Assembly: GCA_008375315.1 (NCBI GenBank) | Contig: CP032507.1 | Span: 744,001-808,000, forward strand | Direction: 5' to 3' | DNA: 64,000 nucleotides | From: Ectothiorhodospiraceae bacterium BW-2 | GTDB lineage: Bacteria; Pseudomonadota; Gammaproteobacteria; Thiohalomonadales; Thiohalomonadaceae | Shown: positions 1-64,000 of the stretch, one piece after another | How positions within the stretch are numbered: position 1 is the stretch's first letter | Layout of the letters: every line of letters starts with the position of its first letter | Notes under the pieces: generated by a model | Database searches by the model: none | The model's input: only the letters and a program-made list of their open reading frames with translations | Told to the model about the DNA's origin: nothing | Program-made: the position numbers and the translations under genes

Positions 1-242
1 ACCCGCGCGGCCTTTAGCTCACCGCTAACTAGCGCCTCCCCGAGTGCAATCGCCGCCGCTTGCCCCTGTTGCCGATAGCAGAGCCCAATCTGGTGCCGCT
101 CCTCATGACTCATTAACGGCAGGTTGACGCTGCCTGGAATCGTCCCTTGAGCAAACTCGGTCGCCGTTCGGGTATCAATCAGCGGGCGTTGAGTGACGAT
201 TAACGACTCAAATTGCTCGATTTGGGGCAGTAACTCAGTCAA
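1..242 (-). CDS. selU: tRNA 2-selenouridine synthase, N-terminal part (cut by window edge)
   Basis: Translating the minus strand from a TTG at 242 gives an open frame to the window edge. It contains the start of a rhodanese domain (PLIDTRTATEFAQGTIPGSV) followed by NLPLMSHEERHQIGLCYRQQ and GQAAAIALG. This pattern is characteristic of the SelU/MnmH (YbbB) family. The family replaces sulfur with selenium (through a geranylated intermediate) at the wobble 2-thiouridine of some tRNAs. The catalytic rhodanese cysteine and the P-loop domain lie outside the window. The TTG start is 8 bases after the argA stop, so the gene probably follows argA in one transcript. No ATG or GTG is available in this frame near the start, so the start is tentative. 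Family assignment is fairly secure from the N-terminal motif alone. Confidence 0.8.
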   Translation of the reverse strand, partial: MTELLPQIEQFESLIVTQRPLIDTRTATEFAQGTIPGSVNLPLMSHEERHQIGLCYRQQGQAAAIALGEALVSGELKAAR

Positions 243-249
243 GTTGTTA

Positions 250-1602
250 TTAGCGGCGCGTGGCCCCCTGTTGCAAGCGCTTCACATAGACTCGTGAACA
301 GCGCTGATAGTTATAGAGCCGCTGCCGCTCTAGCGGTAGCTGGCGCAGATTGCCCTCCTCAAAACCGCGCTCTAAAAACCAGTGCGAGGTACGGGTTGTC
401 AGCACAAACAGCCGTTCGATCCCCAGATGGATCGCAATCTGCTGTAGATAGTTGAGCAGACGATCCCCCCGTCCGACATTGCGGTAGTCAGGATGGATGG
501 CAAAGCAGGCAATTTCGGCGATCTTCTCACTCTCAAACGGATAGAGGGCGGCGCAGCCGATGGTGGCGCTGTCGAGTTTGACCAAAATGAAGCGGTTAAT
601 CTCCATCTCTAGCAGCTCGCGTGAGCGCCGCACTAGCACCCCCTCCGCCTCTAAAGGTTCAATCAGCTCCAGCAATCCGGCAATATCATCAATTGAGGCC
701 GACTCAATCGTCTCATAGTTATCGCTGTTAATCAGCGTCCCGATGCCATCACGACTAAAGAGCTCTAGCAGTAGCGCCCCATTGTGGTGGCGATCAATGA
801 GATGGGTTCGCTGTACCCCCTGATGGCAGGCGTAGATTGCACTAAAGAGCGCCTTAGCGCTACTCTGCTCTAGTTGTGGGTGGTGGTGCAAAAACTGCTC
901 AGCCTCCTCAATCGAGAGCTGTCGTACCACCTCACCCTGCCCATTCAGTAGCCCTGGGGTGTCGATTAGGCTAATTAACTTATCAGCTCTGAGCGCCACG
1001 GCGGCGGCGGTTGCCACATCTTCGGCACTTAAATTAAATGCCTCACCGGTAGGGGAGTAGCCGAGCGGTGAGAGCAGCACGATATCGCCCTGCTCTAACT
1101 GGCGTAAGATAGCGGTATGGTTGATGCGGCGCACCTCACCGGTATGTTGGTAGTCCACTCCATCCCGAATCCCCAGCGGCTGGGCGGTGACAAAGTTGCC
1201 CGACACGACCCGAATCGCCGCCCCTGCGAGGGGGGAGTTGGCTAAACCTTGGGAGAAACGCGCCTCGATCTCGATTCGAATCGTCCCTACCGCCTCTTTA
1301 ACTAGCTGTAATACTTTGGCGGTGGTAATCCGCAGGCCATTGCTGTAGTCGATAGTGAGCCGGTAGCGCTTCAGTTTGTCATCAATTTGTGGCCGGGCAC
1401 CATGCACCAGCACCAGACGCACGCCTAGGCTATTTAGTAGGGCGATATCGTGCAATAGGGGGCCAAATTGATCTTCGCTAAAGAGCTCTCCCCCAAAATT
1501 AATCACAAAGACGCGGTCTCTAAAGTCATTAATGTAGGGGGTTGAATCTCGAAACCAGCGCACAAAATCGCAGCGCGTCTCTGTTGGGGTAATCGCTACC
1601 AC
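250..1602 (-). CDS. argA: Amino-acid N-acetyltransferase (N-acetylglutamate synthase)
   Basis: This is a classic-type ArgA of 450 residues, close to the 443 of E. coli. It makes N-acetylglutamate from glutamate and acetyl-CoA, the first step of arginine synthesis, in the cytoplasm. The N-terminal two thirds is an amino-acid-kinase fold (FVINFGGELF near residue 33, VLVHGARPQID near 64) that in this family carries the arginine feedback site. The last ~140 residues are a GNAT acetyltransferase with CFAIHPDYRNVGRGDRLL as the acetyl-CoA loop. The start has a GAGGAG ribosome site 10-15 bases upstream. The gene follows gcvPB with a 66-bp gap that holds a possible promoter and precedes selU. Nothing about it looks broken. 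Confidence 0.95.
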   Translation of the reverse strand: MVAITPTETRCDFVRWFRDSTPYINDFRDRVFVINFGGELFSEDQFGPLLHDIALLNSLGVRLVLVHGARPQIDDKLKRYRLTIDYSNGLRITTAKVLQLVKEAVGTIRIEIEARFSQGLANSPLAGAAIRVVSGNFVTAQPLGIRDGVDYQHTGEVRRINHTAILRQLEQGDIVLLSPLGYSPTGEAFNLSAEDVATAAAVALRADKLISLIDTPGLLNGQGEVVRQLSIEEAEQFLHHHPQLEQSSAKALFSAIYACHQGVQRTHLIDRHHNGALLLELFSRDGIGTLINSDNYETIESASIDDIAGLLELIEPLEAEGVLVRRSRELLEMEINRFILVKLDSATIGCAALYPFESEKIAEIACFAIHPDYRNVGRGDRLLNYLQQIAIHLGIERLFVLTTRTSHWFLERGFEEGNLRQLPLERQRLYNYQRCSRVYVKRLQQGATRR

Positions 1603-1634
1603 TCCTCTAATTGAACCAAACCATAATCGACGCC

Positions 1635-1640
1635 ATTATA
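1635..1640 (-). promoter_or_regulatory. Candidate -10 box of argA promoter
   Basis: On the minus strand a perfect TATAAT lies 32-38 bases before the argA ATG, inside the 66-bp gcvPB-argA gap. I see no good -35 hexamer at 16-18 bases. This is a weak call that would give argA some transcription independent of the gcv genes. Confidence 0.35.
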
Positions 1641-1668
1641 CGCCAACTGCACGCTCGTAGCCTACCCC

Positions 1669-3120
1669 CTACCCTCGCCAGACTAAATCGAGCTCTCTGG
1701 CCGCCTTAACATCATCCAGCCGCTGCACCGGTAGCGTGTGGGGTGCTGTACGCAGCCGCTCCGGTTCGGTTATCGCCTCCTCCTTAATCGCCACCATCGC
1801 CGCGACAAAGCGATCGAGCGTCTCTCTATCCTCAGTTTCAGTCGGCTCAATTAAGAAACATTCGGCCACGAGCAGCGGGAAATAGGTGGTCGGGGCGTGA
1901 AAGCCGTAATCGAGCAGCCGCTTGGCCACATCCATGGCGCTCACCTGCTGCTCTTTGGCGAGCTTTTTTAGGGTAATAATAAACTCATGGGTGGCGAATC
2001 TGTCGGGATAGGCGCTCTCAAAACCGGCCTGCTGTAGCCGACTGTGCAAGTAGTTGGCATTGAGGGTGGCATATTCGGCGACCCGAATCATCCCCTCTCG
2101 CCCCAACATGCGGGCGTAGCTGTAGGCCCGCAGTAGAATACCGACATTGCCCATAAATCCCGATAGGCGACCTATCGACTGTGGACACTCCGTCTCCTCC
2201 AGCCAGTGATACTCCCCGTAGCGTTCGCCCACCATCGGTAGCGGCAGAAATGGCTTTAGCCGCTCCCCGACCACGACCGGCCCAGCTCCCGGCCCCCCTC
2301 CTCCGTGGGGGGTGGAGAAGGTCTTGTGCAGATTAAGGTGAACCACATCAAAGCCCATATCCCCCGGTTTTACCTTACCTAAAATGGCGTTAAAGTTAGC
2401 GCCATCGTAGTAGAGCAGACCGCCGACTTGGTGCACCATCGCCGCAATTTGCTCGATTTTGCGCTCAAATACCCCCAGCGTGGAGGGGTTGGTCAACATA
2501 ATTCCGGCAGTCTGCGGCCCGAGCAGCTCTTCGAGCGCCCCTAGATCGACATCCCCCTGACTATCGGTCGGAACCTCCCTTACCTGGTAGCCACACATCA
2601 CCGCCGTCGCCGGATTGGTGCCGTGGGCAGCATCGGGAACCAAAATCTCAGTGCGGGCACTATCTTGGCGGCAATCGTGGTAGGCGCGAATCATCGCTAC
2701 CCCGGCGAACTCCCCTTGGGCACCCGCCATCGGCGTCAGCGAGCAGCCGGCCATACCGGTAATCTGCTGCAAAAGCTGCTGCAGGTGATAGAGGGCAGCT
2801 AATACCCCTTGGCTATGGCTCTTAACCGGAGCGTAGGGGTGGCGGGCGGTAAACCCCGGTAACATCGCATGCTGATTGGCCCCCCTAGGATTGTACTTCA
2901 TGGTACAAGAGCCTAAGGGGTAGAAGTGGGTATCAATGGCAAAGTTTCGCTGCGATAGGCGGGTATAGTGGCGCACCGCCTGTAGCTCCGAGACTTGGGG
3001 GAGCTTTAGCGGACTCTGTCGTCGCTGCTCGGCGGGAATATCGTCACAACTCTCTGGGGCGACAGTCGGTAACTGCGCCCGATTGACCGCCCCGGGGCGG
3101 CTCTGTTCAAAAATTAACAT
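1669..3120 (-). CDS. gcvPB: Glycine dehydrogenase (decarboxylating) subunit 2
   Basis: This is the C-terminal half of the split P-protein of the glycine cleavage system, 483 residues. With GcvPA it decarboxylates glycine on pyridoxal phosphate and passes the aminomethyl group to lipoylated GcvH. The PLP lysine is in [18 protein letters not shown] (Lys about residue 266), and [11 protein letters not shown] and [14 protein letters not shown] are typical of the subunit. The start lies three bases after the gcvPA stop, so the two are surely cotranscribed. Two-subunit P-proteins are found in many bacteria, while E. coli has the fused form. It is the last gcv gene of the run, followed by argA. Confidence 0.96.
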
Positions 3121-3123
3121 CTC

Positions 3124-4560
3124 TCACTCTCTCCCCGACTCTCCAAACCCGTAGGCTGATGGATCAGCCGGCTTTAAATGGGTGCAAACCGGCCGGTTAC
3201 GCCGCGCTAAGATCCTCTCTAAGTGGTCGGCAAAGGCTTCAATGTCGGCAAGGCCATACTTTTCAGTCGCACAGACCAAAAGACAGTTCTCCAACTCAGG
3301 ATAGAGGCGCTGTAGCGCAAAGCCCCCTAACAGATCTTGCGCCGCGAGTGCCCGCAACACCTCCTCGACCGGCTGGTTTAGCTGTAACACCACCTCATGA
3401 AAAAAACTCCCCTTAAAGCGAACCCTTACCCCCTCAATCGCACCGAATCTCTCGGCTAGCAGGCGGCTATGTTGATGGCAGGCACGGGCGATTTGGGACA
3501 GCCCTCCAGCGCCCACGACCGACATATAGATCGTGGCCGCAGTCGCCATTAACCCCTGATTGGTACAGATATTGGAGGTCGCTTTAGAGCGGCGAATATG
3601 CTGCTCCCGCGCTTGCAGGGTTAGACTAAAGCCTGGTTTGCCCTCCCTATCGACCGTACGACCAACGATCCGCCCCGGCATCTGCCGCACCAAACTCTCT
3701 TTACAGGCCATAAAGCCGAGATAGGGGCCGCCAGAGGAGAGTGGAATCCCCAGCGGCTGCCCCTCACCGACGGCGATATCGGCTCCTTCACTGCCCCACT
3801 CACCCGGCGGCTTTAGCAGCGCCATCGCGATCGGATTGACCACCCCAACCACCCGCAGCTGGTGGCTATGCGCCCAATCGGTTAGCTGATCCACCGCCTC
3901 CAGACGGCCAAAAAAGTTCGGCTGCGGCACCACCAGCGCCGCCACCGCCCCCGTATCGAGCGTCGCTAGCTGCTCCTGATCGGTCGTTCCTAGCTGGGGA
4001 TCATAGTCGAGTCGCTGGAGTTTAATGCCCTGATTGTTAACAATCGTCTCTACGACCCGAGCATAGATAGGGTTCACGCTCTTTGGGATGAGTACCGTAT
4101 CGCGCCCCCCTTTTCGGAACGAACGCACTGCCATTAATAGCGCTTCGGCTAGCGCGGTCGCGCCATCATAGAGTGAGGCGTTGCTCACCTCTAAGCCGCA
4201 TAGTGACGCTATCATGGTCTGAAACTCATAGATTAGCTGTAGCGTCCCCTGACTCGCTTCGGCCTGATAGGGGGTGTAGGCGGAGTAGAACTCTCCCCGA
4301 GTCGTCAACTCCCACACTGCGGCAGGAATGTGGTGGTCATAGGCACCGGCACCGATAAAGCAGTTCGGGGCACCATCCTGTTTAGCGAGGGCGGCCATCA
4401 GCCGGCCGACCTCCAGCTCATTCATACCATCGGGCACCCCCTCCAGACCGTGACAGCGCAGCGAGGCGGGAATTTCAGCAAAGAGATCAGCCATCGAGCC
4501 GACGCCAATTTGGGCCAGCATCGCCTCGACATCGTCCGCAGTATGGGGGATAAAGGGCAT
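3124..4560 (-). CDS. gcvPA: Glycine dehydrogenase (decarboxylating) subunit 1
   Basis: This is the N-terminal half of the split P-protein, 478 residues. It opens with [20 protein letters not shown] and has [15 protein letters not shown] and [20 protein letters not shown], all signature stretches of GcvPA. It forms the P-protein heterotetramer with GcvPB. The start lies two bases after the gcvH stop. Length and motifs are normal and there is no sign of decay. The last residues (GFGESGRE) run into the short gap before gcvPB. Confidence 0.96.
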
Positions 4561-4562
4561 GG

Positions 4563-4955
4563 TTACTCCTCTTCAGCCACAAGCGCCGCGTAGCGTTCAG
4601 CATCGAGACAGTCGTCAACCGCGCCACGGCTCTCAGGCTGCAACCGAAATAGCCAGCCAGCGCCATAGGGATCGCGATTGATCAACTCAGGGCTATCGAC
4701 CACCGCGCCATTGATCTCAACCACCCTCCCCCCAATCGGGGCATAGACATCAGAGGCGGCTTTGACCGACTCGACCACGGCACACTCTGCATCGGCATCG
4801 AGGGAGGTATCGACCTCGGGCAGTTCGACAAATACCATATCCCCCAACAGGTGCTGGGCATGGTCGGTCACACCGACGGTGACGCTGCCATCGCTCTCCT
4901 GTCGCAGCCACTCATGAGTTTTAACATATCTCAAGTCAGCCGGTATTGCGCTCAT
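4563..4955 (-). CDS. gcvH: Glycine cleavage system H protein
   Basis: This is the lipoyl carrier of the glycine cleavage system, 130 residues, the usual size. The lipoylated residue is Lys65 in [15 protein letters not shown]. The N-terminal YVKTHEWLR and the [11 protein letters not shown] segment are family hallmarks. It shuttles the methylamine arm between the P-, T- and L-proteins. It sits between gcvT (36-bp gap) and gcvPA (2-bp gap). A lipA gene upstream in the same run would supply the lipoyl group. No dihydrolipoamide dehydrogenase (L-protein) gene is present in the window. Confidence 0.97.
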
Positions 4956-4991
4956 CTACTCTCTCCTGCATTATTCACTGTAAAGCTGTCC

Positions 4992-6074
4992 TTATACCAG
5001 AACTCGCCCCTCACGCACAAAGGGGAGTTTGACAATTGTTGCCCTATAAGGGCGCTGCCGAATGATCACCTCGCCCTCACTCTCCTCTCCCAGCGGCACT
5101 CTAGCCATGGCGATCCCCTGTTTTAGGGTCGGTGAGAAGCTACCGCTGGTGATCTCCCCCTCCCCTGCCGCAGTCCGCACCCTCTGGTGGCTACGAAGCA
5201 CCCCTCTGCCCTGAAGTAGCAGTCCCACCCAGCGCCACTCAATGCCGGCGGCCTGCTCCTGCTCCAACGCCTCACGGCCAAAAAAGCGTCGGCTTGGATC
5301 TTTTAAATCGACCGTCCACCCCAAGCCGCTAATCCAGGGTGAGGTGGTCTCATCCATATCTTGACCGTAGAGATTCATACCCGCCTCTAGGCGTAGGGTA
5401 TCCCGCGCCCCCAGACCACAGGGGGTGGCACCCGCCTCACATAGCTGCTGCCATAGCGTCTGCGCCTGCGCCTGATCGATAACGATTTCGTACCCCTCTT
5501 CGCCAGTGTAGCCGGTACGCGATAGGGCATAGCGCTCACCGAGCGCGAGCTGAAACCGCTTTAACCCCTCACCGAGCTGTGCTAGTTCAGCATCAACGCC
5601 ATGCACCAACTGCCGCGCCGCCGGCCCCTGTACCGCCACCATCGCTAGCTCAACTCGCTCTAGTACCTCTACCTCAAAATCGACCGCTATCTCACGAATC
5701 CAGTGTAGATCTTTGGTAGAGGTCGCGGCATTAATGACCAGACGATACCAGCTAGGTTCAATAAGCGTCACAATCAGATCATCGATCACCCCCCCCTGCC
5801 GATTGAGCATACAGCTATAGAGCGCCTTACCGTGGTTACCGTCCAGTTTAGCGACATCGTTAGCGAGTAGATAGCGCAGCATCTCGCGGCAGCGAGGGCC
5901 TTTGAGATCGACAATCCCCATGTGCGAGACATCGAACAGGCCAGCGCGGTGGCGTACCGCATGGTGCTCATCGAGTTGCGAACCATAGTGGAGCGGCATC
6001 TGCCAGCTTCCAAACTCGACCATGGTCGCCTGTTGTTGGCAGTGGATAGCGTAAAGGGGGGTCTGTTGCGACAT
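4992..6074 (-). CDS. gcvT: Glycine cleavage system aminomethyltransferase (T protein)
   Basis: GcvT, 360 residues, releases ammonia from the aminomethyl-lipoyl arm of GcvH and makes 5,10-methylene-tetrahydrofolate. Visible family marks are MVEFGSWQMPLHYGSQLDEH, GLFDVSHMGIVDLKG, LTRTGYTGEEGYEI-like text (written here as LSRTGYTGEEGYEIVI) and the C-terminal SGSFSPTLKQGIAMA. It starts 10 bases after the lipA stop. It is the first gcv gene proper in the operon order lipA-gcvT-gcvH-gcvPA-gcvPB. I found no glycine-riboswitch-like leader in front of it, because lipA is packed directly upstream. Confidence 0.96.
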   Translation of the reverse strand: MSQQTPLYAIHCQQQATMVEFGSWQMPLHYGSQLDEHHAVRHRAGLFDVSHMGIVDLKGPRCREMLRYLLANDVAKLDGNHGKALYSCMLNRQGGVIDDLIVTLIEPSWYRLVINAATSTKDLHWIREIAVDFEVEVLERVELAMVAVQGPAARQLVHGVDAELAQLGEGLKRFQLALGERYALSRTGYTGEEGYEIVIDQAQAQTLWQQLCEAGATPCGLGARDTLRLEAGMNLYGQDMDETTSPWISGLGWTVDLKDPSRRFFGREALEQEQAAGIEWRWVGLLLQGRGVLRSHQRVRTAAGEGEITSGSFSPTLKQGIAMARVPLGEESEGEVIIRQRPYRATIVKLPFVREGRVLV

Positions 6075-6084
6075 AGCGTTTCAT

Positions 6085-7020
6085 TCACTCCGTTAGTGGT
6101 AATGTTGATAGATCGGCATGATAGGAGCTACGAACCATCGGCGCTGATTGGACCCAAGGAAAGCCTATCTCTCGCGCCATCTGGCCATAGCTCTGAAACT
6201 CCACCGGGGTGACATAGCGTTTCACCGGTAGATGACATCGTCCCGGGCGCAGATACTGCCCCATCGCTATACGCTCCACCCCTACCTCGTACAGATCACG
6301 CAGCACCTGTTCGACCTCACTGTCGCTCTCGCCGAGCCCTAGCATGAGTGCCGATTTAGCCGCCACGCCATCAAGAGCGGCGGCCTGCTGTAGTAGCTCC
6401 AACGAGCGCTGATAACGACTCCCCTTGCGCACGGTCGCATAGAGCGAGGGGACGGTTTCAATATTGTGTCCCCAAACCCACCGTTTCCCCGCCGGTAGCA
6501 CAGAGCGCAGTAGCGCCACCGCCTCAGCCTGGCAGTGGCGAAAATCGGGGGTTAATAGCTCCTGCCCGATAGCCGGATTGAGTGCGTAGAGGGCGGCCAT
6601 CGTCGCGGCAAAGATCGCCGCTCCGCCATCGGCTAGCTCATCGCGGTTGACCGACGTGAGCACCACATAGCTAAGCCCCATCTGTTTAACCGCAGCGGCA
6701 ACCCGCTGCGGTTCGTCGCGATCAACCGCGAGCGGTCGACCCGTTTTAACCGCACAAAAGCCGCAGGCACGGGTACAGATATCGCCAAGTAGCATAAAGG
6801 TGGCGCTCCCCTCGCTCCAACACTCCCCCCGATTAGGGCAACGAGCCGACTCACACACCGTATGGAGCTGCTGTCGATGGAGTGTTTTGGCGGTCACGCT
6901 ATAGAGTGCGGCACCTAGGGGTTGTCGAATCCAAGCTGGCATACGAGAGACATTCACCTGAGCAGAGTGGTCAAACGGTGGCCGTTCAAACTCAGCCTCA
7001 GACAAAAGAGAGCCCCTCAT
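6085..7020 (-). CDS. lipA: Lipoyl synthase (radical SAM)
   Basis: LipA inserts two sulfurs into protein-bound octanoyl groups. Both [4Fe-4S] sites are visible: the auxiliary CX4CX5C at Cys56, Cys61, Cys67 (CESARCPNRGEC) and the radical-SAM CX3CX2C at Cys82, Cys86, Cys89 (CTRACGFC). The C-terminal RSSYHAD motif (about residue 297) supplies the conserved Ser that ligates the auxiliary cluster. The frame from ATG at 7020 overlaps the end of the kinase gene by 23 bases. An alternative TTG at 7005 has a better-placed GAGG ribosome site. The location just ahead of gcvT-gcvH suggests it is dedicated to lipoylating GcvH. I see no lipB in the window, so another lipA elsewhere in the genome is possible. 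Confidence 0.93.
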   Translation of the reverse strand: MRGSLLSEAEFERPPFDHSAQVNVSRMPAWIRQPLGAALYSVTAKTLHRQQLHTVCESARCPNRGECWSEGSATFMLLGDICTRACGFCAVKTGRPLAVDRDEPQRVAAAVKQMGLSYVVLTSVNRDELADGGAAIFAATMAALYALNPAIGQELLTPDFRHCQAEAVALLRSVLPAGKRWVWGHNIETVPSLYATVRKGSRYQRSLELLQQAAALDGVAAKSALMLGLGESDSEVEQVLRDLYEVGVERIAMGQYLRPGRCHLPVKRYVTPVEFQSYGQMAREIGFPWVQSAPMVRSSYHADLSTLPLTE

Positions 7021-8224
7021 TGATGCGTGTCAGCGGCAGCTCAAGCAGCAGGCGATTACCGCCAGAGCGGGGGATAATATTGAGCTGACCCCGATGAGCG
7101 TAGATAATCCGCCCCGCTAAGTTAAAGCGAAATTTATAGAAGTGGCTGCGCGCATCCTCTGACCACTCGCGATGGCGAAAGGGATCTTCAGCTAACAACT
7201 GCTCAATCTCCTGCTGCGACTTCGACTCCCCCCCATACTCAAAGCTAATGGCGGCCCGCTCCGCCTGTGGCTGCCACGAGATCAACAACGGTAGCTCAGG
7301 ATCACTCTCAAATAGCAGATAGTCAAAAATAATTTCCAACGCATGGCGCATACGCAGACAGTCGATCTGAACCGAGAGCTCACCCCCTGCCTCAATGTGC
7401 AGCCTCTGGTGGCGCTCTACCAAGCGTTTGCGATAACAACTCGATAGCTCCTCAATGAGATCGCCGACCATGTAGGGCTGTAGATTAAGCTGTAGGGTAT
7501 TCGATTCGAGTCGTGACAGATCGAGCAGATCGTTAAGCCAGCTTAACATCCGCTGGCCGCTGTTATGGATATGGCCGAAGTAGTCGCGGATCTGTTCTGG
7601 TGAGAGGTGGCGGTAACGATGTTCGCCCATAGAGGCAAAACTGAGGATACCGTGTAGCGGGCTGCGCATTTCGTGCGACATATAGCTCAAAAAACGGCTC
7701 CTAACCAGTGAGGCGCGATGGAGCTGATCTAGCGCCTGCTGTAGTTCAGCCGTGCGTTGTAGCACCAGATTATCGAGTTTTAGGGTTAGCTTGAGCATAT
7801 CCTGCTGATAGCTCTCTAGTGCCTGCTCTCTAGCGGTCACATCGCTCACCGCGCCGTAGAGGCGCTGCGCCTCCCCCCTCACAGAGCGCTCAACGGCTAG
7901 GCGACACTCTAGTAGCTGCTGCTCGCCATCGGGTCGCCGCGTAGCGCCCAGATAGTCCTGTATCGAGCAGTTCGGATCACGCAGTAGTCTGTTAATTAAC
8001 CGTCTTAACATCGACACCCCACTACCAGCTAGGCGCTCGGTCAGCGCATCGTAATCTAGCCGACTATCGAGTGGTAGCTGTAGTAGCGTCCTCAGACCCG
8101 ATGAGAGCTCAAGCCGATAGTCAGGCAACGACAGCTCCCAGTAGCCGATCTGCAATAGCTGCTGTAGCCGTTCGAAGCGGCTACTCTCCACCGCAATCTC
8201 CCCCTCATCCTGATCAGTCATCAA
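6998..8224 (-). CDS. PAS-type sensor histidine kinase with degenerate ATPase domain
   Basis: 408 residues with no membrane segment. A PAS/PAC-like region (~20-132, ending LYGAVSDVTAREQ) is followed by a coiled linker and a HisKA dimerisation domain with the H-box FLSYMSHEMRSPLHG, phospho-acceptor His184. The catalytic ATPase domain is eroded. The N-box position reads HALEIIFDYLLFES with no Asn. No DxGxG G1 box is seen (FEYGGES stands there) and no GxGxG lid. Only the tail, LAGRIIYAHRGQLNIIP, still resembles the G2-to-end stretch. It may therefore be unable to bind ATP and could act as a phospho-acceptor or dimerisation partner. No response regulator is adjacent. It lies between gdh and lipA (overlapping lipA), in a run of amino-acid genes. 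Confidence 0.8.
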   Translation of the reverse strand: MMTDQDEGEIAVESSRFERLQQLLQIGYWELSLPDYRLELSSGLRTLLQLPLDSRLDYDALTERLAGSGVSMLRRLINRLLRDPNCSIQDYLGATRRPDGEQQLLECRLAVERSVRGEAQRLYGAVSDVTAREQALESYQQDMLKLTLKLDNLVLQRTAELQQALDQLHRASLVRSRFLSYMSHEMRSPLHGILSFASMGEHRYRHLSPEQIRDYFGHIHNSGQRMLSWLNDLLDLSRLESNTLQLNLQPYMVGDLIEELSSCYRKRLVERHQRLHIEAGGELSVQIDCLRMRHALEIIFDYLLFESDPELPLLISWQPQAERAAISFEYGGESKSQQEIEQLLAEDPFRHREWSEDARSHFYKFRFNLAGRIIYAHRGQLNIIPRSGGNRLLLELPLTRINEGLSFV

Positions 8225-8248
8225 CAGCCATATAGTAACGGTTAAGGG

Positions 8249-9679
8249 CTAATAGATACCGATGTCAAGATAGGTGCGGGAGAGCTTCTTCAGCGCTACC
8301 ATATATGCCGCCGAACGATAGTCATCGACCGAGGCGTGGCGTTGTCGCTCTAACAGCGTCTCCTGCAACGCCATTCGCATGGAGTCATCGAGCCCCGAAC
8401 GGACCAAATCGAGCTCGCCGGCACCGCGCACGATACCATCCCGAATCCAGTTAGGCAGATCATTGCCACACCCAACCGACTCAATCGCATCGACAATCTG
8501 CTCGCCTCGTGACTCATCGAGCCGCCGCTCTAGCCGTCCAAAGCGCATGTGGGTTAGGTTACGAATCCACTCAAAGTAGGAGACCACCACCCCGCCTGCA
8601 TTGACTAGCGCATCGGGTAGAATCGTCACGCCACGCTGGCGCAGCAGCTCATCGGCCTCAGCGGTCACCGGCCCATTCGCCGCCTCGGCAATGAGACGAC
8701 ACTGAATCCGATTGGCATTGTCGGCATGGATCACCCCCTCTAACGCCGCTGGAATCAGAATATCGCACGAGAGCTCCAGCGCCAGATTACCATCATTGAG
8801 CACCTCTTTAGCACCGGGGTAGCCGACAACGGTGCGGTGTTCGAGTTTATATTGATAGACCGCTTCGATATTGAGCCCATCGGGGTTAACAATCGCGCCA
8901 CTCCTATCGGTCACAGCTATAATGGTCGCCCCATCCTCCTCCGATAGAAATTTGGCCGCGTGATAGCCGACATTACCAAAACCGTGAATGACTATCCGCT
9001 TTCCCCCAAGTCCCAGAGTTAGGCCGCTAGCGGCCACCTCCTCTGGCTGACGAAAGAACTCCCGTAACAGATACTGCACTCCGCGACCGGTCGCCTCGGT
9101 TCGCCCCCGAATGCCGCCATGCTCTACCGGTTTACCGGTCACACAGGCGCTATGGTTAATATCATCGGGGTGGAGATGTTTGTAGGTATCGGCGATCCAA
9201 GCCATCTCCCGCTGTCCGGTACCGACATCGGGGGCCGGTACATTAATCGCCGGCCCTAAAAAGCCCTTATCGGCCATTTCGCGGGCAAAGCGGCGAGTAA
9301 TCTGCTGTAGCTCATCGCGGCTGTAACGGGCCGGGTTAATCCGTAACCCCCCCTTCGCGCCGCCAAAGGGGACATCGACGATGGCGCACTTATAGGTCAT
9401 TAGCGCCGCGAGCGCCTCTACCTCTGCCTGATCGACATTTGGAGCGTAGCGAATGCCCCCTTTCGAGGGGAGTCGGTGGATACTATGCACCGCCCGCCAG
9501 CCGGTAAAGAGCTCAATACGACCCCCAATTGAGACCGGAAAGGTGACCTGGAGCACTGAGGTACAGCTACGAATCGCATCGGCAATCCCTTGATCCAGTC
9601 CGAGCAGATGCACTGCCCGCTCAACCATTTTATCTACGCTGCGGCGAAACGAAACCCCACTAATCTCTGTGCCACTCAT
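8249..9679 (-). CDS. gdhA: Glu/Leu/Phe/Val-family dehydrogenase, probably glutamate dehydrogenase
   Basis: 476 residues of the ELFV amino-acid dehydrogenase family. GGIRYAPNVDQAEVEALA, the substrate lysine region MTYKCAIVDVPFGGAKGG (Lys97, Lys109) and the Rossmann loop IVIHGFGNVGYHAAKF are intact. The overall layout matches bacterial glutamate dehydrogenases that interconvert glutamate and 2-oxoglutarate. NAD versus NADP preference cannot be read with certainty. A GAGGAGGAT ribosome site precedes the ATG. It lies 22 bases after hisC and 24 before the kinase gene, so these genes are likely one transcript. A leucine or other dehydrogenase cannot be excluded by eye. Confidence 0.88.
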   Translation of the reverse strand: MSGTEISGVSFRRSVDKMVERAVHLLGLDQGIADAIRSCTSVLQVTFPVSIGGRIELFTGWRAVHSIHRLPSKGGIRYAPNVDQAEVEALAALMTYKCAIVDVPFGGAKGGLRINPARYSRDELQQITRRFAREMADKGFLGPAINVPAPDVGTGQREMAWIADTYKHLHPDDINHSACVTGKPVEHGGIRGRTEATGRGVQYLLREFFRQPEEVAASGLTLGLGGKRIVIHGFGNVGYHAAKFLSEEDGATIIAVTDRSGAIVNPDGLNIEAVYQYKLEHRTVVGYPGAKEVLNDGNLALELSCDILIPAALEGVIHADNANRIQCRLIAEAANGPVTAEADELLRQRGVTILPDALVNAGGVVVSYFEWIRNLTHMRFGRLERRLDESRGEQIVDAIESVGCGNDLPNWIRDGIVRGAGELDLVRSGLDDSMRMALQETLLERQRHASVDDYRSAAYMVALKKLSRTYLDIGIY

Positions 9680-9701
9680 CGCTATCCTCCTCTCAATTAA
9701 A

Positions 9702-10817
9702 CTATAGTAGCTGCTGTTTAGCTAACCCATACGCTAGCGCTCGCAAAAAGGCCCCATTCTCCGCCTCTCTGCCAACTGTCACCCGCAGGCACTGCGTTAA
9801 CAGCCCCCCTTGTGGGTGCAGATTTTTAACTAACACCCCTTGCGATTTTATATCGTTAAACAGCACATCGACCTCTCCCCGCAGCAGCCGCACCAAGATA
9901 AAGTTCGCCTGTGAGGGGTAGGGGTGCAGGGCCTCATAGTGACTCAACTGCTGGTAGAGCTGCTGGCGCTGTGCGCAAATATCAAGCGCCTGCTGCTCAA
10001 AATCGCTAGCGTGCTGTAGCGCGAAGCGGGCGGTGAGCTGGGTTAGGCTGTTGATATTATAGGGCAATCTTAGCTTATGTAGCTGCTCTATCCAGCGCGG
10101 ATCCCCCACCAAAAAGCCGCAGCGCAGCCCCGCCACCCCCCATTTAGAGAGGGTTCCCATCAGTAGCAGGTTAGGGTAGCGTGACAGCTCCCCCATCCAG
10201 GTGCGTCCTGCGGTAAAGGGGGCGTAGGCCTCGTCGATGACCACTAGCCCGGGGGCGGCGTCAATCATGGCCTCAATATCGGCTTTTGACCAGAGATTAC
10301 CGGTTGGGTTATTGGGGCAGGCGAGAAAGATTAGCGCCGGCTGCCGCGCCTCAATCGCACTGAGCATCGCCCCCCTATCGAGGCTAAAATCGCTCTGTAA
10401 CGGCACACCACAAAACGACATCCCGACCAAGGTGGCAATCATGCGATACATCACAAACCCAGGCTCCGGCGCCAGAACCACCCGTCCAGGTGCCGCCACA
10501 GCCAGCGCTAGTAGCTGAATAATCTCATCTGAGCCGTTACCGGGTAGTAGCGCCAATCCGTCGTCAATGCGGTAGTGTCGTCGTAGCTGTTGCAGCAGCT
10601 CGGTTGCGTTCGGATCGGGGTAGCGGTTCAGGCTCAACTGCTGTAGCTCTGCCATCCACGCCTGCTGCCTCTCAACCGGCCACTCAAGCGGCCAGTTATA
10701 GGGGTTCTCCATCGCATCGAGCTTCACCATACCACCGGCAGGGGGCACATGATATGCGCTCAGTTGGCGAATGGGGGGGGCTATCCACCGCTCTATCTGC
10801 TGTTCTATCGTCGTCAT
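9702..10817 (-). CDS. hisC: Histidinol-phosphate aminotransferase
   Basis: A class-I/II PLP aminotransferase of 371 residues that converts imidazole-acetol phosphate to histidinol phosphate. GNGSDEIIQLL, FLACPNNPTGN, VVIDEAYAPF and the Schiff-base lysine GTLSKWGVAGLRCGF are typical of HisC. I place the start at the ATG at 10817 (MTTIEQQIERWI), because the frame upstream lacks family-like sequence and reads out of the promoter region. No strong ribosome site is seen there, so the start is less sure than the function. It is the first gene of the long minus-strand run ending in selU and is isolated from other his genes. Confidence 0.9.
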   Translation of the reverse strand: MTTIEQQIERWIAPPIRQLSAYHVPPAGGMVKLDAMENPYNWPLEWPVERQQAWMAELQQLSLNRYPDPNATELLQQLRRHYRIDDGLALLPGNGSDEIIQLLALAVAAPGRVVLAPEPGFVMYRMIATLVGMSFCGVPLQSDFSLDRGAMLSAIEARQPALIFLACPNNPTGNLWSKADIEAMIDAAPGLVVIDEAYAPFTAGRTWMGELSRYPNLLLMGTLSKWGVAGLRCGFLVGDPRWIEQLHKLRLPYNINSLTQLTARFALQHASDFEQQALDICAQRQQLYQQLSHYEALHPYPSQANFILVRLLRGEVDVLFNDIKSQGVLVKNLHPQGGLLTQCLRVTVGREAENGAFLRALAYGLAKQQLL

Positions 10818-11069
10818 GGGCGCATGGTAGCACACCCAGCGCCGTTGAGGTAATAGCGACCGCTGCCGATCTGAACGACAACATTGGGTTGCCATCTGGC
10901 CAAGATACGACCATAACCGCAGCAGCGGGGGGAGCAGCTAGAATTAGCACAAGAGTTGATTCACAACCACCTGCCCAAGCCCTACAATAGAACCCTGCTG
11001 CTGCAACGGCTCGAACAACTATTGCGCAGGTAATCTAACCCTTTCCATCGACACAAGAGGCAACCTAAG

Positions 11070-12704
11070 GTGACACTAGAGCGAGATATGCTGGATAGAC
11101 TCGATCGACTAACCCAAATCGGCATCGCCCTCTCCAGCGAACGAGATATTAACCGACTCATAGAGATGATCCTCATTGGCGCTAAAGAGCTCACCTACGC
11201 CGATGGCGGCACCTTTTACACCGTCGATGATGAGGCGCGAGAGGTCAGAATGGAGATTGTCCGCACCGACTCGCTCAACTTTGCCATGGGGGGCACCACT
11301 GGGGTGGCCATCCCCTTTGCGCCGATCTCGCTCTACAACGAACAGGGCGACCCTAACCACCAGATGGTAGTGACCCACGCGGTACTGGCCGATAAGATGA
11401 TTAACATCCCTGATGCCTATAACGCCACCGGTTTCGACTTCTCCGGCACCCAAAAATTTGATCAAAAGACCGGCTACCGCTCGCGCTCATTCCTAACGGT
11501 ACCGATGAAAAACCATAAAAACGAAATTATCGGCGTGCTACAGCTACTCAATGCCATCCACCCCACCACCAAAGAGGTGATCCCCTTCTCCGACGAGGCA
11601 GCGCAGCTCACCGCCTCACTCGCCTCACAAGCGGCAATCGCCTTAACCAACCGGCGGCTAATTGCCGATCTAAATACCCTGTTAGAGTCGTTAATTCAAC
11701 TTATCGCCACCGCCATCGACGAAAAATCGCCCTACACCGGCGGCCACTGCGAACGGGTCCCCCAAATCACCATGATGCTCGCCGAAGCGGCCCACCAGCA
11801 GCAGAGCGGCCCTTTTGCTCAGTTTCAGATGAGCGAAGAGGATCGTTACGAACTCAATGTGGCCGCCTGGCTGCACGACTGCGGCAAGCTCACCACCCCT
11901 GAATATGTCGTCGATAAGCGCACCAAACTAGAGACCATCTACGATCGCATCGAGACCGTCACCACCCGCATTGAACTGTTAAAGCGCGATGCCACCCTTA
12001 ACGCCCTAGAGCAGCGGTTAGAGGCACTAAAACGGGGCGAGCCCGATCCGATCGCGCAGCTAGAGAGCCAATTAAACCAGATCCAACAGCAACTCGATGC
12101 CGAGGCGAGCTTTTTAGAGAGGGCCAACACCGGTGGCGAATTTATGGATGCCGCCGACCAACAGCGAGTACGCGATATCGGCCAGCAGATGATCACCCTT
12201 CGAGGGGAGCCCCGCCCGCTGCTAAATCCCGAAGAGATCGACAACTTAACGATCTCTCGCGGCACTCTAACCAAAGAGGAGCGCGATATTATTAACCACC
12301 ATATCGTCGCCACTATCGATATGCTCAATACCCTCCCCTTCCCTAAACACCTAAGCCGAGTGCCCGAATATGCCGGCGGTCACCACGAACGGATCGACGG
12401 TAAGGGGTATCCGAAGGGGCTCACCGGCGAGCAGATGTCACTCCAGGCCAAAATGATGGCCATTGCCGATATCTTCGAAGCGCTCACCGCCCCAGACAGA
12501 CCCTATAAAGAGGGTAAAAAGCTCTCCGAGGCGCTTAAAATTATGGGCTTTATGGCCGGTGAGGGGCATATCGATAAGCAGCTATTTAAGCTCTTTATCG
12601 ATGAGAAAATTTATGCCCAGTACGCCGAGCGCTTTATCGCCCCGCACCAGGTGGATGAGATTGTGGCAGAGAGGATTCCGAACTACGATAAGCTGATCGA
12701 TTAG
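11070..12704 (+). CDS. GAF and HD-GYP domain protein, putative c-di-GMP phosphodiesterase
   Basis: 544 residues. An N-terminal GAF domain (~8-195, including RSFLTVPMKNHKNEIIGVLQ) is followed by an HD-GYP domain. The metal-binding HD is in WLHDCGKLTTPEYV (about residue 269). The GYP signature is HHERIDGKGYPKGLTGEQM (~437-455). Between them is a long charged, helical insertion (~285-390) not found in the shortest HD-GYP proteins. HD-GYP enzymes hydrolyse c-di-GMP to GMP, and the GAF domain would bind the controlling ligand. It starts with GTG, with GAGG 9-12 bases upstream, divergent from hisC. Its last 71 bases overlap the frame of the convergent neighbour. Catalytic residues look intact. Confidence 0.88.
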   Translation: MTLERDMLDRLDRLTQIGIALSSERDINRLIEMILIGAKELTYADGGTFYTVDDEAREVRMEIVRTDSLNFAMGGTTGVAIPFAPISLYNEQGDPNHQMVVTHAVLADKMINIPDAYNATGFDFSGTQKFDQKTGYRSRSFLTVPMKNHKNEIIGVLQLLNAIHPTTKEVIPFSDEAAQLTASLASQAAIALTNRRLIADLNTLLESLIQLIATAIDEKSPYTGGHCERVPQITMMLAEAAHQQQSGPFAQFQMSEEDRYELNVAAWLHDCGKLTTPEYVVDKRTKLETIYDRIETVTTRIELLKRDATLNALEQRLEALKRGEPDPIAQLESQLNQIQQQLDAEASFLERANTGGEFMDAADQQRVRDIGQQMITLRGEPRPLLNPEEIDNLTISRGTLTKEERDIINHHIVATIDMLNTLPFPKHLSRVPEYAGGHHERIDGKGYPKGLTGEQMSLQAKMMAIADIFEALTAPDRPYKEGKKLSEALKIMGFMAGEGHIDKQLFKLFIDEKIYAQYAERFIAPHQVDEIVAERIPNYDKLID

Positions 12705-13878
12705 TCGGCGCGTGACAGACGATATAGCCTAATGCCAGTAAGCTCAATAGCAGCAGCAGGGGATCGAATCGGTTTGACTCACGACTCACCATCACACAAC
12801 CTGGGGCTGCATTGGCGTTATTGATACTGTCACAGTCACTATATCCGGGAGTGTTCTGATCTTTACCGACAGGACAGTCGCCGATGCCATCACCATCTAA
12901 ATCGGCACTATAGCGCCAATCGAATGGAAATAGGTCGTCCTTATCCGATACACCATCATTATCGTCATCAGGATCATCAATATTGGCGATGCCATCTCCA
13001 TCAATATCTAAATAGGGGCTATTAATTAAATCGTTATCTTTGGCGTAGCGTAACCTGAGCATGGTTGTTGAAACTGGCTCTCCCCTACTGTCTAAAATAT
13101 ATGGCGTCTTTCCAGCACCACCTGACGCATCTGGATCAAGCAGATAACCACTATCGGGATCAACCTGATAGATAATGCCTTGATAGATAAATTGAGTCAA
13201 CTGTCCTGCTTGACTATAAATATCATCCTCCTCGTCAGGAATACCATCCCTATCGCGATCCGAATGGAAAGCGGCTGAGTAGGGAAAATCATCTTCAAAG
13301 TCATTATAACCATCATTATCATCATCAGGATCGACATCATTAGTTAATCCGTCACCATCAGTATCATATAGATAGTGATTTAGGGCATTTTTGTCGGTCT
13401 CATACGCCCAAGGTGAGAGCGTGCCAGCAGGAATCGCGGGATTATTCGGTGCAATATCGATTAAATCAGGATAGCCATCGCCATCGCTATCCTTTGTATA
13501 TTTTGAGTTATAGGGAAAGGCATCATCGACATCATTAACGCCATCGTTATCGTCGTCTGGATCATCAAAATTCATTATGCCATCGCCATCTAAATCGTGC
13601 ACCATACTATCGACAAGATACTTGCTTTTCTCATAGGTTAAATCGCAATAGTCTGAAGCGATAGTAGAGCTATTATTTAAATTATTGATAATCAAATTTG
13701 CACCTGAAACCTCTCCAATCACCGTTCCTAAAACGCCAGATTCATCTTTATTTAAATCGGCCAAGGCCATCTGCTCTGAACACTCCCCCTCCAGATAGGT
13801 GACAGCGGCTGAAACAGGTCGATAAATCAGCAGTAGCATTAAATAGACAAGACTAAATCCAAAGAGAGAGTACTTCAT
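12634..13878 (-). CDS. Secreted thrombospondin type-3 repeat protein with C-terminal membrane tail
   Basis: 414 residues. A signal peptide (hydrophobic to about VSA at residue 24) is followed by Asp-rich calcium repeats: DPDDDNDG occurs three times (for example DPDDDNDGVNDVDDAFP), plus DSDGDGYPDLID, DRDRDGIPDEEDD and DLDGDGIGDC. Near the end come a Cys (APGCVMVSRESNRFDP) and a hydrophobic helix LLLLLSLLALGYIV. This resembles the tripartite tails recognised by sorting or rhombosortase-like proteases, but I cannot name the class with confidence. The frame then runs on for 25 polar residues into the convergent HD-GYP gene. A one- or two-base shift near 12727 would instead give a tail ending LYRLSRAD and a stop at 12701. 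It lies 24 bases after the large lipoprotein gene and is probably cotranscribed with it. Confidence 0.75.
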   Translation of the reverse strand: MKYSLFGFSLVYLMLLLIYRPVSAAVTYLEGECSEQMALADLNKDESGVLGTVIGEVSGANLIINNLNNSSTIASDYCDLTYEKSKYLVDSMVHDLDGDGIMNFDDPDDDNDGVNDVDDAFPYNSKYTKDSDGDGYPDLIDIAPNNPAIPAGTLSPWAYETDKNALNHYLYDTDGDGLTNDVDPDDDNDGYNDFEDDFPYSAAFHSDRDRDGIPDEEDDIYSQAGQLTQFIYQGIIYQVDPDSGYLLDPDASGGAGKTPYILDSRGEPVSTTMLRLRYAKDNDLINSPYLDIDGDGIANIDDPDDDNDGVSDKDDLFPFDWRYSADLDGDGIGDCPVGKDQNTPGYSDCDSINNANAAPGCVMVSRESNRFDPLLLLLSLLALGYIVCHAPTNRSAYRSSESSLPQSHPPGAGR

Positions 13879-13902
13879 AGTTTTATCCTGTATAAAAATA
13901 TA

Positions 13903-16900
13903 TTATTGAGTGACTTGCATCGCAAATAATGGCATAGAGAAGGCTTTTGCACCATTTCTTCCTAAGCCATCCATCGGATTATCAGAGAGTAGCGGCTCCC
14001 AATCAGCCCAACGGTTACCATCTCTATCGGTAATATCTCTAAAGTCTAGCAATAGACAGTCATTCAAATTACCATCAATAGAGCAACGAGAGACTAGCCC
14101 ACTTAACTGTCTCTTTATGGGTGTGACATCATAGTCTTCACAAGGCTCTATACCTAATGAGTAACTTAATACATCATCATCATCATCCGCCTTAGCAATA
14201 ACCTCATCCAAATCATCGTGATAGCTATAAAAATAAAATTTTATCCCACTATCGCCAACGACAATTGGCTCATTAAAGCAGACGCTAATTATAGCTGTAG
14301 TTTCATTGTACTCAGCCGAAGTGACAAAGGGTGGAATGGCATCTCTAATCACCACTTCAGCTTGGCTCTGTCTGTTAGGTGTCAATATATTTGTTGGTAA
14401 ATCTTCGACATTGAAATTCAACCGCACCCTATTGGCACTCGCCTCCTGTTGTAACGCCATGATATTGTTAATATGCAAAGTCACGACATCAACACTCTCA
14501 CCTTCACTATTGAGTAGGTTATTTTCAACTTGCCACCTTTCAATATGATCACTCCCGCTAACACAGGTCAAGCCAGGGATACAGCGAATATCTTCACTAA
14601 ACGCCACACTAATCGCTCTAGTAGAGCCTGAATCGACAGACAGTGAGCTATAGACTCGGTCACTTTGTGTCAAGTTATCAAGCAGATGTGGAGTAAGGTA
14701 TAGATAGGGGATTCCGGGAGTATTGTTATAGGCATAGTTAAGCTCCCCCCCACCCGTAAAAGCGCTAAAGTAGTGTGAAGAGGTACCGAACCGATTTCGC
14801 GTCCCCAGCAGATAGCTATTTTGTAGAACCGGAAAGGGGGGGACATTATCAACCAACTCATTCAAATCGGATGAGTTAATAGGACGACACGCTTCACCTA
14901 AACCGCAGTTCTGCTCTACCCCAGTTAACTTTAGTGGTACGCCGCGGTTACCAAAGTGATCTATCGGGGTAATTTCGACTCTCTGCCCTATTGCCACAGG
15001 CGAAAGGATAAAATCAACCCTTTCAATATTGGGCTCCATAGAGAATAGTCGCTTGGAACTGCTCACCGTAGATAACGGCTTAACTTGGGCTGTTTTTGGG
15101 TACTGATAGACCGCCTCAATACGACTGACAGTTTTAGTAGCCTCAGGTGATTGCCCCGCTGAATCTAATACGGCAATTTCATAGCTCCAGTTACTTCTAT
15201 CTTGATCACCAGAAAATGTCAACTTAACTCTAGCAACAGAGACTTGCAACTGTTCTGCGATACGACTATAAGGCTCTCCTCCTGCACGAAGATACTCTTT
15301 TAATCTCGATTCCGACTCGGGGCTATTTAACATTTCAATCCCATCGCCCATTGCACCAGAATCAAAGTTATCCAGAAACACCTCGTTAAAATTTTGCACT
15401 AAATAGGCGTCATCAATATCACTCGTATCGTCATAACGCATCTGAATCAGGCTCCCGGCAATTTTTGGTACTCCGGTATCTCGCATAGTACATAATTGAA
15501 TCTTGACCGATTTTATATCCTCATCGCCTTTGGTAACATAATTTAGGTTGGTTAAGGTGGTAAGATTTTTTCCTGTCAGATCACGCCAATACCCCTCTAA
15601 TAGATGAACATCAAAATTTGTCTGCCGATCAAGCACACCGGTAACTTGAATCGTTAACATGTTGATAGGAATATTATCAAACCTCTCTATTAGAGTTAAA
15701 ATTGAGTTATATTTTGAGACTGCTATATTATACTCTTTCTGTGCCTGCTCCTGCACATCAATAGTTACATTCTCTAACGATGAAGAGCTAGCCCCCTCCA
15801 TGGTATCGATCAGCCTATCAAAACTGATACCTACCCCATCAGAGAGCACTTTGTCAATTTCATCCTGAGCTTGTTGAACCATATCATAATTAAAATTGAG
15901 CACTTCCTGTTCGCCATCCCCCGCCGCCTCTTCTGCAGGCAACGCACTATTATTGACAAAGACACTAATCACATCGTTGCCCTGCCGCAAATCTTCGAGA
16001 TCATTTACTACCGAAAAGCTATTATTTAAGATAGAGATAACCTCTGATAACCCATCAGAATCAGCCGCTAGTTCAATATAATTACCAATATTCCGTCTCA
16101 AACTAATCGCAGCATTCAAAACACTACTAAACTCTGTCTGATACGCTTCAAAATAGGGTAGTGATGTATTGTAGTAAGAGGTATTTCTAATCATTACATT
16201 GTCACGCTGTATGTCGGTTAGCCCAACGCTAGGTTCTGAAATGTTATCAAATATATCCTTAAAACGGCTCAACATATTTTTTAGGTTGGTAATCGATTCG
16301 GATAGAGTTTGCATATCGAGCAGCAGATCATCCGCCTCTTTTTTCAATAACTCTGCTTGATCAACGACAATTTGGGCATCATCCAACTTTTGTGTAATTT
16401 CACTTGCCTGATTTAAAGAGGTAACAGAAACAGCAACCGGTTCCACAATTCGAGTATCATTCTCATTATCACTCCATTTTCTTATCACCACTGCGCTATC
16501 CCAATCTAAATTAGGCACATCTGCAATCGCCTCACTCAGAAAAATCTCAATTTTGCCAATGTTAGCATTCACATTCGTCGTCGAGATATTTTCAATGCCT
16601 AGGGCTAATTGAGCCCGATTAGGTAACGGGTTCCCTAACGAGTCGTTACAACTGCCGGGGACTAGGTTATTGATTGCGGTAATATAGGGGGCTTCCCCAT
16701 CTCTATCCACAACTGTCACATCGATATAGCCTAAATCGATATCGACACCTGGAGTCGTCAAAAAGTCGGCATTAGTTTCAGCTTTGGTTCCATTGAAGCG
16801 TTGAATCGATTTAACCTCATATCTTAATAGGCTTTGGGCATCAACAGACTCCACAACTAGAGTAAATTGAGCGTTAGCTGGTACATTTTCAAAGACAAAA

Positions 16901-17871
16901 GCCCCGTTACTCTGCTTTGTTAGTTGCAACTCATATAGAGAACGACTACCCAAAGTGATATTAGGGTTATTTTGAGTATCATAACTGGTGGAAATAGTGC
17001 TGGAATTCAGTTCGGAGCTGTTATTTGATGGCGTTAAATAGTGCAGAAAATCAAAATCTTCGTCTAAAATTATTTTGATGGTTACTTCATCGAGTGGTGC
17101 CTTCGTTACGGCATCTCTAACGATACCGGTCACTTGGGCGGCGGAAACAAAGACGCGGCCTAAATCGAGTGGACTATTTTCAGAGAGGGTGAAATCGGAT
17201 TCTGGGGTTGTCGATGGTAAATTATCTCCCTCAACACCCACCACTCCCATTCCGGCCACCACCAGATTGAGAGGGTGCTCAACCGGCACACCGATAAATG
17301 AGAACTCCCCATCATCACCACTGACCGTTTGGAACTGCGTCTTATCAAATATCAACGAAACCCCTGCTGCGGTCGCGATATTTGGCAATGCAAGCTCAAG
17401 AGGTCGTTGCGCGATAACGGTATTGTTTTGATCCCGCAGTGTTCCACTCACTGTACCGGTCATAGAGGGCAAATGAATGGTGGCCACTGTACCACTCCAG
17501 CCATCCGCGCTCAGTGTGGGAGTCAATAGCACAGTCACAGAGGGGTAGTTAGGCGCACTAATCGCTAGCTCCACCTCGCCGGTATCGGAGAGTAGGCCAT
17601 TCGCATCAATCTTACTAAAGGTGTAACGACCATTGGTATCAGTCGATTCAATCCGATTTTTGGTCTTAACGACTGCCCCTGCTATCGGAAAACCATCTAG
17701 GGTACGGACGACTCCTGTTAAGGAGAGATCAGAAGGCTCGATCCCTCCCGTTGCGAAAGAGGCAACTCCAGTGGGCTCGGCCGTCCCTGCATCAGAATCA
17801 CTACTGCTGTTACAACCACTTATGCTCAGCCATACCAAGACTAAGCCCAAGAGTCCAAATGTTCTGTACAT
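13903..17871 (-). CDS. Large outer-membrane-type lipoprotein with carboxypeptidase-regulatory-like domains
   Basis: 1322 residues, not recognised as a named protein. The lipobox LSISGC places the lipidated Cys at about residue 20, followed by a Ser/Asp linker with no +2 Asp. The N-terminal third holds about three carboxypeptidase-regulatory-like beta-sandwich units (LTGVVRTLDGFPIAGAVVKT, SGTLRDQNNTVI, TGIVRDAVTKAPLDEVTI). A long helical, probably coiled-coil stretch follows (~480-545, LDDAQIVVDQAELLKKEADD), then further beta-rich sequence to the end. It precedes the type-3-repeat protein gene on the same strand. The gene is clearly richer in A+T than the flanking core genes, which suggests acquisition or relaxed constraint. 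A structural or adhesive surface role is an inference from the domains. Confidence 0.75.
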   Translation of the reverse strand: MYRTFGLLGLVLVWLSISGCNSSSDSDAGTAEPTGVASFATGGIEPSDLSLTGVVRTLDGFPIAGAVVKTKNRIESTDTNGRYTFSKIDANGLLSDTGEVELAISAPNYPSVTVLLTPTLSADGWSGTVATIHLPSMTGTVSGTLRDQNNTVIAQRPLELALPNIATAAGVSLIFDKTQFQTVSGDDGEFSFIGVPVEHPLNLVVAGMGVVGVEGDNLPSTTPESDFTLSENSPLDLGRVFVSAAQVTGIVRDAVTKAPLDEVTIKIILDEDFDFLHYLTPSNNSSELNSSTISTSYDTQNNPNITLGSRSLYELQLTKQSNGAFVFENVPANAQFTLVVESVDAQSLLRYEVKSIQRFNGTKAETNADFLTTPGVDIDLGYIDVTVVDRDGEAPYITAINNLVPGSCNDSLGNPLPNRAQLALGIENISTTNVNANIGKIEIFLSEAIADVPNLDWDSAVVIRKWSDNENDTRIVEPVAVSVTSLNQASEITQKLDDAQIVVDQAELLKKEADDLLLDMQTLSESITNLKNMLSRFKDIFDNISEPSVGLTDIQRDNVMIRNTSYYNTSLPYFEAYQTEFSSVLNAAISLRRNIGNYIELAADSDGLSEVISILNNSFSVVNDLEDLRQGNDVISVFVNNSALPAEEAAGDGEQEVLNFNYDMVQQAQDEIDKVLSDGVGISFDRLIDTMEGASSSSLENVTIDVQEQAQKEYNIAVSKYNSILTLIERFDNIPINMLTIQVTGVLDRQTNFDVHLLEGYWRDLTGKNLTTLTNLNYVTKGDEDIKSVKIQLCTMRDTGVPKIAGSLIQMRYDDTSDIDDAYLVQNFNEVFLDNFDSGAMGDGIEMLNSPESESRLKEYLRAGGEPYSRIAEQLQVSVARVKLTFSGDQDRSNWSYEIAVLDSAGQSPEATKTVSRIEAVYQYPKTAQVKPLSTVSSSKRLFSMEPNIERVDFILSPVAIGQRVEITPIDHFGNRGVPLKLTGVEQNCGLGEACRPINSSDLNELVDNVPPFPVLQNSYLLGTRNRFGTSSHYFSAFTGGGELNYAYNNTPGIPYLYLTPHLLDNLTQSDRVYSSLSVDSGSTRAISVAFSEDIRCIPGLTCVSGSDHIERWQVENNLLNSEGESVDVVTLHINNIMALQQEASANRVRLNFNVEDLPTNILTPNRQSQAEVVIRDAIPPFVTSAEYNETTAIISVCFNEPIVVGDSGIKFYFYSYHDDLDEVIAKADDDDDVLSYSLGIEPCEDYDVTPIKRQLSGLVSRCSIDGNLNDCLLLDFRDITDRDGNRWADWEPLLSDNPMDGLGRNGAKAFSMPLFAMQVTQ

Positions 17872-17960
17872 CGCCTGTTTTCTCCATTAAAACACTTATC
17901 ACTCTTTTGATCGGCAGCTAATGGAGAGAACTTGAGCGATATTGGCTGTTAATTGCTCCG

Positions 17961-19067
17961 TTAAACTTTAAGATCGATCTGCTGCATGGTACCGGCGTGG
18001 CCGCTCTCCATTAGATAGAGGCCGGTATGACGCACCTGCGCTAGGGTATCGTTATTAGAGTCGGTAATGCGGTGGGGGGTCTCTTGGCGCCCGAGGTAGA
18101 GCGCCCCGACACCACTTTGGGCTAGTGTGCTGAGGTTACCCTGCTCATCGCCGTTCCACAGCCGCAGTTTGACAAAGATGGTGTCGTTCTCATCAATCCA
18201 GCCGTTACCATCGCCATCATAGGCGGCGAGATCGGCGTAGGCGTCGCCACTAATGGCACCGAATAGTTCGGTGCCATTGTTCACTCGGCCATCGTTGTTG
18301 TTATCGAGCGCTAGCATCACATTGCCTCCAGTCAGTTTGGCGATATTTTCCATCTTGCCATCGGCATCGAGATCGAAGTTAAATCGTTCGGTTTCAGAGA
18401 GTGAGGTCGGCCCGCCGCCTAGGTTAAGGACTAGCGGATCTTTGAGGGCATCTCCCGCCTTTAGTGAGACCGATTCATAGGTCAGATACTCTCGGCTCAT
18501 CTCTAGTTGCACATCTAGGTTAATTTGTCGCCCATCGGCCAGCTCCACCACGCCTTGGGCGTGAAAACCGCTCTTTTCCGACTCAAAATAGCTCTCTTCA
18601 TAGTGGTACTCCATCCCCCACCCTTCGCGTTCATTAGCAGCACTTTCGCCTTTTTTCGCTCTATCCTCTGCCGGTAGGTCGGCGATTTCGCTATGTTTGG
18701 TCGGTGTTAGATCGTTCGCATCGAATAGCTCCATCTTTTTGCCGGTCATCTTCTCGACTAGCATCTGTACTAGCGAGGCTTTCATGTTGTAGGCCCACTC
18801 CTCCATGCTTTTGGGGGCCGCCTCATCACCCTCCTCCTCTGCCACTGCGCCGCTGTGGTTGATTCTCGATGCCTGTTCTGTCCGAGGGGGTAGTTCGATT
18901 GGCGGGCTCACTCGCTGCGGTGCGGCCGCTGGAGGTGTTGCCGCTAGCGCTCTTGGTGCGGCACCTCTTGCGTCATCTACCCAAAAGTGGAACTGTTCGC
19001 TCTTTTGATGTAATGAGAGCTGAGTGTGTTGGCTCTGCATGGCAATCGCGCTGTTGTTAATAATCAT
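17961..19067 (-). CDS. EF-hand-like calcium-loop protein of unknown function
   Basis: 368 residues with no signal peptide or membrane segment. The N-terminus is low complexity (Ala/Pro-rich, ~30-75). The C-terminal half carries loops of the form DxDxDG: DLDADGKMENIAKLTGG, DNNNDGRVNNGTELFG and DGDGNGWIDENDTIFVKL. It then continues LRLWNGDEQGNLSTLAQSGV and ALYLGRQET. This C-terminal arrangement occurs in many gammaproteobacterial hypothetical proteins. A calcium-binding role is likely and the rest is unknown. It lies 89 bases before the large lipoprotein start on the same strand, with a 250-bp region ahead of it containing the terminator of the next gene upstream. Lack of a signal peptide sets it apart from its exported neighbours. 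Confidence 0.7.
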   Translation of the reverse strand: MIINNSAIAMQSQHTQLSLHQKSEQFHFWVDDARGAAPRALAATPPAAAPQRVSPPIELPPRTEQASRINHSGAVAEEEGDEAAPKSMEEWAYNMKASLVQMLVEKMTGKKMELFDANDLTPTKHSEIADLPAEDRAKKGESAANEREGWGMEYHYEESYFESEKSGFHAQGVVELADGRQINLDVQLEMSREYLTYESVSLKAGDALKDPLVLNLGGGPTSLSETERFNFDLDADGKMENIAKLTGGNVMLALDNNNDGRVNNGTELFGAISGDAYADLAAYDGDGNGWIDENDTIFVKLRLWNGDEQGNLSTLAQSGVGALYLGRQETPHRITDSNNDTLAQVRHTGLYLMESGHAGTMQQIDLKV

Positions 19068-19273
19068 GGCACTTTTCTCCGGCTCAAAGAGGTTAATCGA
19101 CAGAAGAGAGACTTTTCTTAAATCAGTATCCGTTTTAGCGGCTCTTGAGGCGGTTTCTTCAGTGTGGTAGCTATGGTAACTATGTAATGAATCGGTTGGG
19201 GGGAGTCTCTGTTCGTTCCTGCTTGCTGCGGTGGGTGAGCAGAGTCATTAGTAAGTTCGTGTATAGCAGGATC

Positions 19274-19302
19274 AAAAAAGGCAGCCCGAAGGCTGCCTTT
19301 TT
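19274..19302 (-). terminator. Rho-independent terminator with UUCG loop
   Basis: On the minus strand the RNA forms a 7-bp stem GGCAGCC / GGCTGCC around a TTCG loop, followed by TTTTTT. It lies 16 bases after the stop at 19318 and ends the repeat-lipoprotein transcript. The plus strand also shows the A/T flanks, so it could work in both directions. Confidence 0.92.
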
Positions 19303-19317
19303 CAGATCTTCCTGATC

Positions 19318-20098
19318 TTAATTATCAAAACTATTTGTAAACGGATTAACAGTATAGTTCGGATTAGTCGGTGCAGTACGACTACTTACTTCGCTAGGAA
19401 CAGTTGTTCCCGTCGGTAAGATAAACGGATTTGCTGCAAAAGTTTTAATTTCAGCAGAAGCCTCAGTGGCTGTATCGGTTGCAGTCGCAGTAGCTGTCCC
19501 TGTGTTAGTTGCAGTAGCTGTCCCTGTACTAGTTGCAGTGGTTGTCCCTGTACTAGTTGCAGTGGTTGTCCCTGTGCTAGTTGCAGTGGTTGTCCCTGTG
19601 CTAGTTGCAGTGGTTGTCCCTGTGCTAGTTGCAGTGGTTGTCCCTGTGCTAGTTGCAGTGGTTGTCCCTGTGCTAGTTGCAGTGGTTGTCCCTGTACTAG
19701 TTGCAGTGGTTGTCCCCGTCAGTGGCTGTATCGGTTGCAGTCGCAGTAGCTGTCCCTGTGTTAGTTGCAGTAGCTGTCCCTGTACTAGTTGCAGTGGTTG
19801 TCCCTGTACTAGTTGCAGTGGTTGTCCCTGTGCTAGTTGCAGTGGTTGTCCCTGTGCTAGTTGCAGTGGTTGTCCCTGTGCTAGTTGCAGTGGTTGTCCC
19901 TGTGCTAGTTGCAGTGGTTGTCCCTGTGCTAGTTGCAGTGGTTGTCCCTGTACTAGTTGCAGTGGTTGTCCCCGTACCGGTGTCGGTAGCAGTCTCAGTA
20001 GAGGTAGCATTATCGTCATCGCTATCACTACATGCTGCCAAAGAGATCGACAGCAATGCAGCTAACAGGAGACGAAATGGCATTCTATATTTCGTCAT
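19318..20098 (-). pseudogene. Thr-rich tandem-repeat lipoprotein, frame broken by a 256-bp duplication
   Basis: The start is the ATG at 20098 (AGGAG site 10 bases upstream; the longer frame would need a TTG at 20119). MTKYRMPFRLLLAALLSI-SLAAC gives a clear lipobox, then an Asp/Thr segment and repeats of the 8-residue unit TGTTTATS encoded by 24-bp units. After the first repeat block the frame stops at DTATDGDNHCN. The second, identical block and the C-terminus (ending NPNYTVNPFTNSFDN) are in another frame. Removing one 256-bp copy (19464-19719 or 19720-19975) restores a single 174-residue lipoprotein. As written, only a truncated protein of about 133 residues can be made. The gene follows the 725-residue secreted protein by 21 bases. 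Function unknown. The duplication could be real and recent, or an assembly error. Confidence 0.85.
19464..19975. repeat. Exact 256-bp tandem duplication containing 24-bp coding repeats
   Basis: Two adjacent copies, 19464-19719 and 19720-19975, each begin cagtggctgtatcgg and end gttgtccccgt. I see no difference between them, including the order of the tgtactag / tgtgctag variants (a,a,g,g,g,g,g,a) of the inner 24-bp unit. 256 is not a multiple of three, while the inner unit is. The duplication therefore breaks the frame but unit slippage would not. Confidence 0.92.
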
Positions 20099-20119
20099 AG
20101 TTGGAGTGCTCCTATTCAA

Positions 20120-22297
20120 TTAATCATTACGATGGGCAGGAACGATGCGGCTGTTACCATTAGCATCAGTAGTGAGCGTCATTACCACAACTGGAGCTCT
20201 TACTAAAGCTGCTTCATTAGCATACATAGCATCGTCAGCAGCAGCCACGCCACTTCGATTTGCAGCATTAGCTACCGAACCTAGAGTAGTCGTACACATA
20301 TCAGCAAAGGAGACCTGATACCAACCTTTAGTAGAATACCACAGGCTATTAGCTACGCCGCTTTGAGTGTCAGATACTAAGTTGACTTCAAAGGGAATAC
20401 CTGTTGGAGCAACTGTTTGACCAGAGCCAATATCTCCAGAGAACACATCAGTGGTAAAGTTCTGTGCCGGTGTAAAGCGACGCTCGTGAGTGTCATAGCT
20501 GGTTACCGTATATTGAACCTGAGCTGTGCCATTACAAGCTGCGTCACGAGTACCAAAAATAAAGCTATCAGAGCCTGTCCCTGCGTTAAGAGCAACCGGT
20601 GCAACAGCCGTCACCATTCCTGATGTATTGGTAGTATAGGTTACAGCCGGACTGTTACCCGCAGCAGCCAGACCGGCCGCATCATTGGCACCATAATGGT
20701 TCCAATAACTCATACCATTAGCAACAATAGCGCCATCATTAAACTCCTGAATCATATTGTAGAGTTCTTGACGGAAGCCATAGTCATAGTCGTAGTGGCT
20801 TAAGTTAGTATCGTAGTCGTTGGTATTACGATCACTACTAGCATTATCATTCACATAGTCGATAAATGTTGCCAAAGTAGTGGTTGTGGGCAGAGAACCA
20901 ATGGTAATGGGGTCAATACCCACATCCAAACCTCTGAATGAGCTAGTTTCAGAAGCATTAATTTGGTTAACTGTCGCATAGTCTGGTGAATTAGCCGGAA
21001 GGTGACGATATTTAGTCGGGAAGGTCACAATCAACAGACTCTCAGCATCACCAGCAGGAATGTCTGTATTGGTATTGTTAACCGACTTCTCCATACTATC
21101 GTAGGTACCGATAAAGCTAGCCGCACTTAAAGCCCGGTCAATCATGTTAATGTTATCGGTTGCCTGACCCGTTGCAGTAATGGCAGTTACAGCACCGGGA
21201 GCACCTGTTAAATCGATATCGTTAACAGCGCCAAAACGAACCCCTAAAGGCACATCATTTTCAGTCACCACATCAAATAGCGGGTTATCGATAACACCAG
21301 TACGGTCATCAAGATCTAAGACATCACCATCACCATTAGCATCAGCAGGGGCTGCAGTATCGTCTAGTGCAATCATGTGGTAGTGAAAAGGAGAGGCTTT
21401 ATCAGCCAGTTTAACCACCACCTCACCAAAGAGCTGAATACGATCATCACTGGTATCTAGGCAGTAGTCTTCGGTATTGTTATTGCTGGTTTCAACATTG
21501 ACACCACTAGCATAAACAGGGATACCATTGGAAGATATACAGTTAGCTGTATCATTAAAGTTTGTAGGATGAGTTGATGGGACAGGTAGATAGCCATCGT
21601 ACATACCACCTTTATTCACACCACCAACAGTTGTTGTCTGACCACCACCAGATGTAATCGTTTCAGGGTTAGCGGCTGCAGCACTATTGAATACGACATT
21701 ATCGATATCGAACAGAATCTCTTTCGGCATAGCACGAGCAATAAAATTCTCATTATTGGCCGAATAGCTGCGGTTTGCACCATTGCCGATTGCATCATTA
21801 TCGTTATAAACAGCATAAACACCCAAAATTTCCACATGACCTAAGGTGCGGGTATCAGGGAAAGTTGACTTAAATAACGGTTGTGTATGAGGAGCTGCCG
21901 GCGAGGGAAATTTACCAGTAGTCGGTGTACCATCGGTACCGCCATTGGCATCGGTATAACCCACCAACATTGAGTCATCATCACTGACTAGGACAACCCG
22001 ACCATCGGTATCTGTTTTAACAGTTCCGATCCACTCATCACCTGGTGACAGATAGAGTAAGAAGTTCAATAGATCGAGCGAATTTTCAGCAGAACGGAAA
22101 GAGACATGCGCTTTCACCGCAATATCGAGACTTGGATTGACCACACGAAACTCTGTGGTTTGACCATTTGCCGCAGCATAGATGGGTGCCAGCAACAGCT
22201 GACCGCGATTATCTTGGTCAATTTGAATCGCCTGCGCACTCATGCTTGCGGTAGCAGCCAGAACGGAAGCAGCTAAAGCCTTACGAGCAAATTTCAT
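20120..22297 (-). CDS. Secreted protein of unknown function, 725 residues
   Basis: A clear Sec signal peptide (MKFARKALAASVLAATASMS, cleavage likely after AQA) leads into IQIDQDNRGQLLLAPIYAA. No transmembrane segment or sorting tail follows. One stretch, DANGDGDVLDLDDRTG, looks like a calcium-binding loop, and a run of VDIDNVVF/NGDYL-type beta-rich sequence fills the rest. Acidic and Asn/Thr-rich composition fits an extracellular or periplasmic location. I do not recognise the family. A GGAG ribosome site sits 11 bases before the ATG. The stop is followed by the repeat lipoprotein, so the two are probably one transcript ending at the 19274 terminator. Upstream is a 452-bp A+T-rich gap, enough for its own regulated promoter. 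Confidence 0.78.
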   Translation of the reverse strand: MKFARKALAASVLAATASMSAQAIQIDQDNRGQLLLAPIYAAANGQTTEFRVVNPSLDIAVKAHVSFRSAENSLDLLNFLLYLSPGDEWIGTVKTDTDGRVVLVSDDDSMLVGYTDANGGTDGTPTTGKFPSPAAPHTQPLFKSTFPDTRTLGHVEILGVYAVYNDNDAIGNGANRSYSANNENFIARAMPKEILFDIDNVVFNSAAAANPETITSGGGQTTTVGGVNKGGMYDGYLPVPSTHPTNFNDTANCISSNGIPVYASGVNVETSNNNTEDYCLDTSDDRIQLFGEVVVKLADKASPFHYHMIALDDTAAPADANGDGDVLDLDDRTGVIDNPLFDVVTENDVPLGVRFGAVNDIDLTGAPGAVTAITATGQATDNINMIDRALSAASFIGTYDSMEKSVNNTNTDIPAGDAESLLIVTFPTKYRHLPANSPDYATVNQINASETSSFRGLDVGIDPITIGSLPTTTTLATFIDYVNDNASSDRNTNDYDTNLSHYDYDYGFRQELYNMIQEFNDGAIVANGMSYWNHYGANDAAGLAAAGNSPAVTYTTNTSGMVTAVAPVALNAGTGSDSFIFGTRDAACNGTAQVQYTVTSYDTHERRFTPAQNFTTDVFSGDIGSGQTVAPTGIPFEVNLVSDTQSGVANSLWYSTKGWYQVSFADMCTTTLGSVANAANRSGVAAADDAMYANEAALVRAPVVVMTLTTDANGNSRIVPAHRND

Positions 22298-22749
22298 TGT
22301 TTCATTACTCCACTTGGTTTAAAAACAAAAACTTAAAAAAATTGTTAATTGCAGTAAATGCAGTTTGTTCACCACACACAACCTGCCTGTTCCCAAACTG
22401 TGAGGTTGGCTACTTATAGCGCCTTAAACCGAAATGCACAGCCAGAAAAGCAACAGTTGCCGACACAGTACCACTTTTTCGGCACGGTTTCAAGATACAG
22501 CGCAACGAAAAGAGTCCAGCTAAAGACCCCCACCTAGCTGTAAATCAAGGTGGATACTAAAGCAAACAATGGCCAATGGCAAAACTTTTTTCTTTTTTTT
22601 GTTAGCCAGTTAACAAAATAATTTAAGGTAACTACTTAAACAGAGCCGACACGGGGGATTACCCCACCCAACTTGCGGTTTTTGCAGTTAATTTCTTTAT
22701 TGAGTGCTCGCCTAACCTGCTCTGTTGCCCTGCTCACGCTAACTAACGC
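22298..22749. other. 452-bp intergenic region upstream of the secreted-protein gene
   Basis: No gene-like frame is visible. It has A- and T-runs (for example T-rich at 22590-22607) and a weak 6-bp hairpin CCACCT/AGGTGG at 22531-22554. Near the right end is a GGGG/CCCC dyad (around 22655). It must hold the promoter and leader of the 725-residue protein gene and the 3' end of the hrpA transcript. I could not pick a convincing promoter. Confidence 0.5.
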
Positions 22750-25700
22750 TTAAAAGGCCTCTAACTGCCCCTGCAACCGCTTTACCGACACCTTACCTAA
22801 CACCCCCAACTGCTGGGCAAATAGCGATAGCCGCAACTCCTCTAGCCACCAACGAAACTCAACCAGCTCCGCTGGCCTCTCCCTCTGGCCACGCTGCTGC
22901 GCCTGAGCCAACTTCTGCTGCCACTGTCGGCTAAGCTGCTCGATTTGGCGCTGCGCCTCCCGCTCACGCGCCAGATTCTGCCCCATCTTCTCATAACGCA
23001 GCGCCATCCCCTGTAGATAGATAGCCAGCCTCGGTAACCACTGCGGCGGAGTGTGGCTAATAAAATCAGGATAGATCAACCCCTGTAGCTGCTGCTCCAT
23101 ATCGGTTAGCTGCTCTAAATAGCTTGGCGGTAGCGCCTTTTTGAGTAGCTTACGACACTGCTGCTGCTGTTGTAGGGCGGCGACGACGGCATGAACCATC
23201 GCTGCCGCCGTCTCATGCAGTCGTGGGGCGAGTTCGCTTTGTAGCCGCTCAAACGCGGTGGCCGAGCGCGGTAGTGGGTGCTGTGACTGCGTTATGAGGT
23301 GGTGCAGGGTCGCTAACCAGAGCTGTTCGGTTAGCTGTTGGCAGCTCCCGAGCGGAGCGTAGAGTAGGCACGCCTGCTGCAACGGCTGCTGTAGCGATTT
23401 GGCCACCCCTTTAAATCGTTGCGCCTCTGTCAGCCGTAGCAGTCGCCACACCCCCTGTCGATGCGCTTCAGCGGCTTGGTGTCGATTATCGAACCGCTGT
23501 AGCTCGACCCCATCGCCACAATCGACTAGCGCCGGCCACGCTTGGTAATGAATCCCATGCTGCTGCCGCTGTTCGACCTCGGCTATCTCTCCTATCTGCC
23601 AACTTTGGTAACGACACGGCTGGGCAGGGAGTCTGGCGCTAGCCGCCACACCCTCTGTCGTAGGGTTAAACTGCTGCTGTAGCTGCTGTCGCGCCTGCGG
23701 GCCATAGGCTCGTTGTAGTGCGATAAGATCACGACTCTCGGCCACCACTCTGTTGCGTTCGTTTTGGAGCTGAAAGTTAAACTGTAGATGGTCACTGACC
23801 CGCTCAGGACGAAAGGCCTCTGGTGGTACCTCGACACCGGTCATCCGCTGTAACTCATGGCTCATCGCCGCAAGTAGTGGCTGACGCCCAAACTCAAGTC
23901 GCTGCTGTAGCGCTCTGGCAAAGTCGGTCGTCGGCACAAAGTTGCGTCGCAGCGCCTTAGGGAGCGACTTTAGCAGCGCCACTAGCCTCTCGTAGAGCAT
24001 CCCCGGCACTAACCACTCAAACGGCTCCAGCGTGAGCTGAGTCAGCAGCGGTAGCGGCACAATCGCCGTCACCCCATCGGCCTTATGGCTCGGATCGAAG
24101 TGGTAGGTTAGCCGTAGCTGACAGCCATCGAGCTGTAGCTGATCGGGGTAGAGGTGGATATCGCTCGGGAGCTGCTGCTGCACATCTTCGCGCTGTAGAT
24201 AGAGTCGTTCTGGATCGGCCTGTTTGGCGTACCAGCTATGAAATGAGCGGCTGTCGCGCACCTGCGCCGGTAGCCTTTGATCATAAAATTGGTACAAGGT
24301 AGCGGCATCGACCAAAATATCGCGCCGTCGCGCCTTCGCCTCTAGCTGCTCAATCTCGGCCACTAGGCTACGGTTGGCGGCTAAAAAGGGCTCAGTGGTC
24401 TCAAAATCGCCCTCCACTAGCGCTTGGCGGATAAAGATCTCGCGCGCTAGTTCGGGATCGACCGGCCCATAATCGACCCGTCGTCGCGCCACAATAATCA
24501 GCCCATTGAGTGTCACCTGCTCCCAGGCCGAGACCCGTCCCCGTCGTCGCTCCCAGTGCGGATCGGCGTAGCTTCGTTTGACTAGGTGGCCGGCTAACGG
24601 TTCGAGCCACTCTACCTCAATCGCCGCCACCGTACGACCAAAGCGGCGCGAGGTCTCGACTAGCTCGGCGGCCACAATCCAGTCCGCCCGCTGGCTAACG
24701 CCGCTACCTGGGAAGATATCGAACCGCATCCCCTTGCCCCCCAGATAGCGCTCTTGTGGCCGTTTCCCCCGCTTTTTGCCCTCTTTGGGGCTCTCCCCCT
24801 CGGCCTCGGATCTATCTTTGTAGCCGATATGGGCTAATAGCCCCGTTAATAGCGAGCGATGAATAGCACCATAGTCAGCCGGTTGACGGTTAAAAATCCA
24901 GTTAAGCTGCCGCGCCTGCTCGGTTAGCTGCCGCACAATATCGCGCCACTCGCGCCAGCGCAGCCAGTTGAGAAACGATTGACGACAGAGCTTGCGTAGC
25001 TGGTTCTGGCTCACTATCTGCTGCTGCTCGTTGAGATAGGCCCAAAGATTGAGCAGGGTGATAAAGTCGGAGCGGCTGTCGTTAAAGGGTTGGTGCGCCT
25101 GGTCAGCCTGCTGCTGCTTATCGGCGGGGCGCTCCCGTAGATCGGGGAGCGAGAGCGCGGCGGCGAGCACGACCCCCTCCTGCAGCGCCCCCTCCTTCGC
25201 GGCGGCGATTAAGAGTCGCCCTAAACGGGGATCGACCGGTAGCTGCGCTAATTGGCGACCGATGGCGCTAAGCCGGCGCTGCTCGTCGATAGCGCCTAGC
25301 TCGTAGAGTAGCTGATACCCCTCGCGAATCGCTCGCCCCTCAGGGGGGTCGATAAAGGCGAACTGCTCAATCTTACCGAGCCGCAGCAGCGCCATCTGTA
25401 GCATCACACTAGCGAGATTCACCCGCTGAATCTCTGGGGTCGGAAAGGGATCGCGACCGTTAAAATCCTCTTCGCTATAGAGCCGAATCGCCACCCCCGC
25501 CGCGACACGGCCACAGCGACCGGAGCGCTGGTTCGCCGAGGCTTGCGAAATCGCCTCAATCGGCAGCCGCTGAACCCCCGTCCGATGGCTGTAGCGGCTA
25601 ATGCGGGCGAGACCGCTATCGATGACAAATCGAATCCCCGGCACCGTAAGCGAGGTTTCGGCCACATTGGTCGCCAACACAATACGACGGCCAGTATGGG

Positions 25701-26523
25701 AGCGAAAGATACGATCTTGGTCGCGAATTGAGAGCCGCGAGTAGAGTGGCAGCGTCTCGGTTTGACGCAAATTGGCTTTGGCCAGCAGCTCCCCCACCTC
25801 ACGAATATCGCGCTCACCAGCGAGAAAGACCAAAATATCGCCCAGCGGATCGAGCCGAGTTAGCTCATGCACCGCCTCTAACACGGCGGTGGGCAGATCA
25901 CCCTCTTCCCCCGTCGGTGGCCGATAAAGGATCTCGACCGGATAGCAGCGACCGGAGACTTCGATAATCGGTGCCTGGTTAAAAAAGGCGCTAAAGCGGG
26001 CGGTATTAATCGTCGCCGAGGTGATAATTAGTTTTAGATCGCGCCGCCGAGCTAGGAGCTGCTTTAACACCCCTAATAGAAAGTCGATATTGAGTGAGCG
26101 TTCGTGCGCCTCATCAATAATCAGCACCTCATAGCGCCTGAGCCAGCGATCTTGCTGGAGCTCGGCTAAGAGAATGCCATCGGTCATCAGTTTGATACGG
26201 CTACGGTTTGAGAGGAGATCGTTAAAGCGCACCTTATAGCCGACCAGCTCCCCTAGCGGCGTATTGAGCTCGGTCGCAATCCGCTCGGCAACACTGCGGG
26301 CGGCGATGCGACGCGGCTGGGTATGGCCGATGACCCCCGCAGTACCGTAGCCGAGCTCTAAACAGATTTTCGGAAGTTGGGTCGTCTTACCCGAGCCGGT
26401 TTCGCCGGCGATCACCACCACTTGGTGTGCGCGAATAGCAGCTGCGATATCGTGCCGCCGAGCACTGACCGGCAGCGACTCAGGGTAGTCGATAGTCACC
26501 GACAGCTCTCCGTTAGCCCCCAT
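22750..26523 (-). CDS. hrpA: ATP-dependent RNA helicase HrpA (DEAH family)
   Basis: 1257 residues against ~1300 in E. coli. Motifs seen are Walker A GETGSGKTTQLPK (~41-53), DEAH in LIIDEAHERS, SATINTARF, and the motif-VI arginines in QRSGRCGRVA. The helicase core is followed by HA2/OB-fold regions and the long C-terminal DUF3418-type domain of bacterial HrpA (PPEAFRPERVSDHLQFNFQL to the end). The family unwinds RNA and helps resolve stalled or colliding ribosomes. The start codon overlaps the stop of the UbiA-family gene by one base (TAATG), so translation is probably coupled. Catalytic motifs are intact. Confidence 0.95.
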   Translation of the reverse strand: MGANGELSVTIDYPESLPVSARRHDIAAAIRAHQVVVIAGETGSGKTTQLPKICLELGYGTAGVIGHTQPRRIAARSVAERIATELNTPLGELVGYKVRFNDLLSNRSRIKLMTDGILLAELQQDRWLRRYEVLIIDEAHERSLNIDFLLGVLKQLLARRRDLKLIITSATINTARFSAFFNQAPIIEVSGRCYPVEILYRPPTGEEGDLPTAVLEAVHELTRLDPLGDILVFLAGERDIREVGELLAKANLRQTETLPLYSRLSIRDQDRIFRSHTGRRIVLATNVAETSLTVPGIRFVIDSGLARISRYSHRTGVQRLPIEAISQASANQRSGRCGRVAAGVAIRLYSEEDFNGRDPFPTPEIQRVNLASVMLQMALLRLGKIEQFAFIDPPEGRAIREGYQLLYELGAIDEQRRLSAIGRQLAQLPVDPRLGRLLIAAAKEGALQEGVVLAAALSLPDLRERPADKQQQADQAHQPFNDSRSDFITLLNLWAYLNEQQQIVSQNQLRKLCRQSFLNWLRWREWRDIVRQLTEQARQLNWIFNRQPADYGAIHRSLLTGLLAHIGYKDRSEAEGESPKEGKKRGKRPQERYLGGKGMRFDIFPGSGVSQRADWIVAAELVETSRRFGRTVAAIEVEWLEPLAGHLVKRSYADPHWERRRGRVSAWEQVTLNGLIIVARRRVDYGPVDPELAREIFIRQALVEGDFETTEPFLAANRSLVAEIEQLEAKARRRDILVDAATLYQFYDQRLPAQVRDSRSFHSWYAKQADPERLYLQREDVQQQLPSDIHLYPDQLQLDGCQLRLTYHFDPSHKADGVTAIVPLPLLTQLTLEPFEWLVPGMLYERLVALLKSLPKALRRNFVPTTDFARALQQRLEFGRQPLLAAMSHELQRMTGVEVPPEAFRPERVSDHLQFNFQLQNERNRVVAESRDLIALQRAYGPQARQQLQQQFNPTTEGVAASARLPAQPCRYQSWQIGEIAEVEQRQQHGIHYQAWPALVDCGDGVELQRFDNRHQAAEAHRQGVWRLLRLTEAQRFKGVAKSLQQPLQQACLLYAPLGSCQQLTEQLWLATLHHLITQSQHPLPRSATAFERLQSELAPRLHETAAAMVHAVVAALQQQQQCRKLLKKALPPSYLEQLTDMEQQLQGLIYPDFISHTPPQWLPRLAIYLQGMALRYEKMGQNLAREREAQRQIEQLSRQWQQKLAQAQQRGQRERPAELVEFRWWLEELRLSLFAQQLGVLGKVSVKRLQGQLEAF

Positions 26524-27437
26524 TAAAACCAGAAACCGGCACTAATTAGCAGCGGCGTGCCCACCACCACCACCACATTTTTCCATAGATGCGATTGCAA
26601 CTGCGCCACCTCCTCATGCCAGCGCCACACCGCCCGCACCGCACTCAAGGCCAACGGTAGAGTCACCAGCCCTAAAAGAGTCCCTAGCGGCAGACGGCCA
26701 GTCACAATGGCATAGAGTAGGGTCGCATAGGCCAGCCCCATTAACAGAGTGTAGATCTGTGCTCCGGTTCGAGTACCGTAGGCGATTAGCAGATGGTAGC
26801 GCCCGGCGGCTCGATCGGCCTCAATGTCGGGATACTGATTCAGCAGCAGCAGATTACTAACCAAAAAGAGGGTAATGAGCGACAGCAGCAGCGCATTCAC
26901 CGTCATCGCCCCAGTCAACAGCAGGGTGGTGCCGAGCACTATCACCGGCCCAAAACCGATCCCAGGGGCGAGCAGACAGAGCCAAGGGGAGCGGGTTAAG
27001 TAGCGACTATAGAGCACAATCAGCGCCAGCCCCACCGCCCCTATCACCAACAGCGGCCACCCCTGATGCAAAACAAACCAGAGCCCTAACACCACCGTCA
27101 CCGCGACAGCGCCCCAGCCGAGATAGTTAGCCGCCGGCAGTAGCTCCGGTCTAGCCGGTAGAGTACCGCTGCCGCCACTAAAGGGGGTGCGTTGCGTCAT
27201 CTTATCGAGTCCGCTAGTGAAGTCATCGACCTCATTGAGTACATTCACCGCAATATGGGCCGCCACCGCCAGCAGGGTGACCAGAAAAATGGCGCTAAAG
27301 TTGAGCCGATAGCCAAACGACTCAACCAACACCACCGCCTGTAGCACACTCACCAGCGCCAGCGGCAAAAAGGGGAGCCGCATCACGCCCCACAATGTGG
27401 GGGAACTCTCTGTTTTTTTACCAGCCATAAGCGTCAC
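26523..27437 (-). CDS. UbiA-family prenyltransferase (MenA-like)
   Basis: 304 residues with about eight or nine hydrophobic helices, an inner-membrane protein. The two Asp-rich metal/diphosphate motifs of the UbiA superfamily are present as LNEVDDFTSGLD (~68-79) and LNQYPDIEADRAAGR (~202-216). The GGSGTLPARPEL stretch after the first motif resembles the MenA (1,4-dihydroxy-2-naphthoate prenyltransferase) branch rather than UbiA or heme-O synthase. No other menaquinone gene is nearby, so the substrate is not certain. It lies between the GGDEF protein gene and hrpA, overlapping each by one base, which points to a tight three-gene transcript. Confidence 0.8.
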   Translation of the reverse strand: MTLMAGKKTESSPTLWGVMRLPFLPLALVSVLQAVVLVESFGYRLNFSAIFLVTLLAVAAHIAVNVLNEVDDFTSGLDKMTQRTPFSGGSGTLPARPELLPAANYLGWGAVAVTVVLGLWFVLHQGWPLLVIGAVGLALIVLYSRYLTRSPWLCLLAPGIGFGPVIVLGTTLLLTGAMTVNALLLSLITLFLVSNLLLLNQYPDIEADRAAGRYHLLIAYGTRTGAQIYTLLMGLAYATLLYAIVTGRLPLGTLLGLVTLPLALSAVRAVWRWHEEVAQLQSHLWKNVVVVVGTPLLISAGFWF

Positions 27438-28537
27438 TACTCACCGTTAGCACTACTGGGGCCACTGGCAATTTCGATCCGATCCCGCCCCCTATATTTT
27501 GCCCGATAGAGCGCCCGATCAGCGCGATGTTTCAGCAGCTCTAGCCGCTCATTGCGCTCCTCAAGCGTGGCCAGACCGACACTGGCGGTGACGGAGAAGT
27601 TTTCGTTATCGCGACTATACTCTAACGAGGCGATCGCGTGACGAATGCGTTGCGCCACCGTCACCGCCAGATCGACCCCACTCCCCGGTAGCAGCACCAT
27701 AAACTTATCGGCCCCATAGCGGGCTAGCATATCGTCCTGACGCAACACCTGCTCTATCTGACGCACACTCCGCTGTAGTACCGTATTGCCCATCTCCTGC
27801 CCAAAGCGGCTCTCAACCCAGTGGAAGGCGTCCAGATCGATAAACAGTAGCGAGAGCGACTCCTGCCGCTTCTCTGCTAGCAACAGGCGCTCATTGGCCA
27901 TCTCATCAAAAGTTGTCATATCGAGACACCCCGTCACCACATCGCGCGTCCCCTGCCGCTCGACCAGTACCGAGTGTTGCCGCATTAAGATCGCCAACTC
28001 TATCATTTTGGTGCTATAGAGATGGAACACCACCGCCATCACCGTCAGGCTCACCATATAGGTTAAGGTTGCATGCACGGTAAAATTGAGCAGGCCATAA
28101 CTAATCGCCACCCCGTTCACGACCAGCGATACCAGCAGCACCAAGTAGCCGGTCTGGGCATCGGCCAACATAAACGCAAATAGGATCAGCAGCACAAACC
28201 AGATCGGCCGCATACTATCTTGCGGTACCAAAATGAGCACCAATACCAGTTCGATAAGCACCCACAACAAGAACAGATAGACCACCGGGTAGTAGCTGCG
28301 CTTAGAGCGACGCAGATAGAGCAGCATCAGCCCTAACCCCAAGATAAACCCCCAGTTAAGAGAGGCAAAAGGGTGCCCGAGCAGATGGATATCGGCCCCA
28401 TCGAGCAGAGCAAATCCACTCGCCACCACGAGCGAGATGGTAATTAGCCGGTTCAGTAACCGAAACCGAAAGCCGAAAAACTCCTCACCACTGTTAAAAT
28501 GGTGGCCACTATTATCGATATCACTATCCGTCATCAC
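27437..28537 (-). CDS. Membrane GGDEF-domain protein with degenerate active site but intact I-site
   Basis: 366 residues. Six or so hydrophobic helices (~33-190) make an N-terminal membrane sensor of unrecognised type. A GGDEF domain follows (~205-360). The signature reads GADKF (275-279) instead of GG[D/E]EF, with Lys replacing the catalytic acid. The nucleotide-contacting FIDLDxFKxIND and GHxxGD stretches read FIDLDAFHWVES and GQEMGN. The RxxD inhibitory site (RQDD, 266-269) is in its correct place, five residues before the signature. I infer that it no longer makes c-di-GMP but may bind it. It is the first gene of the GGDEF-UbiA-hrpA run, divergent from cca. Confidence 0.85.
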   Translation of the reverse strand: MMTDSDIDNSGHHFNSGEEFFGFRFRLLNRLITISLVVASGFALLDGADIHLLGHPFASLNWGFILGLGLMLLYLRRSKRSYYPVVYLFLLWVLIELVLVLILVPQDSMRPIWFVLLILFAFMLADAQTGYLVLLVSLVVNGVAISYGLLNFTVHATLTYMVSLTVMAVVFHLYSTKMIELAILMRQHSVLVERQGTRDVVTGCLDMTTFDEMANERLLLAEKRQESLSLLFIDLDAFHWVESRFGQEMGNTVLQRSVRQIEQVLRQDDMLARYGADKFMVLLPGSGVDLAVTVAQRIRHAIASLEYSRDNENFSVTASVGLATLEERNERLELLKHRADRALYRAKYRGRDRIEIASGPSSANGE

Positions 28538-28654
28538 ACACTCCCCATTACCCTAAATGAATGTCACGCCCCAAGCCACAGCCACCTGCCAACTCCCCCC
28601 TGCCCACAAAATAGGATATAGTATGCCACAGCCGTCACAGAGAGGAGACATTGA

Positions 28655-29869
28655 GTGCAAATCTATCTAGTCGGGGGAGCTGTCAGAGATAAGCTGCTGG
28701 GCGTAACGCCGAGAGATCGCGACTGGGTCGTCGTCGGCGCGACTCCTGAGGCGCTACGACAACGCGGTTATAAAGCGGTGGGTAGAGATTTTCCGGTCTT
28801 TCTCCACCCCGAAACGGGGGAGGAGTACGCCTTAGCCCGTACCGAACGCAAACAGGGGCACGGCTACCACGGATTTCAGTTCCATACCAGCACCGAGGTC
28901 ACACTAGAGGAGGATCTTAAACGGCGCGACCTAACCATTAATGCCATGGCGATGGATGAGTCGGGTCAACTTATCGATCCATTCGGGGGTGAGGTAGATC
29001 TGCAACAGGGGCGACTGCGCCATGTCTCAGCGGCGTTTCGGGAAGATCCGGTGCGACTGCTACGCACCGCCCGCTACGCCGCTCGTTACCATAAGTGGGG
29101 CTTTCGGGTCGCCCACCAGACGCATCAATTGATGCGGCAGATGGTTGACCAAGGCGAAGTCGCCCATCTAGTGGCTGAACGGGTCTGGCAAGAGAGCGCT
29201 CGCGCCCTGCTCGAAGAGAGTCCACAGCGCTACATTGAGGTACTACATAGCTGCGGCGCATTACAGATCATCTTTCCCGAACTCGCCCAGCTCTTCGGCG
29301 TACCGCAGTCGGCCCACGCCCACCCCGAAATCGATAGCGGCACCCATGTCATGCTGGTGCTACAGCAGGCAGCTAAGCTAAGTGGTGAGCTACAGGTTCG
29401 CTTTGCCGCTTTAGTACACGATCTCGGTAAAGGGGTCACCCCCTCCAGCCAACTACCGAGCCATAAGGGGCATGAGGAGCGCGGGATAACGCTAGTCAAA
29501 CAGCTCTGTCGGCGCCTTAAAGTCCCCCGTGAGATTGAGGCTATGGCGCTGCTAGTCGCCGCCTATCATGGCCTCTACCACCGTGCGGATGAGCTCGATG
29601 CCGCGACCCTCTACTCGCTACTAGAGAGGCTCGATCTGTTTCGCCGCCCAGAGCGGCTCACCCCCTTTCTACTCGCCTGTGAAGCCGACTCTCGTGGTCG
29701 GCTCGGCTTTGAGAATGAGCACTATACCCAACCGGAGACGATTCGCCGCGCCTATGCTAAGTGCGCGGCTATTCGCGCCCAGGAGCTAATCGCCGCCGGT
29801 TTTCAAGGTCAAGCGATTAGCGATGAGCTGCGCCGTCGCCGCATTGAGGCGCTCTCTTCCTTGACTTAA
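28655..29869 (+). CDS. cca: CCA tRNA nucleotidyltransferase (with HD domain)
   Basis: 404 residues, starting at a GTG with AGAGGAG 8-14 bases upstream. It begins MQIYLVGGAVRDKLLGVTPR, almost the E. coli Cca N-terminus, with the DxD metal pair in PRDRDWVVVG and the RRDLTINAMAMD motif. The C-terminal HD phosphohydrolase part (LVHDLGKGVTPSSQLP, SHKGHEERG) marks the gammaproteobacterial type that can also remove 2',3'-cyclic phosphate. It adds or repairs the 3' CCA of tRNAs. Its last codons overlap the -35 element of the rplU promoter. Confidence 0.96.
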   Translation: MQIYLVGGAVRDKLLGVTPRDRDWVVVGATPEALRQRGYKAVGRDFPVFLHPETGEEYALARTERKQGHGYHGFQFHTSTEVTLEEDLKRRDLTINAMAMDESGQLIDPFGGEVDLQQGRLRHVSAAFREDPVRLLRTARYAARYHKWGFRVAHQTHQLMRQMVDQGEVAHLVAERVWQESARALLEESPQRYIEVLHSCGALQIIFPELAQLFGVPQSAHAHPEIDSGTHVMLVLQQAAKLSGELQVRFAALVHDLGKGVTPSSQLPSHKGHEERGITLVKQLCRRLKVPREIEAMALLVAAYHGLYHRADELDAATLYSLLERLDLFRRPERLTPFLLACEADSRGRLGFENEHYTQPETIRRAYAKCAAIRAQELIAAGFQGQAISDELRRRRIEALSSLT

Positions 29870-29889
29870 CCGCCACCAAGGCATAGAAT
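29861..29889 (+). promoter_or_regulatory. Sigma-70 promoter of rplU-rpmA
   Basis: TTGACT (29861-29866), a 17-base spacer and TAGAAT (29884-29889) make a near-consensus promoter. The -35 box overlaps the cca stop codon. Transcription would begin about 29896, roughly 50 bases before the rplU ATG. Confidence 0.85.
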
Positions 29890-29944
29890 CGCGCGCTTTC
29901 TCTGCGTGAAGCATGAATTAGATCTATTTGGAGTAGCAGCAACA

Positions 29945-30256
29945 ATGTACGCAATTATTAAAAGCGGCGGTAAGCAGTATCGGGTCACCGAGGGGCAGAA
30001 GCTACGGGTTGAAAAACTCGAAGCCGAGATTGGCAGTGAAGTCGAAATTCCCGAAGTGCTAATGATCGGCAACGGTGAAGAGATTAAAGTCGGCGCTCCC
30101 TATCTTGCCCAGAGCAAGGTGACCGCCACCGTCTCTGGCCACGGACGGGAGAAGAAGATTAACATTCTCAAGTTTCGTCGTCGCAAACACCACATGAAAC
30201 GGATGGGACATCGGCAGTACTTTACCGAACTGCAGATTACCGCGATTAACGGCTAA
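29945..30256 (+). CDS. rplU: 50S ribosomal protein L21
   Basis: 103 residues beginning MYAIIKSGGKQYRVTEGQ, the standard L21 start, so I place the start at the ATG at 29945 rather than further upstream in the same frame. GGAG lies 13-16 bases before it. The C-terminus KFRRRKHHMKRMGHRQ is the conserved RNA-binding tail. It binds 23S rRNA in the large subunit. It is followed by rpmA after 26 bases, the usual L21-L27 pair. Confidence 0.98.
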   Translation: MYAIIKSGGKQYRVTEGQKLRVEKLEAEIGSEVEIPEVLMIGNGEEIKVGAPYLAQSKVTATVSGHGREKKINILKFRRRKHHMKRMGHRQYFTELQITAING

Positions 30257-30282
30257 CAGATAACCTAACGAGGTAGTTCAAT

Positions 30283-30540
30283 ATGGCACATAAAAAAGCA
30301 GGCGGTAGTACCCGCAACGGTCGCGACTCCATCTCCAAACGGCTCGGTATCAAGCGCTTTGGTGATCAGGTCGTGGAGGCTGGCAACATTTTGGTTCGTC
30401 AGCGCGGCACCAAAGTTCACCCCGGTGAAAATGTCGGCTGCGGTAAAGATCACACCCTCTACGCCCTAAGCGCGGGCAAGGTGAAATTTGAGATCAAAGG
30501 AGCCAAAAATCGCCAGTTTATTAGCGTTATTGCTAGCTAA
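30283..30540 (+). CDS. rpmA: 50S ribosomal protein L27
   Basis: 85 residues, beginning [20 protein letters not shown], the canonical N-terminus that reaches towards the peptidyl-transferase centre. [20 protein letters not shown] is likewise typical. It is the second gene of the rplU-rpmA operon and is followed by a strong terminator. Frequently the GTPase gene obgE comes next in this operon. Here pyk follows instead, after the terminator. Confidence 0.98.
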
Positions 30541-30582
30541 TAGACCGCCTCGGGCTCTCCGCGCTGTTCAGACATTGTAACT

Positions 30583-30606
30583 AAAACCCGCTCAGGCGGG
30601 TTTTTT
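30583..30606 (+). terminator. Rho-independent terminator of rplU-rpmA
   Basis: AAAACCCGC and GCGGGTTTT pair around a TCAG loop, and the T-run continues to six T's. It lies about 45 bases after the rpmA stop. Confidence 0.93.
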
Positions 30607-30641
30607 ATTTCCCCCTCCCCCCAACTATTTAGAGAGAGTTT

Positions 30642-32108
30642 ATGGAGACCGACTTTCGTATTCGTCGTACCAAAATAATCGCCACCATTGGCCCCGCTAG
30701 TGACAGTGTGGCCACCCTAAAACAGATGATGGAGGCGGGCATGAGTGTCGCCCGCCTAAACCTCTCTTTCGGTGCCGGCCCCGATCAGGTCGCGCGAGTA
30801 GAGCGCATCCGCCAAGCCGCTGCCGAAAGTGGCCGCCATATCGCCATTATGGCCGACACCAAAGGGATTGAGATTCGTACCGGCCAGGTTGAGGGGGACT
30901 ACTTTGATCTGGAGAACGGTGAGAACTTCAACCTCTACTGCGAGCCCGAAGTTGGCAACACCCAAGGGGTCTCGGTCACCTATCGCCACCTCTATCGTGA
31001 GGTCGAAATCGGCACTCCGATTCTGCTCGACGATGGTGCTATCGAACTGATCGTGACCGCCATTGAGGGGAGCACTATTCGCTGTAAAGTGATTCACGGT
31101 GGGCTGTTAAGGTCGCGCAAAGGGGTCAACCTGCCCCACACCCAGCTCTCATTAAGCGCAGTTAGCCCCGAGACAGAGGCCGATGTGCATCAGGAGATGG
31201 CCTTTGCGGTTGCGAACGATATTGAGTATATCGCCGCCTCTTTTATTCAGACCGCTGAAGATATCGAACGCCTTAGAGCGGTCATTCGTGAGTTGGGGGG
31301 GGAGATTCCGATTATCGCTAAAATCGAAAATCGGGCCGGCATTCGCAACTTAGAGGAGATTATCGAAGCGGCCGATGGAGTCATGGTCGCCCGCGGCGAT
31401 CTAGGGGTCGAACTCCCCCTAGCCGATGTGCCGGGGATGCAGAAGCAGATTATTCGCTCTACCGTCTCCAACGGCAAACCGGTCATTACCGCCACCCAGA
31501 TGTTAGCGAGTATGGAGAGCAACCCTAAGCCGACCCGAGCCGAAGCCTCCGATGTTGCCAACGCGATTCTCGATGGCACCTCCGCCGTGATGCTCTCCGG
31601 CGAGAGCGCCATGGGCAAATACCCCATCGAAGCGGTAAGAACCATGGCCAATCTCGCCCTGCGAGCCGAAGCGTCGCTAGCCGAGTATGGCTTTTTGCAA
31701 AAGAGCAAACCTAACCCCTCTAATAAGATTACCGAGGCGATTAGCCAGGCCAGCATCACCATGGCAGCTCACCTGAACGCCGCGAGTATCCTCTGCCTGA
31801 CCGATACCGGTTTTACGGCCCGTCAGATATCGAAACATCGTCCAAACTGCCCGATTTTGGCCATTACCCGCTCTGATAAGATCGCTCGTAAGCTAGCTAT
31901 CAACTGGGGAGTGATTCCACTGCTGCACGAAGAGGGGGCCGATGATGAGCAGAAGACTCGCTGTGGTCTGCGCAAATCGCTACAGGCGGGCTATATTCAC
32001 GATGGCGACGTAGTGCTAATTACCGCCGGCCACCACCAAGCCGCTGGGGGTACCGACTATATTCGGGTTATCACTGTCAATCAGCAGGACCAACCGCTGG
32101 CCATTTAA
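30642..32108 (+). CDS. pyk: Pyruvate kinase
   Basis: 488 residues. It transfers phosphate from phosphoenolpyruvate to ADP at the end of glycolysis. TKIIATIGPASDS and MSVARLNLSFGAG at the N-terminus, IIAKIENRAGIRNLEEII and MVARGDLGVELPLADVP (metal and substrate residues), and KPVITATQMLASM are all pyruvate-kinase motifs. Around residue 46 the usual RLNFSHG reads RLNLSFG, so the His of that loop is replaced by Phe. I note this but do not take it as inactivating. The gene stands alone, after the rpmA terminator and 157 bases ahead of the SET-domain gene. Confidence 0.95.
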   Translation: METDFRIRRTKIIATIGPASDSVATLKQMMEAGMSVARLNLSFGAGPDQVARVERIRQAAAESGRHIAIMADTKGIEIRTGQVEGDYFDLENGENFNLYCEPEVGNTQGVSVTYRHLYREVEIGTPILLDDGAIELIVTAIEGSTIRCKVIHGGLLRSRKGVNLPHTQLSLSAVSPETEADVHQEMAFAVANDIEYIAASFIQTAEDIERLRAVIRELGGEIPIIAKIENRAGIRNLEEIIEAADGVMVARGDLGVELPLADVPGMQKQIIRSTVSNGKPVITATQMLASMESNPKPTRAEASDVANAILDGTSAVMLSGESAMGKYPIEAVRTMANLALRAEASLAEYGFLQKSKPNPSNKITEAISQASITMAAHLNAASILCLTDTGFTARQISKHRPNCPILAITRSDKIARKLAINWGVIPLLHEEGADDEQKTRCGLRKSLQAGYIHDGDVVLITAGHHQAAGGTDYIRVITVNQQDQPLAI

Positions 32109-32265
32109 CGACGATCGATAAAGCAGACGAAGAAGCCGGACGGTTCCTGTGGTGGGCAAAAGATGGCAAGTGGGCCGGGGATAAAATAGCCATTGCTAAA
32201 GTCGAAAAAATTTGCGATAAGGCGATTTTTATCACCCTTGAGTCCCACCGGACAGGAGTATCGCA

Positions 32266-32745
32266 TTGATGCACATCTATCGTGATGTTGAACTTGAACA
32301 GGGCTACCACTTTCCCCTTGAGGGCAACTTTGTCGTTGCTGAACGAGAAGAGGGGAAAGGGAACGCAATCTATGCGGCTAACAGCTATCGCCGTGGCGAG
32401 ATGATTGCCCGTTTTACCGGCATTATCCTCCCCTACCGGACTCAACACACTCTACAACTCAATACCAATATCCACCTGTTAGATCTCTCGTTTGTCGGCT
32501 ATCTAGCCCACTCCTGCTCACCCAATGTCTTTATCGATATGCAGAGCTTCGAGGTCTGGGCGCTAGGCGACATCGATGCTCAGAGCGCCCTAACGATGGA
32601 CTATGCCGCGACGGAAGATGTTCTCTACAGACAGTTTCGTTGCCTCTGTGGTTCACCTAACTGCCGCCACTGGGTCACCGGTCGCAAAGAGCAGATCAAT
32701 GAGCAGGGGTTAACCTACCTACAGCAGCGGGGCTACCATGGTTAA
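32266..32745 (+). CDS. Small SET-domain protein, putative lysine methyltransferase
   Basis: 159 residues. The SET motifs are visible: GKGNAIYAANSYRRGEMIARF (N-terminal SET, shown in part), YLAHSCSPNVFIDM (the NHSCxPN-type S-adenosylmethionine and pseudoknot motif), LTMDYAATED (ELTxDY-like) and a Cys-rich post-SET end, FRCLCGSPNCRHWV. Such proteins methylate lysine in eukaryotes. Small bacterial versions are known but few have defined substrates. It starts MMHIYRDVELEQGYHF; either of the first two Met codons could be used. Its end overlaps the start of the decayed decarboxylase by eight bases, which suggests the pair was once translationally coupled. Confidence 0.82.
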   Translation: MMHIYRDVELEQGYHFPLEGNFVVAEREEGKGNAIYAANSYRRGEMIARFTGIILPYRTQHTLQLNTNIHLLDLSFVGYLAHSCSPNVFIDMQSFEVWALGDIDAQSALTMDYAATEDVLYRQFRCLCGSPNCRHWVTGRKEQINEQGLTYLQQRGYHG

Positions 32746-33448
32746 CCCCCTATCTATGGTGGGAGCGTCCCGATCTCTGTTTCATCGACCAGCAGCTCTC
32801 CCTAGGGGGAGAGTCGCTGCTGAAACTCGCCCGCCAATCGCCACTGCCACAGTTTGTCTATAGCGCTGCCCGTGTCGAGCAGAAGCTACAACAGCTCCAT
32901 CAGGTGCTCAAAGGGACTGGGCTGCCCTATCGAATCTACTACGCCATGAAGGCGAATCGGTTCGCACCACTGCTCACCTTTATGCGCACCACCGGCTTAG
33001 TCGGGATCGATGTCTGCTCACCGAACGAGATCAGCCACGCCTTAGGGTGTGGGTTTGAGAGTGGCGATCTCTCCTTTACCGCCGCCTCACTCTCCGAGAG
33101 AGATTTAACCCAAATTCTCGCCTACGACGATTTAGCTATTAACTGCGATAGTTTGAGCATGATTCGCCGAATCGGTGAGCTAGCTCCCGGGCGTCGGATC
33201 GGGCTGAGAATTAACCCCGCCATGGGAATCGGCTACGGTAATAATCAGCTACTACAGTATAGCGGGGTGAAGACCACCAAATTTGGCATCTACCAAGAGC
33301 AGCTACGAGAGGTGAAGACCATCCGCTGCCCCCCCTCGCTGAGGGGGACTATCTGGCGATGCTCAATATCGGTGGCTATGCCGCCTCCATGAGCTCAAAC
33401 CACTGTATGCGCGGTGAGTTTATCGAACGGCTGCTGCTGCCCCGCTAG
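32738..33448 (+). pseudogene. PLP-dependent decarboxylase remnant (DapDC/ornithine-decarboxylase type)
   Basis: Fragments of an alanine-racemase-fold decarboxylase are visible. The N-terminal part carries WWERPDLCFID, PQFVYSAARVEQKLQQL, the PLP lysine in IYYAMKANRFAPLL, GIDVCSPNEISHAL and TTKFGIYQEQL. The end carries LPPLAEGDYLAMLNIGGYA and SSNHCMRGEF. About 200 residues of the middle are missing, with the junction near 33320, and the last part is in another frame. At the 5' end the only ATG (32738) is out of frame. Removing one C from the CCCCC run at 32746-32750 would join it to the coding frame (MVNPYLWWERPDL). I conclude a pseudogene with an internal deletion and at least one frameshift. 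The stop of the last fragment is at 33446-33448. Confidence 0.85.
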
Positions 33449-33459
33449 GAACGGATGAG

Positions 33460-34662
33460 TTAATCGTGGTCAAGGTCGGGCAGCTTCAGCGTCAATAGCC
33501 AGGTGAACAGCAGAAACAGCGTTGAGCCGACTAAGCAGCCGACTAGCCCGACCATCTGATAGAGCAGCCCTGAGAGCACAGTGCCGGCTAAGCGACCGCC
33601 GGCATTGGCCATATAGTAAAAACCGACGCTCATTGCCACCTTATCGTGATCGGAGTAGGCCAAAATGAGATAGGAGTGGAGCGCGGAGTTAATCGCAAAC
33701 AGAATGCCAAACAGTACCAGACCGATCACTAACACCCCATCCGCAGCCCACCCCTGCGCCATCGCCCAACCGATCCCTGCCGGTGAGAGCGCTAATAGCA
33801 GCACCCAAAAGCGGGCGGTGGCCCCCCCTGGGGGGCGGCTCTCTTTTCGAGAGTGGAGCAGTTTGGGCGCTAGAGCCTGCACAAACCCATACCCTATCAC
33901 CCACAGCGCTAAAAAGGTGCCCACTTCGGTAAATGACCACCCCAACCCCTCGTAGAGAAAGACCGGCAGGCCGACCACAAACCAGATATCACGCGATCCA
34001 AATAGAAAAAAACGGGCCGCCGAGAGCCAATTAATGGCGCTAATGTTGGAAAAGACTTGCGTAAATGTCGGCTTACTCTTCATCTTACCCACCCCAGAGG
34101 GGAGCAGCAGCAGGGTGATGAGCAGTATCAGCAGCAGCCCGCCGGCCAAAAGCGCCAGCGCCATCCTAAAGCCGACCCACTCTAGCAGTAGCGCACCGAC
34201 AAAGAAGCCGACCCCTTTGAGGGCATTTTTGGAGCCGGTGAGCAGGGCGACCCACTTAAACAGCTTCGACTCCTCGCCGCCACTCACTATCGCCTTGACC
34301 GATGCTTTAGCCGACATTTTATTCAAATCTTTAGCGATCCCCGACAGCGCCTGCGCCGCCATCACATAACCGACCGAGAGCCAGCTATCGGGTACCGTCA
34401 ACATGAGCAGCGCCACCACCTGGAGCGCCATGCCGATATGCATGGTCAAATTCAGGCCGATACGCGCCCCGAGCCAGCCACCGACTAGGTTGGTAACGAT
34501 GCCGAAAAACTCATAGAAGAGGAACAGCATCGCCACCTCAAACGGCGAGTAGCCGAGCAGATGGAAGTAGAGTACCACCAACATCCGAATCGCCCCATCG
34601 GTGAGGGTAAAGCCCCAATAGCCACCGGTGACAATAAGATAGTTACGGACTCCTCGCTCCAT
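33460..34662 (-). CDS. arsJ: Organoarsenical efflux MFS transporter ArsJ
   Basis: 400 residues with about 12 hydrophobic helices. It opens MERGVRNYLIVTGGYWGFTL, then TDGAIRMLVVLYFHLLGYSP and FLFYEFFGIVTNLVGGWLGA, stretches I recognise from ArsJ. ArsJ exports 1-arseno-3-phosphoglycerate from the cytoplasm, and its partner GAPDH makes that compound from arsenate. The GAPDH gene lies one base upstream on the same strand, the standard pairing, so arsenate resistance is the likely job. No ArsR repressor gene is visible in the window. The 3' end is 11 bases from the decarboxylase remnant on the other strand. Confidence 0.9.
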   Translation of the reverse strand: MERGVRNYLIVTGGYWGFTLTDGAIRMLVVLYFHLLGYSPFEVAMLFLFYEFFGIVTNLVGGWLGARIGLNLTMHIGMALQVVALLMLTVPDSWLSVGYVMAAQALSGIAKDLNKMSAKASVKAIVSGGEESKLFKWVALLTGSKNALKGVGFFVGALLLEWVGFRMALALLAGGLLLILLITLLLLPSGVGKMKSKPTFTQVFSNISAINWLSAARFFLFGSRDIWFVVGLPVFLYEGLGWSFTEVGTFLALWVIGYGFVQALAPKLLHSRKESRPPGGATARFWVLLLALSPAGIGWAMAQGWAADGVLVIGLVLFGILFAINSALHSYLILAYSDHDKVAMSVGFYYMANAGGRLAGTVLSGLLYQMVGLVGCLVGSTLFLLFTWLLTLKLPDLDHD

Positions 34663-34663
34663 G

Positions 34664-35671
34664 TTACAGACTCCGAGCGACCTTAGCGGTCAGCTCCATC
34701 ATGCGATTAACATAGCCCCACTCATTGTCGTACCAAGCGTAGAGCTTCACCTGAGTGCCATCGATCACCATCGTTGAGAGGGCGTCAATAATCGACGAAC
34801 GGGGATCGTTAACATAGTCCACCGAGACCAGTGGCCGCTCCTCGTAGCCCAAAATCCCGCGTAACTCCCCCTCTGCGGCCATTTTAAAGTAGCCATTTAT
34901 CTCCTCCACCGTCACCGGACGGGCCGCCTCAAAGACAAAATCGGTCAGCGAGGCGTTAAGCAGCGGCACTCTGACCGCATGGCCGTTGAGTTTTCCCTCT
35001 AATTCAGGAAAGATTTTGGTAATCGCTTTAGCCGAACCGGTAGTGGTCGGAATTAACGACTCGCCACAGGCGCGGGCGCGACGCAGGTCTTTATGGCCTC
35101 TATCGACGATAGTTTGGGTATTGGTAATATCGTGAATCGTGGTCATGCTGCCGTGAACGATACCGATCTGCTCATGCATCACCTTAACGACGGGGGCTAA
35201 ACAGTTAGTCGTACAGCTCGCTGCGGTTAATAGATGGTGCTCATCGGGACGATAGAGGTGATCATTAATGCCATAGACGACATTGAGCGCCCCCTCGGTC
35301 GGTGCCGCCACAATCACCTTTTTGACCCCCTGCTCAAAGTAGTTTTGCAATAGCTGCGGCTTTTTATGGTGTTTGCCGGTCGCCTCAATCACGATATCGC
35401 AGCCTGACCAGTCGGTCTGCTCAATCGCTGCGTGACGGCTATAGACGAGCTCCCGCCCCTCAACCACCATGCGGTTAGGATCACCACTAGCCCCACTCTC
35501 CCGTGACCAGCGTCCATGGACGGAATCAAATTTTAAGAGGTGCGCCGAGCCTGCCGCATCGGTTGCTATCTCATTGATCTGCACCAGCTCAAACTCATCT
35601 CGCTCCCAGCCGACCCGAAATCCGAGCCGTCCCATGCGCCCAAAGCCGTTAATACCTACTTGAATGGCCAT
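34664..35671 (-). CDS. gap: Glyceraldehyde-3-phosphate dehydrogenase, arsJ-associated
   Basis: 335 residues from the ATG at 35671, which has an AGGAGG site about 10 bases upstream. The frame extends to 35716, but that part is not GAPDH-like. [18 protein letters not shown] is the NAD-binding start, and the catalytic Cys153 lies in [13 protein letters not shown] with the following His region conserved. In arsJ operons this enzyme uses arsenate in place of phosphate to form 1-arseno-3-phosphoglycerate, the ArsJ substrate. It is adjacent to arsJ (one base). The sequence alone cannot exclude a normal glycolytic role. The context points to arsenate. Confidence 0.92.
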
Positions 35672-35696
35672 CTGTTCATTACCTCCTAGTGAGTTG

Positions 35697-35804
35697 GTTA
35701 GTGTGTAACCGTTCACTCTCCCCGCTAAATTTTACCCCTCACCCCAACCCTCTCCCGCCGGGAGAGGGAGATTAAGGAGGGAGAGTGAACGGTTACGTTA
35801 GTGT
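35697..35804. mobile_element. 92-bp MITE with 18-bp terminal inverted repeats and 8-bp target duplication (IS66-like ends)
   Basis: Perfect 18-bp inverted repeats, gtaaccgttcactctccc at 35705-35722 and its complement at 35779-35796, bound a 92-bp element. It is flanked by the 8-bp direct repeat GTTAGTGT (35697-35704 and 35797-35804). Inside is a second palindrome, CCCTCTCCC-GCC-GGGAGAGGG at 35748-35768. It follows CCCTCACCCCAAC, a hairpin motif common between genes in many proteobacteria. Ends beginning GTAA and an 8-bp duplication are hallmarks of the IS66 family, so I infer a non-autonomous IS66 relative. It sits between the MBL gene stop and the gap ribosome site. Confidence 0.88.
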
Positions 35805-36781
35805 TACTGCGCAGCCTCAAGCTGCATAAAAGTTTGATGGATATTGCGCCGATGCCAGCTATCAAAATATTGCAGATGGGCAAATTCGGGCGCTTCAGCC
35901 AGAGAGTCGATAGTCTCACTCATCTCCCGCCACTCCTCCAGCGCTAGAGTGACACCGTCAATTAACCAGTTAAGATAGTTACCGCTATCACGCCGCGCTT
36001 TGGCCAGATCGCCAGGGGCACCGTGGCCGGGGACAATCCTCTCTGGCTGCAACTGCTCTATCATCTGCCACGATCGCTGCCAGTTGACCACTTTTGAGCT
36101 CGGCCAGATCCCCAACATACGGTCATGAAAGAGATAGTCACCACTAAAGAGAGTTTTATGCTCTGGCAACCACAGCAGCGCATCCCCATGAAAGTGGCCA
36201 CCACCGGGCCAGATCAGCTCAAACGCCACCCCACCAATCTCAAATGACGCTCGCTCTTTAGCGATGAGCTCGCTCGCATGGCGCGGGGTAATCGTCTTAG
36301 CCTCAGCACCGATCTCCCGCTCTAAGCGCCCTAGCTGGCTATCCTGCTGTCGTCGCTGATCGGTAGCGGTGATCTGTAGCGCCTGTACTGGAATCTGCCG
36401 CTCCAGAAAGTAGCTATTCCCCATCCAGTGGTGATCCTGCACGCCGATATTAATGACTCGAATAATCGGCCTATCGCTCACTTCAGCGATCTTCTGCTCA
36501 ATGAGCGCTGCCGCTGTCGCTGTTGTGCCGCTGCCGATAAGAACCACTCCCTCAGCGGTCACCACAAAGCCCAAGGTGTTATTTAAGCCGTGGTTAGCGG
36601 CGTTACGAGGCCCCACCTCCCCCAATAGAGCATAGATAGTAGCCCCCAGCGGCTCAACCTTCAGCGTAAAGGCCGAGACGGCCATCGCCGAGCAGAGCAG
36701 TAACACTAGTCCCCCCCCCTGTCGGCAGAGAGTATGCCACCTAAGGGGGGCGCTTCGTTTCAATAGTAACCACAACAGCAT
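35804..36781 (-). CDS. Exported metallo-beta-lactamase-fold hydrolase with altered zinc motif
   Basis: 325 residues from the ATG at 36781, which has AGGAG 8-12 bases upstream. A longer frame to 36844 lacks such a site. A signal peptide or anchor ends near SAMAVSA. The MBL fold is shown by VLIGSGTT, WPGGGHFHGDALLWLPEHKT, LFSGDYLFHD and IVPGHGAPGD. The usual HxHxDH zinc motif is replaced by NIGVQDHHWMGN, keeping the DH and lacking the first two His. This is probably a subfamily trait. Substrate unknown. It lies upstream of gap-arsJ on the same strand, separated by the MITE, and diverges from the permease gene. Confidence 0.82.
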   Translation of the reverse strand: MLLWLLLKRSAPLRWHTLCRQGGGLVLLLCSAMAVSAFTLKVEPLGATIYALLGEVGPRNAANHGLNNTLGFVVTAEGVVLIGSGTTATAAALIEQKIAEVSDRPIIRVINIGVQDHHWMGNSYFLERQIPVQALQITATDQRRQQDSQLGRLEREIGAEAKTITPRHASELIAKERASFEIGGVAFELIWPGGGHFHGDALLWLPEHKTLFSGDYLFHDRMLGIWPSSKVVNWQRSWQMIEQLQPERIVPGHGAPGDLAKARRDSGNYLNWLIDGVTLALEEWREMSETIDSLAEAPEFAHLQYFDSWHRRNIHQTFMQLEAAQ

Positions 36782-36833
36782 AAAAAATCTCCTAAACTTA
36801 AAGTCGTACGCAGGGAGGACGAACCACCACAGC

Positions 36834-36888
36834 AAAAGATGCACCCTTGGGGCTATTTTTTACCGCTAACAGATTAGCTGCATCTTTT
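36834..36888. promoter_or_regulatory. 10-bp inverted repeat in divergent promoter region
   Basis: AAAAGATGCA (36834-36843) and TGCATCTTTT (36879-36888) are perfect complements 35 bases apart, midway between the divergent MBL and permease genes. They could be an operator for a dimeric regulator or a long-loop stem. No regulator gene is adjacent to choose between these. Confidence 0.4.
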
Positions 36889-36946
36889 CGGGGCACTGTT
36901 CGTCTTCTTGGGAAACCCTTATCCCTACCGTTGGAGTGATCCCTAA

Positions 36947-37906
36947 ATGTTCGATGCCCTTGCCGACCTACTGGTATTTCAAGTGCTTGGCTTAAATCCT
37001 GCCAGCCATGCAGGTGCTGCGCTGCACTTTTTTGTGATGGATACGGTCAAAATCTTTGTCATGCTGCTGCTGATCATCTATAGCATGGGGCTGTTACGAG
37101 CGATGCTTTCACCGGAACGGGTACGCGACTATGTGCGCGGCAAACCGGTGTGGATGGCACGCACTACCGCCATCGGGCTAGGGGCTGTCACCCCATTTTG
37201 CTCCTGCTCATCAGTCCCACTCTTTATCGGTTTTGTCGAGGCGGGGATTCCGTTAGGGGTCACCTTCTCTTTTTTGATCGCCTCGCCCATGATTAACGAG
37301 GTAGCGGTGGTGATTTTAGCCGGCATTCTCGGCTGGGAGCTGACCTTGATCTATGTGGCAGCAGGATTGAGTGTCGCCTATATTGGCGGCGTGGTCATGG
37401 AGTATTTCAAGCCCGAACGCTGGGTTGAGCCCTATATCTGGAAGATTCAGATGGGGCAGATGCAGCTCCCCCAACCCGACAGATCGTTGCGGGGACGACA
37501 CCGCTACGCCGTAGGCGAAGTCAATACATTGATCGGTCGACTCTGGAAGTGGATTATCGCTGGAATTGCCATCGGGGCACTGTTCCATGGCTATGTCCCC
37601 GAGGAGTGGGTGAGCGAGCATCTAGGCGGTCAAGATAACTGGCTAGCGGTACCGGGGGCAGTCTTGTTGGGGATTCCCCTCTACTCTAACGCCACCGGCG
37701 TGATTCCGGTGGCCGAGGCGATGCTCGGCAAAGGGGTCGCTATCGGCACCACCCTCGCCTTAATGATGAGTATTGCCGCCCTCTCGCTACCGGAGATGAT
37801 TATTCTGCGCAAAGTGATACGCTGGCCAGCGCTCGCCCTCTATGCCACTGTACTGGCGGTCGCCTTTACTCTGGTAGGCTGGGGGTTTAACTGGCTTACC
37901 GCCTAA
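36947..37906 (+). CDS. CSCSS-motif membrane permease (DUF318/ArsP-related)
   Basis: 319 residues with about eight hydrophobic helices. The conserved TPFCSCSSVPLFIGF (Cys85, Cys87) and FLIASPMINEVAVVIL and GIPLYSNATGVIPVAEAML mark the permease family that includes ArsP, an exporter of trivalent organoarsenicals. Many family members pair with a small thioredoxin-like protein, as here. I therefore favour a metalloid or thiol-linked export role without claiming the substrate. It is the first of three plus-strand genes (permease, AhpD-like, thioredoxin-like). A GGAG lies 13 bases before the ATG. Confidence 0.85.
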   Translation: MFDALADLLVFQVLGLNPASHAGAALHFFVMDTVKIFVMLLLIIYSMGLLRAMLSPERVRDYVRGKPVWMARTTAIGLGAVTPFCSCSSVPLFIGFVEAGIPLGVTFSFLIASPMINEVAVVILAGILGWELTLIYVAAGLSVAYIGGVVMEYFKPERWVEPYIWKIQMGQMQLPQPDRSLRGRHRYAVGEVNTLIGRLWKWIIAGIAIGALFHGYVPEEWVSEHLGGQDNWLAVPGAVLLGIPLYSNATGVIPVAEAMLGKGVAIGTTLALMMSIAALSLPEMIILRKVIRWPALALYATVLAVAFTLVGWGFNWLTA

Positions 37907-37952
37907 AAGGCCCCCTTCCCGTCAAATTAACCATACTATAGGAGTCACCACG

Positions 37953-38252
37953 ATGTCTGAACAACCGCCACTTCACCCCGCTATTGTCGCCATGATATCG
38001 CTTGCAGCCGGTATCGCCGCCAACCATCCGGCGATGGGGCAGTGCCAGCTTGAGCGCCTGCGTCAACTCGGCGTCCCCGAACACCAGATCGATACTGTGA
38101 TCGAGATCGCCCGCCATCTTCGTGATGAGGCGGGGCAAAAGCTCGATGCGGCCTTTAATGAACAGTCAGCTAGCGCTAAATCAATCCCCATAGAGGGTAG
38201 TGGTGAAAGCTGCCACTGTAGTCAAACCGCCAGCGGCCAGTCGTGCTGCTGA
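37953..38252 (+). CDS. AhpD/carboxymuconolactone-decarboxylase-like small protein with Cys tail
   Basis: 99 residues. The core LAAGIAANHPAMGQCQLERL and IDTVIEIARHLRDEAGQKLD resemble the helical CMD/AhpD-like repeat found in redox and peroxidase adaptor proteins. The AhpD active-site CxxC is not present in the core. Instead the protein ends in a Cys/Ser-rich tail, GESCHCSQTASGQSCC, with CHC and a terminal CC. The following thioredoxin-like protein also ends in CC. The shared terminal Cys pair suggests metal or metalloid binding or a disulfide relay between them. It lies 46 bases after the permease. Confidence 0.72.
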   Translation: MSEQPPLHPAIVAMISLAAGIAANHPAMGQCQLERLRQLGVPEHQIDTVIEIARHLRDEAGQKLDAAFNEQSASAKSIPIEGSGESCHCSQTASGQSCC

Positions 38253-38288
38253 TTTTTCCCCTTAACCGATAAGATGTATGAGGATTTA

Positions 38289-38564
38289 ATGATGAAAAAT
38301 ATCAAGGTATTAGGTACTGGCTGTGCCAACTGCAACACCACTTACACTATGCTTGAGGAGACGGCAAAATCGCTAGGTGTCGCGATTCAATTGGAGAAGA
38401 TCGAAGAGTTAGGTGCCATTATGGCCTACGGTGTTATGTCAACCCCTGCGGTGGTGATTGATGAACAGCTAGTTCATGCCGGCGGGCTCCCTAGTCGCGC
38501 CACCGTCGAAGGCTGGCTAGCCGACGAGGGGGGTTGTTCCGGTAGCCAGAGTGGCTGCTGCTAG
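38289..38564 (+). CDS. Small thioredoxin-like protein (redox-active disulfide protein 2 family)
   Basis: 91 residues from ATG at 38289, with GAGGA 4-8 bases upstream of the tandem ATG ATG. KNIKVLGTGCANCNTTYTML has the active-site CxxC (Cys12, Cys15). The AYGVMSTPAVVIDEQLVHAG segment with its cis-Pro is the thioredoxin fold of the MTH895/TM0996 family. The C-terminus GGCSGSQSGCC adds three more cysteines. The family is often encoded beside CSCSS permeases, as it is here. It probably supplies reducing equivalents or hands over a thiol-bound metalloid. The stop overlaps the end of the convergent sigma-factor gene by four bases. Confidence 0.85.
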   Translation: MMKNIKVLGTGCANCNTTYTMLEETAKSLGVAIQLEKIEELGAIMAYGVMSTPAVVIDEQLVHAGGLPSRATVEGWLADEGGCSGSQSGCC

Positions 38565-39109
38565 CGCCTTACCGCGATCGCTTTTGGCGAACAGGGGGTA
38601 AAGCAGCAGATGGTGCCACTCTCACTAAATCGCACCTGACATAGCTGCTGTAGCTCCTGTTTGAGCCTCTTTCGGGCTCGCTGTAGCCGCGATTTGGTAG
38701 CCGGCAGCGATAGCGCCGCTTGATCGGCATACGCCTGCTGGCTCATCCCCTCTAGATCACACTGCTGGATAATCGCCGCCTCGGCCGCCCCTAGTCGCTG
38801 TAGCGCATGGGGAAGACACTCAGCTAGATTGAGCAGTGGCGGTAGCTCCTCCTCAAGCGGTTCGGGCACATCACCCCTCTCTTCGCTGCGCTGATGGCTA
38901 CGCAGGTAGTCGATGAGGCTATTTTTAGCCACCCGAAATAGCCAAGCGCGACGATTCTCGACGGCACAAAAGCGGCTCTGCTGCGCCATCGCCTTTAGAA
39001 AGATATCTTGCAGCAGATCGTCAGCCTGCGCCCAGTCGTGTAGCTGACGATAAAAAAAGCCTCTTAGCTCCTGTTCATGGCAGTGCCATGCCTCAATGAC
39101 ACAGTTCAT
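38561..39109 (-). CDS. sigZ: SigZ-like RNA polymerase sigma factor
   Basis: 182 residues of the ECF-type sigma-70 family. Region 2 is seen in DWAQADDLLQDIFLKAMAQQ and RRAWLFRVAKNSLIDYLRSH, and region 4 in IIQQCDLEGMSQQAYADQ and LPATKSRLQRARKRLKQEL. The end carries four cysteines in CQVRFSESGTICCFTPC, a feature I associate with SigZ-type factors. No anti-sigma factor is adjacent. The C-terminal cysteines could serve as a redox or metal switch. The gene faces the thioredoxin-like gene and may control the permease-thioredoxin set, but this is inferred from position only. Confidence 0.8.
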   Translation of the reverse strand: MNCVIEAWHCHEQELRGFFYRQLHDWAQADDLLQDIFLKAMAQQSRFCAVENRRAWLFRVAKNSLIDYLRSHQRSEERGDVPEPLEEELPPLLNLAECLPHALQRLGAAEAAIIQQCDLEGMSQQAYADQAALSLPATKSRLQRARKRLKQELQQLCQVRFSESGTICCFTPCSPKAIAVRR

Positions 39110-39172
39110 ATCGCTGCTGTTAATTGCTCTTAAAAACCTAATTGTATCGGCTTGCTCAATATTTGCTTTAAT

Positions 39173-39249
<77 letters not shown>

Positions 39250-39327
39250 CTATCAAGAAGGGGGCTATTATTCATAATCTGGCTGCAAAAGTAAAGCCAC
39301 CCCTAGTGCTCTACCAACTATTTCTCT

Positions 39328-39344
39328 CTCGCTCAGTGAGCGAG
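39328..39344. repeat. Short perfect hairpin CTCGCTCA-G-TGAGCGAG
   Basis: An 8-bp perfect dyad with a single-base centre lies 8 bases after the stop of the 188-residue coiled-coil gene. There is no T-run, so it is not a standard terminator. It may protect the 3' end of that transcript. Confidence 0.5.
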
Positions 39345-39351
39345 GGAAGCG

Positions 39352-39918
39352 TTAGGGCATAAATGGATTCATGACTCCCATAGGTTTAGCAATTTGGTTC
39401 ACATTGCCCCGCATAATCAGCACGCCGGTAGCGATGTGATTAAAGCTAGAGTTAATGAGCTGCACATTCTGACTCATCTGTACCATTTCAGTATTGATCT
39501 GATGCATCCCGTTAACCACACTGCCCACACGCTGATTCATCTGCGGCATCGTCTCACTCATTAGGATCATGCTATCGTTAATCTGCTCCATGCCGGTCAT
39601 GTAGCTATTTAGCTGTGACATCGTATCGACCACAATATCCATATCGCGTGAAATCGAGCGGGTGTTCTGCTCTAGCAGTGAAATATTATCGACTATCGCC
39701 AGCATACGCAGATAGAAGTCGTAGGCATATAGAACATTAAACACCGCCACTATCAGCATTAGTGCCGCCGATATCTTGACGATGGTGTTAGTCAGACGAA
39801 AATGGTAGTGGCGCTCAAATCGATTCTGTTCGGTTAATTGATCTAACCTATCGAGTGAACGACACAGCATCTCTCGCAGCTCACGCTGCTGCTGCTCTTC
39901 GGTAATCGCTTTAGCCAT
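39352..39918 (-). CDS. Membrane-anchored Met-rich coiled-coil protein A
   Basis: 188 residues, family not recognised. A charged N-terminus of ~45 residues, likely cytoplasmic, leads to one transmembrane helix (IVKISAALMLIVAVFNVLYA, ~47-66). About 115 residues of heptad coiled coil follow, with Met at many core positions (MTGMEQINDSMILM, MNQRVGSVVNGMHQINTEM). The end reads RGNVNQIAKPMGVMNPFMP. That ending is nearly shared with the neighbour (GDVNRMSKPARAMNNMFPFP), so the two are paralogues. A good AAGGAG site precedes the ATG. It is last in the run SlyD-like, glmU, protein B, protein A. A periplasmic spacer or scaffold role is speculative. Confidence 0.75.
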   Translation of the reverse strand: MAKAITEEQQQRELREMLCRSLDRLDQLTEQNRFERHYHFRLTNTIVKISAALMLIVAVFNVLYAYDFYLRMLAIVDNISLLEQNTRSISRDMDIVVDTMSQLNSYMTGMEQINDSMILMSETMPQMNQRVGSVVNGMHQINTEMVQMSQNVQLINSSFNHIATGVLIMRGNVNQIAKPMGVMNPFMP

Positions 39919-39933
39919 TGAGCAGAGACTCCT

Positions 39934-40545
39934 TTATGGAAACGGAAACATATTATTCATAGCACGAGCCGGTTTCGACATTCGATTCACATCCCCATTC
40001 AGCCGAACCACTTCGGCATCGACGCGCTGGGTCGTGACCGCAATCTCGGTAATATGGCGCTCAATATCGCCCATATGTTGCTGCATGGCATCGATCTGTT
40101 GGCTCATCTGGCCGACATGCTGATTCATAATCACCACATCCTGCCCCATTTGCGCCACTTTATCAGATATCGATTCCATGTATTGTACTTGCTGCTGCAT
40201 CGATACCATCACATCAGAGACATCACGCATCTTTTGCGACACTTTGGTGAAGTGGTGGTTCATACTCATCACCACATCGGAGATGCGTTCAACCTGAGTG
40301 GCCATAATCATCAATATGAGCAAAATAGAGATCGCAATCAGGCTCAGAACGACCATCCCGCCCCGAATACCATACTTTACCCGCTCGGCGAGTTGATCCT
40401 GCACATCCATACGCGACTGCATAATAATTTCAAATCGCTGAATGGCGCGTTTCAGATCACCACAACTAGGGCCATGATTGTTAGGTTGCTGTTCTATGGT
40501 AGCTACTCCTACTCTGTTATTGCACTCTTTTAGAGACCGCTGCAA
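39934..40545 (-). CDS. Membrane-anchored Met-rich coiled-coil protein B
   Basis: 203 residues as annotated from a TTG at 40545. No ATG exists until MQSRMDVQDQ (about residue 41), so the start is uncertain. A basic patch (ERVKYGIRGG) precedes one transmembrane helix (MVVLSLIAISILLILMIMA). The rest is a regular heptad coiled coil: in MGQDVVIMNQHVGQMSQQ the Met and Val/Ile residues alternate at 3- and 4-residue spacing. The C-terminus GDVNRMSKPARAMNN matches protein A. It begins four bases after the glmU stop and is followed by protein A after 15 bases. Topology N-in/C-out is inferred from the charges. Function unknown. Confidence 0.75.
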   Translation of the reverse strand: MQRSLKECNNRVGVATIEQQPNNHGPSCGDLKRAIQRFEIIMQSRMDVQDQLAERVKYGIRGGMVVLSLIAISILLILMIMATQVERISDVVMSMNHHFTKVSQKMRDVSDVMVSMQQQVQYMESISDKVAQMGQDVVIMNQHVGQMSQQIDAMQQHMGDIERHITEIAVTTQRVDAEVVRLNGDVNRMSKPARAMNNMFPFP

Positions 40546-40549
40546 TCGG

Positions 40550-41917
40550 CTATTTTGACCCTTTTTGCGGTCGTTGCCAACCGAGGATTGTCACCTGCCG
40601 GCTACGACTGAGGGTCAACGCCTCTGCCGGAGCGGTTTTGGTAATTGTCGAACCGGCACCAATGGTGGCCCCATCGGCTATCTCAACCGGCGCCACTAGC
40701 TGCGTATCGGAGCCGACAAAGACTCTGTCACCGATCACTGTCTGGTGCTTATTCGCCCCATCATAGTTGCAGGTGATCGTGCCGGCACCGATATTTACCT
40801 CACTCCCCATGGTGGTATCGCCAATATAGCTCAAATGGTTAACCTTGGAGCCTCTGCCAATGGTACTCTGTTTCACCTCAACAAAGTTACCGATTTTTGC
40901 CCCCTGCTCTAGTTCCGTTCCCGGACGCAGGCGGGCATAGGGGCCGATGGTACACTCTGCGGCGATCACAGCACTCTCGATCAGACTCATCGGCTCAATA
41001 GTCACCCGCTCCCCTATCTGGCTATTGCGGATGATAGAGTAGGCCCCTACCGTGACCCCGTCGGCGAGGGTTACCTCGCCCTCAATAATCACCCCCACAT
41101 CAAGGCTGACATCCTGGCCACAGCGCAGTGAGCCGCGAATGTCGATTCGATTAGCGTCGGCTAGCTCAACCCCCTCTTGTAGCAGCTTTTCGGCCTGACG
41201 CCGCTGCCAGATCCGCTCTAACTGTTGTAGCTGTAAGCGATCATTCACTCCGGTAACGCTCAGTGGATCCTCAGCTGCCCGCCCCACCACAGTGACCCCC
41301 TCGGCCACCGCGAGTGCGACTAGATCGGTCAAATAGTACTCCCCTTGGGCGTTGCTATTTTTCAGCTCGCCTAACCAGTTAGGTAGGGGGGCGGCGGCAA
41401 AGGCGATAATGCCGCTATTGACCTCGCCAATACGCTGCTGTTCCGCAGTCGCCTCTCTCTGCTCCACAATGGCGATAATATCCCCCTCCCCGCTGCGCAC
41501 AATGCGGCCGTAACCGTGGGGATTCGGTGGAAAAAAGGTGAGTAGCGCCACACGCCCCGCCGCCGCCTCTTGGCTAAGTGCTGCTAGTGACTCTGGCTGG
41601 AGTAGCGGTACATCGCCATAGAGCACCAGCACCTCGCTATTGCGATCGATATGGGGCAGCGCCTGTAACAGCGCGTGGCCGGTACCTAACTGCTGCGCCT
41701 GTAGCACTCCGTTGACCTGTAGCTGCCTCAGCAGTGGTAAGACCTGCTCTCCACCGTGGCCATACACGACATGAATCCTCTCCGGCCGCAGCTCTCGCGC
41801 TCGCTCTATGACATGCTGCAGTAGTGGTTTACCCCCTAAGGTGTGCAATACCTTCGGTCGCCGTGAACGCATCCGACTCCCCTGCCCTGCGGCTAAAATG
41901 ACAATCTCTAGTGCCAT
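40550..41917 (-). CDS. glmU: Bifunctional UDP-GlcNAc pyrophosphorylase / glucosamine-1-phosphate acetyltransferase
   Basis: 455 residues, the E. coli size (456). The N-terminal uridyltransferase begins MALEIVILAAGQGSRMRSRR and has LYGDVPLLQPESL and GEVNSGIIAF. The C-terminal left-handed beta-helix shows the hexapeptide rhythm, with GNFVEVKQSTIGRGSKVNHL, SYIGDTTMGSEVNIGAGTI and TCNYDGANKH. It makes UDP-GlcNAc for peptidoglycan and lipopolysaccharide. It follows the SlyD-like gene by 24 bases and is followed closely by the two coiled-coil genes, an unusual continuation. Both activities look intact. Confidence 0.97.
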   Translation of the reverse strand: MALEIVILAAGQGSRMRSRRPKVLHTLGGKPLLQHVIERARELRPERIHVVYGHGGEQVLPLLRQLQVNGVLQAQQLGTGHALLQALPHIDRNSEVLVLYGDVPLLQPESLAALSQEAAAGRVALLTFFPPNPHGYGRIVRSGEGDIIAIVEQREATAEQQRIGEVNSGIIAFAAAPLPNWLGELKNSNAQGEYYLTDLVALAVAEGVTVVGRAAEDPLSVTGVNDRLQLQQLERIWQRRQAEKLLQEGVELADANRIDIRGSLRCGQDVSLDVGVIIEGEVTLADGVTVGAYSIIRNSQIGERVTIEPMSLIESAVIAAECTIGPYARLRPGTELEQGAKIGNFVEVKQSTIGRGSKVNHLSYIGDTTMGSEVNIGAGTITCNYDGANKHQTVIGDRVFVGSDTQLVAPVEIADGATIGAGSTITKTAPAEALTLSRSRQVTILGWQRPQKGSK

Positions 41918-41941
41918 AATCGACTCTCTCTCCCCTCTAAA

Positions 41942-42421
41942 CTACGATGACATCGCCCCTGGCGTCTGTGAGACCCCATTCTCAAGCTCCTGCGCTGTCG
42001 CAGCCCGAATCTTGACCACAGTGATATGAAAGGTCAACTTTTTGCCGGCAAAGGGGTGGTTGCCATCGAGGGTCACACTGCCACTATCGACATGGGTGAC
42101 GACAAATTTGCGACTCTCCCCTCTATCGTTCATAAAGTCGGCCTCGGCCCCGATACGGCGATACTCTGGTGGCACATTTTCAATACGATCACTAAAGGTT
42201 AGCTGCGGATCCCACGCGCCAAAAGCATCCTCTGGCGACAGCTCTACCGCGATCGACTCCCCCTCCTCTAGCCCCTCTAGCGCCTCATTCACCCGCGGAT
42301 AGAGGCCACTGTTATCGCCATAGACAAAACTGACCGGCAGATCGATTCGCTCTAGCGGCTCCCCCCTCTCGTCGGTAATATGGTAGGTGACCGACACCAC
42401 CCGATCTTTTGCGACATTCAC
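41942..42421 (-). CDS. FKBP-type peptidyl-prolyl isomerase, SlyD-like
   Basis: 159 residues from a GTG at 42421, which has GAGGAG 11-16 bases upstream. An ATG at 42439 in the same frame lacks a site. VSVTYHITDERGEPLER and PVSFVYGDNSGLYPRVNEAL are FKBP/SlyD sequence. The inserted flap domain is VELSPEDAFGAWDPQLTF to KFVVTHVDSGSVTLDGNHP, with FAGKKLTFHITVVKIR as the last strand. The metal-binding His/Cys tail of E. coli SlyD is absent. The family couples proline isomerisation with chaperone activity in the cytoplasm. It stands upstream of glmU and is divergent from dapF. Confidence 0.9.
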   Translation of the reverse strand: MNVAKDRVVSVTYHITDERGEPLERIDLPVSFVYGDNSGLYPRVNEALEGLEEGESIAVELSPEDAFGAWDPQLTFSDRIENVPPEYRRIGAEADFMNDRGESRKFVVTHVDSGSVTLDGNHPFAGKKLTFHITVVKIRAATAQELENGVSQTPGAMSS

Positions 42422-42494
42422 AATCGGCTCTCTCCTCATTACTTAAAGGACAACTCAGCTCTCTCAGCAAGTACCCATCCGCCCTATTGAAGTA

Positions 42495-42500
42495 TATAAT
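42495..42500 (+). promoter_or_regulatory. -10 box of dapF promoter, suggesting a leaderless transcript
   Basis: A perfect TATAAT ends six bases before the dapF ATG (42507). A start site 7 bases after the -10 box would fall on the ATG itself. No ribosome-binding sequence precedes the ATG, which fits leaderless translation. The -35 region (around 42472) is poor. Confidence 0.45.
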
Positions 42501-42506
42501 AGCGCC

Positions 42507-43343
42507 ATGACAACCCTCTACTTCACCAAAATGCACGGTCTGGGCAACGACTTTATGGTCGTGGATGCGGTACGCCAACGGCCCCACTTTACCACAGAGT
42601 TGATTCGCCAGTTAGCCGACCGCCACTTTAGCATCGGATTTGATCAACTACTGCTAGTCGAGCCCCCTGGTTCAGACGATAGCGGCATCGACTTTCGCTA
42701 CCGAATTTTCAATGCCGATGGCAGCGAGGTCGGTAACTGCGGCAACGGTGCCCGCTGTTTTGCCCGCTTCGTGAAAGAGCAGGGGCTACACCATGGGGAG
42801 CAGGTGACCGTGGCGACTCGCACCGGTCTTCTGACGCTCTATCACACCGATGATAGCCGCGTTCGGGTCGATATGGGCACCCCCGACTTTGCTCCAGAGA
42901 GCCTGCCGATGCTCACCCCGTTTCAATCCCGTTATCAGCTCGAACTAGAGGGTGAACAGCTCACTTTTGGGGCTGTCTCCATCGGAAATCCCCACATCAC
43001 CCTGCCGGTAGAGTCTATTGAGAGCGCTGAGGTTGCCCGTTTCGGCCCGCTGCTAGAGTCGCATCCGCTCTTTCCTGAGCGAGTTAATGTCGGCTTTATG
43101 CAGCGAATTGACCCTCATCGGCTGCGATTGCGAGTCTTTGAGCGCGGTAGCGGTGAAACTCTCGCCTGCGGAACCGGTGCCTGTGCCGCAGCGGCTATCA
43201 GTCGCCAATGGGGTGAAACCGAAAAGTGTGTTACTGTAGCGCTCCCCGGAGGAGAGTTAACCATTGAGTGGCCGGGCAGTGGTGCTAAGTTATGGATGAC
43301 TGGCCCTGCCACGGTAGTTTTTAACGGAACCATCGAACTATGA
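42507..43343 (+). CDS. dapF: Diaminopimelate epimerase
   Basis: 278 residues. It converts LL- to meso-diaminopimelate for lysine and peptidoglycan. The N-terminus [17 protein letters not shown] and both catalytic cysteines ([13 protein letters not shown] and [12 protein letters not shown]) are present. The stop codon overlaps the start of the DUF484 gene (ATGA). The order dapF-DUF484-xerC is the conserved gammaproteobacterial arrangement. No lysA is seen here. The nearby decayed PLP decarboxylase at 32.7 kb is of the same broad family but is not a working replacement. Confidence 0.97.
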
Positions 43344-44038
43344 GTGCAGAATTACGACCGACCGAACAGCCGCTGACACAGCAACAGATTGCTGACTACC
43401 TGCAGCGCTACCCCGACTTTTTTGAGCAGCACCCCGAACTGCTACTACAGCTCAATCTGAGCGACAAGCGCCACAGCAATGCCACTGTCGCACCGCTGAT
43501 TGATCGCCAACTAGCGCTGCTGCGAGAGCAGAATAGCCAGCAGCAGCGCCAGCTTGCCCTGCTCAAACAGAATGCGCGTGATAACGAACAGCTACTGCTC
43601 AGTCTGCAGCAGCTCATTATCTCACTACTCGAAACCAACTCGCTTGATGAGGCGATTCACTGCCTACGAGAGGCGCTGATGGAGCACTTTTTTGCCGATG
43701 TGGTCAAAATCAAGCTCTTTAGTGATAGAACAGACCGACCGGAGTATATCTCCCGCGATCACAGCCGCTTACGGCCACTTGAGGCGCTTATTGAGCGCAA
43801 AGGTACCATCTGCGGTCAACTTAAGCCGGAGCAGCAGCAGGCGCTATTCGGTAAGAGTGAGGATCCCCCCATCGCCTCCTCAATCGTTATCCCTATCTGT
43901 CGCGATAATGGCCCCTGTAGCGGTATTCTCGCTATCGGCAGCAGTCATCGCAACCGTTATCACCCCGATATGAGTACCCTGTTTATTACCCATTTAGGGG
44001 CAATTATCCATAAAATTTTTCAGGATTATCTCAGTTAA
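43340..44038 (+). CDS. DUF484 family protein (GAF-like fold)
   Basis: 232 residues. The N-terminal [20 protein letters not shown] and the coiled segment [20 protein letters not shown] are typical of DUF484 (YigA-like) proteins. A GAF-like C-terminal domain (~100-230) includes [19 protein letters not shown]. Biochemical role is unknown. It is translationally coupled to dapF by a 4-base overlap and precedes xerC by 20 bases, as in many gammaproteobacteria. Confidence 0.9.
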
Positions 44039-44058
44039 GGCGGGGGGGAGCGATTCTC

Positions 44059-44994
44059 ATGCCAGATCCGCTTCAGAGCGATAGCGCTTTTACAACTGAC
44101 ATCGACCACTTCTGCGGCTATCTACAGGTAGAGAGGCGCTACTCGCCCCATACCGTGAGCAGCTACCGGCGCGATTTAGAGCAGTTTGCCATCCAGCTAC
44201 AGCCCGAAGCCACCGATTGGTCAGCCGTCTCCCCTCAGCAGCTACGACAGATCGTCATGCAGCTACACCAATCGGGGCTCGCCCCCCGCTCTTTGCAGCG
44301 CAAGCTCTCGGCACTACGCAGCCTCTATCGCTATCTTAACCGCTATCGGGGCGATAGCCACAATCCTACCAATGCGATTCGTGCCCCCAAACAGGAGCAG
44401 TCTCTCCCCGATCACCTCGATATCGAACAGATATCCCAGCTACTCGATGTTGCTCCCGACTCGCCCCTAGCGCAGCGAGATCTAGCGATGATGGAGCTGT
44501 TCTACTCCTCGGGGCTACGCCTAGCAGAGCTCACTTCACTCAATCTTGAGGATATCGATCTGAGACAACAGATCCTCATCGTCACCGGTAAGGGGAGTCG
44601 CCAGCGCCAACTGCCCATAGGCTCCAAGGCGGTGGCCGCACTAGAGCAGTGGCTCAAGCTTCGCCCCCAATTTATTCGGCCTACCACCTGCGCCGAGAGC
44701 GCCTCGGCACTGTTTCTCTCCCAACAGGGACGGCGGATCAGTCAGCGCTCGGTGCAGAAACGGCTAGAGCGGTGGGGACAACTTCGGGCGCTCTCTAGCC
44801 ATCTCCACCCCCATACACTGCGCCACTCCTTTGCCTCTCATCTGCTACAGTCGAGTGGCGAGCTTCGTTCGGTACAGGAGCTGCTAGGCCACGCTGATAT
44901 TGCGACCACCCAAATCTATACCCATCTCGATTTTCAGCATTTAGCCCAAATTTATGATCAAGCCCACCCTCGCGCCCGCAAGCGCCGTGACTAA
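44059..44994 (+). CDS. xerC: Tyrosine recombinase XerC
   Basis: 311 residues. The SAM-like N-terminal domain (YLQVERRYSPHTVSSYRRDL) is followed by the catalytic domain with all active residues: the Arg in SSGLRLAELTSL, Lys in VTGKGSRQRQLPIG, HPHTLRHSFASH, the His in LLGHADIATTQ and the nucleophile Tyr in IYTHLDFQHL. With XerD it resolves chromosome dimers at dif. The location after dapF and DUF484 supports XerC rather than XerD or a phage integrase. A GGGGGAG site lies about 10 bases before the ATG. Confidence 0.95.
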   Translation: MPDPLQSDSAFTTDIDHFCGYLQVERRYSPHTVSSYRRDLEQFAIQLQPEATDWSAVSPQQLRQIVMQLHQSGLAPRSLQRKLSALRSLYRYLNRYRGDSHNPTNAIRAPKQEQSLPDHLDIEQISQLLDVAPDSPLAQRDLAMMELFYSSGLRLAELTSLNLEDIDLRQQILIVTGKGSRQRQLPIGSKAVAALEQWLKLRPQFIRPTTCAESASALFLSQQGRRISQRSVQKRLERWGQLRALSSHLHPHTLRHSFASHLLQSSGELRSVQELLGHADIATTQIYTHLDFQHLAQIYDQAHPRARKRRD

Positions 44995-45046
44995 AAATCG
45001 GCTACACTACTCCCCTTCACCTAACCGCAACCAACGGAGGTTTACC

Positions 45047-45499
45047 ATGACCAAGCCGCGCTATCTCGTCCCGCTGCTACTGCTTCTCGCCACTCAACCG
45101 GCAACTGCCGCCAAAGAGGGGGGCGGCTGGGTAGATGGCAAACCGAACTACTATCCCATCACCCCAGCTCTGACCGTCAATTTAAATGAGTTCGGCATCA
45201 GTTTTGCCCAGATAAAACTACAGTTAATGACTCAGGAGGTAGCCACTATCGAGGCGGTCGAAATCAATAAACCGGCAGTTATTGACGCACTGATAACGGT
45301 GATCTCCTCTAAAGATAGAGAGACGATGAACTCGATTCAGGGGCGAAAAAAGGTACAAGAGGAGATGAAGCTCAAGATACAACAGGTATTAGAGCAGCTC
45401 GCCCATATTACCCCCGGCGAGAGTGTCGGTAAGGGGGAGAGTGCGAAAGAGATTAAAAGCATCGAGCAGGTGCTAATTACTGACTTTGTAGTACAGTAA
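45047..45499 (+). CDS. FliL-like flagellar basal-body-associated protein
   Basis: 150 residues from the ATG at 45047, which has ACGGAGG 7 bases upstream; the longer frame overlaps xerC and is not used. A signal or anchor helix (YLVPLLLLLATQPATA) is followed by YYPITPALTVNLNEFGISF and AVIDALITVISSKDRE. These match the FliL family, whose members sit at the flagellar motor and affect stator function. No other flagellar gene is in the window, so it may be a stand-alone FliL-related exported protein. Confidence 0.75.
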   Translation: MTKPRYLVPLLLLLATQPATAAKEGGGWVDGKPNYYPITPALTVNLNEFGISFAQIKLQLMTQEVATIEAVEINKPAVIDALITVISSKDRETMNSIQGRKKVQEEMKLKIQQVLEQLAHITPGESVGKGESAKEIKSIEQVLITDFVVQ

Positions 45500-45505
45500 C
45501 CTTAC

Positions 45506-45537
45506 AAAAAAAGGCGGTCTCCGTTACGGTAACCGCC
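45506..45537 (-). terminator. Rho-independent terminator (minus strand)
   Basis: In the minus-strand RNA, GGCGGT and ACCGCC pair around an inner CCGTAACGG dyad and are followed by seven T's. It ends the rubrerythrin/Fe-S/DUF3501 transcript 27 bases past the DUF3501 stop. The stem may also serve the FliL-like gene on the other strand, but there is no T-run on that side. Confidence 0.85.
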
Positions 45538-45563
45538 CTAATCTCAGAGGCATGAACGGGTTA

Positions 45564-46145
45564 CTATTGCAGGTCACCTATCAGTGCTTGGCGCACATTA
45601 TCGGCCACAACAGTCGTGTGGTGGTAGTTTTTATGCTCAATGCCGGCTAAGAGAGGGAGACCGGCTTTAAGATCGGCCACCATCTTGTCGGTTAACTCAA
45701 AGCGGAGAAAGTGAACCGAGGCTGTCTTCTCATCGCTGCTGCGGTCGAGATCTTCATTTGCAATCGGGTACACCTTCTCATGCCCCTCAACCTCCACCCA
45801 GAGAGTCTCCTCAATCCCGACTAGCCGCGCGAGCGCGACACGCCGCTGCTCGACATCGCTATACTCCATCATAAAGGTCGCTTTCCAGTTACTCCCATCG
45901 GGAATAAGCGGATTATAGACCTCCAGCTCCTCCTGAATCGCTGCGGCCTCAAAAATGCGCTCAATACGCAACATCTCCTGAATCTGATACTGCATAGTGA
46001 GCCGATCTTCAAAATAGAGCGCCGCATTAGGGCCGATAGGGAGGCGGCGATCTTTTTTGTGAGCGATCACTTTAGCTCGAAACTCAGGGCGTACTTCGGC
46101 GTACTTCTCTAGTGAATAGAGATCTTCTCGACTTAACTTCATCAT
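45564..46145 (-). CDS. DUF3501 family protein
   Basis: 193 residues. LSREDLYSLEKYAEVRPEFR, YFEDRLTMQYQIQEMLRIER and IPDGSNWKATFMMEYSDVEQ are typical of DUF3501. The family is usually encoded directly after a heterodisulfide-reductase-like Fe-S protein and a rubrerythrin, exactly as here. The function is not established. It has no signal peptide or Cys cluster. A role with the Fe-S partner in peroxide or oxygen defence is inferred from linkage. The gap to the Fe-S gene is 15 bases. Confidence 0.88.
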   Translation of the reverse strand: MMKLSREDLYSLEKYAEVRPEFRAKVIAHKKDRRLPIGPNAALYFEDRLTMQYQIQEMLRIERIFEAAAIQEELEVYNPLIPDGSNWKATFMMEYSDVEQRRVALARLVGIEETLWVEVEGHEKVYPIANEDLDRSSDEKTASVHFLRFELTDKMVADLKAGLPLLAGIEHKNYHHTTVVADNVRQALIGDLQ

Positions 46146-46160
46146 CCATTCGCTCCGTTA

Positions 46161-47489
46161 TCAGATACCATAGGCCTGCCGTAGCAGGGTTATCGGATGC
46201 TCTGCCACCCTACCGGCGGCGTGGGCAATATGGCCACCGGCCATGGCACAATCACTACCGAAGTGATCTGCTTGATATTTTTTGACCCGATCAGCCGCCG
46301 GTTTAACAATTTTCATCGACGACTCATAAAACTCCTTTTTAACCGCGTAGGTGCCATCGTGACCGGAGCAGCGCTCGATAATCTCCACTTCGGTATCGGG
46401 GATTAGATCGAGTATTTCGCGCGTCTTTTGGCCGATATTCTGCACCCGTTGGTGACAAGCGGCCTGATAGGAGACCCTACCTAGGCCGCGATTGAAGTCG
46501 GTCTTAAGTTTACCCTCTTTATGGCGCAGCATCAGATACTCAAACGGATCGAAAAAGGCGTTTTTAACCTTGCGTACCTCAGGATCATCGGGAAACATAA
46601 GGGGGAGCTCCTGCTTAAACATTAGCACACACGATGGAATAAGCGCGGTCAGATCCCCCCCCTCATCGACCATTTTAGCTAGCACCGGAATATTGATCTC
46701 TTTTGCTTTAGCGACCGACTCCAGATCACCTAGCTCCAGTTTTGGCATACCGCAGCAGGTCTCCTTAGGTGGCGTCGTGATCGGGATACCGTTATGTTCA
46801 AATACTGCCACCAGATCCTCACCTGGCGCCGGTTCGTTACGGTTCATAAAGCAGGTGGTAAAGAGCGCCACTTTACCGCGAGTTCTCCCCGCCGGTTCGG
46901 GAGTTAAGTCACTTTGGTGGCTAGCGAGCCGTTTACGCAGGGTATGGCTATGATATTTGGGCAGATTGGCATCGGCGTGAACCTCTAATACCGCCTCCAG
47001 CACCTTGCGGGTCGGTTTGAAGTTATTAGCCGCATTCACTACCGAGGAGATCACCGGCATACCGGCTAGATTCCCCACCGCATCGACACTGGTGAGAATT
47101 TTATCGCGCATTTTGACCTCACCCTGCTGATATTTGTACGCCTTAGCGCGGAGCATTAGGTGGGGAAAGTCGAGATTCCACTCATGGGGCGGCACATAGG
47201 GGCACTTGGTCATATAGCAGAGATCACATAGATAGCAGTGATCGACTACCTTCCAGTAATCGGCCTTATCGACTCCGTCAACCTCCATCGTCTCCGACTC
47301 ATCGACTAGATCAAATAGGGTCGGAAACGATTGGCAGAGGCTAACGCAGCGGCGGCAGCCGTGACAGATATCAAATACCCGTTCTAGTTCGTTAAATAGG
47401 GCCTCTTTGTCATAAAAGTGGGGGCCCTTCCAATCTAAAGGGTGGCGAGTCGGTGCCTCAAGGTTGCCCTCTTTGACGGTGGTAGCCAT
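46161..47489 (-). CDS. Heterodisulfide-reductase-like (GlpC/HdrD-type) Fe-S oxidoreductase
   Basis: 442 residues. Two [4Fe-4S] ferredoxin motifs lie near the N-terminus: CHGCRRCVSLCQSFP and CYLCDLCYMTKCPYVP. Two CCG-type domains follow: ETCCGMPKLELGDL with FTTCFMNRNEP, and YQAACHQRVQNIG with RCSGHDGTYAVKKEF, where the second CCG reads CSG. This layout is that of GlpC and HdrD relatives. The protein is soluble. It is flanked by rubrerythrin upstream and DUF3501 downstream, a recurring trio, and may pass electrons to the rubrerythrin. The electron donor is not evident from the window. Confidence 0.88.
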   Translation of the reverse strand: MATTVKEGNLEAPTRHPLDWKGPHFYDKEALFNELERVFDICHGCRRCVSLCQSFPTLFDLVDESETMEVDGVDKADYWKVVDHCYLCDLCYMTKCPYVPPHEWNLDFPHLMLRAKAYKYQQGEVKMRDKILTSVDAVGNLAGMPVISSVVNAANNFKPTRKVLEAVLEVHADANLPKYHSHTLRKRLASHQSDLTPEPAGRTRGKVALFTTCFMNRNEPAPGEDLVAVFEHNGIPITTPPKETCCGMPKLELGDLESVAKAKEINIPVLAKMVDEGGDLTALIPSCVLMFKQELPLMFPDDPEVRKVKNAFFDPFEYLMLRHKEGKLKTDFNRGLGRVSYQAACHQRVQNIGQKTREILDLIPDTEVEIIERCSGHDGTYAVKKEFYESSMKIVKPAADRVKKYQADHFGSDCAMAGGHIAHAAGRVAEHPITLLRQAYGI

Positions 47490-47536
47490 AACTATTCTCT
47501 CCTTAGCGCATCTGCTACATTGTAAGGTAATCCATA

Positions 47537-47569
47537 CAGCCCTCTGCCTAATCTTAACACAGAGGGCTG
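47537..47569 (-). other. Intercistronic stem-loop between rubrerythrin and Fe-S genes
   Basis: CAGCCCTCTG and CAGAGGGCTG form a perfect 10-bp stem with a 13-base loop, midway in the 106-bp gap. No T-run follows on the minus strand. It more likely stabilises the upstream rubrerythrin message or attenuates transcription than terminates it fully. Confidence 0.6.
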
Positions 47570-47595
47570 AAGGGAGACCCTAAACGGTTACTGAA

Positions 47596-48015
47596 TTAAG
47601 CATCCAGTTCGTTGAGGGCTTTTTGATAGCGATTCGCATGAGAACGCTCGGCCTTAGCCAAAGTTTCAAACCAGTCGGCAATCTCCTCAAAGCCCTCATC
47701 GCGGGCATCTTTGGCCATACCAGGATACATATCGGTGTACTCGTGAGTCTCACCGGCAACCGCTGTTTTCAGGTTATCGGCGGTACCCCCAAAGGGCATA
47801 CCGGTGGCCGGATCACCACACTGCTCCAGATACTCTAGATGGCCGTGGGCGTGACCAGTCTCTCCCTCTGCTGTGGAGCGAAACAGCGCAGCAACATCGT
47901 TATAGCCTTCGACATCAGCTTTGGCCGCAAAGTAGAGATAGCGACGGTTAGCTTGTGATTCGCCGGCAAACGCATCTTTCAGGTGTTGCTCGGTTTTGCT
48001 ACCTTTTAGTTCCAT
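47596..48015 (-). CDS. Rubrerythrin without rubredoxin domain
   Basis: 139 residues from the ATG at 48015, with GAGGT 8-12 bases upstream; the frame to 48147 is not family-like. It is a four-helix ferritin-like protein with the di-iron glutamates in [41 protein letters not shown] and [12 protein letters not shown]. The C-terminal CxxC rubredoxin domain of classic rubrerythrins is missing, so it is the short (erythrin/sulerythrin-like) form and needs an outside electron donor. The adjacent Fe-S protein is the obvious candidate. Such proteins reduce hydrogen peroxide. Confidence 0.92.
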
Positions 48016-48056
48016 ATTGATACCTCGTTCAAGTGATTTAGGTTTAATTGGGTTCT

Positions 48057-48088
48057 GCCTGTCATCAGGACAGGCGCTAGAGTAGCGC
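48057..48088 (-). promoter_or_regulatory. Two adjacent hairpins in the rubrerythrin leader region
   Basis: GCCTGTC-ATCAG-GACAGGC (48057-48075) is followed at once by GCGCTA-GAG-TAGCGC (48074-48088), sharing two bases. They lie 42-73 bases upstream of the rubrerythrin ATG. They may be mRNA-level or operator elements. Confidence 0.4.
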
Positions 48089-48256
48089 TCAAAGAGGAGC
48101 AAGAAAAATCGTTTATTCTGATAGGTTCGATTGACAAAGCCTATCAAAGCCCCCCCTCTAGCCCCACAGATAGTAAGGCCATTTTTGGGGGTCAGAAGGG
48201 TTAGAGGGGTAATTTTTTAGTCATTGGTTTACAATTCGCCACCACTGTCCGCTTAA

Positions 48257-49762
48257 ATGGCAACCGCAACCCATCACAACATTGAGGAGAGAGAGTTGAG
48301 CAGTCCAGTATCACTTCAGCAGCTAATCGTCGCTATTGGTACCATCACCCTGCTGGTGATCGTTGCCGCCGGCCTGATTACCAGCTATAAACTAGACCAA
48401 TATCAGCAGGTTGCCGATACGATGACAGAGCACCTGCAACAGGCATCCACAGCGGCCTCTCACCAAGCTCTACTCACGGTTGTCGATCAGTTTCGGGACG
48501 ATCTCGCAAGCTGGGATCGCACCATCTTGGTGATAACTATCGTGCTGTTTATCCTCTTTTTTCTCGCCACCCGCTATGTTATTCGGCGTATTATCGCTGA
48601 TATTCTCGCAATTAGCGCCAATTTAGAGCAAATTGCGATCGGCGATAGCCAAAACCATTTCACGAGCCGTAGTTCGAAAGGGTGCCTAAAGAGTGTCGAG
48701 CGGAGTATCAGCCAACTTATCGACTACTTTACCGGCCTCATTGAACGCGAAAAAGAGAATCGCCACCAGAGTCAGGCCTCACTCTTCTCCCTAAGAGAGG
48801 AGCTAGAGCGGAGCCAATTTAACTACCATATCAACACCTCAGCGAGCGAGGATATGAATGGCGGACTGGAGCTAGTTCGTCACGATATGTCAGACAATGT
48901 CAATTTGATTAAGGGCGTCTCCGAATCGACTCTAACCATCTCCCGTGAGGCCGCCAATGGTGTTGGCCAGGTAGAGCAGTTTCGTGGCCATATTCAGCAG
49001 CTACAGCAGCTAGCCGAGCAGTCACAAGCGACGGTGAGCACCATGGTCGAACGCAATCGGCAGATTAATGACATCGTCAAAATGATCGAAGGCATCGCCG
49101 AACAGACCAACCTACTAGCACTCAACGCGGCGATTGAAGCCGCCCGTGCCGGCGAGCAGGGGCGCGGCTTTGCCGTCGTGGCTGATGAGGTTCGCAACCT
49201 TGCTAACCGTACCGCCAGCGCCACCACCGAAATTAGCCAATCGATCGAGACCCTTAACGATGAGATCGAACAGATTAGCCGCAACTCACATCGACTCTTT
49301 GATAAGGTGACCGAATCGAGCCAAGCTATCGGCGAAATTGTCACTATTTTGCAAAATTTTGACCAAAACGCGACCGATCTTAGCCGCACCACCTCCTATA
49401 TGCACTACCATATTTTTATTACTCTAGTCATGATCGACCATGTGGTCTTTAAGGCCAACGCCTACTTCTCCATCTCGACAGGACAGAAGACGATGAACTT
49501 CAGTGACCACCATAGCTGCCGCCTCGGTAAGTGGTACGATACCGTTGGCAAAGAGCTGTTAGGTCACTACCGTCCGTTTCAACAGATGATTGAGCCGCAC
49601 AAGGGGGTACATAGCTGCTCTTTGCGCAACATGGAGTTTCTTGAAGCCGGTACGGTGGATCAGCACCGAGACGAGATTCAAGCCAATTTTGAGCAGATGG
49701 AGCGGCACAGTGACGAGCTATTCCGTCTGTTTGAGCAGCTACTCAAGGAGATTAGCCAGTAG
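48257..49762 (+). CDS. Methyl-accepting chemotaxis protein with CZB zinc-binding domain
   Basis: 501 residues. Two transmembrane helices (~24-45 and ~93-112) enclose a short ~45-residue outer loop, so it has no large periplasmic sensor. The signalling hairpin is intact: [20 protein letters not shown] and [20 protein letters not shown]. The C-terminus is a chemoreceptor zinc-binding (CZB) domain: [28 protein letters not shown] and a later His. CZB domains sense zinc-linked or oxidant signals in the cytoplasm. The ATG at 48257 has no ribosome site, while a TTG at 48295 has GAGGAG six bases away and may be the true start. Confidence 0.9.
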
Positions 49763-49961
49763 CGGCACACTGCGCAGGGGTTAGCTCAGATGATTTAAGT
49801 GCGGGCGCCAGCCATAATAGATAATAGATAATAGATTGATACCCAGCGGCCTCGTTGTGCTAAAAGCCCCCCTCTGCTCATAGGCAGCGGCGGGTTGATC
49901 CTCTATACTCTGCCCCCTTTCTCTACATCCACAACCCAATTGAGTCTTGAAGGAGCCCAAT

Positions 49962-50432
49962 ATGAGTGTAACCACAGGTGAACCTATCGCCGACTTCTCC
50001 CTACCCGCGACCAGTGAGCAGAGAGTCACCCTCAACGAACTAGTCGGCAAACGGGTGGTGATCTACTTCTACCCCAAAGATAACACCTCCGGCTGTACCA
50101 CCGAAGGGCAGGAGTTTAGCGCCCTCTATCGCGAATTTGAGCAACACAACTGCCTGATCTTCGGAGTCTCGCGCGAGTCGATTCGCTCACATGAGAACTT
50201 TAAAGCCAAATACGAGTTCCCGTTTGAGCTCATCTCCGATCCCGACGAGACACTCTGCCAGCTCTTTGATGTTATCAAAGAGAAGCAGAACTACGGTAAG
50301 ACCTATATGGGTATCGAACGCAGCACTTTTTTAATTGATGAGAACGGTGTGCTGCGACAGCAGTGGCGCAAAGTTAAAGCAGCAGGACACGCCGCTGAGG
50401 TTTTACAAGCAGTCAAAGCGCTCGATAGTTAA
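49962..50432 (+). CDS. bcp: Thioredoxin-dependent peroxiredoxin (Bcp/PrxQ)
   Basis: 156 residues from the ATG at 49962, with AAGGAG 7-12 bases upstream. The peroxidatic Cys45 lies in YFYPKDNTSGCTTEGQEF. The nearby resolving cysteine found at position 50 in E. coli Bcp is Gln here, while Cys64 and Cys99 remain as candidates. The protein reduces hydrogen peroxide and organic peroxides with thioredoxin. It lies 200 bases after the chemoreceptor and 31 before the PhoH-family gene. Confidence 0.92.
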   Translation: MSVTTGEPIADFSLPATSEQRVTLNELVGKRVVIYFYPKDNTSGCTTEGQEFSALYREFEQHNCLIFGVSRESIRSHENFKAKYEFPFELISDPDETLCQLFDVIKEKQNYGKTYMGIERSTFLIDENGVLRQQWRKVKAAGHAAEVLQAVKALDS

Positions 50433-50463
50433 TCGTTAATTAAACAGTGAGGCCAAGCCACTT

Positions 50464-51876
50464 ATGAGTAACAAAAAAAACAAGCTATTTGTGCTCGATA
50501 CCAATGTACTGATGCACGATCCCACCGCCCTGTTTCGGTTTGAACAGTGCGATCTCTTCCTACCGATGGGGGTACTGGAGGAGCTAGACAATAATAAAAA
50601 GGGCCACTCCGAGGTAGCTCGTAACGCCCGCCAAGCGAGCCGCTTTATGGACGAGCTGATGGGCCATGTGCCCCAGGATCAGATCTGCGATGGCATTCCA
50701 CTCTCCGGCATCGCTAGCGGGGAGGCCGAGACTCTAGAGCTAGGGCGACTCTTCTTTCAGACCGAAGTGGCTAAGGCGGGTCTCCCCTCGACCCTGCCAG
50801 GTTCAAAGCAAGATAACTCGATCTTAGAGATTACCCTAGCTCTAAACAACCGTATGCCGGAGCGGCAGGTGGTGCTGGTCTCGAAAGATACCAATATGCG
50901 CATTAAAGCCGCCGTGCTAGGGATTAAGGCTGAGGATTATCGCAACGATCAGGTACTAGAGGATGTCGAACTGCTCTATAAGGGGGTGAGCCACCTAGGC
51001 GACGACTTCTGGCAACAGCACGGCAAGGATATGGCCTCATGGAGTGAAGAGGGACGCAGCTACTATAAACTGACCGGTCCTGCGGTCGGCGAGTGGTATC
51101 CAAATGAGTTTATCTATACCGACGATCCCGACGCCCCCTTTAGCGCCATTGTGCGCCACATAGAGCTTGAGGGCAGCAGCGCCACCGTAGAGGTGATTAG
51201 AGACTATAGCAGCGATCACAACAGTGTCTGGGGCATACAAGCCCGTAATGCCGAACAGAACTTCGCCTTTAACCTGCTGCTAGATCCTGCCATCGATTTC
51301 GTCACCCTAGTCGGCCAAGCCGGTACCGGTAAAACCCTACTAGCGCTAGCCGCCGGATTAGCCCAAGTGATGGAGAGCAAAACCTACGCTGAGGTCATAG
51401 TCACCCGCGTCACCGTGCCGGTAGGTGAGGATATCGGCTTTCTCCCAGGGACTGAGGAGGAGAAGATGACCCCGTGGATGGGGGCGCTACTCGATAATCT
51501 GGAGGTCTTAACCGAAGGTGAGAGCAACAGCGAGTGGGAGCGGGCCGCGACCCAAGATCTACTCCATAAGCGGATTAAGATCCGCTCGCTCAATTTTATG
51601 CGCGGTCGCACCTTTCAAAAGAAGTATATTATTATCGACGAGGCGCAAAACCTCACCTCCAAACAGATGAAGACACTCATTACCCGCGCAGGCCCCGGCA
51701 CCAAAATCGTCTGCCTAGGTAATATCGCCCAAATCGACACCCCCTATCTGACCGAAACTAGCTCAGGGCTCACCTATGTGGTAGATAGATTTCAGCGCTG
51801 GGAGCATAGCGGCCATGTCATGCTGGTTCGCGGCGAGCGCTCGCGCCTAGCCGACTACGCCGCCGAGGTGCTATAG
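50464..51876 (+). CDS. PIN domain / PhoH family ATPase
   Basis: 470 residues. The N-terminal PIN ribonuclease-like domain (~1-140) begins LFVLDTNVLMHDPTALFRFE with later acidic residues in SKDTNMRIKA. The C-terminal PhoH ATPase has Walker A GQAGTGKTLLALAAG (from residue 284), VTVPVGEDIGFLPGTEEEK and Walker B IIIDEAQNLTSKQM. PIN-PhoH proteins are thought to be RNA helicase-nucleases. The last six bases overlap the convergent trhP gene. All motifs are present. Confidence 0.94.
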   Translation: MSNKKNKLFVLDTNVLMHDPTALFRFEQCDLFLPMGVLEELDNNKKGHSEVARNARQASRFMDELMGHVPQDQICDGIPLSGIASGEAETLELGRLFFQTEVAKAGLPSTLPGSKQDNSILEITLALNNRMPERQVVLVSKDTNMRIKAAVLGIKAEDYRNDQVLEDVELLYKGVSHLGDDFWQQHGKDMASWSEEGRSYYKLTGPAVGEWYPNEFIYTDDPDAPFSAIVRHIELEGSSATVEVIRDYSSDHNSVWGIQARNAEQNFAFNLLLDPAIDFVTLVGQAGTGKTLLALAAGLAQVMESKTYAEVIVTRVTVPVGEDIGFLPGTEEEKMTPWMGALLDNLEVLTEGESNSEWERAATQDLLHKRIKIRSLNFMRGRTFQKKYIIIDEAQNLTSKQMKTLITRAGPGTKIVCLGNIAQIDTPYLTETSSGLTYVVDRFQRWEHSGHVMLVRGERSRLADYAAEVL

Positions 51877-53184
51877 CGCCTCATCCCCCCACGACGCCAG
51901 CTCTTTTGCGAGCAGAGCGTAGTGCCAACTCCCACTATCGAGCGGTAGCGCCATCTGCACCTGATGGCCACTACCGGGGGCGACCCCTACCGCCTCCCCC
52001 CCGAGCTTTTGCATCTGCTCTAATTGAAACCGAGAGTGGCCATTTGGGGTAATTAGCTGAAGGGTATCCCCCACCTCAAAACGATTTTTAACCACAATAG
52101 TCGCGATCCCGCTCTCTGGATTGAACTCACTAATCTCACCGACAAACTGCTGCCGAGTCTCGGTCGAGTGGTTGGTGAGATAGTTTTGGTGCTCATGGCT
52201 GTGGTGGCGCTGATAGAAGCCATCGGTATAGCCACGATTGGCCAAAAAATCGAGTTCAGTCACAAGCGCCGGATTAAATGGCCGACCCGCTACCGCATCA
52301 TCGATCGCCCGCCGATAGACTTGAGCGGTACGGGCGACATAGTAGTGCGATTTAGTTCTACCCTCAATTTTTAGACTATCGACACCGATCTCAACCAGCC
52401 GCTGCACATGCTCCACCGCCCGCAGATCGCGCGAATTCATAATATAAGTCCCCTGCTCATCCTCCTCTATCGGCATCATCTCACCCGCTCGGGTCACCTC
52501 CTCTAGCAGATAGCTACCGTCGGCCTCAGGGTGGCGCTCGGTGCCGAGCATACTCTCCTGCCCCCCCGCCTCTAAGCGGTACTGCCAACGGCAGGCGTTA
52601 GTACAACTCCCCTGATTTGCATCGCGATGGTTAAAGTAACCCGATAGCAGACAGCGACCGGAGTAAGCGATACAGAGCGCCCCATGGACAAAGAGCTCCA
52701 GTTCGGTGTCGGGACACTGCTGGCGAATCTCGGCCACCTCATTGAGCGATAGCTCCCGTGACAAAATCACCCGCTGAACCCCGAGAGAGTGCCAAAAGCG
52801 CACCGCTGCACTATTCATGGTGTTCGCCTGTACCGATAGATGGATCACCTGCTCTGGCCAGCGCTGGCGCACCAGCGCAATCAGACCGGGATCGGCCATA
52901 ATTAACGCATCCGGCTTTAGATCGATAATCGGAGCCATATCATCAATAAAGGTCTTGACCTTAGCATCGTGCGGCAGCACATTAGTAGCCAGAAAGAGCT
53001 GTTTACCCTGACTGTGGGTCTCATCAATCCCCCGCTGCAGCTGCTCTAGGGTCGAAAAATCGTTATTGCGTACCCGCAAACTGTAGCGCGGCATGCCGGC
53101 ATAGACCGCATCCGCCCCGTAGGCAAGTGCATAGCGCAAGTTGTTAAGGGTACCGGCAGGGGCCAGTAATTCGGGTTTAACCAT
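51871..53184 (-). CDS. trhP: tRNA 5-hydroxyuridine modification protein TrhP (YegQ, U32 peptidase-like)
   Basis: 437 residues, collinear with E. coli YegQ: KPELLAPAGTLNNLRYALAY, GADAVYAGMPRYSLRVRNND, HLSVQANTMNSAAVRFWHSL and the U32 signature VHGALCIAYSGRCLLSGYF. The Fe-S cysteines in GSCTNACRW and ALCIAYSGRC are present. TrhP takes part in prephenate-dependent hydroxylation of wobble uridine in tRNA. The gene is single, convergent with the PIN-PhoH gene and divergent from mlaC. Length is close to the family norm (~450). Confidence 0.93.
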   Translation of the reverse strand: MVKPELLAPAGTLNNLRYALAYGADAVYAGMPRYSLRVRNNDFSTLEQLQRGIDETHSQGKQLFLATNVLPHDAKVKTFIDDMAPIIDLKPDALIMADPGLIALVRQRWPEQVIHLSVQANTMNSAAVRFWHSLGVQRVILSRELSLNEVAEIRQQCPDTELELFVHGALCIAYSGRCLLSGYFNHRDANQGSCTNACRWQYRLEAGGQESMLGTERHPEADGSYLLEEVTRAGEMMPIEEDEQGTYIMNSRDLRAVEHVQRLVEIGVDSLKIEGRTKSHYYVARTAQVYRRAIDDAVAGRPFNPALVTELDFLANRGYTDGFYQRHHSHEHQNYLTNHSTETRQQFVGEISEFNPESGIATIVVKNRFEVGDTLQLITPNGHSRFQLEQMQKLGGEAVGVAPGSGHQVQMALPLDSGSWHYALLAKELASWGDEAL

Positions 53185-53262
53185 CGCCTGATAGGACTCC
53201 GTTGTGGTAAATTAGCTCTATGTTATCAGAAATACTACCCTAAATACCGGAAACTATCGCCT

Positions 53263-53955
53263 ATGAAACCGCTACTCAAACCCTATTGGCTACTGCTACT
53301 CCTCTTTAGCACTGCCACTGTGCTAGCTACCCCCCCACCCCCCTCTCAACTACTGAGTGAGGCGACCGAAAAGCTCATCGAGACACTCACCGAACAGCAG
53401 CAGCAGATAAAAACCAAGCCGGAACTGCTGCTCACTATTGCCGATACCCACCTACTGCCGCTGTTTGATGTCAAATTGATGTCGCGCTATGTCCTCGGGC
53501 CGAGCTGGAATAGCGCCTCCCCCGAACAGCAGCAGCTATTTGAGCAGGAGTTTACCAATTTAATCATGCGCTTCTATATTTCGGCCCTAATGAGCGACCC
53601 ACAACGCATCGATCAGCTAGTCGAAGCAGGAAGCCAAATCATCACCTACCATCCGGTAACCAATCTCAATGATAAGAGCCGTAAAGTAGTGGTCAAAGCG
53701 ACGGTGACTCTACCGGGAGAGGGTCAACAGCTACCGGTCGATTTTCGGCTCTACCGCCGCAGTAGTACCGATGGCTGGCGGATTTACGATCTAACAGTGG
53801 AGGGGATCAGCCTGATCACCAACTACCGCAATACCTTTAGCATCGAGATTAGCCGTGATGGGCTAGCCCCCATGCTCAAACGGCTACAGCAGAAAAACGC
53901 CGATATTTTGCAGCAGATCCGCCAAAGCGGTACGCTTAAAGAGCCAGCGGCCTAA
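53263..53955 (+). CDS. mlaC: MlaC/Ttg2D family phospholipid-transport periplasmic protein
   Basis: 230 residues. A signal peptide ([16 protein letters not shown]) is followed by [35 protein letters not shown] and [20 protein letters not shown], the MlaC pattern. MlaC carries phospholipids between the outer-membrane MlaA and the MlaFEDB transporter. None of the other mla genes is in the window, so this may be a stand-alone paralogue. hslV follows after four bases, an uncommon neighbour. Confidence 0.9.
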
Positions 53956-53959
53956 CGCG

Positions 53960-54505
53960 ATGGAGCAGTACCACGCCACAACCATTTTAGCCGTCAGACG
54001 CCACAATCAAGTTGTCATTGCCGGTGATGGCCAAGTCACTCTAGGCCACACCATCATGAAGGGCAACGCCCGCAAAGTGCGCCGCCTCTATAAAGACCGA
54101 GTCTTAGCCGGCTTTGCCGGCGGCACCGCTGACGCCTTTACCCTCTTTGAGCGCTTTGAGGGCAAACTAGAGAAGCACCAAGGCCATCTAGTCCGCTCAG
54201 CGGTTGAGATGGCCAAAGATTGGCGCACCGACCGCATTTTACGCCGACTAGAGGCGCTACTACTGGTCGCCGACACCGAGACCACACTCATGATTACCGG
54301 TAACGGTGATGTCATTGAACCGGAGCAGAATCTGATTGCCATCGGCTCTGGCGGCCCCTACGCCCAAGCAGCCGCCACTGCGCTGATGAACGAAACCGAG
54401 CTCTCTGCCCGAGAGATTGCCGAAAAGGGGCTCGCCATCGCCGCCGATATCTGCATCTATACCAACCAAAACCTAACGATTGAAACGCTAGAGAACAGTG
54501 ATTAA
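53960..54505 (+). CDS. hslV: ATP-dependent protease peptidase subunit HslV
   Basis: 181 residues. [20 protein letters not shown] exposes the catalytic N-terminal Thr (Thr7) after loss of six residues. [19 protein letters not shown] and [20 protein letters not shown] are family text. It forms the proteolytic chamber of the HslVU (ClpYQ) machine. The stop overlaps the hslU start by eight bases. No ribosome site is obvious, so it probably depends on coupling with mlaC. Confidence 0.97.
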
Positions 54506-55841
54506 TACCGACACCCTCACCCCACAACAGATCGTTGCCGAACTCGATAAACATATTATTGGCCAAGCCGCCGCTAAGCGGGCAGTGGCGATTGCGCTAC
54601 GAAACCGCTGGCGTCGTAGCTGCGTCGAAGAGTCGCTACGAGATGAGATTACCCCCAAAAACATCTTAATGATCGGACCGACCGGAGTCGGCAAGACCGA
54701 AATTGCCCGCCGCCTAGCCAAACTGGCCAACGCCCCGTTTATTAAAGTCGAAGCGACCAAATTTACCGAAGTCGGCTATGTCGGTCGCGATGTCGAATCG
54801 ATGATTCGCGATCTGGTCGATATCGCCATTAAAATGCTGCGCGAACAGGAGATGGTGCGAGTAGAAAATATCGCCTATGACGCCGCCGAAGAGCGCATTT
54901 TAGATAGTCTCCTCCCCCCAGCGCGAAATGAGAGTGAAGAGGAGGAGAACCAGTGGCGTCAAGAGAACCCCACGCGGCAAAAGTTTCGTAAAAAGCTACG
55001 AGAGGGCGATCTGGATGACAAAGAGATTGAAATCGAAGTAAGCTCCCCCTCCATCGGGGTTGAGATTATGGCCCCCCCCGGCATGGAGGAGATGACCAGC
55101 CAGCTCCAGAGCCTATTTCAAAATATGGGCAATAAAAGGAGCAGACGGCGCAAAATGAAGCTAGCCGATGCGCTTAAAAAGCTCACCGAAGAGGAGGCGG
55201 CCAAACGGGTTAACGAGGATGAGATTAAGCTCAAAGCGGTCGAAATGGTCGAGCAGAGCGGCATTATCTTTCTCGATGAGATCGATAAAATCACCAGCCG
55301 CTCCGAAATCAAAGGGGGCGATGTCTCCCGTGAGGGGGTACAGCGTGATCTACTACCGCTCGTCGAAGGCTCGACCGTCACCACTAAATATGGCATGGTC
55401 AAAACCGACCATATCCTCTTCATCGCCTCGGGGGCGTTTCATCTCGCTAAACCGTCCGATCTCATTCCAGAGCTACAGGGGCGGCTACCGATTCGGGTCG
55501 AACTAGAGGCGCTAGGAGTCAAGGAGTTTGTCCGCATTCTGACCGAACCTAACGCCTCACTGACCGAACAGTATCAGGCGCTACTCGCCACCGAAGCGGT
55601 CACGCTACACTTTAGCGAAGCGGGGTTGGCCCGTATCGCCGAAATCTCCTGGCAGGTTAACGAAGCGACCGAAAATATCGGAGCCCGCCGACTCCACACC
55701 GTACTAGAGCGGCTATTAGAGGAGATCTCATTTACCGCCACCGAACGACAAGGTCAAACCATCACCATCGACCGCGACTATGTCGATAACCAGCTTAGCG
55801 AACTGGCCGATGATGAAGATCTGACCCGCTACATTCTGTAG
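54498..55841 (+). CDS. hslU: ATP-dependent protease ATPase subunit HslU
   Basis: 447 residues (E. coli 443). It is an AAA+ unfoldase with Walker [18 protein letters not shown], Walker [15 protein letters not shown] and the arginine-finger region [18 protein letters not shown]. The pore motif lies in [13 protein letters not shown]. The intermediate domain (~110-230) is charged and variable as usual. The C-terminal DEDLTRYIL inserts into HslV. It directly follows and overlaps hslV. Confidence 0.98.
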
Positions 55842-55880
55842 CCAGCCCCCTTCCCCCTAACCAGATAGTATGAGATAGCG

Positions 55881-56255
55881 ATGAATAGACATATTCCAAC
55901 CGAAATTACCCTCCATAAACAGGCGCGTCAACTTGAACTCGCCTTTGATGATAACCAGCGCTTTCAGCTACCGTGCGAATTTTTACGGGTTTACTCCCCC
56001 TCGGCCGAGGTGCGTGGCCACGGCCCGGGTCAAGAGAGGCTGCAAGTTGGCAAAGAAGATGTTAATATCGAAAAGATTGAGCAGGTTGGCACCTATGCCA
56101 TTAGCATCACCTTCGATGATGGCCACGACAGCGGTATTTATGACTGGAACCTGCTCTACGACTACGGTGTGAACTACCTTAAATATTGGCAAGCCTACCT
56201 CGATAAGCTTGAAGCGGCTGGCCACAAACGCAAGGTCGCCACAGCGCAAACTTAA
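55881..56255 (+). CDS. DUF971 family protein (GBBH-like N-terminal domain)
   Basis: 124 residues. IPTEITLHKQARQLELAFDD, LPCEFLRVYSPSAEVRGHGP and ISITFDDGHDSGIYDWNLLY match DUF971, a small domain also found at the N-terminus of gamma-butyrobetaine hydroxylases. In gammaproteobacteria it is often encoded beside hslVU or ubiE, as here. It may bind a metal or Fe-S cofactor in some relatives. The specific role is unknown. The tail is basic (GHKRKVATAQT). Confidence 0.92.
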   Translation: MNRHIPTEITLHKQARQLELAFDDNQRFQLPCEFLRVYSPSAEVRGHGPGQERLQVGKEDVNIEKIEQVGTYAISITFDDGHDSGIYDWNLLYDYGVNYLKYWQAYLDKLEAAGHKRKVATAQT

Positions 56256-56283
56256 CCCCTACGGCACGATCTGAGGCAGAGAG

Positions 56284-57030
56284 ATGAGAGAGCAGACCAC
56301 CCATTTTGGTTTTGAGCAGGTCGCCACCGATGAGAAGGTGCGACGGGTTGCCGGCGTCTTCGACTCGGTTGCCGATAAATACGATCTCATGAACGATCTG
56401 ATGTCACTCGGCATCCACCGTCTCTGGAAACGCTTTACCATCGAAAAGAGCGGCGCTCGTCGTGGCCACCACATTCTCGATATTGCTGGCGGCACCGGCG
56501 ATCTCACCGCCCGCTTCGCCGATATTGTCGGCCCCTCAGGCTCAGTCACCCTAGCCGACATTAACGCCTCAATGCTCAATAATGGCCGCGAACGACTCAT
56601 CGATAGCGGCCATATCGGCAATATTCGCTATACCCAGGCTAACGCCGAACAGCTCCCCTTTGCCGATAACCAGTTCGATATTATTACCATCGCCTTCGGC
56701 CTACGCAATGTCACTGATAAAGAGGCGGCGCTACGCTCCATGGCGCGGGTAGTTAAACCGGGGGGGCGAGTGCTGATTTTAGAGTTCTCCAAGCCGACCT
56801 CGGCGCTACTCAATAAACTCTATGATCTCTACTCATTTCAGCTACTACCCCGCATCGGTCAGCTCGTTGCGAATGACGCCGATAGCTACCGCTATCTAGC
56901 CGAATCGATTCGAATGCACCCCGATCAAGCGACGATGCGCCAAATGGTGCTCGATCACGGCTTTGATGAGTGCGATGTTACCAACCTTAGTCAGGGCATT
57001 GTCGCCCTCCATCGCGGGTTTAAATATTAG
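56284..57030 (+). CDS. ubiE: Ubiquinone/menaquinone C-methyltransferase
   Basis: 248 residues. The SAM-binding [16 protein letters not shown] follows [20 protein letters not shown], and [17 protein letters not shown] and [14 protein letters not shown] are UbiE signatures. It methylates the C2 position of the benzoquinol ring (or demethylmenaquinol). A GAGAG-type site precedes the ATG. The stop is directly followed by ubiJ. With ubiJ and ubiB it forms the usual ubiquinone cluster. Confidence 0.97.
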
Positions 57031-57633
57031 ATGTTCACCACCGCCCTCTGCGCCACGCTCGAACAGGGTCTGAACGCACTACTGCGGCTAGAGCCAGAGC
57101 TGCACCAACAGCTCGCCGAGCTAGAGGGGCGTACCTTACACCTTAAGCTCCAAGGAGTTGCGCTTAGCGCCACCCTTCGTTTCGGTCACCGCATCGAGAT
57201 CCTCTGTCACGACGACGGTCTAAGCGATGTCACCCTAAGCGGCCCACCGCTCGCCCTGTTGCGACTCATGCAGCAGCGCCCCGGCAGCGAGCTGTTTGGT
57301 AGCGGCGCGGTCGATATTCAAGGCGATGTCGCGCTAGTACAACAGCTACAGCAGATGATCGACCGAGCCGATATCGATCTTGAAGAGTGGCTATCGCATC
57401 TACTCGGCGATGCCCCAGCCCACACCCTCGGCCGCATGACCCGTTCGGTTACAAGGTGGTTGGCACAGAGCTACGCCGATCTACGCTACCAGAGCGAACA
57501 GTACCTCCACCACGAAACCGAACAGCTACCGCTGCGTTGGGAGGTGGATCAATTTATTGACGCAGTTGATAAGCTGCGTAACGATACCGATCGCCTAGAG
57601 GCGAGACTTAACCACTACCTCTCTAAAGGATAA
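57031..57633 (+). CDS. ubiJ: Ubiquinone biosynthesis accessory factor UbiJ (SCP2 domain)
   Basis: 200 residues beginning immediately after the ubiE stop. The SCP2-like lipid-binding domain covers the first ~110 residues (RLEPELHQQLAELEGRTLHL, VTLSGPPLALLRLM, GDVALVQQLQQMIDR). A helical C-terminus follows (EVDQFIDAVDKLRNDTDRLE). UbiJ holds the lipid intermediates for the soluble Ubi hydroxylase and methylase complex. Position between ubiE and ubiB supports the call. Confidence 0.94.
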   Translation: MFTTALCATLEQGLNALLRLEPELHQQLAELEGRTLHLKLQGVALSATLRFGHRIEILCHDDGLSDVTLSGPPLALLRLMQQRPGSELFGSGAVDIQGDVALVQQLQQMIDRADIDLEEWLSHLLGDAPAHTLGRMTRSVTRWLAQSYADLRYQSEQYLHHETEQLPLRWEVDQFIDAVDKLRNDTDRLEARLNHYLSKG

Positions 57634-57639
57634 TTGCCA

Positions 57640-57948
57640 ATGGCCACCTCTCTATTACAGCGCGCTCTCCCACTGCTGCCCCTCCTGCTACTACCGATCG
57701 TGGCGACGGCCGCCCCCAAACAGCCACCAGAGCGACCCGACATGATTAAAATGATGGATAACAACGGCGATGATAGCGTCAGCCTACAGGAGTTTACCGC
57801 TGCGGCCCAAAAACAGGCCGAGGAGGCATTTGGCCACATGGATCTCGACAGTAACGGCCAAATTAGTCGCGCCGAACTAGAGGAGCTAGATAAAATGATG
57901 CGCGAACAGTGGCAGCTACGACGCGAGCAGAGGGAGCGGCAGCCCTAA
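57640..57948 (+). CDS. Exported EF-hand protein inserted in the ubi operon
   Basis: 102 residues from the ATG at 57640 (AAGGA 9-13 bases upstream; the TTG at 57634 is less likely). A signal peptide (LLPLLLLPIVATA) precedes two EF-hand loops, DNNGDDSVSLQEF and DLDSNGQISRAEL, with the expected acidic ligands. The end is a charged helix (MREQWQLRREQRERQ). It is probably a periplasmic calcium-binding protein. It lies seven bases after ubiJ and ten before ubiB, so it is cotranscribed with quinone genes. I know of no role for such a protein in ubiquinone synthesis. Confidence 0.85.
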   Translation: MATSLLQRALPLLPLLLLPIVATAAPKQPPERPDMIKMMDNNGDDSVSLQEFTAAAQKQAEEAFGHMDLDSNGQISRAELEELDKMMREQWQLRREQRERQP

Positions 57949-57957
57949 CGGTCGCCG

Positions 57958-59607
57958 ATGGCCCCCGGAGAGCTGTGGCGCATCCTCTTTATCGGCTGGA
58001 CCTTCCTACGGCACGGTCTGGATGAGCTGCTATTTGCCACCCCCCTATTTCGTCCCATCCACTTTTTGCGCTGGACACTCTGGTGGCACTGGCTTAGACG
58101 AGATCGAAAACTGGGTAATCGCGGTGAGAGGATCCGCTGTGCCTTAGAAGATCTCGGCCCTATCTTCGTCAAATTTGGCCAAATCCTCTCCACTCGTCGC
58201 GATCTACTCCCCGACGATATCGCCACCGAGCTCATCAAACTACAAGATAGAGTCCCCCCCTTCTCCGGCGAAGTGGCGCGCAAAATCATCGAAAAGGCGT
58301 ATCAGCAGCCACTAGAGAAGATCTTCAAACAGTTCGAGACCACCCCACTCGCCTCGGCCTCCATCGCCCAAGTCCACTGCGCCACCCTCCATGATGGCAC
58401 CCCTGTGGTGGTCAAGGTGATCCGTCCCTCAATCGATAAGGTGATTCGGCGCGACATCGGCCTGCTCTATACCCTCGCCCACAGCGTACAGCGCTACTGG
58501 TCGGAGGGGGCACGACTCCATCCGGTAGAGGTGGTGCGCGAATTTGAGAAAAATCTGCTCGATGAGCTCGATCTACTGCGCGAAGCGGCCTCAGCGACCC
58601 AAATAAAGCGTAACTTCGCTAACTCCGAGCTACTCTATGTCCCCGAAATCTACTGGCCTTGGTGTCGTAAGCAGGTGATGGTGATGGAGCGAATTAACGG
58701 CATTCCGATTGGCGATATTGCCGCGCTAAGAGCCGCTGGAGTGAACTTTAAACAGCTAGCCGAGAGAGGGGTGGAGATCTTCTTTACCCAAGTCTTTGAG
58801 CACAACTTCTTTCACGCCGATATGCATCCTGGCAACATCTTCGTCTCGGCCGAAGAGCACCACTATCTGGCGATCGACTTTGGCATTGTCGGCACCCTAA
58901 GCCCCGACGATAAGCGCTATCTAGCTGAAAACTTCCTCGCCTTCTTTAAACGCGACTATCAACGGGTAGCGGAGCTCCATGTCGAGTCGGGTTGGGTGCC
59001 CAAACATACCCGAGTCGATGAGTTTGAGGCGGCGATTCGTACCGTCTGTGAGCCGATCTTTGAAAAACCGCTACAGGAGATCTCCTTCGGTCAGCTACTG
59101 CTACGGCTATTTCAGACCGCTCGCCGCTTCAATATGGAGGTACAGCCGCAGCTAGTGCTGCTGCAAAAGACGCTGCTCAATATCGAAGGGTTAGGACGAC
59201 AACTCTACCCTGAACTCGATCTGTGGCAGACCGCCAAACCCTTTTTAGAGCGCTGGATGGATGAACAGCTCGGAGTACGGGCAGTCGTCGCTCGGGTGAA
59301 ACGGGCCTTTCCCCGCTGGAACGAAACCGCAGCCGATATGCCGATGCTTATTCACGACACCCTACAGCAGGCGACCCACGGTAAGCTACAGTTACAACTG
59401 CACGAACAGAGCCTAAATAAAATTCAACAGATCCTAGAGCAGACTCAGCGTCGTACCGCGTCAACCATTATGGCCGCAGCGCTCATTATTAGCGCAACGG
59501 TATTAATGGGGTTACAGAGCTACTATCAACCTAGCGCCGCCGGCGTACCGCTATTAAGTTGGCTGATGGGGATAGCTGGGGGGGTGCTCTATTTTCGGGG
59601 GCGCTAA
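57958..59607 (+). CDS. ubiB: Ubiquinone biosynthesis regulatory kinase-like protein UbiB
   Basis: 549 residues (E. coli 546). It is an atypical kinase of the ABC1/COQ8 family with the KxGQ motif in [17 protein letters not shown], the Ala-rich loop ASASIAQVH, the catalytic HADMHPGN and the metal motif AIDFGIVG. Two hydrophobic helices at the end (from [15 protein letters not shown]) anchor it to the inner membrane. It is thought to act as an ATPase helping extract lipid quinone intermediates. It ends 22 bases before the convergent valS. Confidence 0.97.
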
Positions 59608-59629
59608 ACCGGCACCAGTTACGAGTTGA

Positions 59630-62404
59630 CTAAAGCTGTCGAATCCTCTCCGACTGCTGCTGTAACTGTCGCAGAGAGCCTTCGGCATCGGCCAGTTTCG
59701 CCTGCTCGTTAGCCACCACCGCCTCGGGAGCATTGGCCGTAAAGTTGGCGTTACCTAGTTTGCCTCGCAGCCGTTTGACCTCCTGCTCTAGCTTGGCCAC
59801 CTGCTTACCGAGTCGCTCCAGTTCAGCTCCCTTATCAATCAGCCCCGCCATGGGGACCAGTAGCTGCATCTCGCCGACTAGAGAGGTCGCCGACTCCGGT
59901 GACTCCTGTTCCGGCTCTAGCCAGATAATTTGCTCTAGTTTGGCTAGCTTGAGCAGCAGCGGGCGGTAGCTATGCAACCATTCGCTATCCTGTGCCGAAC
60001 CGTTGTTAAGATAGATAGTCAGTGGCTTGCTAGGAGCGATATTCATACCCGAACGGATTTTTCGCACCCCAACCACCACTGCCATCAGCCACTCCACTTC
60101 AGCCTCCGCCTCGGTATCGATGAGCGCCTCATTCGACTTAGGATAGGGTTGTAGCATCACCGTCTCACCCCTCACTGCGGCTAGGGGGGCCACCTTTTGC
60201 CAAATCTCTTCGGTCAGATAGGGCATTAACGGGTGAGTTAGCCGCATCATCTGCTCTAGCACCTGCACTAGCGTACGGCGGGTGCCTCGTTTAAGCGCGG
60301 CAGAGCTCTCCGCGCTATTGAGGATCGGCTTGCTTAGCTCCAGATACCAGTCGCAGTAGATATTCCAGCTAAACTCATAGAGGCTTTGCGCCACCAGATC
60401 GAGCCGATAGTCGGCCATCGCCTTGTGAATCGTGGCGATGGTCTGTTGTAGCTTCGATAATATCCAGCGATCAGGCGACGATAACTCGATCTCTCCCCCC
60501 TGCTGGCCGCAATCTTCGCCCTCCACATTCATTAGTACAAATCGAGCCGCATTCCAGAGCTTGTTACAGAAGTTACGATACCCCTCCACTCGACCTAAAT
60601 CGAAGTTAATATCGCGACCGGTGGAGGCGAGTGAGGCGAAGGTAAAGCGCAGCGCGTCGGTGCCGAAAGCGGGGATCCCTTTGGGAAACTCTTTACGGGT
60701 GAGCTGCTCTATCTTTGCCGCCATCTCGGGCTGCATCAGGCCACTGGTACGCTTTTTAAGCAGCGATTCGAGATCGATACCATCAATCAGATCAATTGGA
60801 TCGAGCACATTGCCCTTCGACTTGGACATCTTCTGGCCGTGGGCATCGCGCACCAGTCCATGGATATAGATATCGCGAAACGGTACCTGTCCCTCCATAA
60901 ACTTCATTCCGAACATCACCATACGGGCGACCCAGAAGAAGATAATATCGAAACCGGTCACCAGTACCGACGTGGGATAGAACTGCCGCAGTCGCTGCTC
61001 ATCATGGGGCCATCCGAGGGTGGAGAAGGGCCACAGTGCCGAGGAGAACCAAGTATCAAGCACATCCTCATCTTGGTGTAGTCGCAGCTCGACGCTGAGT
61101 TGATACTTCACTCTCGCCTCTGACTCGCTACGGGCGACATAGATATTGCCCGCCTCATCGTACCAAGCGGGAATACGGTGCCCCCACCAAATTTGGCGCG
61201 AAATACACCAATCTTCGATATGACGCATCCACTCAAAGTAGGTGTTCTTCCAGTTATCGGGCACAAATCGTATCGTCCCCTGCTCTACCGCCCGAATCGC
61301 GGGCTCGGCGAGCGGTGCCGTATTCACAAACCACTGATCGGTCAAAAGAGGCTCAATCACTGAGTGGCTGCGATCCCCACGAGGTACCATTAGGGTGTGA
61401 TCATCGATCTTCTCTAGCAGCCCCTGCTGCTTTAGATCATAGATAATCTCATCCCGCGCCTCATAACGATCTAGCCCCCGATAGCGCTCAGGGCCATTCT
61501 CATTAATTTTGGCATCCACTGTGAGAATATTGATTAACGCTAACTGGTGGCGCTGCCCCATCGCATAGTCGTTAAAGTCGTGCGCTGGGGTGATTTTGAC
61601 ACAGCCTGTTCCAAACTCGGGATCGACATAGTCATCGGCAATGATCGGAATCTCCCGCCCGACTAGCGGTAGCTTGACCATTTTGCCGATGAGATGTTGA
61701 TAGCGCTCATCGTCAGGGTGAACCGCTACCGCACTATCGCCTAGCATCGTTTCGGGGCGAGTTGTGGCGACGATTAGATAGCCCGACTCATCGCTTAACG
61801 GATAGCGCATGTGCCATAGATGCCCCCGCTCCTCGCTAGCGACCACTTCGAGATCTGATACAGCGGTATGCAGTACCGGATCCCAGTTGACCAGCCGCTT
61901 GCCTCGATAGATTAACCCCTCATCGTAGAGGCGCACAAAGACCTCTTTGACCGCCTCAGAGAGCCCCTCATCCATGGTAAAGCGCTCATGCCCCCAATCC
62001 ACTGAGGAGCCGAGTCGGCGCAGTTGGCGGGTAATGTTGCCCCCCGACTCCCCCTTCCACTGCCACACTCGCTCCATAAAGGCCTCTCGCCCCAAATCGT
62101 GGCGACTCTTCCCCTCAGCGGCGAGCTGGCGTTCAACCACCATTTGGGTCGCAATGCCGGCATGATCTGTTCCTGGCTGCCATAGGGTATTATCGCCACA
62201 CATACGGTGATAGCGGATGAGGGTATCCATCACGGTATTATTGAAGCCGTGCCCCATGTGGAGGCTACCGGTCACATTCGGCGGCGGAATCATAATGGAG
62301 TAAGCGGGCGCACCGCTCTTTTGTGAGGGGGCAAAGTAGTGACGGCTCTCCCACTGCTGGTACCAGCGCTGCTCTATCGATTCGGGGGTATAGGTTTTGT
62401 CCAT
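59630..62404 (-). CDS. valS: Valyl-tRNA synthetase
   Basis: 924 residues, class-I synthetase. The HIGH motif appears as [16 protein letters not shown] and KMSKS as [14 protein letters not shown]. The editing domain ([19 protein letters not shown]) and [14 protein letters not shown] zinc-region sequence are present. The C-terminal coiled coil ([19 protein letters not shown]) is the ValRS tRNA-binding arm. It follows ppk2 on the minus strand with a 33-bp gap. Confidence 0.98.
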
Positions 62405-62437
62405 AGATACCTTTTCGCAGTTAACTTAATAACGGAG

Positions 62438-63361
62438 TTAGCCGGTAAATTTACCACTGGAGATCCGCTGCGCCTCCATGAGCTCAATTTCGCGCGAACC
62501 GGAGATGACAATACGCGAGTCAGGCACATAGTCGAGCACCGGATCACGGCCATTGTAGTTAATAGAGTTTAGAATCACCTTCATCGCATTAAGTCGGGCG
62601 GCGTGTTTATCGTTCGAACGAATAATTGTCCACGGCGTCACGGTGGTATTGGTCCGTTTTAACATCTCATATTTAACTTTGGTAAAGTCATCCCAGCGAT
62701 CTTGCGCCTGTAGGTCAACTTCAGAGAGTTTCCACTGCCGTAGCGCATCGGTCTTGCGCCGCTCAAAGCGATTCGCCTGCTCCTCCTTGGTGACGCTAAA
62801 ATAGAGTTTAATGAGCGTGATCCCCTGTTTAACAAAGTCCTTCTCAAACCCCGTCACTCCCTGCATAAAATCCTCATACTCGACATCGCTACAGAAGCCG
62901 AAGACCCGTTCGACCATGGCGCGGTTATACCAGCTTCTATCGAACATCACGATCTCTCCTGCATGGGGAAATTGGGAGATATACTTCTGATAGTACCATT
63001 GGGTACGCTGCTCCTCGGTCGGTTTACCTAGGGCGACAATACGGTAGTGCTTTTCGTTCATATAGCGCGAGACGCGTCGAATGGTGCCCCCCTTACCGGC
63101 GGCATCACGACCTTCAAAGATGATAATCATCTTGCGCTGCTCATGCTCTAGATGCTGCTGTAGTTTAATGAGTTCGGCCTGATAGGGCTTAAGCTGCTTC
63201 TCCTGCTGACGGCGGATAACCGCCTTTTTCTTCTCATTTTTAAGCCTGCGATTCTCCTCTTTTAACTGTAGAATCTGCGCTTGTAGCTCCTCATAACTCA
63301 ATTCGGGCTCCTCTCTAGCGATATTTTCAGCCCGATTGATCTCAGTTGTGTCACTCATCAT
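62438..63361 (-). CDS. ppk2: Polyphosphate kinase 2 family protein
   Basis: 307 residues. Walker A is FEGRDAAGKGGTIRRV, Walker B is MFDRSWYNRAMVERV and the lid region is RFERRKTDALRQWKLSEVD. One kinase domain makes it class I, the type that usually phosphorylates nucleoside diphosphates with polyphosphate. A coiled helical N-terminus (~25-70) precedes the domain. It lies between the small lipoprotein gene and valS. Substrate preference (ADP or GDP) is not readable. Confidence 0.94.
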   Translation of the reverse strand: MMSDTTEINRAENIAREEPELSYEELQAQILQLKEENRRLKNEKKKAVIRRQQEKQLKPYQAELIKLQQHLEHEQRKMIIIFEGRDAAGKGGTIRRVSRYMNEKHYRIVALGKPTEEQRTQWYYQKYISQFPHAGEIVMFDRSWYNRAMVERVFGFCSDVEYEDFMQGVTGFEKDFVKQGITLIKLYFSVTKEEQANRFERRKTDALRQWKLSEVDLQAQDRWDDFTKVKYEMLKRTNTTVTPWTIIRSNDKHAARLNAMKVILNSINYNGRDPVLDYVPDSRIVISGSREIELMEAQRISSGKFTG

Positions 63362-63392
63362 CTCTCTCCTGCCCTATCGGCTCTAAATCTAA

Positions 63393-63692
63393 TTACTCGG
63401 TTAACTCTTCGATATAGGTTCGCCCTATCGGGGTCTGGACATAGACCTTTTTACCTCCGTTATCACGCGACCAGAAGTAGTAGTAGCCCTTCTCCGGCTC
63501 ACTGGTTACTTTGCCCGATCTCACTATCCAACTTTTACTATGTTCGCCATCGGCGTAGGTGACCCGATAGTCCCCCTCTAGCCAAGTGACTGCGGCTCGA
63601 CCGATACGATTTTGCTGCTCTTCGGAGCAGCCCGAAAGCCACAGCGCTAACAGAGCGGTTACGATTAACAGCCGTTTCGATAACAGATACAT
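63393..63692 (-). CDS. Small lipoprotein of unknown function
   Basis: 99 residues. The lipobox LWLSGC puts the lipidated Cys at about residue 22. The rest is a compact charged domain (RVTYADGEHSKSWIVRSGKV, YYYFWSRDNGGKKVYVQTPI) of unrecognised family, probably periplasmic. GGAGGG lies 10-15 bases before the ATG. It starts four bases after the gatB stop and precedes ppk2 by 31 bases, suggesting one transcript. Confidence 0.78.
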   Translation of the reverse strand: MYLLSKRLLIVTALLALWLSGCSEEQQNRIGRAAVTWLEGDYRVTYADGEHSKSWIVRSGKVTSEPEKGYYYFWSRDNGGKKVYVQTPIGRTYIEELTE

Positions 63693-63696
63693 AACG

Positions 63697-64000
63697 CTAT
63701 CCCTCCAATTTCTGTTTTAACAACTGGTTGACCTGAGCGGGATTGGCTTTCCCCTGAGTCGCCTTCATCACTTGGCCGACAAAGTAGCCGATCATTTTAC
63801 TCCGTTTGGCCTCTTCGGCCTGACGATAGTTTTCAACCTGCTGCGGGCTATTGGCGATAAGGGTGTCGATAACTCCCGCTAAGGCTCCGCTGTCGGTAAT
63901 CTGTTTTAACCCCTTGGCCTCAATTATCGCATCGGCCTCTCCTCCCGCTTGCCACATCGCCTCAAACACCTGTTTGGCAAGGTTGCCAGAGATCGTATGA
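63697..64000 (-). CDS. gatB: Aspartyl/glutamyl-tRNA amidotransferase subunit B, C-terminal part (cut by window edge)
   Basis: The frame is open to the window edge. [38 protein letters not shown] and [20 protein letters not shown], then [11 protein letters not shown], form the GatB/YqeY tRNA-binding tail. GatCAB amidates Glu-tRNA(Gln) or Asp-tRNA(Asn). Its presence implies that at least one of the Gln/Asn tRNAs is charged indirectly. The catalytic kinase domain is outside the window. Confidence 0.95.

Follow-up and report, generated by a model that had tools for sequence, protein, structure and literature searches.

Gene interruption by bacterial MITEs is already known (PMC3189936, PMC9769881, PMC10969869), and a review of these elements makes no mention of IS66 (PMC10969869). 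The IS66 family itself is better described with regard to its ends and target sites. ISDge4, a member of the ISBst12 group that contains one open reading frame, has ends that read GTAACTGCTCAGCA and is flanked by an 8-bp repeat, CCTCGATG (PMC12898284), and IS66 members in Paracoccus also generate duplications of 8 bp (PMC3281130). No MITE derived from IS66, and no match by sequence to the MITE described below, was found in the literature searched.

The element considered here lies between two genes of an arsenic-type locus in the window, the whole stretch of 64,000 nucleotides of the genome of Ectothiorhodospiraceae bacterium BW-2 that was analysed. It is judged, with a probability of about 90%, to be a genuine IS66-type MITE of the single-transposase (ISBst12-like) kind, and hence a non-autonomous element.

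The element in the window

The features of the locus, in the order of their coordinates within the window, are as follows.

33460..34662, minus strand: arsJ (NF033734), MFS organoarsenical efflux, downstream of gap
34664..35671, minus strand: ArsJ-associated GAPDH gene, gap (NF033735), taken from the likely ATG after AGGAGG
35697..35704, no strand: target-site duplication GTTAGTGT, 8 bp, left copy
35705..35796, no strand: MITE of 92 bp with IS66/ISBst12-type ends and no coding capacity, present in about 15 copies in the genome
35705..35722, plus strand: left terminal inverted repeat GTAACCGTTCACTCTCCC, 18 bp
35735..35768, plus strand: internal hairpin module CCCCTCACCCCAACCCTCTCCCGCCGGGAGAGGG (cargo), also seen in many other bacteria, where it lacks these ends
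35779..35796, minus strand: right terminal inverted repeat, the perfect complement of the left
35797..35804, no strand: target-site duplication GTTAGTGT, 8 bp, right copy, with its last base in the MBL stop codon
35804..36844, minus strand: MBL-fold hydrolase gene (PF00753), immediately upstream of the insertion

The sequence-only reading of this DNA had described a 92-bp element with perfect 18-bp terminal repeats and GTTAGTGT on either side, which proved exact to the base, and the gap-arsJ setting that it proposed was also borne out, with the MBL, ArsJ-associated GAPDH and ArsJ genes as neighbours, all on the minus strand. The terminal inverted repeats begin GTAA; the outer 18 bp form a perfect inversion and the longer arms of 26 nt are 88% complementary. 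When up to three mismatches are allowed, the terminal 18-mer is expected 0.03 times per window, against the two occurrences found, which are the two ends of the MITE, and the probability of an exact 8-bp match between the flanks by chance is 1.5e-5. The interior contains CCCCTCACCCCAA and then a CCCTCTCCC/GGGAGAGGG palindrome, with a CCCTCTCCCG/CGGGAGAGGG palindrome at 35748-35768 and, at 35735-35756, the only occurrence of CCCCTCACCCCAACCCTCTCCC in the window. The 92 bp hold no gene and hence no transposase.

Copies, duplications and interrupted genes

The BW-2 genome (4.07 Mb, one contig) was searched for further copies of the MITE. In the whole genome, near full-length copies number about 15, six of them identical across all 92 bp, and there are several fragments as well. 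This excludes one of the outcomes that, according to the sequence-only reading, would have refuted it, namely that no second copy exists anywhere. Exact 8-bp duplications are present at 8 of the 13 distinct paired-end copies in this genome, rising to 9 of the 13 if one mismatch is tolerated, and include CTTTGAGT, CTTAAAAC, TGTCGAAG, CAATTTGT, CCCGAGTT, GATACGAT and GGCAGAAA. Copies without a duplication include three in a cluster near 855-858 kb, and older or rearranged ones. The cluster (L065 1700-3740; G000:C1:855.7-857.7 kb) is made up of three full and two partial copies that have repeated flanks and no target duplications, and it probably grew by segment duplication and not by transposition.

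The best single proof of recent movement is an empty paralogous site. The copy at 834514 sits within a 260-bp repeat that belongs to another MITE family, and four unoccupied copies of this repeat (L512, L513, L518, L521) read CTTCCGGTAATCC, the empty site, where the occupied one reads CTTCCGGT-MITE-CTTCCGGA, with the right flank also given as CTTCCGGAAATCC.

Several copies lie inside genes. Where the flanks of a copy were joined and one duplication was taken out, four copies gave open frames, of 679, 572, 372 and 461 codons. From their translations as read, with no family search, the 572-codon frame apparently encodes ureC, the alpha subunit of urease, and the 461-codon frame apparently urtA, the binding protein of a urea-type ABC transporter. 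The two copies L004 and L007 (G000:C1:2647209-2647300 and 2639042-2639133), 8 kb apart, separately break the apparent ureC and urtA. Urea use looks, from the genome sequence, to have been lost through the MITE family of the window. The multiple copies, the 8-bp duplications, the paralogous empty site and the four interrupted open frames uphold the earlier claim that the MITE moved as a unit.

The matching IS66 element and its transposase

The IS66 (PF03050) elements of the BW-2 genome, of which there are several, have ends of four or more kinds, only one of which matches the MITE. A full IS66 element with matching ends had been proposed as something to look for in the genome, and it was found at two places, G000:C1:2240864-2244501 and 672951, both copies now being broken. 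The former has the ends GTAACCGTTCAGTCCCCCCC and GTAACCGTTCAGATACCCCC, an 8-bp duplication, TACGAAAC, and a single transposase gene (PF03050/NF033517) that is interrupted by an IS3-like element; its NF033517 score is below the cut-off because the gene is cut. The copy at 672951 loses its frame after about 393 codons and shows no right end in the stretch examined. A protein of 517 amino acids with no Pfam family (L061 2329-3882) interrupts or abuts this second copy; it has a weak IS481-like match and may be another unclassified transposase.

The first 11 end bases are identical between the MITE, whose ends follow the pattern GTAACCGTTCA-NN-C-rich, and both matching IS66 copies. What the MITE shares with IS66 is these approximately 11 end bases and the C-rich tract, not the interior, which is too little to establish descent by internal deletion. 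Related transposases occur on a Methylotuvimicrobium plasmid, between GTAATCGTTTAGCCCCC ends flanked by an exact 8-bp duplication, and in a Methylumidiphilus genome, with ends GTAACCGTTTACCCCCCC; the Methylumidiphilus genome also has 14 paired-end MITEs, most of them with GTAACCGTTCAGCCCCCC ends. No IS66 transposase was detected in the genomes G004 or G385, which hold 16-18 such MITEs each, although fragmented assemblies lose repeats. The matching ends in this genome, in relatives and in ISDge4, taken with the 8-bp duplications, therefore make the MITE IS66-type and ISBst12-like.

The TnpC of the matching IS66 would have acted in trans, binding to the GTAACCGTTCA-NN-C-rich ends of the MITE and moving it, and the copy in the window would have landed at GTTAGTGT between the MBL gene and gap. 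The CCCTCACCCC hairpin in its interior has a wider distribution of its own and is taken to be a captured stem-loop repeat. As both matching IS66 copies are broken, the MITE family is probably now stranded in this genome and its present mobility is doubtful.

The hairpin as cargo

The sequence-only reading had gone further and taken the element to explain how the widespread CCCTCACCCC motif moves in general, a claim that does not hold. A 21-mer of the hairpin, CCCTCACCCCAACCCTCTCCC, is present on at least 120 IMG/VR stretches, and among the matches listed none of the 115 distinct IMG/VR contexts has IS66-like ends around the hairpin, with only 4 of the same 115 showing any plausible terminal repeat together with a direct repeat. 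Enterobacterial plasmids carry the CCCTCACCCC hairpin bare, just after stop codons, and in relatives of the family it is often bare or within longer elements that have ends like TTAACAGGTTGCTGAAAAA. In G004 and G012, which belong to another genus of the family, the IS66-type MITE that bears this hairpin has 16-20 copies, of about 80% identity. The notion of CCCTCACCCC as a generally IS66-borne repeat is ruled out by the IMG/VR contexts, which corrects an easy over-reading: the hairpin is cargo in this MITE lineage. At three loci of relatives (L132, L134, L154), the CCCTCACCCC hairpin forms a pair with a CCTTCTCCC hairpin inside elements with TTAACAGGYTGYTGAAAAA-like ends, which are possibly a third MITE type carrying the CCCTCACCCC hairpin.

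The wide occurrence of the hairpin outside such ends could also mean that it is itself the mobile unit, moved in the manner of REP/RAYT repeats by a Y1 transposase, with the IS66-like ends incidental. The presence of GGGGTGAG in the hairpin would agree with this, as it fits GGGGWSAS, which is shared by a family of terminal repeats of Y1 transposases (PMC3733652). Against it, the GTAA...TTAC ends, not the hairpin, are what the duplications border in this genome, neither a GTAG nor a CGTC tag stands beside the hairpin, and the hairpin is absent from the 1.5 kb around each of 30 Y1-transposase loci in 20 genomes (the hairpin-rich relative G019 left out). As an explanation for the movement of the 92-bp unit, Y1/RAYT transposition is already refuted, and a mobile hairpin with incidental ends is very improbable.

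Possible exchange of ends and hairpins

For the IS66-type MITE, the terminal 18-mer was searched in GTDB contigs, with follow-up of the matches. Taking this and other genomes together, exact 8-bp duplications flank 47 of 106 paired-end matches, and 65 of 106 with up to one mismatch, compared with 0 of 2096 permuted end pairings that served as a control; the survey began from known ends, such that these counts give no frequency of end-hairpin pairings. Among 369 genomes sampled from the class, paired ends turned up in only one genome besides BW-2. A degenerate-end pattern applied to IMG/VR viral contigs was discarded, as its extra matches were mostly unrelated and lacked duplications, and it served as a negative control.

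The same ends enclose quite different interiors. In Desulfobacterales (Desulfococcaceae) they enclose the hairpin sequences GAGCGGAACGGCTTTCCGCTC with GCGGGACAGCTTCCCGC, and the Desulfobacterales genome concerned shares with Chloroflexi a GTTCCCA...TGGGAAC hairpin within IS66-type ends. A GGGAGCGCGGGCGTCCCGCCCGCC hairpin is housed in such ends in Methylumidiphilus and a CTTTCGCTCCGCGAAAG hairpin on one IMG/VR contig, so that IS66-type ends recur with different hairpins across Desulfobacterota, Chloroflexi, Gammaproteobacteria and IMG/VR contigs. In 47 distinct elements (those whose duplications differ by no more than one mismatch), the interiors proved to fold better than shuffled sequences, with a median z of -3.2 and 36 of them below -2. 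On IMG/VR contigs, two of the other hairpin cargos are present but lack IS66 ends; one 21-mer from another hairpin cargo gave no match on IMG/VR contigs, and the other hairpin cargos gave no match in the plasmid collection.

A hairpin can likewise be found within other ends. A variant of the CCCTCACCCC hairpin in the BW-2 genome, CCCCCACCCCAACCCTCCCCC, with a local alignment score of 44 where the shuffled maximum is 23, sits in a 114-bp MITE that has ends GGCCTTGTTCATCGTTYCG and exact 8-bp duplications. Ends of the GGCCTTGTTCATCGTTYCG type occur more than 90 times in the BW-2 genome, allowing two mismatches, and they also bound an element of 1868 bp (L506 102-1969; G000:C1:172701-174568) with 19-bp ends, GGCCTTGTTCATCGTTTCG, and, at this first copy, the exact 8-bp duplication CAGTTGCG. 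A second copy (L518 385-2252) is 98% identical. The element encodes a protein of 583 amino acids in which DUF6399 is the only clear domain. In Thiodictyon, a DUF6399 gene lies between GGCCTTGATCAT ends with an 8-bp duplication, and the two cyanobacterial DUF6399 genes examined have no such ends. No relative of the protein appeared in a viral-contig scan, a PDB sequence search gave no match, and no mention of DUF6399 was found in the literature searched. The MITEs with the ends of this element are located as follows.

L508 122-235, L509 95-208, L507 118-275, L512 90-349, L513 64-323, L522 67-325: MITEs with DUF6399-element ends, 114-260 bp, with exact 8-bp duplications and several hairpin interiors

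Other MITEs with DUF6399-type ends carry GTAGGGGCGGGTTTCAAACCCGCCCCTAC and GTTGGGC...GCCCAAC hairpins. The DUF6399 protein is probably the transposase of an undescribed IS family, and the domain thereby gains a likely function as a by-product of the analysis. It is a candidate, too, for having mobilised the 92-bp MITE in place of IS66, as another transposase that makes 8-bp duplications and is present in two copies, but its ends (GGCCTTGTTCATCG) are unrelated to GTAACCGTTCA, and GTAA ends with 8 bp fit IS66, one genomic IS66 having exactly these 11 end bases, which leaves the DUF6399 protein an even slimmer prospect than the mobile hairpin.

That one end type pairs with different hairpins, and one hairpin with different ends, is a recurring arrangement and the more novel part of the analysis. 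Such pairings may come about by chance capture, by recombination or through a selected role of the hairpin. A broader proposal can be put forward only tentatively, and the balance lies somewhat against it: MITEs of unrelated transposase families may act as general carriers of stem-loop repeats, IS66/ISBst12-type and DUF6399-type ends repeatedly acquiring different, independently existing hairpins, with end and hairpin exchangeable, the hairpin perhaps selected, and DUF6399 an unrecognised IS transposase. If so, the selected role of the hairpin could be, for example, single-strand folding during transposition, or limiting the damage done by transcription. IS66-type ends around varied hairpins offer one concrete and testable way for 'anonymous' stem-loop repeats to spread.

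Probable consequences for the MBL-gap-arsJ locus

The insertion abuts the MBL gene and leaves its reading frame unchanged, since the right duplication overlaps the MBL stop codon (35804-35806) in one base only, the codon's first on the plus strand and the last of the right GTTAGTGT. The distance from the MBL stop to the gap ATG is 132 nt with the MITE and 32 nt without it, and the gap open reading frame as listed extends to 35716, starting at a GTG inside the MITE. The transcript side of the MITE folds at -58.5 kcal/mol (z -7.6). No intrinsic terminator (a GC hairpin followed by a T tract) is predicted in 35500-37000. The insert most likely lengthens the MBL-gap-arsJ transcript by 100 nt that include a very stable hairpin, and would do so without stopping the transcript, read-through being predicted because there is no U-tract.

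The earlier suggestion that empty sites be sought succeeded in part: paralogous ones exist in the same genome, for the copy at 834514, but none was found at the window locus in relatives. In relatives, the flanks examined around the MBL homologues contain no GAP gene and so offer no orthologous empty site for the locus. In three relatives (L163, L165, L168) the MBL homologues are near an ArsP_1 permease, not next to gap, and these permeases are 77-85% identical to that of the window.

The position of the 92 bp between co-directional genes and its very stable RNA fold might suggest a regulatory or transcription-processing element, conserved at the ars locus, that only resembles a MITE, but as an origin of the 92 bp this is already refuted and has as little in its favour as mobilisation by DUF6399, given that the same 92 bp recur at about 15 unrelated places in the genome, among them the interiors of several genes, with 8-bp duplications and paralogous empty sites, that the MBL homologues of relatives lack a GAP gene in the flanks examined, and that there is no terminator, no U-tract and no Rfam match near the gathering score.

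Comparison with known systems

The IS66-type MITE resembles MITEPsy1 (PMC3189936), MITECca01 (PMC9769881) and Chunjie (reviewed in PMC10969869) in being small and non-coding, with terminal inverted repeats and ends that are shared with an IS. It differs in its partner, as the IS linked to MITEPsy1 is ISPsy2 (listed as IS5?, with a 4-nt duplication) and that linked to MITECca01 is IS982. The interior hairpin is short, GC-rich, palindromic and widely intergenic, as are the REP, REPIN and TIRYT repeats (PMC3733652), and with some TIRYT repeats it has in common the GGGGWSAS motif. Unlike these repeats, it has neither of the two tags and no adjacent Y1 transposase was found; it has instead moved inside IS66-type ends.

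What is documented here is an IS66-group MITE family for which a full element with matching ends, target duplications, broken genes and empty sites are all in evidence. Unlike the elements of the ISBst12 group, the MITE has no gene, and only the terminal bases and the C-rich tract are common to it and the full element. As with ISDge4 and the ISBst12 group of IS66 (PMC12898284), its ends are of the GTAAC type (GTAACTGCTCAGCA in ISDge4 versus GTAACCGTTCA here), its insertion is marked by an 8-bp duplication, and it has a single-ORF relative in the BW-2 genome.
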